The notes below the pieces were generated by a model. The model worked only from the letters and a program-made list of their open reading frames with translations. It was not told where the DNA came from and searched no databases. The translations under genes and the position numbers were made by a program. A stretch of 42,648 nt of DNA. Origin: Acidimicrobiales bacterium. GTDB lineage: Bacteria; Actinomycetota; Acidimicrobiia; Acidimicrobiales; Palsa-688. Below, piece by piece: positions 1 to 42,648 of the stretch; positions within the stretch are counted from its first letter, which is position 1, and each line of letters opens with the position of its first letter. The stretch is from contig DASUWA010000041.1 of assembly GCA_036378675.1 (NCBI GenBank), positions 1 to 42,648 on the forward strand. The letters run 5' to 3'.

Positions 1-47
1 GCAGCCGATCCTCGCGAGAAGTGCTCCCTGACCTGCTCCTTTACAAG

Positions 48-120
48 CACCCCCAACGGGATTCGAACCCGTGCTGCCGCCTTGAAAGGGCGGTGTCCTA
101 GGCCGCTAGACGATGGGGGC
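48..120 (-). tRNA. tRNA-Glu (anticodon TTC)
   Basis: Read on the minus strand, the 73 nt fold into a complete cloverleaf. The acceptor stem pairs GCCCCCA with TGGGGGT (first pair a G-U wobble), the anticodon stem CCGCC/GGCGG carries loop CTTTCAA (anticodon TTC), and the T-arm is ACGGG-TTCGAAT-CCCGT. The D-arm has the GTCTAGCGGCCTAGGAC form usual for glutamate tRNAs. No CCA is encoded. Glu-tRNA is also the substrate of HemA, encoded later in the window. Confidence 0.95.
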
Positions 121-130
121 GGGACGATGA

Positions 131-178
131 AGCCTACTGCCTTGGACGGGCGGAGTCCTGGTCCCCCACACGGTGCAG
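131..178 (-). pseudogene. Decayed partial tRNA-Glu-like copy
   Basis: At exactly 60 bp from the intact tRNA-Glu, positions 141-160 match positions 81-100 (anticodon arm and D-side) at 16 of 20 bases. The anticodon stem would have one mismatch, the loop reads CGTCCAA, and no convincing T-arm or acceptor stem remains. It looks like the remnant of a tandem tRNA duplication or of a second glutamate tRNA. Chance similarity is possible because the match is short. Confidence 0.3.
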
Positions 179-238
179 GCGGCGCCGTGGGACCGCTGGC
201 GAAGGGCAACGGTGACTTACCCGACATTCCCAGCCGGG

Positions 239-244
239 TACCCT
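239..244 (+). promoter_or_regulatory. -10 box TACCCT, leaderless start
   Basis: TACCCT lies 8 nt before the GTG at 253. This spacing puts transcription start at or next to the start codon, and it supports GTG 253 over the longer open frame that would run back through the tRNA. Confidence 0.4.
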
Positions 245-252
245 TCACCGCG

Positions 253-915
253 GTGAGGCGGACCCTAACGATTCTGATTACTTCGATTCTCCCGGCGGCA
301 TCGATTCTGTGCTTCGGCGGATGTTCTTCCAGCGCCAAGGAGTCAGACAAGACCGCCGCTCAGATATTCGCCGACGCGAAGACTGCGACTTCCTCCCTCC
401 GCTCGGCTCACGTCGTGGGGAGGTTCAGTGGGGTGGCCCTCCAATCGATCGACGTAGTCGTAGGACAGTCTGTTGGCGGAGGGTCCGTGGCAGTCGGGGG
501 TCAGCAGATTTCGATCTTCGCTGACCAGAACTCGGTCTACATGAAGGCCACCCCTTCCGCCTGGCTGGCTCTCAGCAAAGACCCGAAGATCGGGAGACTG
601 GGTGGGCACTGGGCGATCTTTCCGTCTGGTAGCGCTTTCTATGCCCAGTTCGGGATCAACAGCATCCAGAAACTCGTCGACAACACGCTGAACCAGGACC
701 CGAAGACACTCACCAAAGGGCCTACGACCACGGTTCTCGGACAGAAAGCCATTGAGCTGCACTCGCCGCAAGGAATGATCTTCGTAGCGGCAAAGGGGCC
801 GCCTTACCTCCTCGGGTTGCAAGGCGGCGGCGCGGTCGCTTTCACCCAGTTCAACACCGCGGCGGTGCCTACCGCTCCTCAGGGTGCGGTTCCGGCCACC
901 GACTTGTTGAAGTGA
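253..915 (+). CDS. LprG/LppX-like lipoprotein
   Basis: A 220-residue protein with a lipoprotein signal: basic MRR start, hydrophobic stretch and lipobox FGGC (Cys24). The mature part has the pattern of the LppX/LprG-type fold of actinobacterial cell-envelope lipoproteins: a helix with SLRSAHVVGRF, alternating short beta segments, then a VYMKATPSAW motif. Members of that family bind lipids or act as envelope chaperones; the ligand here is unknown. The frame is open further upstream, but that part would overlap the tRNA-Glu, so the GTG after the TACCCT box was chosen. The DUF952 gene follows after one base, so the two are probably co-transcribed. Confidence 0.75.
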   Translation: MRRTLTILITSILPAASILCFGGCSSSAKESDKTAAQIFADAKTATSSLRSAHVVGRFSGVALQSIDVVVGQSVGGGSVAVGGQQISIFADQNSVYMKATPSAWLALSKDPKIGRLGGHWAIFPSGSAFYAQFGINSIQKLVDNTLNQDPKTLTKGPTTTVLGQKAIELHSPQGMIFVAAKGPPYLLGLQGGGAVAFTQFNTAAVPTAPQGAVPATDLLK

Positions 916-916
916 G

Positions 917-1246
917 ATGATCTACAAGATCCTCCGGCCGACTGAATGGTCGCAGTTCGAAAGTGACGGACGGTTCGGCGGATCGCCAGACGACCGGCGC
1001 GACGGCTTCATCCACTGCTCGTCGCGCGAACAAGTCGGAGCTACGGCAGCAAGGTTCTTCTTCGACGAACCCAACCTTGTGGTGGTCGCCATCGACGAGC
1101 GCCCGTTAGGCGACTTGGTTCGATGGGAGCCCGCTTCAAACGGGGAGCTCTTCCCTCACCTCTACGCGTCTCTTGGCCGCGACGCGATCGTCGATGTTCA
1201 CCATCTCGAAGGCGCGTCAAAGGTGGAGGAGATCCTTCATCCTTGA
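917..1246 (+). CDS. DUF952 family protein
   Basis: A 109-residue soluble protein matching the DUF952 pattern: an IYKIL start, a W followed by GRFGGSPDDRRDGFIHCSS, and FPHLYASLG near the end. The conserved histidine in FIHCS and the FPHLY motif recall the ADP-ribosyltransferase-like fold reported for this family, but no activity is established. It starts one base after the stop of the lipoprotein gene, so it is translationally coupled. Length is normal for the family. Confidence 0.85.
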   Translation: MIYKILRPTEWSQFESDGRFGGSPDDRRDGFIHCSSREQVGATAARFFFDEPNLVVVAIDERPLGDLVRWEPASNGELFPHLYASLGRDAIVDVHHLEGASKVEEILHP

Positions 1247-1307
1247 GATTTCGGTATCGAGGGCTCTGGGCGGCTAACGTTTGTCTTCGTTGTGACTGCG
1301 TGCCGCT

Positions 1308-1327
1308 GGCGGTTCACCTGAGCCGCC
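1308..1327. terminator. Bidirectional terminator-like hairpin between convergent genes
   Basis: GGCGGTT-CACCTG-AGCCGCC forms a 7-bp stem (one G-U pair) with a 6-nt loop. It lies between the DUF952 gene ending at 1246 and a minus-strand gene ending at 1337, where a shared terminator is expected. There is no U-tract on either side. Confidence 0.4.
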
Positions 1328-1336
1328 GGCGTGCGT

Positions 1337-1684
1337 TCAGCGGCCGTTGGGCGATGTGAGCCCGAAACCTCGCTGCACGAACCCGCAGTTTGGGCAAGTA
1401 AAGGTGCCGTCAGCCGGCTCGTGCTCTGAAGGCAGCCGAGGCGGAGTCGACGGAGTATCAGGCACTCCCATCCGGCTGGCGCTCGGATCTGGCCTCGGAT
1501 TGCGGACCTTGGTGCGCCGGTCTTTCGCCTTCAGCTCGAGGAGGCGAGCCTCGGAGGTCTCCGACAGTTGCCCTACCAGTGAGAACCACGTCAGCTGGCG
1601 AAGCTCGTTGTCCTCTGCGCTCGTCAGGCCGCGTTGCTTTGACGCAGAATCGGCGCCCAGGGAATTGCGGTTTCGGTTGGCCAT
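1337..1684 (-). CDS. Hypothetical protein with C-terminal CxxC zinc-knuckle-like motif
   Basis: 115 residues, not recognised. The N-terminal half is a charged helical segment (about residues 20-62), followed by a proline-rich linker and FTCPNCGFVQRG at the end (Cys97, Cys100). Only one CxxC pair is present, so a full zinc ribbon would need a second protein or dimerisation. A clear Shine-Dalgarno sequence (GAAGGAG on the minus strand, 1692-1698) lies 7 nt before the ATG, which makes it more likely to be a real gene. Confidence 0.6.
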   Translation of the reverse strand: MANRNRNSLGADSASKQRGLTSAEDNELRQLTWFSLVGQLSETSEARLLELKAKDRRTKVRNPRPDPSASRMGVPDTPSTPPRLPSEHEPADGTFTCPNCGFVQRGFGLTSPNGR

Positions 1685-1753
1685 CGATGGACTCCTTCAA
1701 CGTCGAATATCGGCGTCCCCGGGGTCTTCTTTAGAGGTACTCGATGATCCGAC

Positions 1754-2254
1754 TTACGTGGCCAGGCTCACGTACCACTCGGATTTGATGCGCTCGCATG
1801 GCACCGCGCCCTGGTTGATAGCCCGGCCTTGCACCGCCGTCTTGTAGAGCGCATCGAAACCGTGTTGCCCCCCGCCAGTAGGTTGACCTGTTCTCGGGTT
1901 TGTGTTGGTCGTGCAGTTGGTGGTCCCGGCCTGCGTGACGCAGAACGTGCCGAGAATCGTCACCAGAGCCTCCGTTCCTTTAACGGTCACGGCGCCGACG
2001 GAGAGGTTTGCGAACGTCGACTTGGTTGCCTGGAGGGCTAACAGGCAGTACGGGGTCGCTCCTTCGGCCGCGAAAGTACAAGCGACGTTGTCGTTCTTGA
2101 CCAAACCGGAGAAGAAGCCGACGGTGGCGGCTCCTGGTGTTGCGTGGCCCGGCGCCGGATGCGTGACCCGAACCGGAGCCCCCTGCCCGCTGCTGCAGGC
2201 CGCGATTGCGATGGTCGTCACGATCAGCAGGGATATGCGCAAGTACCGGATCAA
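1754..2254 (-). CDS. Small secreted lipoprotein of unknown function
   Basis: 166 residues from a TTG start. The N-terminus is a standard lipoprotein signal (MIRYLR, hydrophobic core, lipobox IAAC with Cys20), so it should be anchored on the outside of the membrane. The mature domain has two cysteine pairs (ACTF...YCLL and FCVT...NCTT) and short beta-rich repeats such as VTVKGTEALVTILGTFC, and ends with EWYVSLAT. This fits the small DUF4878/NTF2-like lipoproteins of actinobacteria only loosely, so no function is assigned. It has no close operon partner. Confidence 0.7.
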   Translation of the reverse strand: MIRYLRISLLIVTTIAIAACSSGQGAPVRVTHPAPGHATPGAATVGFFSGLVKNDNVACTFAAEGATPYCLLALQATKSTFANLSVGAVTVKGTEALVTILGTFCVTQAGTTNCTTNTNPRTGQPTGGGQHGFDALYKTAVQGRAINQGAVPCERIKSEWYVSLAT

Positions 2255-2631
2255 CGGATCCTATTGAGTGGGCTGCTTGCTAGCTCGTCACTCGATCAGG
2301 ATGCTCGCGGCTTGGTCCGCTTACTGGGCGCCGACGTGCCGCGTTCCCGGGCAGATTCCCCCCCGGTTCGGTTCCGGAATGCGGCCTTCGCTTTTGTCAC
2401 TTCTTCTTCCGGAACGTCTTCCGGCGCGATATGCCATTGCGCGGCGTCCTCGCCTCGGTTGGATGCACGGGACGGCGATCGACCGGTGCCAGGAGATCCA
2501 ACCGGGTCGTGTCCTCTCTTTGACAATGACTCGTCCCCCGGACTTGAACGTTCATGACCATCTGCGGTTGGGCGACTTCCGGCGACCCAATACCGCCAAC
2601 AACTTTCACACGCGGCGACTCAGAAGTGGTG
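2255..2631. other. 377-bp gap with one weak open frame
   Basis: Between the lipoprotein and the S51/CysS fusion gene there is no confident gene. It contains the doubtful small frame at 2296-2526 and several short TTCCGG repeats. No tRNA, terminator or recognisable regulatory RNA is visible. Confidence 0.5.
2296..2526 (-). CDS. Doubtful small hypothetical protein
   Basis: A 76-residue frame with a TTG start and a purine-rich GGGGGACGAG before it. The translation is charged and low in hydrophobic residues, with a possible helix around APEDVPEEEVTKAKAAFRNR. It has no recognised domain, and composition gives little support. It may be a small basic protein or non-coding sequence. Confidence 0.25.
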   Translation of the reverse strand: MSKRGHDPVGSPGTGRSPSRASNRGEDAAQWHIAPEDVPEEEVTKAKAAFRNRTGGESARERGTSAPSKRTKPRAS

Positions 2632-3885
2632 TCAATGTCCGATCAGATCCCACTCGGTGCCGCCAGGAGTGTCCCGCACCTCCACACCAGCAGAGACCAA
2701 CAGGTCGCGAATCCGGTCGGCGTCGCCATAGCGCCGATCTCGTCGCGCCGCGTCCCTTTCTGCGAGCAAGCCCTGGACGAAAACGCCGACCTGGTCGCGC
2801 GGGTCTCGGACCCCCACCTCAGCCAGCGAGCCGAGCCGGACGATCATCCTCCTGAGCGCGGCCTGCCCCCGTTCGCCGGCGTCCGACTGCGTCGTGTCGC
2901 CAGCCCATGCCGCAAGCGTTTCGAGAAGCTCGAGCACACTGGCGACCGCCGAGTTGACATCGCCTGATTCCACCGCCTTGTCGAACTGGGCTTCGAGGCG
3001 GCGGATCTCACCGTGTAGCGCCGTACGCGGCGTCTCGGTCGAAGCCGGTGCCGGTGATCTCGCCGCGACGCCGGGGGCGCTTTTTCCAGATGCGAGGTTT
3101 GGCAGCGCTTCGATGGGAATGGTCTCGCCGGATGGGAGGCTGGTCGATGTCCCGTGACGTCGGACTGTGACGGCACCGCTTCCTACGACGGCGGCGGTGC
3201 CGGCGCTGATGTCGAGGACCAATCCGGTGTGCTCGTCGACGCCGAGCACCCATCCGCTATCTGCCATCTGATTCTCGAGCGCACTGAGCCGCCACTCGCC
3301 CAGGTAGCAGTACCGGGTGTCGTGGTTTCCGCCTTCGGCGTTGTCGTAATGAGGGATGACCGCCACGTCGGTGCCAAGCACCGGCTTCAATAGGTCGAGT
3401 CCTTCGGCCCACACCGGGTCGGCGCCCACCTTGTAGATCTCGTAAACCGGCACCGTGTAGCGCCCGAGGGTCAAGGCGGCCGCGCTGGCAAAGACGATGC
3501 AACCTCCGCCGGAGATCTTGTCCGCGAGCAGATCGGGAAGATCCGTTCCAGCCCACTGCCTCAAAGCGTACGTTGGGCTTCCAGGACCCGCGAAGATCCA
3601 TCCTGCTGCTGCGATCTTGGCTAGAGCCGCTTCGCGGCGGATTGGGTCGGCTCCTTCGACCCGGCGGAGTTCGGCCACATCCACACGCCGGCCGACGCTG
3701 TTGGCGAAGTACTCAGCGGCGCGTGCGGAGATGTCGTCGGCGTTGGCCTGGAAGCCGTAAGGCGTGTCCAGTATTACGGCAGGCACAGGGTCCGGGCCGA
3801 GCCGATCGAATATGGCCCGATGCGGCTTGACCATGGTGGGTGCGGTCTCACCGGACCCCATGATCACAACGAGCCGAGCAGTCAA
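2632..3885 (-). CDS. Peptidase-S51-like domain fused to a CysS-type C-terminal domain
   Basis: 417 residues. Residues 1 to about 250 look like the class I glutamine-amidotransferase-like fold of the S51/cyanophycinase group: GSGETAP near the start, ILDTPYGFQANADD, a GPGSP turn, and FASAAALTLG where a nucleophilic serine would sit. Residues from about 290 resemble the DALR and C-terminal parts of cysteinyl-tRNA synthetase: a helical EIRRLEAQFDKAVESGDVNS region, then ADRIRDLL and DTPGGTEWDL, the usual CysS ending. The CysS catalytic HIGH/KMSKS core is absent, so it is not a synthetase. The TTG start overlaps the TGA of the upstream hydrolase. It is the last gene of a six-gene run from ctaA. Its function is unknown. 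Confidence 0.75.
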   Translation of the reverse strand: MTARLVVIMGSGETAPTMVKPHRAIFDRLGPDPVPAVILDTPYGFQANADDISARAAEYFANSVGRRVDVAELRRVEGADPIRREAALAKIAAAGWIFAGPGSPTYALRQWAGTDLPDLLADKISGGGCIVFASAAALTLGRYTVPVYEIYKVGADPVWAEGLDLLKPVLGTDVAVIPHYDNAEGGNHDTRYCYLGEWRLSALENQMADSGWVLGVDEHTGLVLDISAGTAAVVGSGAVTVRRHGTSTSLPSGETIPIEALPNLASGKSAPGVAARSPAPASTETPRTALHGEIRRLEAQFDKAVESGDVNSAVASVLELLETLAAWAGDTTQSDAGERGQAALRRMIVRLGSLAEVGVRDPRDQVGVFVQGLLAERDAARRDRRYGDADRIRDLLVSAGVEVRDTPGGTEWDLIGH

Positions 3886-4799
3886 TCGAAAAATCCGGGA
3901 CGGCTCGCCAAGTCGATCAAATGGGCGACCTCGATCGGATGCTGGGCGTGCAGATCGTGATCGCCTACAAGCCAGTGGGTGACCGAACACGGGAGCGACT
4001 CGGCTGCGCGCCGCACCGAATCGTGCTTTCCCACCGACCACCGCTGGTTGGACGGGTCGTCGGCAGGAACAATCAGAACCGGCACGGCCACATCACCGAA
4101 CCTCTTGGACGGATGGTGTTCCCAAAGCTGGTGCAGGATCGTCATGTGATTTTCGCGGGACAACCACGGTTGGATGGTCCCGTCGGCGCGGCTCTCCACG
4201 TTGGCGATCGTTCCCTGAACCCCTTCCTCGGGCCAGTCAGGGTGCGATGAACGAATGAATGATTCGAACTTCTTCGCACTCATCCCCTCCAGGACGGGCG
4301 GCGCCAATGCCGCCTGACATGTCGGCCAATCCGCGAAGCTGTCGGCGAGGTCATTGGTGCCTCCATCGACGAGGGCGATTCCGCTGACAGAACCGGGATA
4401 GCGGGCGGCGAGCTCGAGCACGACGTTTGCTCCCCAGCTCTGGCCGGCGACAAAAGGTGGCCCGGCGCTGGGTGAGGTGTCGTGGGCTCTGTCGTCGCTG
4501 TGCCAGCCGCAATGGGAGATCACGTTCGCCAGGTCCCGTGTGAGTGTGCCGAAGTCGAATCCGGAAGTCGGTTTCGAGGACAAGCCGTGGCCCCGTTGGT
4601 CGACGGCCACGACGTGATGACCCGAGTCGGCGAGGCTCCGAGCAACACCATCCCAGAGGTGAGCGTTGGACGCGAGCCCGTGCACAAGCAGAATCGGCGT
4701 GGCGCCGTCCGCTGCTCCGGAATCATGTGCGCGCCATTCGACACAGCTGAGCTCGACGTTCTCGTCGACGAGAACGCGATCGATCGTGGGCCCGGTCAC
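3882..4799 (-). CDS. Alpha/beta-hydrolase family protein
   Basis: 305 residues with the alpha/beta-hydrolase fold: oxyanion-hole motif LVHGLASNAHLW, VVAVDQRGHGLSSKP, nucleophile elbow GQSWG, a late acid in VPADDPS and a catalytic-histidine candidate in VGDHDLHAQHP. The substrate cannot be predicted. The start is the GTG that overlaps the TGA of the upstream PPOX gene (GTGA). The same frame stays open further upstream but would overlap that gene fully. Its end overlaps the next gene by four bases. Confidence 0.85.
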   Translation of the reverse strand: MTGPTIDRVLVDENVELSCVEWRAHDSGAADGATPILLVHGLASNAHLWDGVARSLADSGHHVVAVDQRGHGLSSKPTSGFDFGTLTRDLANVISHCGWHSDDRAHDTSPSAGPPFVAGQSWGANVVLELAARYPGSVSGIALVDGGTNDLADSFADWPTCQAALAPPVLEGMSAKKFESFIRSSHPDWPEEGVQGTIANVESRADGTIQPWLSRENHMTILHQLWEHHPSKRFGDVAVPVLIVPADDPSNQRWSVGKHDSVRRAAESLPCSVTHWLVGDHDLHAQHPIEVAHLIDLASRPGFFD

Positions 4800-5206
4800 C
4801 CGGATCGGTCCGGGCCGGCTGACACCGGTGTAATCGCGATAATGAGGCGCTGGTCTCGCATCATGGCGGCGCGGTAGTCCTCCCAGTCGGGATGCTCCCC
4901 TTGAATCTGGCGGTACAGCTCCACGAGAGGTTCCATCGCCTCGGGAAGCGAGATGATCTCGGCGGTCCCATCGACCGTTACCCATTGCCCGTAGAACCCG
5001 TCGGTGAACCCGAGCAATGTCACCCTCGGGTCGCGCCGGATGTTGCGGACCTTGTACGCCGGCTCGCGGCTCGAGATTGCGATCCGCCCCGCGTCATCAA
5101 TGCCGTGGTTGACCGGTGACGGCTGCGGATCACCGTCGGGTTTCCGGGCTATGAGCACCGACCTGTGGTTGTTGCGGAGAAAGTCCAGCGCCTTTGCGAG
5201 CTCCAT
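4796..5206 (-). CDS. PPOX-class (F420/FMN) pyridoxamine-5'-phosphate-oxidase-like protein
   Basis: 136 residues with the split-barrel flavin/F420-binding fold: ALDFLRNNHRSVLIARKPDG at the start, QPSPVNHGID, YKVRNIRRDPRVTLL, VTVDGTAEI, and an EDYRAAMMRDQRLIIAITPV end. Actinobacterial members of this class often reduce substrates with F420, but nothing here separates F420 from FMN use. It lies 3 bp after the DUF2017 gene and overlaps the hydrolase by four bases, so it belongs to the ctaA-clpS run. Confidence 0.85.
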   Translation of the reverse strand: MELAKALDFLRNNHRSVLIARKPDGDPQPSPVNHGIDDAGRIAISSREPAYKVRNIRRDPRVTLLGFTDGFYGQWVTVDGTAEIISLPEAMEPLVELYRQIQGEHPDWEDYRAAMMRDQRLIIAITPVSAGPDRSG

Positions 5207-5209
5207 GGG

Positions 5210-5707
5210 TCAAGTCTGCCCCGACAGCGCCTCTATTGCCTCCCCGAGGATGTAGGTGAGCCACTGGTACATCGCTTCTTCGGGGGATTCGGGAGCGCCT
5301 CGGTCGTCGTCCTCGCTTACGTCCAGGTATGTCCCGAGGACCAGCCGGAGGCTGTTCAAGGCTCTGGTCCAGGCGAGCAGCTGTTCCTCGGTTAGCGTTT
5401 CGGCTCCCGCGGTCGAGGCCAGCAATTCCAGTTCTTCTCTGTGACGGTCGACGAGGTCTTCCTGCATGAGCCGCCGGTACTCATCCTGCTGCTCGATGTG
5501 CTCAGGACTCGAGTATGCCGGTGGAAACAATCGTTCCAGCACCGGCTGAGACGGATCGTCGAGCAACTCGACGAACTGAGGGGCGAGGCCCCGTAGCAAG
5601 TCTCGTTCCTCCGGATCGAGGTTGAGCCGGAAACCACCCTGCTTGTCCGGTTGGATGAGTCTGCGGGCGAAGAGAGGAGTCAGTTGTCCTGCTCCATGGT
5701 CGCCCAA
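5210..5707 (-). CDS. DUF2017 family protein
   Basis: 165 residues, mainly helical, starting 28 bases inside the 3' end of clpS. The body matches actinobacterial DUF2017 proteins ([34 protein letters not shown]-like stretch, [33 protein letters not shown]). These genes habitually sit directly after clpS, which suggests a role with the Clp adaptor, but no activity is known. The ATG at 5707 is the only good start in frame; a shorter product is not excluded. Confidence 0.85.
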
Positions 5708-5973
5708 AGCCCGTGCTCGTGAAGACGGAACACGTCAAGCTCGGCTTTCTCACGGGCGCCGTGAGAGACGACGGCCTTTCCCTTGTAGTGGACGTCGAGC
5801 ATCAGTTTGTGAGCCTTTTCCTGGGTGTAACCGAAGAGCTTCTGGAGAACGAACGTGACGTAGGTCATCAGGTTGATCGGGTCGTTCCATACGATGACCT
5901 TCCACGGGAGGTCAAGGTCGGTTACTTCGCCGACGTCGGGCTGCTTGATCTCGGTGGGTGCTGCAGTTGGCAT
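5680..5973 (-). CDS. clpS: ATP-dependent Clp protease adaptor ClpS
   Basis: 97 residues, the normal length. ClpS delivers N-degron substrates to the ClpC/ClpA unfoldase. Family hallmarks are all present: [17 protein letters not shown] with the NDP motif, [22 protein letters not shown], and a final [19 protein letters not shown]. The flexible N-terminal tail is about 20 residues. It starts 5 bp after the ctaA stop and its end overlaps the DUF2017 gene. Confidence 0.95.
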
Positions 5974-5978
5974 GGCGG

Positions 5979-6971
5979 TTAGATGCTGGGCACTGGAACG
6001 GCATGCTCGACCGAAGCCGATGTCCGCTCCACGAGTTCGTCGACAATCATTGGTGGTTCTTCGGGACGCGCTGAGAGAGCAACGTAGAAGCGAATGACCG
6101 TGATCACCACCGCGGTCGAGCCGGCTACGTGCACCGCGACAAGGGCGACAGGATCGCCGTTCAGGTACTGCGCGTAACCCACCGCCGCCTGAAGGACCAA
6201 TGCGCCCAACAAATACTGAGCTTGCCGGATCACGAGGCGCGGCGCTCCTGTCCTGGCGAGATTCCAGAGAGTCACGACGGTGATGAGAAGGAATACCTCG
6301 ACCGCGGTTCCATGAATTTGCGCAACGCCGTGAAGGGAGAAATGAAAGCGGGGTGCCGAGGGGTCACCGCCGTGCGGACCCGTCGATGTCACGACTGTCC
6401 CGAGACAAGCCACCACCGCCGCCGCTATCAACATGAGTCGCGACAGGAGCAGAGTTGGCCGGTCGACGAGGCGGACCGGGTGAACCGGAATGGCTTCGTC
6501 GGGAATGCCCGCTCGGTGTCGAAGCACCACGGCGTTGGCGAGGAACACCAGGCCCAGCAAGAAATGGGCCGAAACCAACGCAGGGGCGAGCTTCTCTTTG
6601 ACCAGAACGGCTCCGAGCGCGACCTCGGCGAAGAGGCCGACCATCAACCCCACCGACAGCCAGGTCAGGTCACGCCGCCGGGGCCGGCGACGCACGGCAG
6701 CCGCCAGCGCCGCCACTGCGGCGATCGAGACGGCAGCGTTGATGAGGCGGTTCCCGAACTCGATCCACGCGTGGACCTGGAGCGGAGCGACCACATGGGA
6801 GTCCGTGCAGTTCGGCCAGCCCGGGCAACCGAGTCCGGAACCGGTAAGGCGAACGGCCGCGCCAGATACAACTGTAAGGACCAGGGCCCAGACGGCCGCA
6901 GTGGCGATGTGCTCGAAGGCGCGCGGGGAGACTCGAAACCTGCCGGCTGCAGCCGAACTCCGGGACGCCAT
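5979..6971 (-). CDS. ctaA: Heme A synthase (COX15/CtaA family)
   Basis: 330 residues and about eight membrane helices in two four-helix halves. The protein oxidises the C8 methyl of heme O to give heme A for aa3-type oxidase. The first half has [16 protein letters not shown], the cysteine-pair loop, and [12 protein letters not shown]; the second half has [15 protein letters not shown] -10 box TACGAT (6979-6984, minus) lies 7 nt before the ATG at 6971, so this start is chosen over the ATG three codons earlier. It is divergent from ctaB, its pathway partner, and heads a six-gene minus run. Confidence 0.93.
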
Positions 6972-6978
6972 GCTGCCC

Positions 6979-6984
6979 ATCGTA
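6979..6984 (-). promoter_or_regulatory. -10 box TACGAT of ctaA
   Basis: TACGAT on the minus strand, 7 nt before the ctaA ATG, suits a leaderless transcript. The divergent ctaB gene has a similar TAGTCT at 7044-7049, 10 nt before its ATG, so the control region shared by the two heme genes is about 60 bp. Confidence 0.45.
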
Positions 6985-7059
6985 GGACGACCGGGCGCCG
7001 GCGCCCCAACGGCACCGCTTTGTTGGCGTTGGGGGCGCTGCCGTAGTCTCGTGCCCCTG

Positions 7060-7968
7060 ATGTCCGCCGTTCTCCCTCCGATCGCACCGGACCGCATGCC
7101 CGTTGCGCGCCGCATCGGGGGGTTCGTGGCGCTGACCAAGCCCCGGATCATCGAACTCCTGCTGGTCACGACGCTTCCCACCATGATCGTCGCCGCGCGC
7201 GGCCTTCCCGGGTGGCAGCTGATCCTCGCAACACTTGCCGGTGGGACCCTGGCGGCGGGCGGAGCCAACGCCATCAACATGGTCATCGATCGCGACATCG
7301 ACGCGGTGATGCGGCGCACCCGCCGGCGCCCATTGGTCACCGGCGTCGTCAGCCCCGGGGAGGCGCTCGCCTTCGCGATAGCGCTGGAGGTAGGGGCGTT
7401 CGCCCTGTTGTGGGCCGAGGTCAATCTGCTGTCCGCAGTGCTGGCCGTGAGCGCGACGCTCTTCTACGTCTTCGTCTACACGCTCTGGCTGAAGCGAACC
7501 TCGCGGCAGAACATCGTCATCGGGGGCGCCGCGGGAGCGGTTCCGGTCCTCGTCGGCTGGGCGGCCGTGCGCGACAGCGTCGGCTGGGCGCCGGTTGTTC
7601 TGTTCGCGTTGATGTTCGTCTGGACGCCCCCGCATTTCTGGGCGCTCGCCATCCGCTACCGCGACGACTACAAGTCGGTGGACGTGCCGATGATGCCGGT
7701 CGTGACCTCGTTCCGCCGAACGGCCGGTCAGATATTCATCTACTCGCTGCTGGTCGCAGTGGTCTCTCTTGTTTTCGGCTGGACCGCCGGGATGGGGGCG
7801 CTTTACTGGATCGCCGCCGCGTCTCTGGGAGCGGTGTTCTGCGGGTTGGCCCTCGACCTGTGGCGCCGGCCAACCGAGGGACGAGCCATGCGGCTGTTTC
7901 ACTGGTCGATCACCTATGTGACGCTCCTTTTCGGGGCGATGGCGCTCGACCAACTCGTCGTCCACTAG
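7060..7968 (+). CDS. ctaB: Protoheme IX farnesyltransferase (heme O synthase)
   Basis: 302 residues of the UbiA prenyltransferase family with about eight or nine helices. It attaches a farnesyl group to heme B, giving the heme O used by CtaA. LTKPRIIELLLVTT opens the first helix, the first metal/diphosphate motif is NAINMVIDRDID (NxxxDxxxD), the second is YRDDYKSVDVPMMPVV, and WTPPHFWALAI is typical of CyoE/CtaB. ATG 7060 was chosen; GTG 7051 is in frame and possible. The gene ends 7 bp from the convergent ABC permease. Confidence 0.95.
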   Translation: MSAVLPPIAPDRMPVARRIGGFVALTKPRIIELLLVTTLPTMIVAARGLPGWQLILATLAGGTLAAGGANAINMVIDRDIDAVMRRTRRRPLVTGVVSPGEALAFAIALEVGAFALLWAEVNLLSAVLAVSATLFYVFVYTLWLKRTSRQNIVIGGAAGAVPVLVGWAAVRDSVGWAPVVLFALMFVWTPPHFWALAIRYRDDYKSVDVPMMPVVTSFRRTAGQIFIYSLLVAVVSLVFGWTAGMGALYWIAAASLGAVFCGLALDLWRRPTEGRAMRLFHWSITYVTLLFGAMALDQLVVH

Positions 7969-7975
7969 GCGGCGA

Positions 7976-8704
7976 TTACTCCCACTTGAACACCCGGGCG
8001 GCGACAACCGGCGCACCAACCGCCCACGCCGCCAGCACCGCCCAATCCCTCGCCGGCACGCCACCACCGGCGGACAACGACGCATGCAACGCGTCCGACA
8101 GCGCTCCCGCCGGCAACGCCTCGGCGAATGCCCGCAACCCACCGGGAAGCTTGCTGAGCGGAATCACCATCCCGCCGAGGAGCAGCAGCGCCAGGTAGAG
8201 CCCGTTGGCCGCCGCGAGGGTGACCTCTGCACGCAACGCGCCGGCGAGGAGCAGACCAATGCCGGCGAACGCGACCGTTCCGAGGAGAAGCGCCGGCACT
8301 GCAGGCCAAAGGGACCCTTTCGAGTGCCACCCGAGCGCGACGCCGACCGCGACGATGAGGCCGACCTGCACTACCTCGATTGCGACCACCGAAACGATCT
8401 TGGCGGCGAGCAGGCGGGGCCGCCCGAGCGGAGTCACGGCCAGCCGCTTGAGCACGAGGTACTGGCGTTCGAAGCCGGTGGCGATACCGAGGCTCACCAT
8501 CGCAGTCGACATAACCGCAAGGGCGAGGATCCCGGGCGACAGGAAGTCGACGGCGTGCCGGACACCCGCAGGCTTGGGCAGCACGTCGACCAGCGAAAAG
8601 AAGATGAGCAGGCCCAGCGGGATGGCGGCGTTCAGCAGGACCGCGTCTCCGCGCCGGACGGTCAGCCGCAGCTCCGCACCGATCTGTGCCCGCAGTGCCC
8701 TCAT
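7976..8704 (-). CDS. ABC-2 type transporter permease
   Basis: 242 residues with six predicted membrane helices and the ABC-2 permease layout: an amphipathic N-terminus, ILALAVMSTAMVSLGIATGFERQ in the second helix region, LKRLAVTPL, then a conserved GGMVIPLSKLPGGLRAFAEALPAG loop before the last helix. It pairs with the ATPase gene immediately upstream, overlapping by ATGA. The substrate is unknown. Its position beside ctaA/ctaB is a recurrent actinobacterial arrangement, but a link to heme or oxidase assembly is inference. Confidence 0.88.
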   Translation of the reverse strand: MRALRAQIGAELRLTVRRGDAVLLNAAIPLGLLIFFSLVDVLPKPAGVRHAVDFLSPGILALAVMSTAMVSLGIATGFERQYLVLKRLAVTPLGRPRLLAAKIVSVVAIEVVQVGLIVAVGVALGWHSKGSLWPAVPALLLGTVAFAGIGLLLAGALRAEVTLAAANGLYLALLLLGGMVIPLSKLPGGLRAFAEALPAGALSDALHASLSAGGGVPARDWAVLAAWAVGAPVVAARVFKWE

Positions 8705-9639
8705 CCGTCGCCCCCGCCTTGTTCGTCTGAGCCGGCGGTTACCCGCAGAAACAGTTCCTCTAGCCGTTCGGAACCCGCCCGGAGGTCACCGAGCGCAATG
8801 TCCCGCTCGGCCAGCCACGACGCCAGCGACGCGATGGTGGCCGGCGTCCCGGGCGCTTGAACCAGGTACCGGCCGGAGCTCTCCTCGCTGACAGCGACTC
8901 CGAGAGCTGACCCGAGAGCGGCGGTGTCTATGCCCGCGGGCGCGGCGAACCGTATAGCGGATACTCCGCCGGTCAAGTCGGCGAGCGTCCCGGATGCCAC
9001 GATCCGCCCGTGATCGATGATGACGATCCGGTCGGCCACCCGCTCTGCTTCCTCTAGCTCGTGGGTCGTGAGCAGGACGCAGACGCCGCGCCGTCTCAGC
9101 CGCCCGATTTCGCCTCTTATCGCGAGGCGACCCTGCGGATCGACGCCCGCAGTCGGCTCGTCGAGGAATACCACTTGCGGACGGCCCACGAGAGCGAGGG
9201 CCATCGACAACCGCTGCTGCTCTCCTCCGGACAGCCGCCGCCACGGAGTGCGGGCGACTCCGGTTAGACCCATTCGATCGACCAACTCGTCAGGGTCTTC
9301 GGGGGTTTCATAGAAGCTCGAAAAGAGCCGGACCGCCTCCGCCGGACCCATTCCCGGGTAGACCCCGCCGCGCTGCAACATCACTCCGACCCGCGCGGCG
9401 AGGGCCCGGGCACCGGAATGCTCGCCCGGGTCGAGACCGAGGACGCGCACCCTGCCAGCCGCCCGATGCCGGTAACCCTCGAGTGTCTCCACCGTGCTCG
9501 TCTTGCCGGCGCCGTTTCGCCCGAGGAGGGCGACCACCTCGCCGGCGTCGGCTCGGAGGTCGATGCAGTCGACCGCCGTGAGCGGGCCGTAGCGGACAAC
9601 CAGGCCGGACACCTCGACGGCGGGGTCCTGGTTCGGCAC
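8701..9639 (-). CDS. ABC transporter ATP-binding protein (ABC-2 exporter)
   Basis: 312 residues. It has Walker A GRNGAGKTST, a Q-loop in VGVMLQRGG, signature RLSGGEQQRLSMALAL, Walker B VVFLDEPTAGVD and switch histidine in LTTHELEEAE. About 90 residues follow the nucleotide-binding domain, as in drug- and bacteriocin-type exporters. The start is GTG, with TAGCTT (9648-9653, minus) 8 nt upstream, suggesting a leaderless transcript. It forms an exporter with the overlapping permease. Confidence 0.92.
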   Translation of the reverse strand: MPNQDPAVEVSGLVVRYGPLTAVDCIDLRADAGEVVALLGRNGAGKTSTVETLEGYRHRAAGRVRVLGLDPGEHSGARALAARVGVMLQRGGVYPGMGPAEAVRLFSSFYETPEDPDELVDRMGLTGVARTPWRRLSGGEQQRLSMALALVGRPQVVFLDEPTAGVDPQGRLAIRGEIGRLRRRGVCVLLTTHELEEAERVADRIVIIDHGRIVASGTLADLTGGVSAIRFAAPAGIDTAALGSALGVAVSEESSGRYLVQAPGTPATIASLASWLAERDIALGDLRAGSERLEELFLRVTAGSDEQGGGDG

Positions 9640-9647
9640 GGCGGACG

Positions 9648-9653
9648 AAGCTA
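9648..9653 (-). promoter_or_regulatory. -10 box TAGCTT of ABC exporter operon
   Basis: TAGCTT on the minus strand ends 8 nt before the GTG start at 9639, consistent with a leaderless mRNA. No convincing -35 element is visible. Confidence 0.35.
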
Positions 9654-9738
9654 CCGCGTCCCTTCATACCGGGGGATGAGAGGGTGAATACTCCTCAGGC
9701 GGGATGTATCGCCGCTTCTCATCGCCCATCATGTACGC

Positions 9739-10653
9739 ATGATCGAGGCCCGCAACCTTTCCAAGCAGTACGGCAAGACGGTTGCCGTCAACGATCTCAG
9801 CTTCGACGTGCACCCCGGCAAGGTCACCGGTTTCCTCGGTCCCAACGGAGCCGGCAAGACCACCACGATGCGCCTAATCCTCGGGCTGGACCGCCCAAAT
9901 TCCGGGATGGTCACCATCAACGGACGGCCCTACCGCAACCTGCCCGCCCCCCTCCGCGAGGTCGGGGCGTTGCTCGATGCCAAGGCGGTTCACGGGGGCC
10001 GCAAGGCGTACAACCACCTGCTACTCCTCGCCGAGAGCAACCGGATACCCCGTGCCCGGGTCGAGGAGGTGCTGCACATCGTCGGGTTGGAAGGCGTGGC
10101 CGACCGCCGCGCCGGCGGCTTCTCGCTCGGCATGGGCCAGCGCCTCGGGATCGCAGCAGCGCTCCTCGGCGACCCTGGGATCCTGATGTTCGACGAGCCG
10201 GTGAACGGTCTCGACCCGGAGGGCATCGCCTGGGTCCGCCAGCTGATGCGGGCCCTGGCAGCCGAAGGGCGGACCGTGTTCGTCTCGAGTCACCTCATGA
10301 GCGAGATGGCGATCACCGCCGATCACCTGATCGTCATCGGGAGGGGAAAGCTCATCCGCGACGAGAGCGTGACCGACTTCGTCGAGTCGAGCTCGCGAAA
10401 GGCGGTCCGGGTCCGCTCTCCGCAGGTCGACCGCCTACGGGAGCTGGTTGCAGCTGCGGGGGGATCGGTTCACGGCGCCGATGACGACGCGATCGATGTC
10501 CTTGACCTCGACGCTGCTGCGGTCGGAGAGCTGGCGGCTTCGAACGGCGTGGTCCTGCACGAGCTGACACCCAAGCGGGCCTCGCTGGAGGAGGCGTTCA
10601 TGGAGTTGACGCGCGACAGCGTCGAGTACCACGCGGAAGGGAAGGTGGCGTGA
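9739..10653 (+). CDS. ABC transporter ATP-binding protein
   Basis: 304 residues. Walker A is GPNGAGKTTTMRLILGL, the signature is the degenerate GFSLGMGQRLGIAAALL typical of antibiotic-type ABC-2 exporters, and Walker B is ILMFDEPVNGLDPEGI; the switch region is VSSHLMSEM. A C-terminal accessory region of about 85 residues ends in LEEAFMELT. It is followed by its permease with overlapping stop and start codons and is divergent from the other ABC operon, only about 100 bp away. The exported substrate is unknown; multidrug or peptide resistance is a common role in the family. Confidence 0.9.
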   Translation: MIEARNLSKQYGKTVAVNDLSFDVHPGKVTGFLGPNGAGKTTTMRLILGLDRPNSGMVTINGRPYRNLPAPLREVGALLDAKAVHGGRKAYNHLLLLAESNRIPRARVEEVLHIVGLEGVADRRAGGFSLGMGQRLGIAAALLGDPGILMFDEPVNGLDPEGIAWVRQLMRALAAEGRTVFVSSHLMSEMAITADHLIVIGRGKLIRDESVTDFVESSSRKAVRVRSPQVDRLRELVAAAGGSVHGADDDAIDVLDLDAAAVGELAASNGVVLHELTPKRASLEEAFMELTRDSVEYHAEGKVA

Positions 10654-11507
10654 TGAGCGGGGTCATTTCACCGCCGGCGCCTGTTCAGGTTCAGCGCTTG
10701 CCGGAGCCTCCTCGCCCCAGGTTCGTCGATGCGCTTCTGTCGGAGTGGACCAAGTTCCGAACGGTCAGGTCCTCGTTCTGGACCCTCGCCATCGGAGCGG
10801 TGTTGGGGGTCGGGCTCGGCGCGGTTGTGAGCATCGTGTCGGCGAACCACTACGCAACCGACCCGGAAGTTCATTTCAACTGGAATCCGACTGACCGCAG
10901 CTTGGGGAGCCTCATGCTCACCCAACTGGCCTTCGAGATCCTGGGCGTGCTGGTGGTGACCGGTGAGTACTCGACCGGGATGATCCGTACCAGCCTGGCG
11001 GCGGTTCCGAACCGCTCGCGAATGCTCGCCGCGAAGACGCTCGTCTTCGCCGTGGTCATCTTCGTCGTCAGCGAGGTGGTCAGCTTCGCGGCATTCCTTA
11101 TCGGTCAGGCTCTCATCTCCGGCAAGGCACCGACAGCCAACCTCGGGCAGCCGCAGGTCCTTCGAGCCGTGATCGGCAACGGGCTGTACCTGACGACCTT
11201 GGCACTAGTCGGTCTGGCGCTCGGCGTGATCCTGCGTCACGCAGCCGCCGGGATCGGCACCTTCGTGGCCATCCTGCTCGTTCTTCCGAGCATCGCTCTC
11301 GCTCTTCCCACTTCATGGGCGAAGCCGATCGAGAAGTACTGGCCGACCAACGCAGGCTTTCGCGTAGCCAGCACCGGTCACGGTCTCGAAAGGTTTTCGA
11401 TCAACGGAACGGTGATGGCGCCGTGGACCGGGTTCGCGGTGATGGTCGCTTTCGTCGCTGCCCTGCTCGTTGCGGCTTTCTTCCTGATCGAGAAACGCGA
11501 CGCCTAG
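10650..11507 (+). CDS. ABC-2 family transporter permease
   Basis: 285 residues, with a roughly 45-residue cytoplasmic proline-rich start and six membrane helices. The motif LVVTGEYSTGMIRTSLAAVPNRSR after the second helix is the typical coupling segment of this permease type. The start may be GTG 10650 (GTGA overlap) or the adjacent ATG 10653. The TAG stop shares the palindrome CTAG with the stop of the convergent ATPase gene that follows. Confidence 0.88.
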   Translation: MMSGVISPPAPVQVQRLPEPPRPRFVDALLSEWTKFRTVRSSFWTLAIGAVLGVGLGAVVSIVSANHYATDPEVHFNWNPTDRSLGSLMLTQLAFEILGVLVVTGEYSTGMIRTSLAAVPNRSRMLAAKTLVFAVVIFVVSEVVSFAAFLIGQALISGKAPTANLGQPQVLRAVIGNGLYLTTLALVGLALGVILRHAAAGIGTFVAILLVLPSIALALPTSWAKPIEKYWPTNAGFRVASTGHGLERFSINGTVMAPWTGFAVMVAFVAALLVAAFFLIEKRDA

Positions 11508-12652
11508 AAGCTCCCGGTAAGCGGCGACGGTTCCGGCGTACTCCCGTCGGCGCGCTCGATCGACCGTCGCAGCGCGGCGTGCAGCGAATCCGGCGTCAGA
11601 ACCCCTAGATAGTTGTCATCGTCGAGGACCGCGACCCAGCCGGCGTCGTACTTGAGCATCTCGGAGAACGCTTGCTTCAGCGTGTCCGAAACCTGCACGG
11701 TCGCTTCCATTCGGTGCGCTCGGTCACCGACCCGGCCTTCTCCTTCCAACTCGGCCGCCCCGACCCAGCCGCGGAGCCCGCCGCCTGCGTCGAGGACAAC
11801 CGCCCAACGAGAATCCGACGATTCGAGCAACTCTCGGGCGTCGGTCAGGGGTGAACCGGTGCCCACGACCGGTGGCCTCTCCAAGTCCCCCGGAAGAATC
11901 GCTGTAACGCTCAGTCTCTTCAGCCCGCGGTCGGCACCGACGAACTCGGCGACGAACGGAGTCGCCGGCGAACCGAGCAGATTTGCGGGCGTGTCGTACT
12001 GCTCGAGCCGGCCTCCGTCGGCGAGCACGGCTATCCGGTTGCCGAGCCGTATCGCCTCTTCGATGTCGTGGGTTACGAACACCACCGTCTTCTTCAGTTC
12101 CTGCTGAACCCGATGGAACTCACCCTGCAGCCGGTCACGGGTGATCGGGTCGAGCGCCCCGAACGGTTCGTCCATCAGCAACACCGGCGGATCCGCAGCG
12201 AGCGCCCTGGCAACGCCAGCGCGCTGGCGCTGGCCGCCCGACAGCTCGGCCGGATAACGCCGCCGGTACCGATCGGGGTCGAGGCCGACCAGCTCGAGCA
12301 TCTCCGCCGTCCGGGTGCGGACCCTGGCCCGATCCCAGCCGAGCAGCCGGGGAACCGTCGCTACGTTCTCTTCAACGGTCAGATGCGGGAACAGGCCGAC
12401 ATGTTGGATCACGTATCCGATCCGCCGGCGTAGCAGCACCGGATCCACCCGGGTCACGTCTTCGTCCTCGATGAAGATCCGCCCCGAGGTCGGTTCGATC
12501 AAGCGGTTGATCATGCGCATCGTGGTGGTCTTGCCGGCGCCGGACGGCCCGACGAGCATGCACGTTTCGCCATCCGCCACCTCGAGGGTGAGGTCGCCGA
12601 CCGCCACCGTTCCGTCCGCGTAGCGCTTGGTCACCGACTCGAGGCGGATCAT
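11504..12652 (-). CDS. Osmoprotectant (glycine betaine/choline-type) ABC transporter ATP-binding protein with CBS domains
   Basis: 382 residues, OpuCA/ProV type. The ATPase domain (about 1-240) has Walker A GPSGAGKTTTMRMINRL, signature LSGGQRQRAGVARAL, Walker B VLLMDEPFGALDP and THDIEEAIRLG. Residues from about 250 form a CBS pair (for example RELLESSDSRWAVVLDAGGGLRGWV and LKYDAGWVAVLDDDNYLGVL), which in this family senses ionic strength or nucleotides. It is transcribed away from its two permease genes and binding protein. A TAAGGT box (12663-12668, minus) lies 10 nt before the ATG. Confidence 0.92.
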   Translation of the reverse strand: MIRLESVTKRYADGTVAVGDLTLEVADGETCMLVGPSGAGKTTTMRMINRLIEPTSGRIFIEDEDVTRVDPVLLRRRIGYVIQHVGLFPHLTVEENVATVPRLLGWDRARVRTRTAEMLELVGLDPDRYRRRYPAELSGGQRQRAGVARALAADPPVLLMDEPFGALDPITRDRLQGEFHRVQQELKKTVVFVTHDIEEAIRLGNRIAVLADGGRLEQYDTPANLLGSPATPFVAEFVGADRGLKRLSVTAILPGDLERPPVVGTGSPLTDARELLESSDSRWAVVLDAGGGLRGWVGAAELEGEGRVGDRAHRMEATVQVSDTLKQAFSEMLKYDAGWVAVLDDDNYLGVLTPDSLHAALRRSIERADGSTPEPSPLTGSF

Positions 12653-12692
12653 CGCGAGGGAAACCTTAGGACGCCAACAGCCGATTGCGGGC

Positions 12693-12698
12693 TAGCCT
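12693..12698 (+). promoter_or_regulatory. -10 box TAGCCT of osmoprotectant permease operon
   Basis: TAGCCT stands 7 nt before GTG 12706, fitting a leaderless start. The divergent ATPase gene's TAAGGT is at 12663-12668, leaving 24 bp between the two boxes, so the two promoters must share or overlap their -35 regions and could be switched together. Confidence 0.45.
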
Positions 12699-12705
12699 CC
12701 CGAAG

Positions 12706-13398
12706 GTGCAGGCGCTTATGGCTGCGCCGATCAGCGGGGACTCGCAGCCCTGGGTGGAGTGGAGCTGGGTCCAACGCCACTGGGGTGAGATCGGTTCGGC
12801 GATGGGACAGCACGTCGAACTCACCGTGATAGCTGTCGGCATCGGCTTCGTCCTGTCGTTGCCGTTGGGACTGCTCGCGTGGCGATGGAGACACTTGGAG
12901 AAGCCGATCTACGGGTTCACCGGTGTCCTTTTCACGATTCCGTCGCTGGCGTTGTTCGCGTTCCTGATACCGATAACAGGGCTCGGTACCGTGACCGCCG
13001 AGATCGGACTGGTCAGCTATACGCTGCTGATCCTGGTCAGGAACATCGTGGCCGGGCTTGACTCGGTCCCCGGCGAGGTACGAGACGCGGCGAAAGGACT
13101 GGGTTTCGGCACGGCTAGACAGCTCGCGCGGGTGGACCTTCCTCTGGCGTCTCCGGCGATCATCGCCGGGATAAGGCTGGCCGTCGTTACGACCATCGGC
13201 CTGGTCACTGTCGCCAGCCTGGTTGGTGCCGGCGGGGGGCTGGGCACGTTGATTTCTGTCGGATTTCAGAACAACTTCCGCACGCAGGAGGTCCTGGGGG
13301 CCGGTCTGTCCGTCGCGCTGGCTGCCGTTTTCGACCTGACCCTCGTCGTGGTGCAGAGAGCCGTCACGCCGTGGGCCACGCGGCAGGCGGAAGCCTGA
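12706..13398 (+). CDS. Osmoprotectant ABC transporter permease (OpuCB/ProW type)
   Basis: 230 residues with five or six helices of the BPD_transp_1 fold. The EAA-type loop reads DSVPGEVRDAAKGLGFGTARQLARVDLPLASP, close to OpuCB/OpuBB permeases. GTG 12706 was chosen because of the TAGCCT box; ATG 12718, with GAAGG 11 nt upstream, is an alternative giving a four-residue shorter protein. It overlaps the second permease gene through TGATG. Two half-size permeases with one ATPase and one binding protein make the complete importer. Confidence 0.9.
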   Translation: MQALMAAPISGDSQPWVEWSWVQRHWGEIGSAMGQHVELTVIAVGIGFVLSLPLGLLAWRWRHLEKPIYGFTGVLFTIPSLALFAFLIPITGLGTVTAEIGLVSYTLLILVRNIVAGLDSVPGEVRDAAKGLGFGTARQLARVDLPLASPAIIAGIRLAVVTTIGLVTVASLVGAGGGLGTLISVGFQNNFRTQEVLGAGLSVALAAVFDLTLVVVQRAVTPWATRQAEA

Positions 13399-14096
13399 TG
13401 GGCCATTTCATCGCTCAGTTGTTTCACTGGTACACGACTAGCGCGCACTGGCGGGGCTCGAACGGCGTTCCGGAGCTGGTTTGGGACACGGTAAGAATCT
13501 CGGTCGAGGCCGTTCTCATCGCGCTCGCCGTCGCTCTTCCCCTGGGGCTGTGGCTGGGGCACACCGGGCGAGGCGGTTTCTTCGCGATCAACGTCACCAA
13601 CGTCGGCCGTGCACTTCCCGCGATAGCCACTCTGGTGATCGGCGTGCAGATCTTCGGGATCGGTGAACCGCCTGCGCTGGCGACCCTTGTGGTGCTTTCC
13701 TTGCCTCCGATCATGACTAATACGTACACGGCGGTGCGCCAAGTCGACCCGGACGCGGTCGACGCTGCCCGGGGAATGGGGATGACCGGCTGGCAGATCC
13801 TGTTTCGGGTCGAGCTCCCGGCCTCGCTGTCTCTGATCGCCGCGGGTGTGCGCACGGCTGCCGTGCAGGCGGTCGCGACGGTGACCCTCGCCGCGTACGT
13901 CGCGTACACCTGCCTCGGCTCCCTGATCATTCAGGGCATCAGCGCGGGCGACTCCGGGCACGTCGAAGTTGTTGCGGGCTCTCTTCTGGTCGTCGCGGTC
14001 GCCCTGTTGACGGAGTTGGGCCTCGCGTGGTTGCAACGAGCGTTGACGCCGCCAGGGGTGAGGGTTGCGGAACGTGCCCTAACGACCGCGACCTAG
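13398..14096 (+). CDS. Osmoprotectant ABC transporter permease (second subunit)
   Basis: 232 residues with the same permease fold as the gene before it. The EAA loop is DPDAVDAARGMGMTGWQILFRVELPASLS, and early motifs include TVRISVEAVLIALAVALPLGLW. The ATG overlaps the upstream TGA (TGATG), so translation is coupled. It would pair with the preceding permease in the membrane to import betaine-, choline- or carnitine-like solutes. The substrate is family inference only. Confidence 0.9.
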   Translation: MGHFIAQLFHWYTTSAHWRGSNGVPELVWDTVRISVEAVLIALAVALPLGLWLGHTGRGGFFAINVTNVGRALPAIATLVIGVQIFGIGEPPALATLVVLSLPPIMTNTYTAVRQVDPDAVDAARGMGMTGWQILFRVELPASLSLIAAGVRTAAVQAVATVTLAAYVAYTCLGSLIIQGISAGDSGHVEVVAGSLLVVAVALLTELGLAWLQRALTPPGVRVAERALTTAT

Positions 14097-14108
14097 GACA
14101 TTTTGTCC
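14096..14108. promoter_or_regulatory. 13-bp palindrome GGACA-TTT-TGTCC
   Basis: A perfect 5-bp inverted repeat with a 3-bp centre lies just before the binding-protein gene, 10 bp upstream of its -10-like TAACCT. Its size and position suit an operator that separates binding-protein expression from the permease genes, but it could also be a small hairpin in the operon mRNA. Confidence 0.3.
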
Positions 14109-14117
14109 CGAAATGGA

Positions 14118-14123
14118 TAACCT
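14118..14123 (+). promoter_or_regulatory. -10 box TAACCT of binding-protein gene
   Basis: TAACCT (within GGATAACCT) ends 6 nt before the ATG at 14130. This suggests that the binding protein has its own leaderless transcript in addition to read-through from the permeases. Confidence 0.4.
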
Positions 14124-14129
14124 GCGGCG

Positions 14130-15038
14130 ATGAGGAAAGCGCAGTTCGTCGCTTCGCTGGGGATCCTTGCACTTCTCGCAGCCGCCTGCGGGTCGTCCAG
14201 CAAGTCAACCGCCGGAGGTTCGGGTTCGTCAAAGCCCAGCATCACCTTCGGTGCCGAGAACTTCACCGAGAACGAGGTCCTCGCCTACGTCTACTCGGAC
14301 GCGTTGAAGGCCGCCGGCTTCTCGACAAGCGTCAGGCCGAACCTCGGGTCGCGCGAGGTGATCGAGCCGGCTCTGGAGCACGGCGACTTTGACGCCACTA
14401 TCGAGTATGTCGGTAACTACCTCGCGTTCCTGGATCCGAGTGTGGGGAACCTCACCGTCCCCGGCACCGTTTCTACGTTGAGGCCGATCGTCGCCAAGAA
14501 GGGACTCAGTCTCGGCGCGGTGTCGCAGGCCGCCGACTCGGATGCGATCGCGGTGACGCAATCGACAGCAAGCAAGTACCACCTCAAGTCGATAGCCGAT
14601 CTGAAGCCATACGCATCCCAGTGGAGCTTCGGTGGACCGGCCGAGTGCGCTACTCGAATCACTTGCATCCCGGGCTTGAAGCAGTACTACGACGTGGTTT
14701 TCAAGTCGTTTCAGACCCTCGATGAGGACGGACCGATCACTCACACCGCCCTGGCGAACGGATCCGTGCAGGCTGCGCGCATCTTCTCGTCCGACGCGGT
14801 GATCGCGCAGGACCATTTCGTGGTGCTCGATGACCCGAAGGTCTTCCAGGGAGCCGGCAACATCATTCCGGTCGTTCGCACCACGAAGGCGACATCGCAG
14901 GTGATATCGGTCCTCGACCAGGTGTCCGCGGCGTTGACCACTGCGGACCTGGTGCAGTTCAATCTCGATGTGTCGGTGAACCACGACGACCCATCGGCGG
15001 TGGCGTCGCAGTTCGTCCAATCGCACCATCTCGGCTAG
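14130..15038 (+). CDS. Osmoprotectant ABC transporter substrate-binding lipoprotein
   Basis: 302 residues with a lipoprotein signal (lipobox LAAAC, Cys20) and a Ser/Gly-rich linker. The domain is the OpuAC/ProX-type periplasmic-binding fold: ITFGAENFTENEVLAYVYSDALKAAGF, LGSREVIEPALEHGDFDATIEYVGNYLAFLD, and WSFGGPAECATRITCIPGLKQYYD near the hinge. It captures quaternary-amine solutes outside the cell and passes them to the two permeases encoded just upstream. The exact ligand is not predicted. Confidence 0.92.
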   Translation: MRKAQFVASLGILALLAAACGSSSKSTAGGSGSSKPSITFGAENFTENEVLAYVYSDALKAAGFSTSVRPNLGSREVIEPALEHGDFDATIEYVGNYLAFLDPSVGNLTVPGTVSTLRPIVAKKGLSLGAVSQAADSDAIAVTQSTASKYHLKSIADLKPYASQWSFGGPAECATRITCIPGLKQYYDVVFKSFQTLDEDGPITHTALANGSVQAARIFSSDAVIAQDHFVVLDDPKVFQGAGNIIPVVRTTKATSQVISVLDQVSAALTTADLVQFNLDVSVNHDDPSAVASQFVQSHHLG

Positions 15039-15042
15039 CCAG

Positions 15043-15636
15043 GTGGGCGGCGACGGACCGCGTCCCGAGATCTGGGTCGTCCGCCACGGCGAAACCGAAT
15101 GGAGCAGGTCCGGTCAGCACACCAGTCGCACGGACATCGATCTCACTGAGGTCGGCGAGGAACAGGCCGAGGCTCTGGGGTCGTTGCTCCGGCCGGTCGA
15201 TTTCGGCCTGGTGCTGAGCAGCCCGATGCTCCGATCCCGCAGAACCGCCGAACTGGCGGGTTTGGGGGACTTCGACATTGATCCCGAGCTACTCGAATGG
15301 GACTACGGAGACCTCGAAGGCCGAACGACCGCCGAGATTCAGAACGACTATCCCGGCTGGACGATCTGGAAGGGGCCGTGGCCGGGCGGTGAGACCGAAC
15401 GTGCCGTGGGGGAGCGCGCCGATCGGGTCGTCGCGTCGCTGCTGGCGTCCACTGTTTCGAAGGTGGCCGTGTTCAGCCACGGCCATTTCATCCGGGTCCT
15501 GGCGGCTCGCTGGGTCGGCGCCGGGGTCGGGACCGGTGAGTGGTTGGACCTCGACACGGCGTCTCTTTCGAAGCTCGGTTGGTACCGGGGCGACAGGGTG
15601 CTACGACTTTGGAACCTGGTGCCTGGCAACCTGTAG
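15043..15636 (+). CDS. Histidine phosphatase family protein
   Basis: 197 residues of the phosphoglycerate-mutase-like superfamily. The catalytic RHG motif appears as VVRHGETEWS, followed by SSPMLRSRRTAELAG, an acid/base region LLEWDYGDLEGRT and a second catalytic histidine in VFSHGHFIRVLAARW. The substrate is not predicted; broad phosphatases of this type are common. It has a GTG start 4 bp after the binding-protein stop, so it is probably read from the same mRNA, although a functional link is not evident. Confidence 0.9.
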   Translation: MGGDGPRPEIWVVRHGETEWSRSGQHTSRTDIDLTEVGEEQAEALGSLLRPVDFGLVLSSPMLRSRRTAELAGLGDFDIDPELLEWDYGDLEGRTTAEIQNDYPGWTIWKGPWPGGETERAVGERADRVVASLLASTVSKVAVFSHGHFIRVLAARWVGAGVGTGEWLDLDTASLSKLGWYRGDRVLRLWNLVPGNL

Positions 15637-15648
15637 CCCAGTTTCCTC

Positions 15649-16566
15649 ATGACCCAACCCCCCGTGACCCATCCAACCGACTGTTACGCCCACCCCGGGC
15701 GGGCCGCCGGCGCCGTGTGCCGGCGCTGCGGCCGCCCCATCTGCCCCGATTGCATGCTCGAGGCGCCGGTTGGTTGGCAATGCCGAACCTGCGTAAAGAA
15801 GGACTCCCGGGAAGCCCCGGTTCGACGGTGGCGCCCCTCGTCGGGGGGGCGTCTGGGGAACACGAGACTTACGCCACTGGTGATCGGTCTGATCGCTCTG
15901 AACGTGGCTGTCTACGTGTGGGAGATGTCGACCAAGCCGGGCACGTTCACCGTTGCAGGCAACACCCTCATCTGCCCGTTCCAGCACGTGGCCGAGTGCA
16001 AGTACGGGCTTCTCGCCAGCGCGGTCCACCAGGGTCAGTGGTACCGGCTGATCACCGCTGCGTTTCTGCACGCCAACCCCAGCCACTTGATCTTCAACAT
16101 GTTCACCCTCGCGATCGTGGGAGCACCGATCGAGGCCGAGTTGGGCAAGGCCAAATTTGTGGCCCTCTACCTCGTGTCGGCGCTGGGTGGCTCGGTCGCC
16201 TCTTACCTTTTGAGCGACGCGCACGCGCTGGGCCTGGGAGCCTCAGGTGCGATCTTCGGGTTGATGGGTGCGTACTTCGTTATCGCCCGTCGCAGGCGCT
16301 GGGACACCAGCGCGATCTTGGCGCTGATCGGAGTCAACCTGGCGATCGGTTTCGTGTCGACTGGAATCGACTGGCGAGCTCATCTTGGTGGCTTGGTGAC
16401 TGGAGCGGTGGTCGGATTGGCGATGTCGCGGTCTCGGTCGTTGTCGCGCTCAGGGTGGCAGCTCGGACCGGGTGGTGAGATGGCCGTGGGCATAGGGGCC
16501 GCCGTCGTGGTCGCCGCGGTTCTTGCTTTGCTCGTCACCCTCCCTCCGGGACACGTGAACCTTTAG
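15649..16566 (+). CDS. Rhomboid family intramembrane serine protease with N-terminal zinc finger
   Basis: 305 residues. The N-terminus (about 10-45) is a B-box-like zinc-binding segment: CYAHPGRAAGAVCRRCGRPICPDCM and a later CRTC. About seven membrane helices follow. Rhomboid motifs are HANPSHLIFNMFTL in the second helix, catalytic GASGAIFG and catalytic histidine in WRAHLGGLVTG. Such proteins cleave membrane-protein substrates within the bilayer. Its 3' end overlaps the convergent lipoprotein gene by 32 bp. Confidence 0.93.
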   Translation: MTQPPVTHPTDCYAHPGRAAGAVCRRCGRPICPDCMLEAPVGWQCRTCVKKDSREAPVRRWRPSSGGRLGNTRLTPLVIGLIALNVAVYVWEMSTKPGTFTVAGNTLICPFQHVAECKYGLLASAVHQGQWYRLITAAFLHANPSHLIFNMFTLAIVGAPIEAELGKAKFVALYLVSALGGSVASYLLSDAHALGLGASGAIFGLMGAYFVIARRRRWDTSAILALIGVNLAIGFVSTGIDWRAHLGGLVTGAVVGLAMSRSRSLSRSGWQLGPGGEMAVGIGAAVVVAAVLALLVTLPPGHVNL

Positions 16567-17833
16567 ACCAGGCGTACCAAAGCGCGCTGTCTGTTTTCCC
16601 GGTCAGAACGACGACCGTGGCTCTCGCGCCTAAGGCGACGGATACGCGCTGCAAGGACGGGGGGCTCGCCGACGGCGCGTGCTCCCGGCGCCAGGCGGTC
16701 GGCACCCCGCGCCGTCCCAAGTGCGCGGTCCAGATCACGGGAACACCTCGGGCTACTCCCGCAACCACGACACGAGATCCGTAGGCGGCAGCTGTCGTGA
16801 TCGTCGTAACGGGATCCAGCGTTCCGCCGATGGGCAGCGTTCCCGGGAGTACGGTGGCCTTCGCGACCCTGAGGCTCGAATCGACGAGCCAGACGGCCGG
16901 CCTTGACCGACCGCCAGCGGTCGTGGTCCCCGCGACGAGCCAGCCGCCCCCGACGGAGATGATCGCTCCAGCTGTCGAGTGCGACATGCCCAGCTGGCGA
17001 GCGCCGAGCCTTGCCCACTGTCGTCCGCGCGGCGAGTACCAAAGCCCGATGTGCTGCGCGCTGGGGTCCTGACGCGTCGGTGCTTCGACGGTTGCCGCGA
17101 GGAGGACACCCTGGCGGGTGTCGGCGATCGCCTCGCCTATCGGGGTTTCTCCGCGGTGACCCTCGAACGAGGGGTCGTTCACGCGGATCCAGCCGGTCCC
17201 TGTCGGGGAGGTCCAGACAGACGCTTGGGCGTGCCCGCGACTGTCGGACCAGGTGCCGGCGATGAAGTAGCCGTGCGGACCTTCGCCCATCCCCCCGAAA
17301 CCGACGATGTTCGGGCCACCGAACAGTTCCCTGGATTCGAGGTCCTCTGTCCAGCCCGAAGGCGACGAGGTCCACGCGGACGGGCGGGGGTATCCCTCGG
17401 TCGGGCTGGCCCTCGAGCCGAACGCGACCGGACTTTGCCCGGTGCCCGCGAAGTAGAGGATCGTCTCGTTGGGACCGTCGCGGCCGGGAACGGGCTTCAT
17501 CGGAGCCACCTTCCACGGACCGGAGGGAGACGTCGATTCCCAGATCGCAACCTCGCGGAGCTCGTCGCTCGTCACCAACCCCTCCGGATGAACCTGCTGG
17601 GGAGTGGCTACGACCCCGCCGATGAGCCACGGAAGACCGCTCCCTCCCGCCTGCACTGCGTCAACGAATGGCCGCGACCCCGGTTGGCTCACGAGCTGCG
17701 TCCCTGACAGTTGTGTCCACGAAACGGCCAGGGAGGAGGGAGACTCCGACACGCAGCCGGGGGCGACCGCCATCAGGAGGGCTAAGAGGGACGGAGCCGC
17801 TGACGACGTCCTCCTTCCGGTTGATTTCGGCAC
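16535..17833 (-). CDS. Secreted lipoprotein, probable beta-propeller, unknown function
   Basis: 432 residues from a GTG start. The N-terminus has a basic MPKSTGRR, hydrophobic stretch and a lipobox-like APGC (Cys27). The rest is beta-rich, with repeating units that end in WTSP or WYSP followed by a G-W pattern (for example ASVWTSPTGTGWIRV and GLWYSPRGRQWARL), as in sialidase-type or WD-like propellers. No catalytic residues are recognised. It may be an extracellular binding protein. It is divergent from the VC0807 gene. Confidence 0.7.
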   Translation of the reverse strand: MPKSTGRRTSSAAPSLLALLMAVAPGCVSESPSSLAVSWTQLSGTQLVSQPGSRPFVDAVQAGGSGLPWLIGGVVATPQQVHPEGLVTSDELREVAIWESTSPSGPWKVAPMKPVPGRDGPNETILYFAGTGQSPVAFGSRASPTEGYPRPSAWTSSPSGWTEDLESRELFGGPNIVGFGGMGEGPHGYFIAGTWSDSRGHAQASVWTSPTGTGWIRVNDPSFEGHRGETPIGEAIADTRQGVLLAATVEAPTRQDPSAQHIGLWYSPRGRQWARLGARQLGMSHSTAGAIISVGGGWLVAGTTTAGGRSRPAVWLVDSSLRVAKATVLPGTLPIGGTLDPVTTITTAAAYGSRVVVAGVARGVPVIWTAHLGRRGVPTAWRREHAPSASPPSLQRVSVALGARATVVVLTGKTDSALWYAWSKGSRVPEGG

Positions 17834-17863
17834 CCCGCGATTGTGCCGGGGAAACAAAGCGCG

Positions 17864-17869
17864 GATAAT
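17864..17869 (+). promoter_or_regulatory. -10 box GATAAT, leaderless start
   Basis: GATAAT ends 6 nt before ATG 17876. It is the most consensus-like -10 element in the window and fixes that ATG as the start of the VC0807-family gene. Confidence 0.5.
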
Positions 17870-17875
17870 CGTCGG

Positions 17876-18604
17876 ATGGACCGAGACGGTCCCGTTGGGG
17901 AATCGGCCACAGAACTCGTCTACCCGAGCGACCCTCGCGACGGCTGGGAACCGGGGCCGCCGAGCGTGAAAGCGGTCGCCCCGAGCGCCATCGGCGGGGC
18001 GATCGTGCCGCTCGGCGTGTACTACGCGATTCGCCACCAGGTGCATGGTGACGCGACCGCTCTCGCGATCGCTGGTATTCCTGCCGCGCTGTGGGTGGGC
18101 TTCACCTGGTTGAGGCGCCGGCGCGTGGATCCGATCGGTGCGGTGGTGTTGTTCGGATTCATCGCCGGTTTGACGGTGTCCGCCTCGCTCGGCGGGAACG
18201 CGTTTGTTCTGAAGGTCAGAGACTCGGTTTTCACCGCGCTGTTCGGGGTGTTATGCCTCTTGTCACTGAGGTTCATGCCGCGTCCGATGATGTTCTACAT
18301 CGGCCGCGTGTTCTCTGCGGGTGAAGACCCGGAGCGGATCAACGCTTACGACGCCCTATGGGATCTCCCCCCGGCGCGGCGCACGTTCGCGATCATCACG
18401 ACGGTCTGGGGCATCGGGCTGATCTGCGAAGCCTCGGCGCGGGTGACTCTGGCGGCAATCCTGCCGACGGGCCCATTCCTGGCTGCTTCGCCGGCGCTGG
18501 CCGCCGTCGCGTTCGGCGGGATGTTCGCGTTCACCGCCTGGTACAGCCGATGGTCGCGCGAGAGAGTCCAGGCGCAACAGGCCGTCGGTATGACCGACGT
18601 GTGA
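17876..18604 (+). CDS. VC0807 family membrane protein
   Basis: 242 residues with about six membrane helices. The pattern PLGVYYAIRHQVHGDATALAIAGIPAALW and VDPIGAVVLFGFIAGLTVSASLGG, then FVLKVRDSVFTALFGVLCLLSL and RPMMFYIGR, matches the VC0807 (DUF3159/septation-protein-A-like) family, whose role is not defined. A 30-residue acidic cytoplasmic start precedes the first helix. ATG 17876 is supported by the GATAAT box. tRNA-Lys follows 39 bp downstream. Confidence 0.85.
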   Translation: MDRDGPVGESATELVYPSDPRDGWEPGPPSVKAVAPSAIGGAIVPLGVYYAIRHQVHGDATALAIAGIPAALWVGFTWLRRRRVDPIGAVVLFGFIAGLTVSASLGGNAFVLKVRDSVFTALFGVLCLLSLRFMPRPMMFYIGRVFSAGEDPERINAYDALWDLPPARRTFAIITTVWGIGLICEASARVTLAAILPTGPFLAASPALAAVAFGGMFAFTAWYSRWSRERVQAQQAVGMTDV

Positions 18605-18643
18605 GCGAGGCCCGAACCGGCGATGGACCAGTAAGGTGGAGTA

Positions 18644-18716
18644 GGGCCGCTAGCTCATCCGGTAGAGCAGGAGACTTTTAATCTTCTGGCGCGGGGTTCG
18701 AGGCCCCGGCGGCCCA
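18644..18716 (+). tRNA. tRNA-Lys (anticodon TTT)
   Basis: A full 73-nt cloverleaf: acceptor GGGCCGC/GCGGCCC with discriminator A, anticodon arm GGAGA-CTTTTAA-TCTTC giving TTT, and T-arm CGGGG-TTCGAGG-CCCCG. The T-loop ends in GG instead of the more usual GT/AT. CCA is not encoded. Confidence 0.95.
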
Positions 18717-18747
18717 CTTACACGCCGGAGCCGGAGCTCGCCCTCTG

Positions 18748-21516
18748 TCAAGCGAGGGCCGGCGCCGTGCCTGAATCCGTTCGGGAGTCGCCGCTGCCGA
18801 CGTTCGTTGCCGGCACCGACAAGCGGAACACGCTTCCCTGTCCCGGCTTGCTGCTAAGCGTCAACGCACCGCCGTGAAGCTGTACCAGCCGCCTCGCCAA
18901 AGCAAGGCCCATGCCGCTTCCGGCCCGATCCTCATGGCCCGCATGCTCGAACGCGGCGAAGATCCGCTCGTGATTCGCAGGGTGGATGCCCGGCCCCGAA
19001 TCGGCAACTGATATCTCGACTCGATCACGCAAGCGCGACGCGGTCACAGCGACCTGGCCTCCGGCGGGAGTGAAGGCGACTGCGTTATCGACTACCGAGG
19101 CGATGGCTCTGGCGAGTCGCCGTGGATCGGCGGTGAAGGGATCCATCGACGACGGCTTGTCGGATTCCTCGAACCTCAGGCGGAAGGTGACGCCCCGGTT
19201 GGCGGCCGCCCTCCTGGCCGCCGAAGTCCCCGCCTCGACGACCTCGGCAAGGCAGCACGGACTTGGGCTCAGTTCGAGCCTGCCGGCTTCGGCTTTGGCC
19301 AGGTCGAGTATGTCGTTGATGAGAGCGAGGAGATGGCGGCCCGCGGATTCGATGTCGTCGACGTACTCGGCTTGCTTGGAGTTCAGTTCACCGAAGAAGC
19401 CCTGCTTCAAGACGTCGGCGAATCCGATGATCGCGTTGAGAGGAGTGCGGAGCTCGTGGCTCATGTTGGCCAAGAACTCGCTCTTGTGGCTGGTGGCCGC
19501 GGCCAGCTGCGCGTTCGCGATCTCCGCTTCTCGCCTGGCTTCCTTCTCCGACGCGACAAGGGGAGGCAGGAACTGCAAGAGCCAGCGGGCAATGAGCGCG
19601 CCGCCGGCCGTCAGAGCCACCGTGACCACCCACCGGGAGAGCGAAAGATTGTTGTCGGGTTCTCGGACCAAAACGATCGCATAGGTCACAGCCGCGACCA
19701 CACCGATCGGTAACGCTCTCTTCCATCGGAACGCGGTGAACACTGCGACGCCCATCATCATGAGGATCGTCGACATGGCCGGGGACATCTGCGGGCCGAC
19801 GGTCCACACGTAGTAGCCAGTGAACGGTACCGCGAACAGCGCGAGTCGATGCACTTGTTTGGCCGTGAACCGGATACGCGGATGGAAGGTGATCAGCAAC
19901 CCCACCGAACCGATCGATATCCCGAGCCATGGCCAGTCGAGCAACCGAAAGTCCTTGGGTTGTGGCAAGGCCCCGAGTATTCCAGTCGCGACGATCTCCA
20001 CGACGATCGCGACGCCGACCATACGAGCCCGGTACCGGGCCAGGCCGTCGCGACCGACCAACCACTCGAGGGCACTCGCTTCGTCAAGGATCCCCGGGTC
20101 GTCTGCTCCGACCCAACCCAACGGCGCCGGAGCTGCCCCGCCGGGACGTGTACCGGCAGTGCGTGCCGCCGCTGGGAGTGTCAGGACGAATCTGGCTCCC
20201 TGCCCTCCCGGCCTGTCCTCAAGGGTCAGGTCTCCGCCGTGCAGTCGCGCCAGGCGGCGAGCTAGCGGAAGCCCGAGACCCGTTCCGAGGGGGTGCGGTC
20301 TGGCGTCGTCGGAAGCGCCTTGCTCGTACGCCGCAAAGATGCGGTCACGATCTTCGGCTGGAACCCCCGGGCCTGTATCCGTCACGCGGATGTCGAAGCC
20401 GGACCGGTTTCGACGCACTTCGACCTCGACCGACCCACCAGCCGGTGTGAACTTCAGTGCGTTCCAGACCAGGTTCAGAAGTATCTGTTTGACCTTCCGC
20501 TGGTCAGCAGTTGCGACGCCGACCGCGCGATCGCATCGCAATACGAGAGAAACGTGCCGGCGGACCGCTTCCTCCCGGCAGATGGCGACACTGTCACGTA
20601 CGACCCTCTGCAAAGGGAACCGCGACAGCGACAGTTGCTCTTGGCCCTCCTCGATTCGTCCGACATCGAGAACATCGTCGACCAGATCCAGCAAGTGACG
20701 TCCCGATGAGCCGATGTCGGTGACGTATTCCACCTGCTTTGGCGACAGGGCGCCGACGAACCCGAGTCGCATCATCTCCGAGAAGCCGATGATCGCGTTC
20801 AGCGGCGTACGCAGCTCGTGGGACATCTTGTCCAGAAAGTTGCGTTTCCGGCCGTCTACCGCGGCGAGCTCGGCCCGGCTCATCTCGATGTCGAGCCGCA
20901 GCTTTCGCTCGGCCACTGCAAGCCTCGTGAGGGCGGACGCGAACCACACCATCAAGGAGGTGTACAGAGCCGTCTGGGCGACTAGCACGATGACCCTGTC
21001 GGTGGCCAGCACGCCGGAGAACTGAGAGGCGAACACTGCGGCGGTGCCCCCGAGGCTGACTGCTTCCACGAGGATCGCCTTGCGCCTCGAGAGGATGATC
21101 GGCGTTGCCGCCGCTACGACGACGCAGCCCTGCCCGACGGTGGTGGAGATGCGCGGCCCTGCGCAAAGGGCAAAGAGTGGCACGACTATCGCGGTAACCG
21201 CGGCGTACGCGAGCAGGGCCAGCCGCTGCGAGTACTCGTTGATCGCCCGAGAGGCGATTCCAAAGGCGATCAGAGCCACGTCCAGGAACAGCAACCAGTT
21301 GGCGTGGAACCCGTCGAGTCCCGGGAAGGCGAACCTGAGGGCGATAACCGCCGGGATGGTCAACGCTCCGCCCAGGATGAAGACCGAGCTCCATCCGCTG
21401 ATGAGATTGCGGTAGGACTCCGGATCGACGAGAAGCTTCAGTGGCGCGTTGGGGCCCCAAAGGTCAGGGACATCCCGGGCCCGGGCGAGTACCGAAGGGC
21501 GATCTACAACTTCCAC
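18748..21516 (-). CDS. Membrane sensor with two complete histidine-kinase modules
   Basis: 922 residues in a head-to-tail duplication. Module 1: about six helices (42-193), linker, DHp with SHELRTPLNAIIGF (His233), ATPase domain with WNALKF (Asn352), DTGPG 380-384 and GTGLGLPLA 411-419. Module 2: about six more helices (498-650), second DHp with SHELRTPLNAIIGF (His687), N-box VVDNAVAF (Asn811), DSGPG 839-843 and GSGMGLALA 866-874. All catalytic residues look intact in both halves. There is no receiver, PAS or HAMP domain. The GTG start overlaps the upstream receiver-cyclase gene by 13 bp. Two kinase cores in one chain could form an internal pseudo-dimer or serve two receivers; that is inference. 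Confidence 0.9.
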   Translation of the reverse strand: MEVVDRPSVLARARDVPDLWGPNAPLKLLVDPESYRNLISGWSSVFILGGALTIPAVIALRFAFPGLDGFHANWLLFLDVALIAFGIASRAINEYSQRLALLAYAAVTAIVVPLFALCAGPRISTTVGQGCVVVAAATPIILSRRKAILVEAVSLGGTAAVFASQFSGVLATDRVIVLVAQTALYTSLMVWFASALTRLAVAERKLRLDIEMSRAELAAVDGRKRNFLDKMSHELRTPLNAIIGFSEMMRLGFVGALSPKQVEYVTDIGSSGRHLLDLVDDVLDVGRIEEGQEQLSLSRFPLQRVVRDSVAICREEAVRRHVSLVLRCDRAVGVATADQRKVKQILLNLVWNALKFTPAGGSVEVEVRRNRSGFDIRVTDTGPGVPAEDRDRIFAAYEQGASDDARPHPLGTGLGLPLARRLARLHGGDLTLEDRPGGQGARFVLTLPAAARTAGTRPGGAAPAPLGWVGADDPGILDEASALEWLVGRDGLARYRARMVGVAIVVEIVATGILGALPQPKDFRLLDWPWLGISIGSVGLLITFHPRIRFTAKQVHRLALFAVPFTGYYVWTVGPQMSPAMSTILMMMGVAVFTAFRWKRALPIGVVAAVTYAIVLVREPDNNLSLSRWVVTVALTAGGALIARWLLQFLPPLVASEKEARREAEIANAQLAAATSHKSEFLANMSHELRTPLNAIIGFADVLKQGFFGELNSKQAEYVDDIESAGRHLLALINDILDLAKAEAGRLELSPSPCCLAEVVEAGTSAARRAAANRGVTFRLRFEESDKPSSMDPFTADPRRLARAIASVVDNAVAFTPAGGQVAVTASRLRDRVEISVADSGPGIHPANHERIFAAFEHAGHEDRAGSGMGLALARRLVQLHGGALTLSSKPGQGSVFRLSVPATNVGSGDSRTDSGTAPALA

Positions 21517-23279
21517 CTGACCGGAGCCTCGGGAGTGTACGAACAGAACGTTCCAGTGCGGATCGAATTGATGAAATGGCGTCCCAGTTCCGGATTGGCG
21601 CCGTCGATCTTCGCCATCGATTGACGGATCCGGTTGGTGACCGCTTTACGGATCCGTTCGCTCGGGTCGTCAGCGCGCCGGGCACGGCCCCCAAGTCCAT
21701 ACGCCGAGCTCAATTCGTGAGTAAGAAACCACAGCTCCTCTTCGGCTTGCGCCGCTCGCTCGAGGTCCCCCCAATCTCGGGCTTCGTCGCGCTCAGCGCG
21801 CAGCTCCTCGACCCGTGCCTGGTAGGCGCGCCGCGCCTTGTCGTCGATCATCGGACCGATGTCCGTACCGAGCGACGCCGACTCGAGGCGACGAAGGCCG
21901 GCGAGATCCGCGACATGAATTTCCTTGCCGGGAGAACGAAGCAGGGTGGTGATGTAAAGCAGGCCTTTGGAATCGCGAAGTCGCATCGTCCGGCCGCGAA
22001 ACGTCACCGACCAGTCGTCGCCGTCACGGACGAACGTATCCTCGACAGGCTCCGGGACCGGAGCTGGCCGGGCTCCAGCAACTGCAGCCGCCACCGCCGC
22101 CTTCGAAGGCCGCTCGGTCAGTGCCAACGTGGCGAGGCTCGTTTCGCCTGTCGCGCGCACGAGACGCCACGCGGACACCGGGCTTGGAAACCCATGCAGC
22201 TCCAATGGCCCCAGGCGCTCGGCCTCGATGGCGGGGCCGGCGGCGAAATGCACTGACTGGCTCAGGAGGATCTGTCCTTCGCGCGCGTGATCGCACAGCC
22301 GCGCTGCGAGATTCACGACGCTGCCGACCGGGCTGTATTCGACCCGCTCTCCGGCGCCCAGAACCCCGAGGGTCGCGTACCCGAGAGCAATGCCCACTCC
22401 CATGCCCAGCTCGTGTCCTTCTTCCTGCCAATCGGTGACCAGCCTGTCGACCTTGGCGCGCAGGTCGATCGCCATCGCGATCGCCGAGCCGGCAGGGTCG
22501 GTGCAGGGGAGAGGGTCGTTGAAGAACACCATCAGCCCGTCGCCCGAGAGCCAGCCCACGGTTGCCTGCTGGCGTGCGGCGCACTCACCCGCCGCTCGGT
22601 GGAACGATCGGAGCACCGCCATGACGTCTTCGGGCTCCGCGGCGTGGGCGAATGCGGTGAAACCCCGGAGGTCTGCGAACAGGACCGCAACCTCGGTGCG
22701 GTGAGTGTCGAGTAGCCAGCGTTCGTCGGACGAGGTGACCTTGTCTCCCAAGCCCGCAGGCATGAAACGGCGGAGGCGCGAGAGACGCGCGACCTCTTCC
22801 ACTTTTTCCTGCACTCTCGATTCGAGACCCGCGTTGAGCGACGCCAGCTCGGCCGCCTGCGCCTCCACCCGGTCGTGGTAACGCTTGATCCGCAACAGCG
22901 ATCGCACCCTGGCCAGCAGCTCTGCGCGGTCGACCGGCTTGCACAGAAAGTCGTCCGCTCCGGCCTCGAGAGCCCTGACCTTCTCCTCGTTGCCCGCGGA
23001 GGTCAGCATGATCACCGGCAGGTAGCACGTTCGCGGGTCTTCCCTAAGACGGGCGCAGACCTGCTCGCCGTCGATGCCGGGCATCAGGTAGTCGAGCAGA
23101 ACGAGGTCGGGTGAACCGGTCTCGACTCGTTCCAGCGCTTCCTCGCCCGATGCAGCTTCGACGACCCTGTAGCCCTGCGACTCGAGAATCCCGCACAGAA
23201 GGCGCACAGACGCAGGCGTGTCGTCGACCACGAGTACCACTCCGGCGGCCTCACCGCCCCCGAGGCCGGCGCTGGTCAC
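21504..23279 (-). CDS. Receiver-class III nucleotide cyclase with C-terminal regulator-type domain
   Basis: 591 residues. REC domain 12-130 (Asp19/20, phospho-acceptor Asp63, Thr93, Lys114), a coiled-coil linker 133-170, then a class III cyclase domain 195-350. Metal-binding aspartates are Asp203 (FADLRGF) and Asp247 (SGDGLMVFF), with VNLAARL supplying Asn323 and Arg327. The positions that normally select adenine hold Trp243 and Ser320, so the nucleotide cannot be predicted. Residues 415-591 (WSVTFRGRTMRLRDSKGL to SIRTGTFCSYTP) match a C-terminal domain seen on large actinobacterial transcription-regulator and ATPase proteins. The GTG start overlaps the upstream receiver stop (GTGA). Confidence 0.9.
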   Translation of the reverse strand: MTSAGLGGGEAAGVVLVVDDTPASVRLLCGILESQGYRVVEAASGEEALERVETGSPDLVLLDYLMPGIDGEQVCARLREDPRTCYLPVIMLTSAGNEEKVRALEAGADDFLCKPVDRAELLARVRSLLRIKRYHDRVEAQAAELASLNAGLESRVQEKVEEVARLSRLRRFMPAGLGDKVTSSDERWLLDTHRTEVAVLFADLRGFTAFAHAAEPEDVMAVLRSFHRAAGECAARQQATVGWLSGDGLMVFFNDPLPCTDPAGSAIAMAIDLRAKVDRLVTDWQEEGHELGMGVGIALGYATLGVLGAGERVEYSPVGSVVNLAARLCDHAREGQILLSQSVHFAAGPAIEAERLGPLELHGFPSPVSAWRLVRATGETSLATLALTERPSKAAVAAAVAGARPAPVPEPVEDTFVRDGDDWSVTFRGRTMRLRDSKGLLYITTLLRSPGKEIHVADLAGLRRLESASLGTDIGPMIDDKARRAYQARVEELRAERDEARDWGDLERAAQAEEELWFLTHELSSAYGLGGRARRADDPSERIRKAVTNRIRQSMAKIDGANPELGRHFINSIRTGTFCSYTPEAPVRWKL

Positions 23280-23695
23280 GGGTCTGGCGGCCCCATGCTC
23301 ACGCCGCGCCGCCGGCAGAAGCCTGCGACCGTCTGCGAGAACGTGCGGGCGTCGATCGGCTTCGGGAGGTAACCGTCGAAGCCACCATCTACGAATCGGT
23401 GCTCGCCCGTGGCACCGCCATACGCGGTCACGGCCACTACTACGAGGTCGGCTGTTTCGGGATCGCTGCGAAGCCGCCGGAGCGCCTCCCACCCGTCGAA
23501 GTCCGGCAGCTGGATGTCCATGATCACGACGTCTGGGTGAACGGAACGGGCGAGGTTCACGCCTTCAGAGGCCAGCTCTGCTTCGAAGGTCAGAAAGCCG
23601 CCGTACTGGAGGAGGTCACGGGCGAGCTTGAGGTTCTTGTCGTTGTCCTCGACGATCAGGACCGTACGTGGTGCTTCGTGCGTTGATTGGGACAT
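23276..23695 (-). CDS. Single-domain response regulator (CheY-like)
   Basis: 139 residues, a lone receiver domain with all functional residues: acidic pair near Asp17, phospho-acceptor Asp60 in VIMDIQLPDFDG, Thr90 in VAVTAYGG and Lys112 in LPKPID. It resembles DivK-type receivers (VEDNDKNLKLARDLL). It has no output domain, so it should act by protein contact or as a phosphate shuttle. GGAGG (23705-23709) precedes the ATG by 9 nt, unlike the leaderless genes around it. It is first in the operon with the receiver-cyclase and double kinase. Confidence 0.93.
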   Translation of the reverse strand: MSQSTHEAPRTVLIVEDNDKNLKLARDLLQYGGFLTFEAELASEGVNLARSVHPDVVIMDIQLPDFDGWEALRRLRSDPETADLVVVAVTAYGGATGEHRFVDGGFDGYLPKPIDARTFSQTVAGFCRRRGVSMGPPDP

Positions 23696-23719
23696 TCGTT
23701 GCACCTCCACCGGCGAGGC

Positions 23720-23738
23720 GCTACGGCGGGCGTAGCGA
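23720..23738. promoter_or_regulatory. 7-bp inverted repeat before the receiver gene
   Basis: CGCTACG-GCGGG-CGTAGCG is a perfect 7-bp inverted repeat 10 bp upstream of the ribosome binding site of the signalling operon. It could be an operator or an mRNA hairpin that gates translation of the first gene. Confidence 0.4.
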
Positions 23739-23864
23739 TGCCACGCGCCGGCGGCCGTCGGTTTCCGGTGCTTTTTCGGCTGGCCGGTAGCACTCGCAGG
23801 TAGGGGACGAATTTGGACGAAATGGCCATGCGCGCCCGGCTGTAGCGCCATAAAGGCGTAACAG

Positions 23865-24040
23865 TCGCTCGCGGCAGGCTCGGTTGCCGGAAGATCAGGC
23901 TGCCCCCTAACGACCGGCGTTCGATGCCTGCCGCGAGCGAAACGATCGGCATCGGTCCGCCCGAAGGGGCCGGGTGAGCAACCGGTTATTGCGGGGGTGG
24001 GCCGATCCGGTCGCCCGATCGCGACGGTCGTTAGGCAGCC
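23865..24040. ncRNA. Candidate pseudoknotted RNA or nested palindromic element
   Basis: Three pairings are visible. S1: 23926-23940 with 23865-23879, 15 bp with no mismatch. S2: 24025-24040 with 23898-23916, 16 bp apart from a 3-nt CCC bulge; its left arm lies inside the S1 loop. S3: 24001-24007 with 23944-23950, 7 bp. S1 and S2 interleave, so an RNA from either strand could form an H-type pseudoknot. On the minus strand it would be a long leader of the signalling operon. A remnant of nested palindromic mobile DNA is the main alternative. Confidence 0.4.
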
Positions 24041-24203
24041 CGCTGGCATCGGACGTGGAAGTTAGGCGCGGGCTCGCCCGAAATGTCCGAAATCCATCCG
24101 TTCGGCCAACGGTCATTTGCGGCCGGCGCCGGCGCGCCGGCGTGCAGCGATTGGCCAGCGGGCAAGAATGGCCGGCACCTGGGCGTAGCTTTCGACGTCG
24201 GGC

Positions 24204-24266
24204 ATGAGAATCGACATGCAAGTGCTCGTTCTCACTCCCAAAGTGAGAGAGGCACTCCCCAAGTAG
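24204..24266 (+). CDS. Possible 20-residue leader peptide
   Basis: A short frame encoding MRIDMQVLVLTPKVREALPK, with a -10-like TAGCTT at 24186-24191. There is no Shine-Dalgarno sequence. Its second half is embedded in the first hairpin of the structured block that follows. It may be chance; it is listed because of that overlap. Confidence 0.15.
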   Translation: MRIDMQVLVLTPKVREALPK

Positions 24267-24408
24267 GGCACACACGCGGAGAAGAACCGCGGGAACCCGG
24301 GGAGGGCCTGAGCCACGAGCGGACGGGACTCGTTTTCCTCCGAAGGAGGGACGGTCCGGGAAGTTCGTGGAACCAGGCCGCCCCGAGTTCCAAGCGCTGT
24401 GAAGCGCT
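24222..24408. ncRNA. Candidate multi-hairpin structured RNA
   Basis: Consecutive stems: GTGC 222-225/252-255 enclosing TCTCACT 230-236/242-248; CTCCCC 255-260/299-304 (sharing base 255) enclosing CGCGG 275-279/287-291; a 75-nt hairpin with GGCCT 305-309/375-379, 8 bp at 313-320/363-370, GGAC 321-324/354-357 and CCTCC 337-341/345-349; and AGCGCT 393-398/403-408 (add 24000 to all). Both strands fold. On the minus strand it would be the 3' region of the carboxyltransferase mRNA or the leader of the signalling operon; on the plus strand it would be independent. It matches no RNA class I could recall. Confidence 0.35.
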
Positions 24409-25825
24409 AGAGCGGCCCGTTCCCGTGCTTGCGGCTGATGATGCGCTCCCTCTTGGAGGAGAGCATGTCGAACGCCGCCGCGACCGCCTTGCGCGTGTCG
24501 GCGGGATCGATCACCTGATCGACGAAGCCGCGGGCCGCCGCCACGTACGGGTTGAGGTACTCCTCCTCGTATTGATCGGCAAGCCGGGCCTGGGTGGGCG
24601 CGTCCTCTCGACGGTGGAGAATCTGCACCGCGCCTTGGGCGCCCATCACTGCGACCTGAGCGGAGGGCCACGCGAGGCACAGGTCGTTGGCCATCCCCTT
24701 GGAATCCATCACGATGTACGCACCGCCGTAAGCCTTCCGCAGGATCAGGCACACGCGAGGAACGGTCGCCTCCGCATATGCGAACACAAGCTGGGCCCCG
24801 TGGCGGATCATCCCCCTCCACTCCAGGTCCTTGCCGGGCATGAATCCCGGAGTATCGACGAGGGTCAGAAGCGGGATGTTGAACCCGTCGCAGAACCCAA
24901 CGAACCTTGCGCCTTTCTGTGACGCGGCGATGTCCAGCGTTCCGGCCATCGACTGCGGCTGGTTGGCGACGACTCCAACGGGTCGCCCACCGATGCGGCA
25001 CAGCACCGTGCAGATCTGGGGCGCCCAACCCGCCCTCAGCTCCAGTATCTCCCCGTCGTCCGCGATAGCAGAGATGGCCTTGCGCACGTCGTAAGAACCG
25101 GTCGCGCTGGTAGGAAGCAGATCTCGGAGCTCGGGGGTGAGCCGGGCGGTCGGATCCGCGGGAACCGACGCCGGCGGCTCGTCGTCGACGTGGTCGGGCA
25201 GATAGCTGATCGCGTCATCCACCACCTCGAGAGCGTCGTCGGTGCTGTCGGCGAGCAGAGCGGCAACACCTGTGGTCCGCGCGTGCACACGTTGGCCTCC
25301 GAGCTCGTTCGGCAGCAGGCGAAGCCCGGTCATCTGAGCGACCGCCGTCGGACCGGACACGTAGGCGACAGCGTCGGTGGTCATCACGACCAGGTCGGCC
25401 ATCCCCAACAACAGCGCCGGACCCGACACGGCCAATCCGTACGCGACCATCACCACGGGCACCACGCCCGAGCACGCCGACAGCGCTTTCGCTGCGCGTC
25501 CCCAACCATCGAGAGCGGCCACCCCGTCGAATACATCCGCCCCCGACGACGTCAGCACCACCACCACCGGGAGACGCATGTCGAGAGCCAGCCGGGCTCC
25601 CGACGCGATGGTCTCGCTGTCGCTCGCAGACAGCGCGCCGCGACGGCTATCTCCGGAGACCCGGACCAGCACGACTCGCCGCCCGGTGACCGGCAGCCGG
25701 GCGAGGCCGGCGGTGGCGACGCCGGATGCCTGGGCCCGAACCTTGACCAGCTGCTCGTCCTCGGACTGGCTGGCCGTGGCAGCGGAGAGCGAGGGCGCAG
25801 GGGTCGTCGGGGGCACAGTGGTCAT
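24407..25825 (-). CDS. Acyl-CoA carboxylase carboxyltransferase (beta) subunit
   Basis: 472 residues of the PccB/AccD carboxyltransferase family, which moves a carboxyl group from biotin to an acyl-CoA. The C-terminal half is well conserved: GRPVGVVANQPQSMAG, KGARFVGFCDGFNIPLLTLVDTPGFMPG, KAYGGAYIVMDSKGM and AWPSAQVAVMGAQGAVQI. The N-terminal half is more divergent and shorter than the usual 510-550 residues. No biotin carboxylase or carrier gene is in the window, so its partner must be elsewhere. ATG 25825 was chosen over the preceding TTG. The stop lies inside a 6-bp hairpin. Confidence 0.9.
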   Translation of the reverse strand: MTTVPPTTPAPSLSAATASQSEDEQLVKVRAQASGVATAGLARLPVTGRRVVLVRVSGDSRRGALSASDSETIASGARLALDMRLPVVVVLTSSGADVFDGVAALDGWGRAAKALSACSGVVPVVMVAYGLAVSGPALLLGMADLVVMTTDAVAYVSGPTAVAQMTGLRLLPNELGGQRVHARTTGVAALLADSTDDALEVVDDAISYLPDHVDDEPPASVPADPTARLTPELRDLLPTSATGSYDVRKAISAIADDGEILELRAGWAPQICTVLCRIGGRPVGVVANQPQSMAGTLDIAASQKGARFVGFCDGFNIPLLTLVDTPGFMPGKDLEWRGMIRHGAQLVFAYAEATVPRVCLILRKAYGGAYIVMDSKGMANDLCLAWPSAQVAVMGAQGAVQILHRREDAPTQARLADQYEEEYLNPYVAAARGFVDQVIDPADTRKAVAAAFDMLSSKRERIISRKHGNGPL

Positions 25826-25867
25826 CAAGAGATCAGACTGGTGGGCGGCTCCCCGGGTTACCCGCCG

Positions 25868-26428
25868 TCAGCCCCCGCTTTCGGCGCCCTCGATCCCGCC
25901 CTCCAAGCCCCGCTCGGCCCCGCTCGCAACGCCTCCCCCAGACCCGCCCTCAGCGACGTCGTGGTCGAGCCCCCGGGCCATCAGGAACCCGCGAGCTCTT
26001 TCGCTCAGCGGGTACCGGTTCACCACGTCCCAGAAAACCGGCCCATGGCCGTGAACGACGAGGTGGGTCATCTCGTGCACGATGACGTAGTCCAGGACCC
26101 ACGGAGGTTCGCCGGCGAGCCGCGACGAGATCCGGATCGAGCGGTCGACCGGGGTGCAGCTACCCCATCTCCACTCCTGGTTGTCCACCCACCGGATGCT
26201 GTCGGGCATCGGAAGGCTGTGGCGTTCGGCGAGCACCCTCGCGCGCTCCTCGAGGTCGATTTCCCGGGTGGCTTCCTTGCGCTCCATCCGGCGAAGCATT
26301 ACGGCGACCCAGTGCTCCTCCTCGGCCTTGGTCATGGTGGCCGGGATCGACACGCGCAGCACGCCGCCGACCTGACGCGCCTGAATCGTCTTGCGACGCC
26401 TCGGGCTTCGAACCACCTCGACCTTCAT
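25868..26428 (-). CDS. YgjP-like M48-type zinc metallopeptidase
   Basis: 186 residues of the YgjP/DUF45 family. The zinc site is HEMTHLVVHGHGPVFW: the HExxH motif with a further histidine downstream. The family motif WRWGSCTP precedes it, as does IRISSRLAGEPPWVLDYVIVHE. The N-terminus (VRSPRRRKTIQARQVGGVLRVSIP) is the usual small beta region. The last 25 residues are a Gly/Glu-rich tail. Substrates are unknown. TACTTT at 26437-26442 (minus), 8 nt before the ATG, suggests a leaderless mRNA. Confidence 0.9.
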   Translation of the reverse strand: MKVEVVRSPRRRKTIQARQVGGVLRVSIPATMTKAEEEHWVAVMLRRMERKEATREIDLEERARVLAERHSLPMPDSIRWVDNQEWRWGSCTPVDRSIRISSRLAGEPPWVLDYVIVHEMTHLVVHGHGPVFWDVVNRYPLSERARGFLMARGLDHDVAEGGSGGGVASGAERGLEGGIEGAESGG

Positions 26429-26459
26429 GGGCGGCGAAAGTAGCCCAGGCCCGTGACAG

Positions 26460-27095
26460 CTACGCGGACTCGGCAGCCAGCTCGGGCTGTTCGAGGAGGT
26501 CGACGGGTTCGATCAGAGAAAGACCGCGCCCATCGTGCTGACCCCTATACCCGGCGAGGTGCCGGATGTGGAGGCGAGGAAGCCCGGCGGATCGGGCGAC
26601 CGATCCGATCACACCCCCGTGGGTGACCACGAGAAGCGACTCGGCGCCGGCGCGGTCCGCGAAAGCCGAAAGCCCGCGCACGGTATCCGCGATCCTCGTG
26701 TCGAACGACCGACGGTCCTCACCTCCTGGGGGCGAAGGGACCAGCCCATCGGTGAACCGCTCGACTTCTCCCGGCCATCGAGCTTCGATCTCGGTCAGGG
26801 TGAGCCCGCTCCACTCTCCGGCGTCGTACTCGCGTAGGCCTTCATCGACCAAAGCGGAACCTTCGAGGCCGAGGCTTTGCGCGATCAGGTCGGCCGTCTC
26901 GCGCGCTCGCGCCAGATCGGAGCTGGCGACCAAATCGAAAGCTGAGTACCACGGCTGCTGCTCGATTCGAGCCGCGGCCGCGACAGACTGGCGGCGACCT
27001 TCGTCCGACAATGGCGGGTCGGCCTGGCCCTGCCAACGTCCGAGTGCGTTCCATTCCGACTGCGCGTGACGAAGCAGGAGAAGCAGACCGGGCAT
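26460..27095 (-). CDS. Histidine phosphatase family protein
   Basis: 211 residues, phosphoglycerate-mutase superfamily. Catalytic RHA motif in LLLRHAQSEWNALGRWQGQAD, then SSDLARARETADLIAQ, LREYDAGEWSGLTLTEI and a second histidine in LVVTHGGVIGSVAR. The arrangement RHA-x-S-E-W-N is closest to the CobC/GpmB-like phosphatases; the substrate is not predictable. TACCCT (27105-27110, minus), 9 nt before the ATG, supports this start over the longer open frame. It is divergent from the MoaD-like gene, with nearly touching -10 boxes. Confidence 0.9.
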   Translation of the reverse strand: MPGLLLLLRHAQSEWNALGRWQGQADPPLSDEGRRQSVAAAARIEQQPWYSAFDLVASSDLARARETADLIAQSLGLEGSALVDEGLREYDAGEWSGLTLTEIEARWPGEVERFTDGLVPSPPGGEDRRSFDTRIADTVRGLSAFADRAGAESLLVVTHGGVIGSVARSAGLPRLHIRHLAGYRGQHDGRGLSLIEPVDLLEQPELAAESA

Positions 27096-27104
27096 GGCGT
27101 GCGA

Positions 27105-27122
27105 AGGGTACACGGGTAGGGT
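27105..27122. promoter_or_regulatory. Overlapping divergent promoters
   Basis: The minus-strand TACCCT (27105-27110) and plus-strand TAGGGT (27117-27122) are separated by only 6 bp. Each promoter's -35 region must lie across the other's start site, so the phosphatase and MoaD-like genes probably cannot be transcribed at the same instant. Confidence 0.35.
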
Positions 27123-27139
27123 GAGATCAGGAGACGAAC

Positions 27140-27427
27140 GTGAGCTCAACTCGTGATGAAACTTTTGGACGGGCCGGCCCGAGACCTGTGGAAGTGACAT
27201 TGCGCCTGTTCGCCTCTGCTCGGCAGGCGGCTGGAACCTCGCGGCTGCAGCTGTTCGCAACGACGGTGTCCGAGGCGCTGGAGGCGGCCAAGGAGAAGTT
27301 CGGGGAGCAGTTTTCGTCGGTGGTCGACGGTTCGCGCGTCTGGGTGAACGGTGACCCTGCGGAGCTGTCCGCGCCGCTCAGAGACGGTGACGAGGTAGCC
27401 GTCCTGCCGCCAGTGTCGGGAGGTTGA
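27140..27427 (+). CDS. MoaD/ThiS family sulfur-carrier protein
   Basis: 95 residues with the beta-grasp fold: VEVTLRLFASARQAAG, SEALEAAKEKFG, RVWVNGDPAELSAPLRDGDEVAVLPPVSGG. The C-terminal diglycine, site of adenylation and thiocarboxylation, is present. It could be the small subunit of molybdopterin synthase or another sulfur carrier; no moaE or thiF gene is nearby to decide. The start is GTG 27140 with CAGGAG upstream; GTG 27188 just before the conserved strand is an alternative. Confidence 0.85.
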   Translation: MSSTRDETFGRAGPRPVEVTLRLFASARQAAGTSRLQLFATTVSEALEAAKEKFGEQFSSVVDGSRVWVNGDPAELSAPLRDGDEVAVLPPVSGG

Positions 27428-27444
27428 GCCAGAGGCTCCCGGCG

Positions 27445-27467
27445 GAGGAGTAGTGCGCGATCTCCTC
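27445..27467 (+). terminator. Terminator-like hairpin after the MoaD-like gene
   Basis: GAGGAG (27445-27450) and CTCCTC (27462-27467) form a 6-bp stem with an 11-nt loop, 18 bp after the stop. There is no U-tract. It lies just before the promoter of the next operon. Confidence 0.25.
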
Positions 27468-27498
27468 GCGGCACCCGCGGCCGCGGCGGCCTGTGCGG

Positions 27499-27504
27499 TA
27501 GCCT
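27499..27504 (+). promoter_or_regulatory. -10 box TAGCCT of the RsiG-like operon
   Basis: TAGCCT followed by 9 nt and GTG 27514. The same TAGCCTCCC sequence stands before the osmoprotectant permease start. This suggests leaderless transcription of the four-gene operon. Confidence 0.4.
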
Positions 27505-27513
27505 CCCCCGGCG

Positions 27514-28041
27514 GTGGCTCGACTCGAAGACGTTATGGCACCCGGCTACCTCGAGGGCCTGGGGACCTGGCCCTTGGAAGACCTTCGCGCGCGCAGAGAC
27601 GAGGCGACCGTTGTGGAGACCGGGCTTTCGTATCTTCGCCGGATCGTGCAGGGCCGGCTCGACATTCTCCTTGCCGAGCAGCGCTCACGGGAGGCTGGCG
27701 AGCAGGAGAGTCTCACGGAGCTGGTCGACCAGCTGCCGTCGATCCTGTCGGAGCACGTCCACGCGCCGGGGCTGGGCCGGCTGCCGGCGCTGATGGGGCC
27801 CGGCGAGCTCGATCCCGGACTCGAACAACGACTCGAGGAAGCGATGCCCGAGAGCCGGCTGGCCAAGGTGACCGAGGTCGAGCTGCAGGACCTTTCCGTC
27901 GGGATCAACCGCCTGGTCGAGCTCGAACGCGAGATATCCGGGCTCCGGCGGTCGGTGTTCGACGTTCTGGACCGGTTGCAGGAGGAGATCGTTCGGCGAT
28001 ACCGCACCGGCGAAGCGACGGTAGACAGCCTTCTGCCGTGA
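27514..28041 (+). CDS. rsiG: RsiG-like c-di-GMP-responsive anti-sigma factor
   Basis: 175 residues, mostly two long helices joined by a loop. The first helix contains E35-S39-R42-Q46-D50, an exact fit to the c-di-GMP-binding motif E(X)3S(X)2R(X)3Q(X)3D described for Streptomyces RsiG, which holds sigma-WhiG when bound to c-di-GMP. The second helix has E138-S142-R145-F149-D153, the same motif with Gln replaced by Phe. The two-motif layout matches the Streptomyces form, not the one-motif homodimer reported from Rubrobacter. No sigma factor or c-di-GMP enzyme is in the window. It is first of four overlapping genes with a receiver, XRE regulator and mshA. The GTG start is supported by TAGCCT; ATG 27535 is possible. 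Confidence 0.8.
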   Translation: MARLEDVMAPGYLEGLGTWPLEDLRARRDEATVVETGLSYLRRIVQGRLDILLAEQRSREAGEQESLTELVDQLPSILSEHVHAPGLGRLPALMGPGELDPGLEQRLEEAMPESRLAKVTEVELQDLSVGINRLVELEREISGLRRSVFDVLDRLQEEIVRRYRTGEATVDSLLP

Positions 28042-28406
28042 CCGGGCGGCGGCCGCGGATGGTTCTCGTTGTCGATGACGACGAGATGATCCGTAGGTTG
28101 GTAAGAGCCGTGCTGGAAGCAGACGAATTCGAGGTGGCCGAGGCGCGCGACGGGGAGTCGGCATTGACGCTCGCCTCTGAAGTTCATCCGGCCATCGTGG
28201 TGCTGGACATCATGATGCCGGGGATCGACGGAGTCGAGGTCTGCCGGAGGCTCGACCACGAAAGGGTCAAGGTCGTCGTCCTGACCGCCAGAGACGACCC
28301 GCGCTTGGAAGAGGAATGCCGAAAGGCCGGGGCCGACGCCTTCTTGACCAAGCCGTTCTCGTCGATCGAGCTGCTCGATCTGGTCGCGGAGTTGCTGGCC
28401 GCGTGA
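28038..28406 (+). CDS. Single-domain response regulator
   Basis: 122 residues, only a receiver: acidic triad Asp13-15 in VLVVDDDEMIRRLV, phospho-acceptor Asp57 in VVLDIMMPGIDG, Thr83 in VVLTARDD and Lys105 in FLTKPF. No output domain. The GTG start overlaps the TGA of the RsiG-like gene (GTGA), and its end overlaps the XRE gene in the same way. No kinase is adjacent; the double kinase at 18.7 kb lies in another operon and a link is speculative. Confidence 0.93.
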   Translation: MTGRRPRMVLVVDDDEMIRRLVRAVLEADEFEVAEARDGESALTLASEVHPAIVVLDIMMPGIDGVEVCRRLDHERVKVVVLTARDDPRLEEECRKAGADAFLTKPFSSIELLDLVAELLAA

Positions 28407-28852
28407 AGGACCTGCCCGATCCGTGGCGAGAGCTTGGGGAGTTCATCCGGGAGCAGCGCTCCGTCGCGCGGTTGTCGGTCCGGCGCCTGTCCGACATGGC
28501 AGGTATCTCCAACCCGTACTTGAGCCAGATCGAACGTGGACTGCGCAAGCCCTCGGCGGAGATCCTCCAACAGATCGCCAAAGCTCTCCGCATCTCTGCC
28601 GAGACGCTTTATGTAAGGGCAGGCATCCTTGATCCTCACGAAGGCGATGGCGACCTGAGCCGGGCGATTCTCGGCGATTCGTCGCTGACCGAGGAGCAGA
28701 AGCAGACATTGTTGAGGATCTATCTGTCATTCCGGCGCGAGAACGATGCCGGCAGGCCGCCTCCACCCGTTGACCCAGTCGTTGGCACCCCCGAGGACGC
28801 CCCTGCAACGAAGGGGGCCGAGGTGGTCGCAGAGGAGGCGGGAGCCACCTGA
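28403..28852 (+). CDS. XRE-family helix-turn-helix regulator
   Basis: 149 residues. The HTH occupies about 12-66: LGEFIREQRSVARLSVRRLSDMA, then ISNPYLSQIERG, the recognition-helix form typical of Cro/CI-type regulators, and PSAEILQQIAKALRI. After it is a short helical region (LTEEQKQTLLRIYLSFR) and an acidic proline-rich tail. The ligand and targets are unknown. The GTG start overlaps the receiver stop; its TGA overlaps the mshA ATG. Confidence 0.92.
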   Translation: MKDLPDPWRELGEFIREQRSVARLSVRRLSDMAGISNPYLSQIERGLRKPSAEILQQIAKALRISAETLYVRAGILDPHEGDGDLSRAILGDSSLTEEQKQTLLRIYLSFRRENDAGRPPPPVDPVVGTPEDAPATKGAEVVAEEAGAT

Positions 28853-30126
28853 TGCCGCGCCTGGCCGTTCTGTCGATGCATACCTCGCCGCTCGCGCAGC
28901 CTGGAACCGGCGACGGCGGCGGGATGAACGTGTACGTGCGCGAGCTTTCGGCAGCCCTCGCCCGGTCGGGTGCGGAGTGCGAGGTGTTCACCAGGACGGA
29001 GTCGGTCGACTGCCCGCCGGTTGTCGAGGTGGAGCCCGGTTTCCGCGTGCACCACGTGCCCGCCGGCCCGAGAGCGACGGTCGCCAAAGAGCACCTGCCG
29101 GGGCTCGTCGGCCCGTGGACCCGCGGGGTCGCCGCGAGGCTCGAGTCGCTCGCCGCGGCGGGAAGGCCGGTCGACGCGATCCACGCCAACTACTGGCTGT
29201 CGGGGATCGCGGGGCACGACCTGAAGCACCAGCTCGACCTGCCGCTTCTCGTCACGTTTCACACCCTCGACCGGGTGAAGGCGGATGCAAGCCCCGAAGA
29301 GATCTCCTCGAAGGAGCCCGCCCGGCGAGCGGAGGCGGAGGCGGCGGTGGTGGGCTGCGCCGACGCAGTCGTGACGTCCTGCACCGTCGAGGCGGAGCAG
29401 CTGGTGGATCTGTACGGAGCGGACCCGGACCGGATTGTCATCGTCGCCCCGGGTGTGAACCACGCCTTCTTCAGCCCCGGTGATCCGGGCCAGGCGCGGC
29501 GGGCACTGGGCCTCGACGCCGGCAAGCCGGTGGTCCTGTTCGCGGGGAGGATCCAACCGCTGAAGGGGCTGACCGTTGCGGTCGACGCCGTGGCGTCGGT
29601 GCGGCACGCCGGAAGGGCCGCCGGGGCGGACCGGCTCCGGGATGCGACCCTTGTGGTCCTGGGAGGGCCCAGCGGGCCGCACGGTGACGAGGAGGTGCGC
29701 CGGGTCAAGGACCGGATCGCCGAGCACCGCATGCAAGGAGCGGTGAGCCTTCTCCCGCCTCAGCGGCACGAGATTCTGTCGACCTTCTACCGAGCGTCCG
29801 ACGTTTGCGTCGTGCCGAGCCACTCCGAGTCGTTCGGGCTGGTCGCCCTGGAGGCATCGGCCTGCGGCATACCCGTGGTGGCGTCTGCGGTGGGCGGGTT
29901 GACGACGCTGGTGGATCACGGCCGAACCGGCTTTCTCGTGGACGGGAGGGCCGCCGACGACTACGCCAAGCCGCTGGCGGAGATCCTCGACGACCCGTCT
30001 TTCGCGCGCTGGTTGGGGCGCGCGGGCGCTCAGCGGGCGGGCGCTTACACGTGGCAGGCGGCCGCGTCGGCCCTTTGGGAGCGAGTCGAAGAGCTCACCA
30101 GCGCCGTCCTGGTCGCCTGCGGCTAG
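28852..30126 (+). CDS. mshA: D-inositol-3-phosphate glycosyltransferase
   Basis: 424 residues, GT4 family. MshA joins UDP-GlcNAc to inositol-3-phosphate, the first step of mycothiol synthesis. The N-terminal domain has the family sequence SMHTSPLAQPGTGDGGGMNVYV with the glycine-rich sugar-nucleotide loop, NYWLSGIAGHDL and TFHTLDRVKA. The C-terminal domain has LFAGRIQPLKG and the SESFGLVALEASACGIPVV motif (EX7E). Length is normal. It is last of the RsiG-like operon, sharing TGATG with the XRE gene. Confidence 0.95.
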   Translation: MPRLAVLSMHTSPLAQPGTGDGGGMNVYVRELSAALARSGAECEVFTRTESVDCPPVVEVEPGFRVHHVPAGPRATVAKEHLPGLVGPWTRGVAARLESLAAAGRPVDAIHANYWLSGIAGHDLKHQLDLPLLVTFHTLDRVKADASPEEISSKEPARRAEAEAAVVGCADAVVTSCTVEAEQLVDLYGADPDRIVIVAPGVNHAFFSPGDPGQARRALGLDAGKPVVLFAGRIQPLKGLTVAVDAVASVRHAGRAAGADRLRDATLVVLGGPSGPHGDEEVRRVKDRIAEHRMQGAVSLLPPQRHEILSTFYRASDVCVVPSHSESFGLVALEASACGIPVVASAVGGLTTLVDHGRTGFLVDGRAADDYAKPLAEILDDPSFARWLGRAGAQRAGAYTWQAAASALWERVEELTSAVLVACG

Positions 30127-30343
30127 CCCGCCACTACCCCTGACCTGCGGTTCATCCCTGCGCGTGTTTGAGCCCTTGCTGGGCGCCCTGCCTACCGATA
30201 CTCTCGCCTTGCCGCCGACCCGGGGGCGTCCGCGGGACACGTTCGTTCGGGGAAGTGCGAGCGGCCCGAGTTCCAACCCGGGCGGCGGCACCCGAACAGC
30301 AATAGGCCAAAACGCAATATCCCAAACCCAATATGGTTGCGCC
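30127..30343. other. 217-bp intergenic region before proC
   Basis: No gene is supported. The last 30 bp are unusually AT-rich for this genome and contain the direct repeat CAATAT (30315-30320 and 30329-30334), the second copy overlapping the proC -10 box. The repeat may be a regulator site. Confidence 0.4.
30332..30337 (+). promoter_or_regulatory. -10 box TATGGT of proC
   Basis: TATGGT ends 6 nt before ATG 30344, supporting that ATG as a leaderless start and excluding the longer open frame that begins near the mshA stop. Confidence 0.45.
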
Positions 30344-31165
30344 ATGGGCTCGGCCAGGTCGTTGCTGCTGGTGGGCGGAGGGCGGATGGGTGAGGCGCTG
30401 ATCGGCGGCCTCATTGCGCACGGCTGGGCGCCGGCGAACTCGATGTCCGTCGTCGAGCCGGTCGAGGCTCGGCGCAAGGAGATCGTGTCGCGCTACGAGG
30501 GAGTCTCGGTGTTTCCAACTGTCGCTGAAGTCGCCGGCGCGGATGCGGTTCCAGACTCGGCGGTCCTGGCGGTGAAACCGGCTGACGCCGAAGCGGCGTG
30601 CCTGGCGATGGCCCCTCTGGGGCTGGGAAGGGTGCTCTCGGTCGCCGCCGGTGTGACGATCTCGAACCTGCAGGATTGGTTGGGGGACCCGACGGCGGTG
30701 ATCCGGGCGATGCCCAACACGCCAGCACTGGTCGGCGCGGGTGCGGCGGCGGTCGCGGGGGGCTCGAGCGCCGGGCCGGGTGACCTCGAGTGGGCCCGAG
30801 GCGTCCTGGAGGCCGTGGGGACGGTCGTGACCGTCAACGAGCCGGCCCTCGACGCGGTGACCGGTCTGTCGGGGTCCGGGCCCGCATACGTGTTCCTGGT
30901 GGCGGAGGCTCTCATCGACGCCGGGGTGCTGGTCGGCCTGACCCGCCCGGTCGCCAGGCTGCTGGCCGTACAAACCCTTCTCGGGTCGGCCAAGATGCTC
31001 GCCGAGACCGGCGAGGAGCCGTCCGCCCTGCGAGCGCAGGTCACCTCGCCGGGGGGCACGACGGCCGCCGGGCTTCGGGCGCTGGAATCGGCCGGCGTAC
31101 GGGCGGCGATCCTCGAGGCGGTTGCAGCCGCGACCGAAAGGTCACGCCAGCTTGGCTCCGCCTGA
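30344..31165 (+). CDS. proC: Pyrroline-5-carboxylate reductase
   Basis: 273 residues. It reduces pyrroline-5-carboxylate to proline with NAD(P)H. The Rossmann start is LLLVGGGRMGEALIGGL; AVKPADAE and VIRAMPNTPALVGAG follow; the C-terminal dimerisation domain has LSGSGPAYVFLVAEALIDAGV and the highly conserved LRAQVTSPGGTTAAGLRALE. Length is typical. It stands alone in its transcript or leads the small HTH gene 94 bp downstream. Confidence 0.96.
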   Translation: MGSARSLLLVGGGRMGEALIGGLIAHGWAPANSMSVVEPVEARRKEIVSRYEGVSVFPTVAEVAGADAVPDSAVLAVKPADAEAACLAMAPLGLGRVLSVAAGVTISNLQDWLGDPTAVIRAMPNTPALVGAGAAAVAGGSSAGPGDLEWARGVLEAVGTVVTVNEPALDAVTGLSGSGPAYVFLVAEALIDAGVLVGLTRPVARLLAVQTLLGSAKMLAETGEEPSALRAQVTSPGGTTAAGLRALESAGVRAAILEAVAAATERSRQLGSA

Positions 31166-31259
31166 AGCCTTCCCATTTGCACTGGAACCCCAAGGTCCCC
31201 TCTTTTCACACGACTCCCACTGACGTACTCTCGTCGCGCGGAGAAGGGTGGTATTTGAC

Positions 31260-31472
31260 GTGCAACGAAAGCCACAGGCGCCGAAGGGTGAGGCCAAGCC
31301 CCCCTATTTGACCGTCGCCGAAGTAGCCAGCCAGCTGAGGGTGTCGAACATGACGGTGTACCGGCTGGTCCAGTCGGGCGAGCTGGCGGCCGTGAGGGTC
31401 GGCCGCTCGTACAGGATCCGGGAGGACGACGTGGATCGCTTCCTCGCCGCGCGGTACATCCAGGCCGGCTGA
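31260..31472 (+). CDS. Excisionase/BldC-like helix-turn-helix protein
   Basis: 70 residues (74 if GTG 31248 is used). A MerR/HTH_17-type fold: YLTVAEVASQLRVSNMTVYRLVQSGELAAVRVGRSYRIREDDVDRFLA. Small actinobacterial proteins of this type include BldC, which binds DNA without an effector domain, and phage excisionases; with no integrase nearby, a chromosomal regulator is more likely. GAGAAGGG (31241-31248) precedes GTG 31260 at usable spacing but touches GTG 31248, so the shorter form is preferred. A TTTCAC/TACTCT promoter-like pair with 16-bp spacing lies at 31204-31231. Confidence 0.88.
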   Translation: MQRKPQAPKGEAKPPYLTVAEVASQLRVSNMTVYRLVQSGELAAVRVGRSYRIREDDVDRFLAARYIQAG

Positions 31473-32329
31473 CCGACCACCCGCACCACCCGCCCGACCG
31501 CTCCGGTCGCGTCCGGCCGGTCCTGTTCCTGAGCGACTACGGCCTAGACGACGAGTTCGTCGGCATCGTCCACCGGGTTATCCAGGCGACCGCCCCGGGC
31601 GTCCCCGTCATCGACCTGACCCACGGGATCCGTCCCCACGACGTGCGCGCCGGAGCCCTGGCCCTGTGGCGAAACGCGCCCTGGTTGGGCGGATCCGTCG
31701 TCCTCGCGGTCGTCGACCCAGGCGTCGGGACGTCGAGACGGCCGGTCGCAGTCGAAGTGGCGACCGCACGCACGGTGCTCGTCGGGCCCGACAACGGACT
31801 CCTCCTCCCCGCCGCCCACGCCCTAGGTGGCCCGTCCGCAGCCGTGACGCTGCGCCGGCTTTCGCCCCGCGCGGGCGTGCCTCCCGGGTTGGGGTCGACC
31901 TTCGACGGCCGGGACCTTTTTTCTCCGGTCGCAGCCCGGATCGCCGCCGGCGAATGCTCCCTCGACCAGATCGGCGACCGCGTCGACCCGGCGTCGCTCG
32001 CCGGCGACCCCGTCCCGGTTCCCGGCCGGGATGACCACGGGCTGCTGCGATGCGAGGTTCTGTGGATCGACCGTTTCGGGAACGCCCAGCTCAACGCCCA
32101 GCCCAGCGATGTCGCCGGTTGGGGCGGCGGGTTGACCGTCGCCGCCGGCGCCGGGGTGGCGGTTCCAGCGAGGCTGGTGCGGGCATTCGGCGAGCTCGGG
32201 CACGGCGAGCTCGGGTTGGTGACCGACTCGTACGGGCTGCTCGCACTGACGATCAACGGCTCGACGGCCGCGGCCGGGCTCGGCATCTCGGAGGGGGATC
32301 CGGTGTGGATCGGGCCGGCCGGGGACTAG
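31469..32329 (+). CDS. SAM hydrolase (DUF62, S-adenosyl-L-methionine hydroxide adenosyltransferase)
   Basis: 286 residues. The N-terminal family motif VLFLSDYGLDDEFVGI and VIDLTHGIRPHDVRAGALAL lie upstream of the first conventional start (GTG 31643), so translation must begin earlier. In frame between the last stop (31291) and 31643 there is no ATG, GTG or TTG. CTG 31469, overlapping the TGA of the HTH gene as CTGA, is the natural candidate. Other hallmarks are VVDPGVGTSRRPVAVE, LVGPDNGLL, STFDGRDLFSPVAA and WIDRFGNAQLN. The enzyme hydrolyses SAM to adenosine and methionine. Confidence 0.88.
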   Translation: MTDHPHHPPDRSGRVRPVLFLSDYGLDDEFVGIVHRVIQATAPGVPVIDLTHGIRPHDVRAGALALWRNAPWLGGSVVLAVVDPGVGTSRRPVAVEVATARTVLVGPDNGLLLPAAHALGGPSAAVTLRRLSPRAGVPPGLGSTFDGRDLFSPVAARIAAGECSLDQIGDRVDPASLAGDPVPVPGRDDHGLLRCEVLWIDRFGNAQLNAQPSDVAGWGGGLTVAAGAGVAVPARLVRAFGELGHGELGLVTDSYGLLALTINGSTAAAGLGISEGDPVWIGPAGD

Positions 32330-32344
32330 GGACCCGCGCCAAAG

Positions 32345-32350
32345 TACGAT
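32345..32350 (+). promoter_or_regulatory. -10 box TACGAT of rex
   Basis: TACGAT ends 6 nt before ATG 32357, indicating a leaderless rex-hem operon transcript. No TTGTGAA-type Rex operator was seen next to it. Confidence 0.5.
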
Positions 32351-32356
32351 TTGCAC

Positions 32357-33049
32357 ATGGGATCCGTCAGGCGGATACCGCAGGCCACCGTTGCCCGCCT
32401 CCCGCTCTACCTGAGGGCGCTCGAGGAGTTCGCGGTCGAGCGGGCGGCGACCATCTCCTCCGAGGCCCTTGCCGCCCGCGCCGGGGTCAACGCAGCGCAG
32501 GTCCGCAAGGACCTGTCCTATCTCGGGTCGTACGGCACCCGGGGGGTCGGCTACGACGTCGCCTACCTGGTGCGGGAAATCAACCGGCAGCTCGGCCTCG
32601 GCGAGGCACGCCGGGTGGCGATCATCGGGGCCGGCCGTCTCGGCCAGGCGCTCGGCGGCTACGGAGGGCTGCCGGCGAGGGGCTTCCAGGTGGTCGCGGC
32701 CTTCGACAACGACGCAGGGAAGATCGGGATGCCGCTCGGCTCCGTCAGGGTCAGCCCGGTGGCGGACATGGCGGAGGTAATAAGCGGAGAAAGAGTGGCC
32801 ATCGCGATCGTCACGACCCCGGCGTCCGCAGCCCAGTTGGTGGTCGACGAAGCGTTAGCCGCCGGGGTGAAATCGATCCTCAATTTCGCTCCCACGACGG
32901 TGTCGGTCCCGGCCGGCGTGGCTCTGCGCCAGGTCGACCTGGGAATCGAACTGCAGATCCTGAGCTTCTACCAGGAGCACCAGGCGGCGTCGGCCGCCTC
33001 CCAGGTACAGGGGTTTTCGGACCCCGCCGCGGCGTGGGTGGCACCGTGA
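32357..33049 (+). CDS. rex: Redox-sensing transcriptional repressor Rex
   Basis: 230 residues. The winged-helix DNA-binding part (1-80) has PQATVARLPLYLRALEEF, AARAGVNAAQVRKDLSYLG and GTRGVGYDVAYL; the Rossmann domain starts with VAIIGAGRLGQALGGYGG and binds NADH/NAD+. The C-terminal helix FYQEHQAASA swaps between subunits. Rex proteins repress respiratory and fermentative genes when NADH is low. It is the first gene of a run of tetrapyrrole genes, with GTGA overlap to the next; Rex before hemA is a known actinobacterial order. Confidence 0.96.
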   Translation: MGSVRRIPQATVARLPLYLRALEEFAVERAATISSEALAARAGVNAAQVRKDLSYLGSYGTRGVGYDVAYLVREINRQLGLGEARRVAIIGAGRLGQALGGYGGLPARGFQVVAAFDNDAGKIGMPLGSVRVSPVADMAEVISGERVAIAIVTTPASAAQLVVDEALAAGVKSILNFAPTTVSVPAGVALRQVDLGIELQILSFYQEHQAASAASQVQGFSDPAAAWVAP

Positions 33050-33678
33050 CGGCTCTGCCGGACGCGCTCTACCCGGTGAACCTGGTCGTGACCGGGCGGC
33101 GGTGTGTGGTGGTCGGGGGTGGAGCGGTAGCCGCGCGGAAGGCCGACGGCCTCGTAGCAGCCGGCGCCGACGTGGTGGTGATAGCACCGTCGATAGACCG
33201 GTCGATCCGGGACCGGCGCGACGTTTCGATCGTCGAGCGCCGCTACCGCAAGGGCGACCTGGACGGTGCCTGGCTTGCGATCGCCGCCACCGACGATCCG
33301 GCCGTCAACCGCCAGGTCCACGACGACGGAGAGGCGGCCCGGGTGTGGGTGAACGCCGCGGACGATCCGCCGTCGTGCTCCTTCACGCTCCCCGCGGTGC
33401 TAAGGCGCGGGCCGGTTCAGGTCGCGGTGTCGACATCGGGCCACAGCCCAGCGCTCGCCGCCTGGATCCGCAGCCAGATCGCCGGCATCTTGGGACCCGA
33501 GGTGGCCCTGCTGGCCGAGTGGCTTTCCGAAGCGCGCGAGGAGATGAAGGCTTCGGGGCGGTCTACGGAAGATGTCGACTGGCGGACGGCGTTGGATTCA
33601 GACATGCTCGAACTGATCCGGTCGGGCCAGATGGCCCTAGCACGGGAGCGCCTGCAGGCTTGTCTGTCGTCGCAGTAG
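33046..33678 (+). CDS. Precorrin-2 dehydrogenase (CysG N-terminal/Met8-like)
   Basis: 210 residues. NAD-binding start YPVNLVVTGRRCVVVGGGAVAARKADGLVAAGADVVV is split between strands typical of the CysG_N family; WLAIAATDDPAVNRQV, VNAADDPPSCSFTLPAVLRRGPVQVAVST and GHSPALAAWIRSQI follow. It oxidises precorrin-2 to sirohydrochlorin on the route to siroheme and may also insert iron. Together with the CobA domain encoded three genes later it covers uroporphyrinogen III to sirohydrochlorin. The GTG start overlaps the rex stop. Confidence 0.92.
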   Translation: MTALPDALYPVNLVVTGRRCVVVGGGAVAARKADGLVAAGADVVVIAPSIDRSIRDRRDVSIVERRYRKGDLDGAWLAIAATDDPAVNRQVHDDGEAARVWVNAADDPPSCSFTLPAVLRRGPVQVAVSTSGHSPALAAWIRSQIAGILGPEVALLAEWLSEAREEMKASGRSTEDVDWRTALDSDMLELIRSGQMALARERLQACLSSQ

Positions 33679-34925
33679 GTCTCAACCACAGGACTGTGCC
33701 GTTGTCGGTGCTTGAGCCGATGACCGTTCCTTCCGCGCTCCTTCCCAAGGCGCTGCACGACCTGTCCGCGAAGGACAACCTCAGCGAGGTGGTCGTCCTG
33801 TCGACCTGCCTGCGCACCGAGGTTTACGCGGTGGCCTCGCGTTTCCACCAAGCGATGTCGGATATCCGCGAGTTCCTCTCCGCCTGGAGCGGTTTGCCGC
33901 CGGAGGATTTCGCCGGCCACTTGTACGAGTACTACGACGATCGGGCGGCGAACCATCTGTTCACGGTGGCTTCGGGGCTCGACTCGGCGGTCCTCGGCGA
34001 AGGCGAGGTGCTGGGCCAGGTCGGGGCCGCGTGGGAGGCCGCGCGCGACGAAAGCACGGCCGGCCCGGTGCTGTCGATCCTCTTCCGCCACGCGATCGAA
34101 ACCGGAAAACGAGTGCGATCCGAAACGGCCATCGCCCGCGGCACGACGTCGCTGTCCCAGGCGGCCGTGGCGTTGGCGGGCGAGCAGCTGGGGACTCTGT
34201 CGGGCCTGACGACGCTGGTGATAGGGGCCGGTGAGATGGGCGAGGCGATGGCCCAGGCTCTCGCCGGCGCGCTCGACGATCAGGGACAGCTTCTGGTAGC
34301 CAACCGGACCTGGAGCCGCGCGACCGAACTCGCTGCGCGTTGTGGCGGGCGGGCGATCGAATGGGGCGGTCTCACGCAGGCCCTGACGTATGCCGACGTC
34401 GTCCTCGCGTCGACCGGTTCGCAGGAGTTCCTTCTGGTTGCAGGCGATCTCGAGCCGTTGCTTGCCGAGCGTTCGGGAAGGCCGCTCCTCATCGTCGACA
34501 TCGCAGTCCCGCGCGACGTCGATCCGTCCGTCGGGACCCTTCCGGGCGTGACCCTGTTCGACATGGAGGATCTCGCCGCGTTCGCGACCAGGGCGGTCGA
34601 GGGACGGCGGGCGGAGATCCCTCACGCAGAGGGGATCGTCGCGCAGGAGCTCGGGCGATATCTCGAGATCTCTTCGCAGCGCCAGGTGGCCCCCATCGTC
34701 TCGGCGCTTCACGAACGCGCCGAGGAGGTCAGGGAGGCCGAGCTGCAACGGTTCGCCCGCCGGCTGGCCGGCCTGTCGCCCGCACAGCAACAGGCCGTCG
34801 AGGCCCTGAGCCGGGGGATCGTCGCCAAGCTGCTCCACGACCCGACCGTCGCGGTCAAGGCAGCCGCCGGCTCACCTGCCGGCGAGCAACTCGCGCAGAC
34901 GCTGCGCCAGCTGTTCGGCCTCTAG
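33660..34925 (+). CDS. hemA: Glutamyl-tRNA reductase
   Basis: 421 residues. It reduces Glu-tRNA to glutamate-1-semialdehyde, the first step of tetrapyrrole synthesis by the C5 route. VVAVGLNHRTVPLSVLE opens the catalytic domain; the active-site cysteine lies in LSTCLRTEVYA, where the usual Asn after Cys is Leu. HLFTVASGLDSAVLGEGEVLGQV, the NADPH domain VIGAGEMGEAMA and ANRTWSRA follow, then a helical dimerisation domain. The TTG start lies 19 bp inside the preceding gene. Confidence 0.96.
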   Translation: MSVVAVGLNHRTVPLSVLEPMTVPSALLPKALHDLSAKDNLSEVVVLSTCLRTEVYAVASRFHQAMSDIREFLSAWSGLPPEDFAGHLYEYYDDRAANHLFTVASGLDSAVLGEGEVLGQVGAAWEAARDESTAGPVLSILFRHAIETGKRVRSETAIARGTTSLSQAAVALAGEQLGTLSGLTTLVIGAGEMGEAMAQALAGALDDQGQLLVANRTWSRATELAARCGGRAIEWGGLTQALTYADVVLASTGSQEFLLVAGDLEPLLAERSGRPLLIVDIAVPRDVDPSVGTLPGVTLFDMEDLAAFATRAVEGRRAEIPHAEGIVAQELGRYLEISSQRQVAPIVSALHERAEEVREAELQRFARRLAGLSPAQQQAVEALSRGIVAKLLHDPTVAVKAAAGSPAGEQLAQTLRQLFGL

Positions 34926-34940
34926 TTGGTCAGCGCGTAG

Positions 34941-35840
34941 TTGGACAGCCTGCGAGTCGCGACCCGAGGAAGCGCGCTCGCCCGCTGGCAGGCGGAGGAG
35001 GTGGCCCGCCTGGTGCGGGAGGCCCGACCCGGCGCGCGCGTGGAGCTGGTGGTCGTCGAGACCATGGGGGACAGGCGCGGCGACGTTCCCCTCTCGGAGA
35101 TCGGCGGGCAAGGGGTCTTCGTCAAGGAGGTGCAAGCCGCGGTCCTCGAGGGCCGAGCCGACCTGGCGGTCCACTCGGCCAAGGACCTCCCGTCATCGAC
35201 TTCTGCCCCGGGGCTGGTGATCGGCGCGTTGCTCGAGCGCGCCGACCCGCGGGACGCGCTGGTCGGATCGACTCTCGACCGGCTCGCGGCCGGTGCCACG
35301 GTCGCGACCGGTTCGGTGCGCCGGCGCGCCCAGCTGGCGTGGATAAGGCCCGATCTCACCTTCGCCGATCTACGCGGCAACATCCCCACCCGCCTGCAGA
35401 AGGTGCCGGCGGGCGGCGCGGTCGTGGTGGCAGTGGCGGCGTTGTCCCGCCTGTCGCTGCTCGACCGCGCCGACGAGATTCTCGACGTGTCGGTGATCCT
35501 CCCGCAGGTGGGCCAGGGTGCGATCGCGGTCGAGTGCCGGGAAACGGATTCCGGCACCGTCGAGCTTCTCGCTGGGCTGAACCATCGTGGAACATCGGTC
35601 GCCGTCGAATGCGAGCGTGGTTTTCTGGCCCGCTTGGGAGGGGGATGCGACCTTCCCGTCGGCGCGTACGCTCGCGCGGATGAAGCCGCGATCACCGTCG
35701 AGGGCATGCTCGCATCAGCGGACGGCCGGGTGATGCTCAAGGCGACGCGGGGTGGACCGCTGTCCGCTCCGGCGCAGTTGGGCCGAGAGCTCGCCGAGGA
35801 GCTCCTGGGCGCCGGCGGGGTCGAGCTCCTGGCCGGGTGA
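34941..35840 (+). CDS. hemC: Porphobilinogen deaminase (hydroxymethylbilane synthase)
   Basis: 299 residues. It polymerises four porphobilinogens to hydroxymethylbilane. Conserved segments are RVATRGSALARWQAEEV, ETMGDRRGD, GQGVFVKEVQAAVLEGRADLAVHSAKDLP, TGSVRRRAQL, DLRGNIPTRLQK, LPQVGQGAIAVECR, and the cofactor-attachment cysteine in LGGGCDLPVGAYA. The TTG start is 15 bp after hemA. A porphobilinogen synthase gene (hemB) would be expected in the same pathway but lies outside the window or after another promoter. Confidence 0.96.
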   Translation: MDSLRVATRGSALARWQAEEVARLVREARPGARVELVVVETMGDRRGDVPLSEIGGQGVFVKEVQAAVLEGRADLAVHSAKDLPSSTSAPGLVIGALLERADPRDALVGSTLDRLAAGATVATGSVRRRAQLAWIRPDLTFADLRGNIPTRLQKVPAGGAVVVAVAALSRLSLLDRADEILDVSVILPQVGQGAIAVECRETDSGTVELLAGLNHRGTSVAVECERGFLARLGGGCDLPVGAYARADEAAITVEGMLASADGRVMLKATRGGPLSAPAQLGRELAEELLGAGGVELLAG

Positions 35841-35874
35841 GCCGCTTGCCCCGACTCGGCCGTGTGAGGTTGCG

Positions 35875-37341
35875 GTGACCGTCTACCTGGTTGGGGCCGG
35901 CCCGGGGGATCCGGGGCTGTTGACGCTTCGAGGGGCCGAACTGCTCCGGCGTGCCGACGTCGTCGTCCACGACCGGCTCGCCGACCCGAGCCTCCTCGAC
36001 CTGGCGTCCCCAAGCGCCCGGCGGGTCGACGTAGGGAAGGCACCCGGTGGCCCGGTGCACCAGGACGAGATCAACTCGCTTTTGGTCTCGGAAGGTCGCG
36101 CGGGCCGGACTGTGGTGAGGTTGAAGGGGGGGGACCCCTTCGTGTTCGGCCGCGGCGGCGAGGAGGCCCTCGCGCTGCAGGAGGCGGGAGTGGAGTTCGA
36201 GATCGTTCCGGGGATCACGTCTGCAGTTGCCGCGCCCGCCTATGCCGGTGTGCCAGTTACCCACCGCGGCCTGTCCACGTCTTTCACCGTGGTGACCGGG
36301 CACAGCCGGCACGCGGTCGACCAGGAGACCAACTGGGACGCGCTGGCGCGGGCCGGCGGGACCATCGTCGTGCTGATGGGCGTCGCCCATCGCGGGGAGA
36401 TCGCCAAGCGCCTGATGGACGGCGGGCTCGCCCCGGAGACGCCGGTGATGGCGGTCCACTGGGGCACCCGGCCCGAACAGGCCTCGGTACGTGTGCGGCT
36501 CGACGAGCTGGGCGAGACGCATCTCGAGCCTCCCGTGACCATGGTGATCGGGTCGGTCTCCAGGCTCGACCTTCGCTGGTACGAGGCGATGCCGCTGTTC
36601 GGCAAGCGGGTCGTGATCACCAGAGCCCGGGCGCAGGCCTCCGCTCTCGGCGCCCGGCTTCGTGAGCTCGGAGCCCGTCCGGTGGAAGTCCCGGCGATCC
36701 GGGTGGATCCCCCCACCGACGGTGGTGCCGCTCTGGCTCGGGCCGCTTCTGCTCTGACCGAGGGCGCTTACGGGTGGGTCGTGTTCACGTCAGCGAACGC
36801 CGTCGACGCACTGATGGAGCGGATCCCCGATTCGCGCGCGTTGGGGTCGACGTGCGTGGCTGCCGTCGGACCTGCGACGGCTGAGGCGTTGAGGCGCTAC
36901 CGGATCGTGGCCGATCTGGTGCCCGACCGCGAGCACGCCGAAGGACTTCTGGAGGCTTTCCCCGACCCGCCGGCGCCGGCGGGCTCGGTCGTGCTCTTCC
37001 CTCGGGCCTCCGAAGGACGGGAGGTACTGGTCGCCGGGTTGGAGCTGGCCGGCTGGGAGGTAGACCTCGTCGAGGCATACCGCACCGTTCGGGAACCGTT
37101 CGACGAAACGATGTCGAACGAGGTCGCGTCCGCAGACGCGGTGTGTTTCGCTTCCTCGTCGAGCGTCACCGGCTTCTTGGAGGGGTACGGCCGATCAGCA
37201 TTGCCGCCGGTTGTCGCGTGCATCGGGCCGGCTACCGCAGAGACCGCGCGGCGGGCCGGACTCCGAGTCGACGCGGTCGCGGACCCTCACACGATCGACG
37301 GGCTCATCGATGTTCTGATACGGGTGCTGGGGTCCGGCTAG
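35875..37341 (+). CDS. cobA/hemD: Fused uroporphyrinogen-III C-methyltransferase/uroporphyrinogen-III synthase
   Basis: 488 residues. Residues 1-240 are a SUMT-type methylase: VYLVGAGPGDPGLLTLRG, RLKGGDPFVFGRGGEE, PGITSAVAAPAYAGVPVTHRG and VVLMGVAHRGEIA. Residues from about 245 are a HemD synthase with KRVVITRARAQASAL, VVFTSANAVDALM, VAAVGPATAEALRR and a final CIGPATAETARRAG. The fusion closes the ring of hydroxymethylbilane and diverts part to precorrin-2. GTG 35875 follows GTGAGG at good spacing. Its last 38 bp overlap the convergent unknown gene. Confidence 0.95.
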   Translation: MTVYLVGAGPGDPGLLTLRGAELLRRADVVVHDRLADPSLLDLASPSARRVDVGKAPGGPVHQDEINSLLVSEGRAGRTVVRLKGGDPFVFGRGGEEALALQEAGVEFEIVPGITSAVAAPAYAGVPVTHRGLSTSFTVVTGHSRHAVDQETNWDALARAGGTIVVLMGVAHRGEIAKRLMDGGLAPETPVMAVHWGTRPEQASVRVRLDELGETHLEPPVTMVIGSVSRLDLRWYEAMPLFGKRVVITRARAQASALGARLRELGARPVEVPAIRVDPPTDGGAALARAASALTEGAYGWVVFTSANAVDALMERIPDSRALGSTCVAAVGPATAEALRRYRIVADLVPDREHAEGLLEAFPDPPAPAGSVVLFPRASEGREVLVAGLELAGWEVDLVEAYRTVREPFDETMSNEVASADAVCFASSSSVTGFLEGYGRSALPPVVACIGPATAETARRAGLRVDAVADPHTIDGLIDVLIRVLGSG

Positions 37342-38332
37342 TCGCCGACCGGCCCGCGGCCATCCAAAGACCGGCTGCGATGATCAGCCCGACGAGGAAT
37401 ATGACCCCGACCCACGGCCGGGGACCGGTGCTCGGCGAGGCCGACGCCACCAACGCGGTGCCGGGTGTGGCCGGGCTGGTCGTCGGCTTCGGATTGGTGG
37501 TCGAATTCGGCTGTGCAAGCGACGGCGACAGGGCTGCGCTCGGCGCCGGTGAGACCGGCAGACCCGGCACGGACGGGGCCGCGGTTCCGGTGTCCCCTTG
37601 GATCGCCGACCCCGCAGCAGCCGGCGCGCCGGTCCCTGTCCCGGTGATCGCGCTCGACCCGTAGCTGCCGGAGGATCCGCTGTCGGCCGGCGTGGCGACC
37701 GCGGTGTCGGCCGGCGATTGAACCTGCAGGGACTGGGCGTCGGGCTGCGAGAGCACGACGCGATCGGCAGGACTCGTGGGCAGGATGGCCACTCCCGGCG
37801 ACGCGGACGAAAGCAGGCTGGACACGTCGAACTGGTAGGAGCCGGAAGCCGCGGTAGCGGTGACGTTCCTGGCGCAGTTGTAGGAAGGCGCATCGGACAT
37901 GGGGCCTCCTTCCTCGGGCTGGAAATTCTGACTGGTCAAGGGGCACAGCTCGAGCGTGCTGGAGGGGGTTGTCGCGGAATTGGGGGCCACCGTCAGCGTG
38001 AGCCTTCCTGCGGTCGCGCCGTCCGGTAGGACGTAGGTGAGCGCGGCGAGGGCGGCGGCGCCGGCGTCCCCGGCCCCGGCGGAAGACATCGGCCCCCCCT
38101 CGACGAGCAGGCCGTTAGAGGGGACATCCGGAGGTGCCGGTGGCGCTGCCGGCGCGCCGAGCCCTCCGACGTTCCCTGGATTGGCCGACGTCCACCAGCC
38201 TTGCGAGCTCGGAGCGTCGGCCCTCGCCGTCGAGCCGAATCCGAGTGAGACTGTGGCGACACCAGCGGACACCAACATCACCATCAAAATTGATCGCCTT
38301 AGATGTTTCCTCGGCGGGTGCACCCGGCTCAC
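37304..38332 (-). CDS. Secreted, membrane-anchored protein of unknown function in the Liv operon
   Basis: 342 residues, not recognised. It has a signal peptide (RKHLRRSILMVMLVSAGVATVSLGFGSTARA), a domain of about 140 residues with two cysteines (LELCPLT and YNCARN) and a beta-rich TYVLPDGATAGRLTLTV stretch, a long Ser/Pro/Thr/Ala spacer (about 195-300) and a single C-terminal helix WVGVIFLVGLIIAAGLW with a basic tail. This is the build of a surface protein held by its C-terminus. The GTG start overlaps the livF stop (GTGA), so it belongs to the transporter operon. Confidence 0.8.
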   Translation of the reverse strand: MSRVHPPRKHLRRSILMVMLVSAGVATVSLGFGSTARADAPSSQGWWTSANPGNVGGLGAPAAPPAPPDVPSNGLLVEGGPMSSAGAGDAGAAALAALTYVLPDGATAGRLTLTVAPNSATTPSSTLELCPLTSQNFQPEEGGPMSDAPSYNCARNVTATAASGSYQFDVSSLLSSASPGVAILPTSPADRVVLSQPDAQSLQVQSPADTAVATPADSGSSGSYGSSAITGTGTGAPAAAGSAIQGDTGTAAPSVPGLPVSPAPSAALSPSLAQPNSTTNPKPTTSPATPGTALVASASPSTGPRPWVGVIFLVGLIIAAGLWMAAGRSATSRTPAPVSEHR

Positions 38333-39108
38333 CCGCTCGCGTCGCCGAGGAACACCGCCCTCGCTATGTCATCCCGCTCGAGCAGCTCCGCGGTGCGGCC
38401 TTCGAAGCGGATCTGCCCTTTTTCCATGAACACCGTCCGCGGGCACAGCTCGGCAGCGATGTTGAGGCTCTGTTCTACAACGAGCAGCGCGACTCCGCTG
38501 CGATGGATTCGTGACACGATCTCCATCAGGTCGCTGACTATGACCGGGGCAAGCCCAAGCGAGAGCTCGTCGATGCAAAGCACCTTCGGATCGAGGATGA
38601 GCGCCTTGGCGAGGGCGAGCTGCTGCTGCTCGCCTCCGGAGAGGTAGCCGGCCGGCTGGGACCTGCGCTCCGCGAGCCGGGGAAAGGTGTCCATCACCAG
38701 GTCCCGGCGCTCCCGAACCCACGAGCGGTTCTTCCGCACGGTGAGCGCCTGCATCTGCAGGTTCTCCTCGACGCTCATGTCCGGGAACACCGCCCTGCCT
38801 CCCGGGATGAGGACAAGCCCGCGGGTCACCTTCCGCTCCGCCGGCACGTCGGTGACGTCCTCACCGTCGAAGATCACCCTTCCGCTCACGGGCGGGTCCA
38901 GGCCGGCCAACGCGCGTAGCAGGGTGGACTTACCGGCACCGTTGGTGCCGAGAAGCGCCAGCGCCTCTCCCGGCCACAGGTCGATTGACACGCCGAACAG
39001 GACCTGCGTACGTCCGTAGCAGAAGTCCAGGTCGATCGCGCTGAGGATCGGCCGCACCAACTCGGTAGTCGGGTCCTCCGGTTGGCTCCCGGTTGACGCG
39101 ATCGTCAT
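38329..39108 (-). CDS. livF: Branched-chain amino-acid-type ABC transporter ATP-binding protein LivF
   Basis: 259 residues, LivF type. Walker A GTNGAGKSTLLRALAGL, Q-loop region IPGGRAVFPDMSVEENL, signature YLSGGEQQQLALAKAL, Walker B VLCIDELSLGLAP, and VEQSLNIAAELCPRTVFMEKG. It is the second ATPase of a heterodimeric pair with the LivG domain encoded just upstream (ATGA overlap). Substrates of such HAAT transporters include branched-chain amino acids, urea and amides; the ligand is set by the binding protein. Confidence 0.93.
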   Translation of the reverse strand: MTIASTGSQPEDPTTELVRPILSAIDLDFCYGRTQVLFGVSIDLWPGEALALLGTNGAGKSTLLRALAGLDPPVSGRVIFDGEDVTDVPAERKVTRGLVLIPGGRAVFPDMSVEENLQMQALTVRKNRSWVRERRDLVMDTFPRLAERRSQPAGYLSGGEQQQLALAKALILDPKVLCIDELSLGLAPVIVSDLMEIVSRIHRSGVALLVVEQSLNIAAELCPRTVFMEKGQIRFEGRTAELLERDDIARAVFLGDASG

Positions 39109-42017
39109 CGCGGGTCCTTCGGAGCCGGGTTCTCCGTGGCCGGGTCTTTCGGCGCTTGCCGCGGGACTGTCCGGCGAGATCTCGCCGCTCCGTTCGAACG
39201 GTTCCTGCCGTTCGGGCCGGTGGTGGCGACGGATCTGATTCGCGCGCCGCCCGCCGGGCCGGATCGCCCGATGGCGACCTCGTCGGTTCCCAAGTAGCTG
39301 GCAATCACTTCAGGATTGCCGCGGACTTCCGCCGGGGTTCCCTCTGCGATGACCCGCCCGCTTTCCATCGCGTAGATCCGATCGCAAAGCCCCATGAGCA
39401 TTGGCATGTCGTGCTCCACGACGACAATCGCGCAGTCGAGCTCGTCGCGGATGCGGCGCAGGATCGGCGGAAAGATCTCCGTTTCCCGTTGAGCCACTCC
39501 AGCGGTCGGCTCGTCAAGCAACAGCACCCGCGGCCGGGCTGCGACTTGGGCGGCAAGATCGCAGACGCGGCGGGTCCCTGTGGAGAGATCGGACACGAGT
39601 GTGTTTGCCCACGGCCCCAACCCGAATCGTTCGATGATCTCTTGCGCCGAGCGTTCGGTGTCTCGCTGGGCGCGCATGGCCCACGGGAAACGCAGAATCG
39701 CAGCGGCGAACCCGTACCTGTTGTCGCTTCGCAACGCCACCTGGATCACGTCCTTGACAGTCAAACCGGGGAAGAGCATGGCGTCTTGGAAGCTGCGTCC
39801 CAGCCCGTGCAGCCACCTCATGTCAGGCGCGAGTTCGGACACGTCGACGCCCAACAACTCAACCCGCCCGCGTGCAGGCAACTGCCCCGACACCGCGTTG
39901 ATGAGCGTCGACTTGCCGGCGCCATTGGGTCCGATAAGGCCAACGATCTCGCCTCGCTTGACCCTGATCGACGCGTCGTCGACCGCTTTCAGGCCTCCGA
40001 ATGACACTCGCAAACCCTCGACGATCAAGGCATCGGCGACATCGGCTCCCTCGGTGGCTGCTCGGGGTCTGGCGGCTTCCTGGTCCGCCACGCGCTGCAG
40101 GAACTTCTCCCAGGCCTTTTGTGCCGCTCCTGCGATTCCGGTCGGGTAGCTGAGCATGAGGATGACAAGACCTCCGCCTCCGATCAGAAGCTCTAGCTCG
40201 ATCTGGGCTCCGACACCGAACACGCCGACCAGATGGGGACTGATGAAGAAGGCGTTCATGTATATGAGCACCGACGCCGCCACCGCTCCCGACAGTGACC
40301 CGAGACCACCGATGACCGGCACCGCCAGGATCGCCAACGAGAGCGCAGGGTTGAACTGGCTCAGCGAAATGTTCTGCCACGTGTCGGCCCACAGCACCCC
40401 GCCCGTCGCGGCGATGAAACCGGAGATTCCCAAAGCCGCCAGCTTGACCGTCGCCGGCGTGAGGCCGAACGTGAGGGCCGCGGATTCGTTGTCGCGCACC
40501 GCAAGGATCATCCGGCCCGGGAGGGAGCGACGGAGAGCGGACGCGCCGAGCAGAGCGATCGCCAGGACTCCGAGTGACAAGTAGTAGACGGAAAGCTTGC
40601 TCGACGGCCTCCCGAGGCCGTACAGCCCGGGAGACAAAACGGGAAGTCCGTAGGAACGCGAGGAGCCGAACCAGTCCTGCTTGAACAACCATTCGTAGCT
40701 CACGGTGCCCAAGCCCAGAGTCGTGATTACGAGGGTCAAACCGCGGATGCGGAGGGCCGGAAGCCCGACCACGACCATGATGAGAGCGCCGAGCAACCCG
40801 CACAGGAAGAGCAGAACAGGAATGGAGATCCCGTGCGGCGACAGCCTCGCCGTCAAGTAGGCGCCCGCCCCGATCAAGGCGAAGTGACCGAGGCTGATCT
40901 GGCCCGCCCAACCGACGAGCATCGTGATCGATACTCCGAGCAGCGCGTATATGAGAACGAGTGTCAGATCGAAGCGCCGGTAGTCAGGACGGAAATACGG
41001 CAACAGCGGGAAGATCAACCCGAGGAACAAGCCGAACATCGCCAACAGCGAGGTTTGGTTGCGCACGAATGCCCGTCCGGCGACCAGCTCGGGGACCCGC
41101 AGTGGCGGGCGTTCGGGTATGACGCTGCCGCTCGTCTTCACCGCCGCGGCGATGACCGGGGCGCGGACGACGAGGATCGCGAGGATCGCGACGAATACGG
41201 CGAAGTCGGCTTCTCCTCCGCTATGAGACCAGTAGAGGGTCAACTGCTCGACCAGCCCCAGGCCCAGTCCCCCGACCAGCGCGGCGGGTATCGACACGAA
41301 ACCCCCTGCCGCGGCGGCGCCTAACGAGCGAAGCAGCAGGTCCGGTCCGAGCGAAGAGGCGTCGAAGCTCGGCTGCGACGGCGCCTGCACCACCGCGGTG
41401 ACTGCAGCCAAAGCGCCGGCGACACCCCAAGTGACCATACTCACCCTGGGGATCGACACTCCGACCAACCGGGCGGCATCGGGGTTCGACGCCGCCGCGC
41501 GGATCATCCGCCCCATGGTCGTGTACCTGAGGAAGGCTGCCAGCGCGGCGACCACGATCGGAACGAGGATCAGCACCAGGATGTACTGGCCGCCGAGCAC
41601 GACCCCTTCGATCTTTACGTGGCTGCGGAACGGCAGCGGGTACTCCTGCAGCGTCAGCTTCTGAGTGTTGGGGCCGAAAGCAGGGATGAACTCGAGCGCG
41701 GACAGCAGCTGGGCGACCCCGACCGTGACGAGTAGCAGCGCTACCGTGCTGACGGACCTGGCGCGCAGAGGGCGGATCACGAAGCGCTCGACCAGAAGGC
41801 CTGTCGCGATGCCGACAGCGATCGCGAACGGAAACGCGGCCCACCAGGACCAGCCCCAGTCGATGACCATCTTGGCCAACAGGACGGCCGAGTAGGTACC
41901 CATCTGGGCGTGGGCCAGGTTGATGAAGCGGTTGGCCTTGTAGACCAGCACCAGCCCGACCGCGAGAAAGCCGATGCTGAGCCCGCTGATCAGTCCGAGG
42001 ACGATCGAAGCCCCCAT
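39105..42017 (-). CDS. Fused LivH-LivM-LivG ABC transporter protein
   Basis: 970 residues holding three usual subunits in one chain. LivH permease about 1-300 (GLSIGFLAVGLVLVYKANRF, INLAHAQMGTYSA), LivM permease about 325-635 (MLVGWAGQISLGHFALIGAGAYL, LRIRGLTLVITTLGLG, VIGGLGSLSGAV), LivG ATPase about 660-905 (Walker A GPNGAGKSTLINAV near 695, signature LSTGTRRVCDLA, Walker B LLLDEPTAGV, VEHDMPMLMGLCDRI). A 55-residue basic proline-rich tail follows. GGGGAGG precedes the ATG by 8 nt. With LivF and the binding protein it completes one importer. Such fusions are seen in some actinobacteria. Confidence 0.93.
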   Translation of the reverse strand: MGASIVLGLISGLSIGFLAVGLVLVYKANRFINLAHAQMGTYSAVLLAKMVIDWGWSWWAAFPFAIAVGIATGLLVERFVIRPLRARSVSTVALLLVTVGVAQLLSALEFIPAFGPNTQKLTLQEYPLPFRSHVKIEGVVLGGQYILVLILVPIVVAALAAFLRYTTMGRMIRAAASNPDAARLVGVSIPRVSMVTWGVAGALAAVTAVVQAPSQPSFDASSLGPDLLLRSLGAAAAGGFVSIPAALVGGLGLGLVEQLTLYWSHSGGEADFAVFVAILAILVVRAPVIAAAVKTSGSVIPERPPLRVPELVAGRAFVRNQTSLLAMFGLFLGLIFPLLPYFRPDYRRFDLTLVLIYALLGVSITMLVGWAGQISLGHFALIGAGAYLTARLSPHGISIPVLLFLCGLLGALIMVVVGLPALRIRGLTLVITTLGLGTVSYEWLFKQDWFGSSRSYGLPVLSPGLYGLGRPSSKLSVYYLSLGVLAIALLGASALRRSLPGRMILAVRDNESAALTFGLTPATVKLAALGISGFIAATGGVLWADTWQNISLSQFNPALSLAILAVPVIGGLGSLSGAVAASVLIYMNAFFISPHLVGVFGVGAQIELELLIGGGGLVILMLSYPTGIAGAAQKAWEKFLQRVADQEAARPRAATEGADVADALIVEGLRVSFGGLKAVDDASIRVKRGEIVGLIGPNGAGKSTLINAVSGQLPARGRVELLGVDVSELAPDMRWLHGLGRSFQDAMLFPGLTVKDVIQVALRSDNRYGFAAAILRFPWAMRAQRDTERSAQEIIERFGLGPWANTLVSDLSTGTRRVCDLAAQVAARPRVLLLDEPTAGVAQRETEIFPPILRRIRDELDCAIVVVEHDMPMLMGLCDRIYAMESGRVIAEGTPAEVRGNPEVIASYLGTDEVAIGRSGPAGGARIRSVATTGPNGRNRSNGAARSRRTVPRQAPKDPATENPAPKDPR

Positions 42018-42042
42018 CGTTAAGCCTCCCCCGTCCCGGTCA

Positions 42043-42648
42043 CTAGAAGGTGGGGTGCCAGGTTGGGTCGATCACCTTCCAGCAGGTGCAGGAGGCGTAG
42101 AACTCGACCGTCCACCAGAAGTCGCCCCCGGCCACCTTGACCGGGGTGTACGGGCCCGGCGTTGTGTATATGGAGTCCGCCGTCGAATAGGCCATGTTGA
42201 ACCTCCCGACCTGTCCCAGGCCGGTGGCCAGGCCGACCCGGGTCAGCCCGGGGTCGCGCGAGGCTGCCACGGCGAACAGCTCGAACAGGTTGCAGTTGTT
42301 CCCGCCGAGGAACGGGCCGGTGACATAGGACCCGGGCAGGCCGTGGCGGGTGAAGAGGTTCACGCAGGCCTCCGTGGGGGCGTCGACGTTCAAGCCCGGC
42401 GTTGTCGTCTCGCCGAACTTCGTATCGGTCGTGACGATCGTCCCGTCGAAGTTGTTAGGGTCCGGTCCGGTGCCGCCGGTTGCGGTCACCATGAAGCCGT
42501 TGTAATTCGAAGCCAGGTAATGCGGCTTGTAACCCTGCTGCTGGGCGGCGGTCGAGAACTCCTTGAAGCTGCCGCCCCCCGTGACCTCGACGATGTTGGT
42601 GACGTGCCCCAGGTTGTCCTGGGTCGCGAAGTTGCTCATGTCGCTGGG
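42043..42648 (-). CDS. ABC transporter substrate-binding protein, C-terminal part (cut by window edge)
   Basis: The last about 201 residues of a Peripla_BP_6-type binding protein; the start lies beyond position 42648. Visible parts: NIVEVTGGGSFKEFSTAAQQQGYKPHYLASN, the usual ligand-lobe segment, DAPTEACVNLFTRHG, NCNLFELFAVAAS and a tryptophan-rich end with CTCWKVIDPTWHPTF. It lies 25 bp before the LivHMG gene. Its ligand cannot be judged from this part. Confidence 0.85.
   Translation of the reverse strand, partial: PSDMSNFATQDNLGHVTNIVEVTGGGSFKEFSTAAQQQGYKPHYLASNYNGFMVTATGGTGPDPNNFDGTIVTTDTKFGETTTPGLNVDAPTEACVNLFTRHGLPGSYVTGPFLGGNNCNLFELFAVAASRDPGLTRVGLATGLGQVGRFNMAYSTADSIYTTPGPYTPVKVAGGDFWWTVEFYASCTCWKVIDPTWHPTF

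Follow-up and report, generated by a model that had tools for sequence, protein, structure and literature searches.

RsiG is an anti-sigma factor that keeps its sigma factor inactive at high levels of c-di-GMP. Among the known systems closest to the one analysed here is that of Streptomyces venezuelae (structures 6PFJ and 6PFV; Pfam family PF22802). The RsiG protein of our window, that is, of the whole 42,648-base stretch of DNA under analysis, shares with it similarity over the full length, two motifs carried on two long helices, a WhiG gene in the same genome and the best fold match; it differs in carrying Phe in place of Gln in the second motif and, as judged from promoter-like sites, in having an output that is probably type IV pili rather than sporulation. 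The RsiG of Rubrobacter radiotolerans (7LQ2-7LQ4) can be aligned with it in the region of the first motif (E about 0.01). That protein has a single motif and forms a homodimer, whereas the window RsiG has two motifs in one chain; the predicted targets of the Rubrobacter protein, as given in PMC8325347, are type IV pilus genes and c-di-GMP enzyme genes, as they are here. The same paper describes WhiG-like sigma factors of flagellar type in Actinoplanes missouriensis, which direct type IV pilus and flagellar genes. Actinoplanes is listed there as being without RsiG, so that control by c-di-GMP through the RsiG route is absent from it.

An initial annotation of this locus, made from the sequence alone, proposed that the switch was here extended to a new kind of organism. 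This part of the proposal is not supported, as the available text of PMC8325347, published in 2021, already records twin-motif RsiG in three of four Acidimicrobiales species. We did not find the His/Phe state of the second motif, or the pilus targets of Acidimicrobiales, described in that text. The presence of this kind of RsiG in Acidimicrobiales was therefore already known, and what is added in this study is conserved promoter evidence pointing to type IV pili as the output.

Contig C41, from a 97% complete Acidimicrobiales genome of 4.1 Mb, makes up the window. The rsiG gene occupies positions 27514..28041 of the forward strand, including the stop codon, and encodes 175 amino acids. It begins with GTG, a start that is supported by the identical first residues (MARLEDV) of the protein of a relative (L020). 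The window protein matched PF22802 (RsiG-like) in two stretches with a score of 75.1 bits (cut-off 27), and in a phmmer search its residues 15-174 aligned with RsiG from S. venezuelae (6PFJ; E=2.6e-14), revealing homology over the whole chain; three Rubrobacter RsiG chains followed directly after 6PFJ, with E values from 0.011 to 0.016. The structure was modelled with AlphaFold2 using an alignment of 19 family members (pLDDT 84.6, pTM 0.74). The single-chain model contains both motif-bearing long helices, at residues 21-61 and 124-165, with a poorly predicted loop between them. Comparison of the model with the PDB using Foldseek returned four chains at E<=0.001, each of them S. venezuelae RsiG, and a fifth match at E=0.21. 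Searches of 148 related genomes, our own included, found RsiG at E<=0.001 in 101 of them, the match in genome G113 being doubtful, and the RsiG of locus L172 (JAGWSF010000225.1) was 56% identical to that of the window. Given the PF22802 match, the match to S. venezuelae RsiG and the matches in 101 genomes, the window protein is a full-length, twin-motif homologue of RsiG and not a chance bearer of the motif, and the profile search, sequence comparison and fold match all uphold its original classification as an RsiG-type protein. No convincing second RsiG was found in the same genome, where two more matches had E values of 0.03 and 0.6.

The ten motif residues initially assigned were confirmed. 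Motif 1 (E-x3-S-x2-R-x3-Q-x3-D; residues 35-50, positions 27616..27663 of the forward strand) comprises E35, S39, R42, Q46 and D50 within predicted helix 21-61, while motif 2 (residues 138-153, positions 27925..27972 of the forward strand) comprises E138, S142, R145, F149 and D153 within predicted helix 124-165, Phe149 (27958-27960) taking the place of Gln. Motif 1 is exact and motif 2 is exact save for Phe149, so that the protein departs from the strict published pattern E-x3-S-x2-R-x3-[Q/H]-x3-D at one of ten positions. When all six frames of the window were searched with E-x3-S-x2-R-x3-[QHFL]-x3-D, the two matches obtained were these two motifs of RsiG.

Conservation of the motifs was assessed in an alignment of 100 RsiG sequences of the order from 99 genomes (G109 contributing two; L119 of G113, which had no match in the alignment, and two fragments from G030 were left out). 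In motif 1, E35 was conserved in 93 sequences, S39 and R42 in all 100, Q46 in 89 (with His in 8) and D50 in 99; in motif 2, E138, S142 and R145 were invariant and D153 was present in 95. Thus, at nine of the ten positions the commonest residue was kept in 89 to 100 of the 100 sequences. Position 149 was occupied by His in 64, Phe in 30, Leu in 4 and Gln in 2, and the idea that Phe is a rare change peculiar to this protein was rejected. This pattern is the reverse of that described in PMC8325347, where the Gln of motif 1 is often His in other RsiGs, as the sole exception to strong conservation; in Acidimicrobiales, Gln predominates at the first site and His or Phe at the second. A quick maximum-likelihood tree from which the column of position 149 had been left out required at least 16 changes of state there, and at least 15 when Phe was set against all other residues; support was weak for 41 of its 97 inner branches, so that both counts are rough and perhaps too high. 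The RsiGs of three loci (L036, L046 and L053) have Ala for the Glu of motif 1 and Asn for the Asp of motif 2, and WhiG is present in their genomes; predicted c-di-GMP binding may be weakened in these proteins.

In the solved complexes, according to the same part of PMC8325347, Gln stacks on guanine. Most likely, Phe149 takes this guanine-stacking place, which is held by Gln in S. venezuelae and by His in most relatives, and Phe could plausibly stack on guanine much as Gln does. The predicted binding of c-di-GMP is probably kept, since Phe and His are both common at this position and the other nine motif positions are conserved, while a change in affinity through Phe149 is possible. No link between Phe and loss of WhiG was seen, as 2 of the 12 aligned RsiGs from genomes lacking WhiG by our cut carry Phe, and by eye Phe149 was inconsistently associated with the receiver gene downstream of rsiG in the loci of relatives.

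This receiver-domain (response regulator) protein is encoded at 28038..28406 of the forward strand (PF00072, 102 bits), and its GTG start overlaps the rsiG stop codon. It is followed at 28316..28852, also on the forward strand, by an XRE-type helix-turn-helix protein (PF01381, 46.4 bits) whose start is uncertain and whose open reading frame overlaps the receiver gene. On the same strand downstream of rsiG in the loci of 99 relatives, an XRE gene was present in at least 67, an MshA-like gene in at least 77 and a receiver gene in at least 19, these counts being lower bounds because the stretches reach at most 1500 bases. In the window the receiver gene may be cotranscribed with rsiG; conceivably, its product relays a signal from a two-component system to the RsiG switch.

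The initial annotation had proposed that the genome be searched for a WhiG/FliA-type sigma factor and for c-di-GMP enzymes, and had named their absence as grounds for refuting its reading; a sigma factor of this type and the enzyme domains were both found. One sigma factor scored above the FliA/WhiG (TIGR02479) cut-off (272.8 bits, C7:138751), the next reaching 118 bits, and among solved chains its best match was S. venezuelae WhiG (E=1.5e-97), as against about 5e-48 for FliA chains. The whiG gene sits between DprA-like and RpsB-like open reading frames, named by eye. In the complex from S. venezuelae, c-di-GMP is contacted by WhiG residues K57, G61 and R62 (PMC8325347), whose counterparts in the sigma factor found here are K36, G40 and R41; in the best-scoring 30 WhiG loci of relatives, which are not a random sample, the Lys and Arg were present in all 30 and the Gly in 25, with Ser in the remaining 5. 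For the predicted c-di-GMP enzymes, 19 of 20 GGDEF domain matches and 15 of 15 EAL domain matches in the genome were above their cut-offs.

Across the 148 genomes, RsiG and WhiG occurred together in 88, RsiG only in 13, WhiG only in 5 and neither in 42 (Fisher p=7e-20, a value that ignores relatedness). Seven of the 13 RsiG-only genomes are less than 90% complete, and the RsiG match of G113 is doubtful. WhiG was scored as present by a cut of our own, at about 235 bits or more, the truncated match of G001 being counted as well. The family's own cut-off is passed in 103 of the 148 genomes, in some of which a second, weaker sigma factor also passes; such a second sigma factor of flagellar type is carried by many of the related genomes.

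Pfam searches of the window's own genome identified the type IV pilus genes for PilM, PilO, a protein with the pilin N-methylation motif, a prepilin peptidase and a T2SSF protein, together with three T2SSE ATPases carrying MshEN domains and one PilT-like T2SSE ATPase, which we take to be PilT. Four stretches chosen for their pil or GGDEF genes were scanned, without a separate control, for TAAA-N14/15/16-GCCGATAA with at most two mismatches. This yielded seven different sites, four of which precede pil or GGDEF-EAL genes. WhiG/FliA-type promoter-like sites lie 43 bp upstream of pilM (one mismatch), 7 bp upstream of pilT (two mismatches) and 6 bp upstream of a GGDEF-EAL gene (one mismatch), and a further promoter-like site lies 8 bp upstream of the possible start of a pilin-like gene (two mismatches). 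Counted over the whole genome with a spacing of 15 and no more than one mismatch, there were 5 sites against 3 in the control, so that the own genome alone proves little, and this count was rejected as stand-alone proof. The GGDEF-EAL gene was likewise discarded as a conserved target: a search of 60 further genomes found a single orthologue, with four mismatches in its best site. No flagellar-type promoter was found before rsiG or whiG, where the best candidates had five mismatches each.

Within the window, an open reading frame of 115 amino acids at 1337-1684 of the reverse strand, with no Pfam match, has a flagellar-type site (1707-1733, reverse strand, one mismatch) 22 bp upstream. Its product is 50% identical over 60 amino acids to that of a 112-amino-acid open reading frame (L165:10574-10912); this second frame, adjacent on contig C33 to a gene for a T2SSE ATPase, has no flagellar-type site itself (best four mismatches). 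The 115-residue product is possibly a small protein tied to pili.

Conservation in relatives provides stronger evidence than the sites of the own genome. A set of 60 pilM upstream regions of about 300 bases each was assembled (G060 and G068 counted twice), leaving out L229 and L240, whose matches start at a contig end, as well as L271, and also G077, the match of which runs from query residue 133. Twenty-three of the 60 contained a site with no more than two mismatches, compared with none of the 60 reversed and none of the 60 reverse-complemented sequences (Fisher p=1.7e-8); the L271 upstream region, scored separately, had five mismatches. Twenty-two of these sites came from the 50 upstream regions of WhiG-positive genomes and one from the 10 of WhiG-negative genomes (G031, 80% complete). 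The window's own family accounted for 18 sites in 23 upstream regions, each 34-57 bp before the start, as against 5 in 37 outside it.

For pilT, the 30 loci given by the search were used, in three of which (L275, L279 and L302) the extrapolated start is not a start codon. Sites with at most three mismatches, mostly two or three, occurred in 23 of the 30, compared with 3 of 30 reversed sequences, 2 of 30 reverse-complemented sequences and 11 of 98 rsiG upstream regions, the last being an order-wide control from genomes other than those of the pilT set. In 23 of the 30 loci the best site preceded the start by 4 to 9 bases, and 21 loci combined this distance with the mismatch threshold; sites so near the start codon suggest leaderless pilT transcripts. 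The p-values overstate the strength of the evidence, because neighbouring species are not independent.

Exact sites were counted over all 148 genomes, giving 49 in total: 38 against 15 in the control for the 93 WhiG-positive genomes and 11 against 15 for the 55 WhiG-negative genomes (p=0.015). Loci were available for 30 of these sites, and the open reading frames behind them were in part scanned with Pfam, 18 being judged only by eye. Six of the 30 precede genes for PilM, pilin, FlhA or PAS-GGDEF proteins identified by Pfam (L190, L195, L200, L202, L204 and L205), the PAS-GGDEF gene having its exact site precisely 7 bases upstream in three species (L202, L204 and L205). Four other scanned open reading frames are of unrelated kinds (L185, L193, L207 and L208), and two others appear by eye to be pilin-like (L182) and FlgB-like (L196), with no Pfam match for either. 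With part of the open reading frames scanned, 24 of the 30 exact sites thus do not precede a Pfam-identified pil, flagellar or GGDEF gene.

Several explanations can be weighed against these data. A loose motif combined with long helices could match by chance, and the protein might then be an unrelated coiled-coil; this reading is refuted by the family, sequence and fold matches and by the retention of both motifs across the order, and its probability is negligible. The initial annotation saw in Phe149 an altered second site, which would bind one c-di-GMP or bind more weakly and so change the switch. Phe is indeed incapable of the hydrogen bonds made by Gln, and Leu is also found at this position in 4 of 100 sequences, but the other four residues of motif 2 are conserved as described and Phe is both frequent and repeatedly changed on the tree. 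These features suggest a substitution that is tolerated or that tunes the site, not one that abolishes it, and we consider the altered switch improbable.

More deserving of attention, although still unlikely in our judgement, is an ordinary RsiG-WhiG switch with a different output, for instance flagella or a step in development. Another flagellar-type sigma factor would then use the sites in front of pilM and pilT, or these would owe their conservation to some other cause. The second, weaker sigma factor of many relatives, the exact site before flhA in one of them and an own-genome count close to control are all consistent with such an arrangement. However, the own genome has pilM and pilT sites with one sigma factor above the FliA/WhiG cut-off, and it is only in WhiG-positive genomes that exact sites outnumber those of the control. 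Because the pilM and pilT sites recur in relatives beyond the controls, the twin-motif RsiG-WhiG pair probably controls type IV pili, and the sites suggest an output of pili rather than spores.

Taking together the observed homology, motif residues, WhiG and c-di-GMP enzyme domains, RsiG/WhiG co-occurrence and conserved sites before pilM and pilT, we favour, with some confidence, the following switch. The twin-motif RsiG would act as a monomer, with Phe149 stacking at the second site. High c-di-GMP would bind and arm RsiG, which would then hold WhiG sequestered. When c-di-GMP falls, WhiG would be released, and the free sigma factor would transcribe from promoters of the type TAAA-N15/16-GCCGATAA, here predicted to drive pilM, pilT and perhaps the GGDEF-EAL enzyme gene.

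The three T2SSE ATPases bearing MshEN are encoded at L164:15904-17463 and L164:17515-19242 on the reverse strand and at L165:8821-10548 on the forward strand. MshEN is the domain through which MshE responds to c-di-GMP. Control of the Vibrio extension ATPase MshE by c-di-GMP is noted in the available part of PMC8325347. As these T2SSE ATPases carry MshEN, c-di-GMP may both repress the pilus genes and act directly on ready-made ATPases.

The published motif is too strict at its fourth position, since a search allowing Gln or His alone would miss 34 of the 100 aligned second motifs. If the favoured switch is correct, two lineages of actinobacteria whose RsiG proteins differ in architecture would share a pilus output, and the question of the first function of the switch would thereby become testable. 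We see an even chance that, more broadly, twin-motif RsiG and WhiG in Acidimicrobiales put pilus assembly through pilM, retraction through pilT and, in some species, a PAS-GGDEF protein under the control of c-di-GMP, in which case pilus control would not be confined to the single-motif RsiG of Rubrobacter and may be the older job, with sporulation in Streptomyces the derived one, and the repeated change among His, Phe and Leu at the guanine-stacking place of the second motif could set a lineage-specific c-di-GMP threshold.
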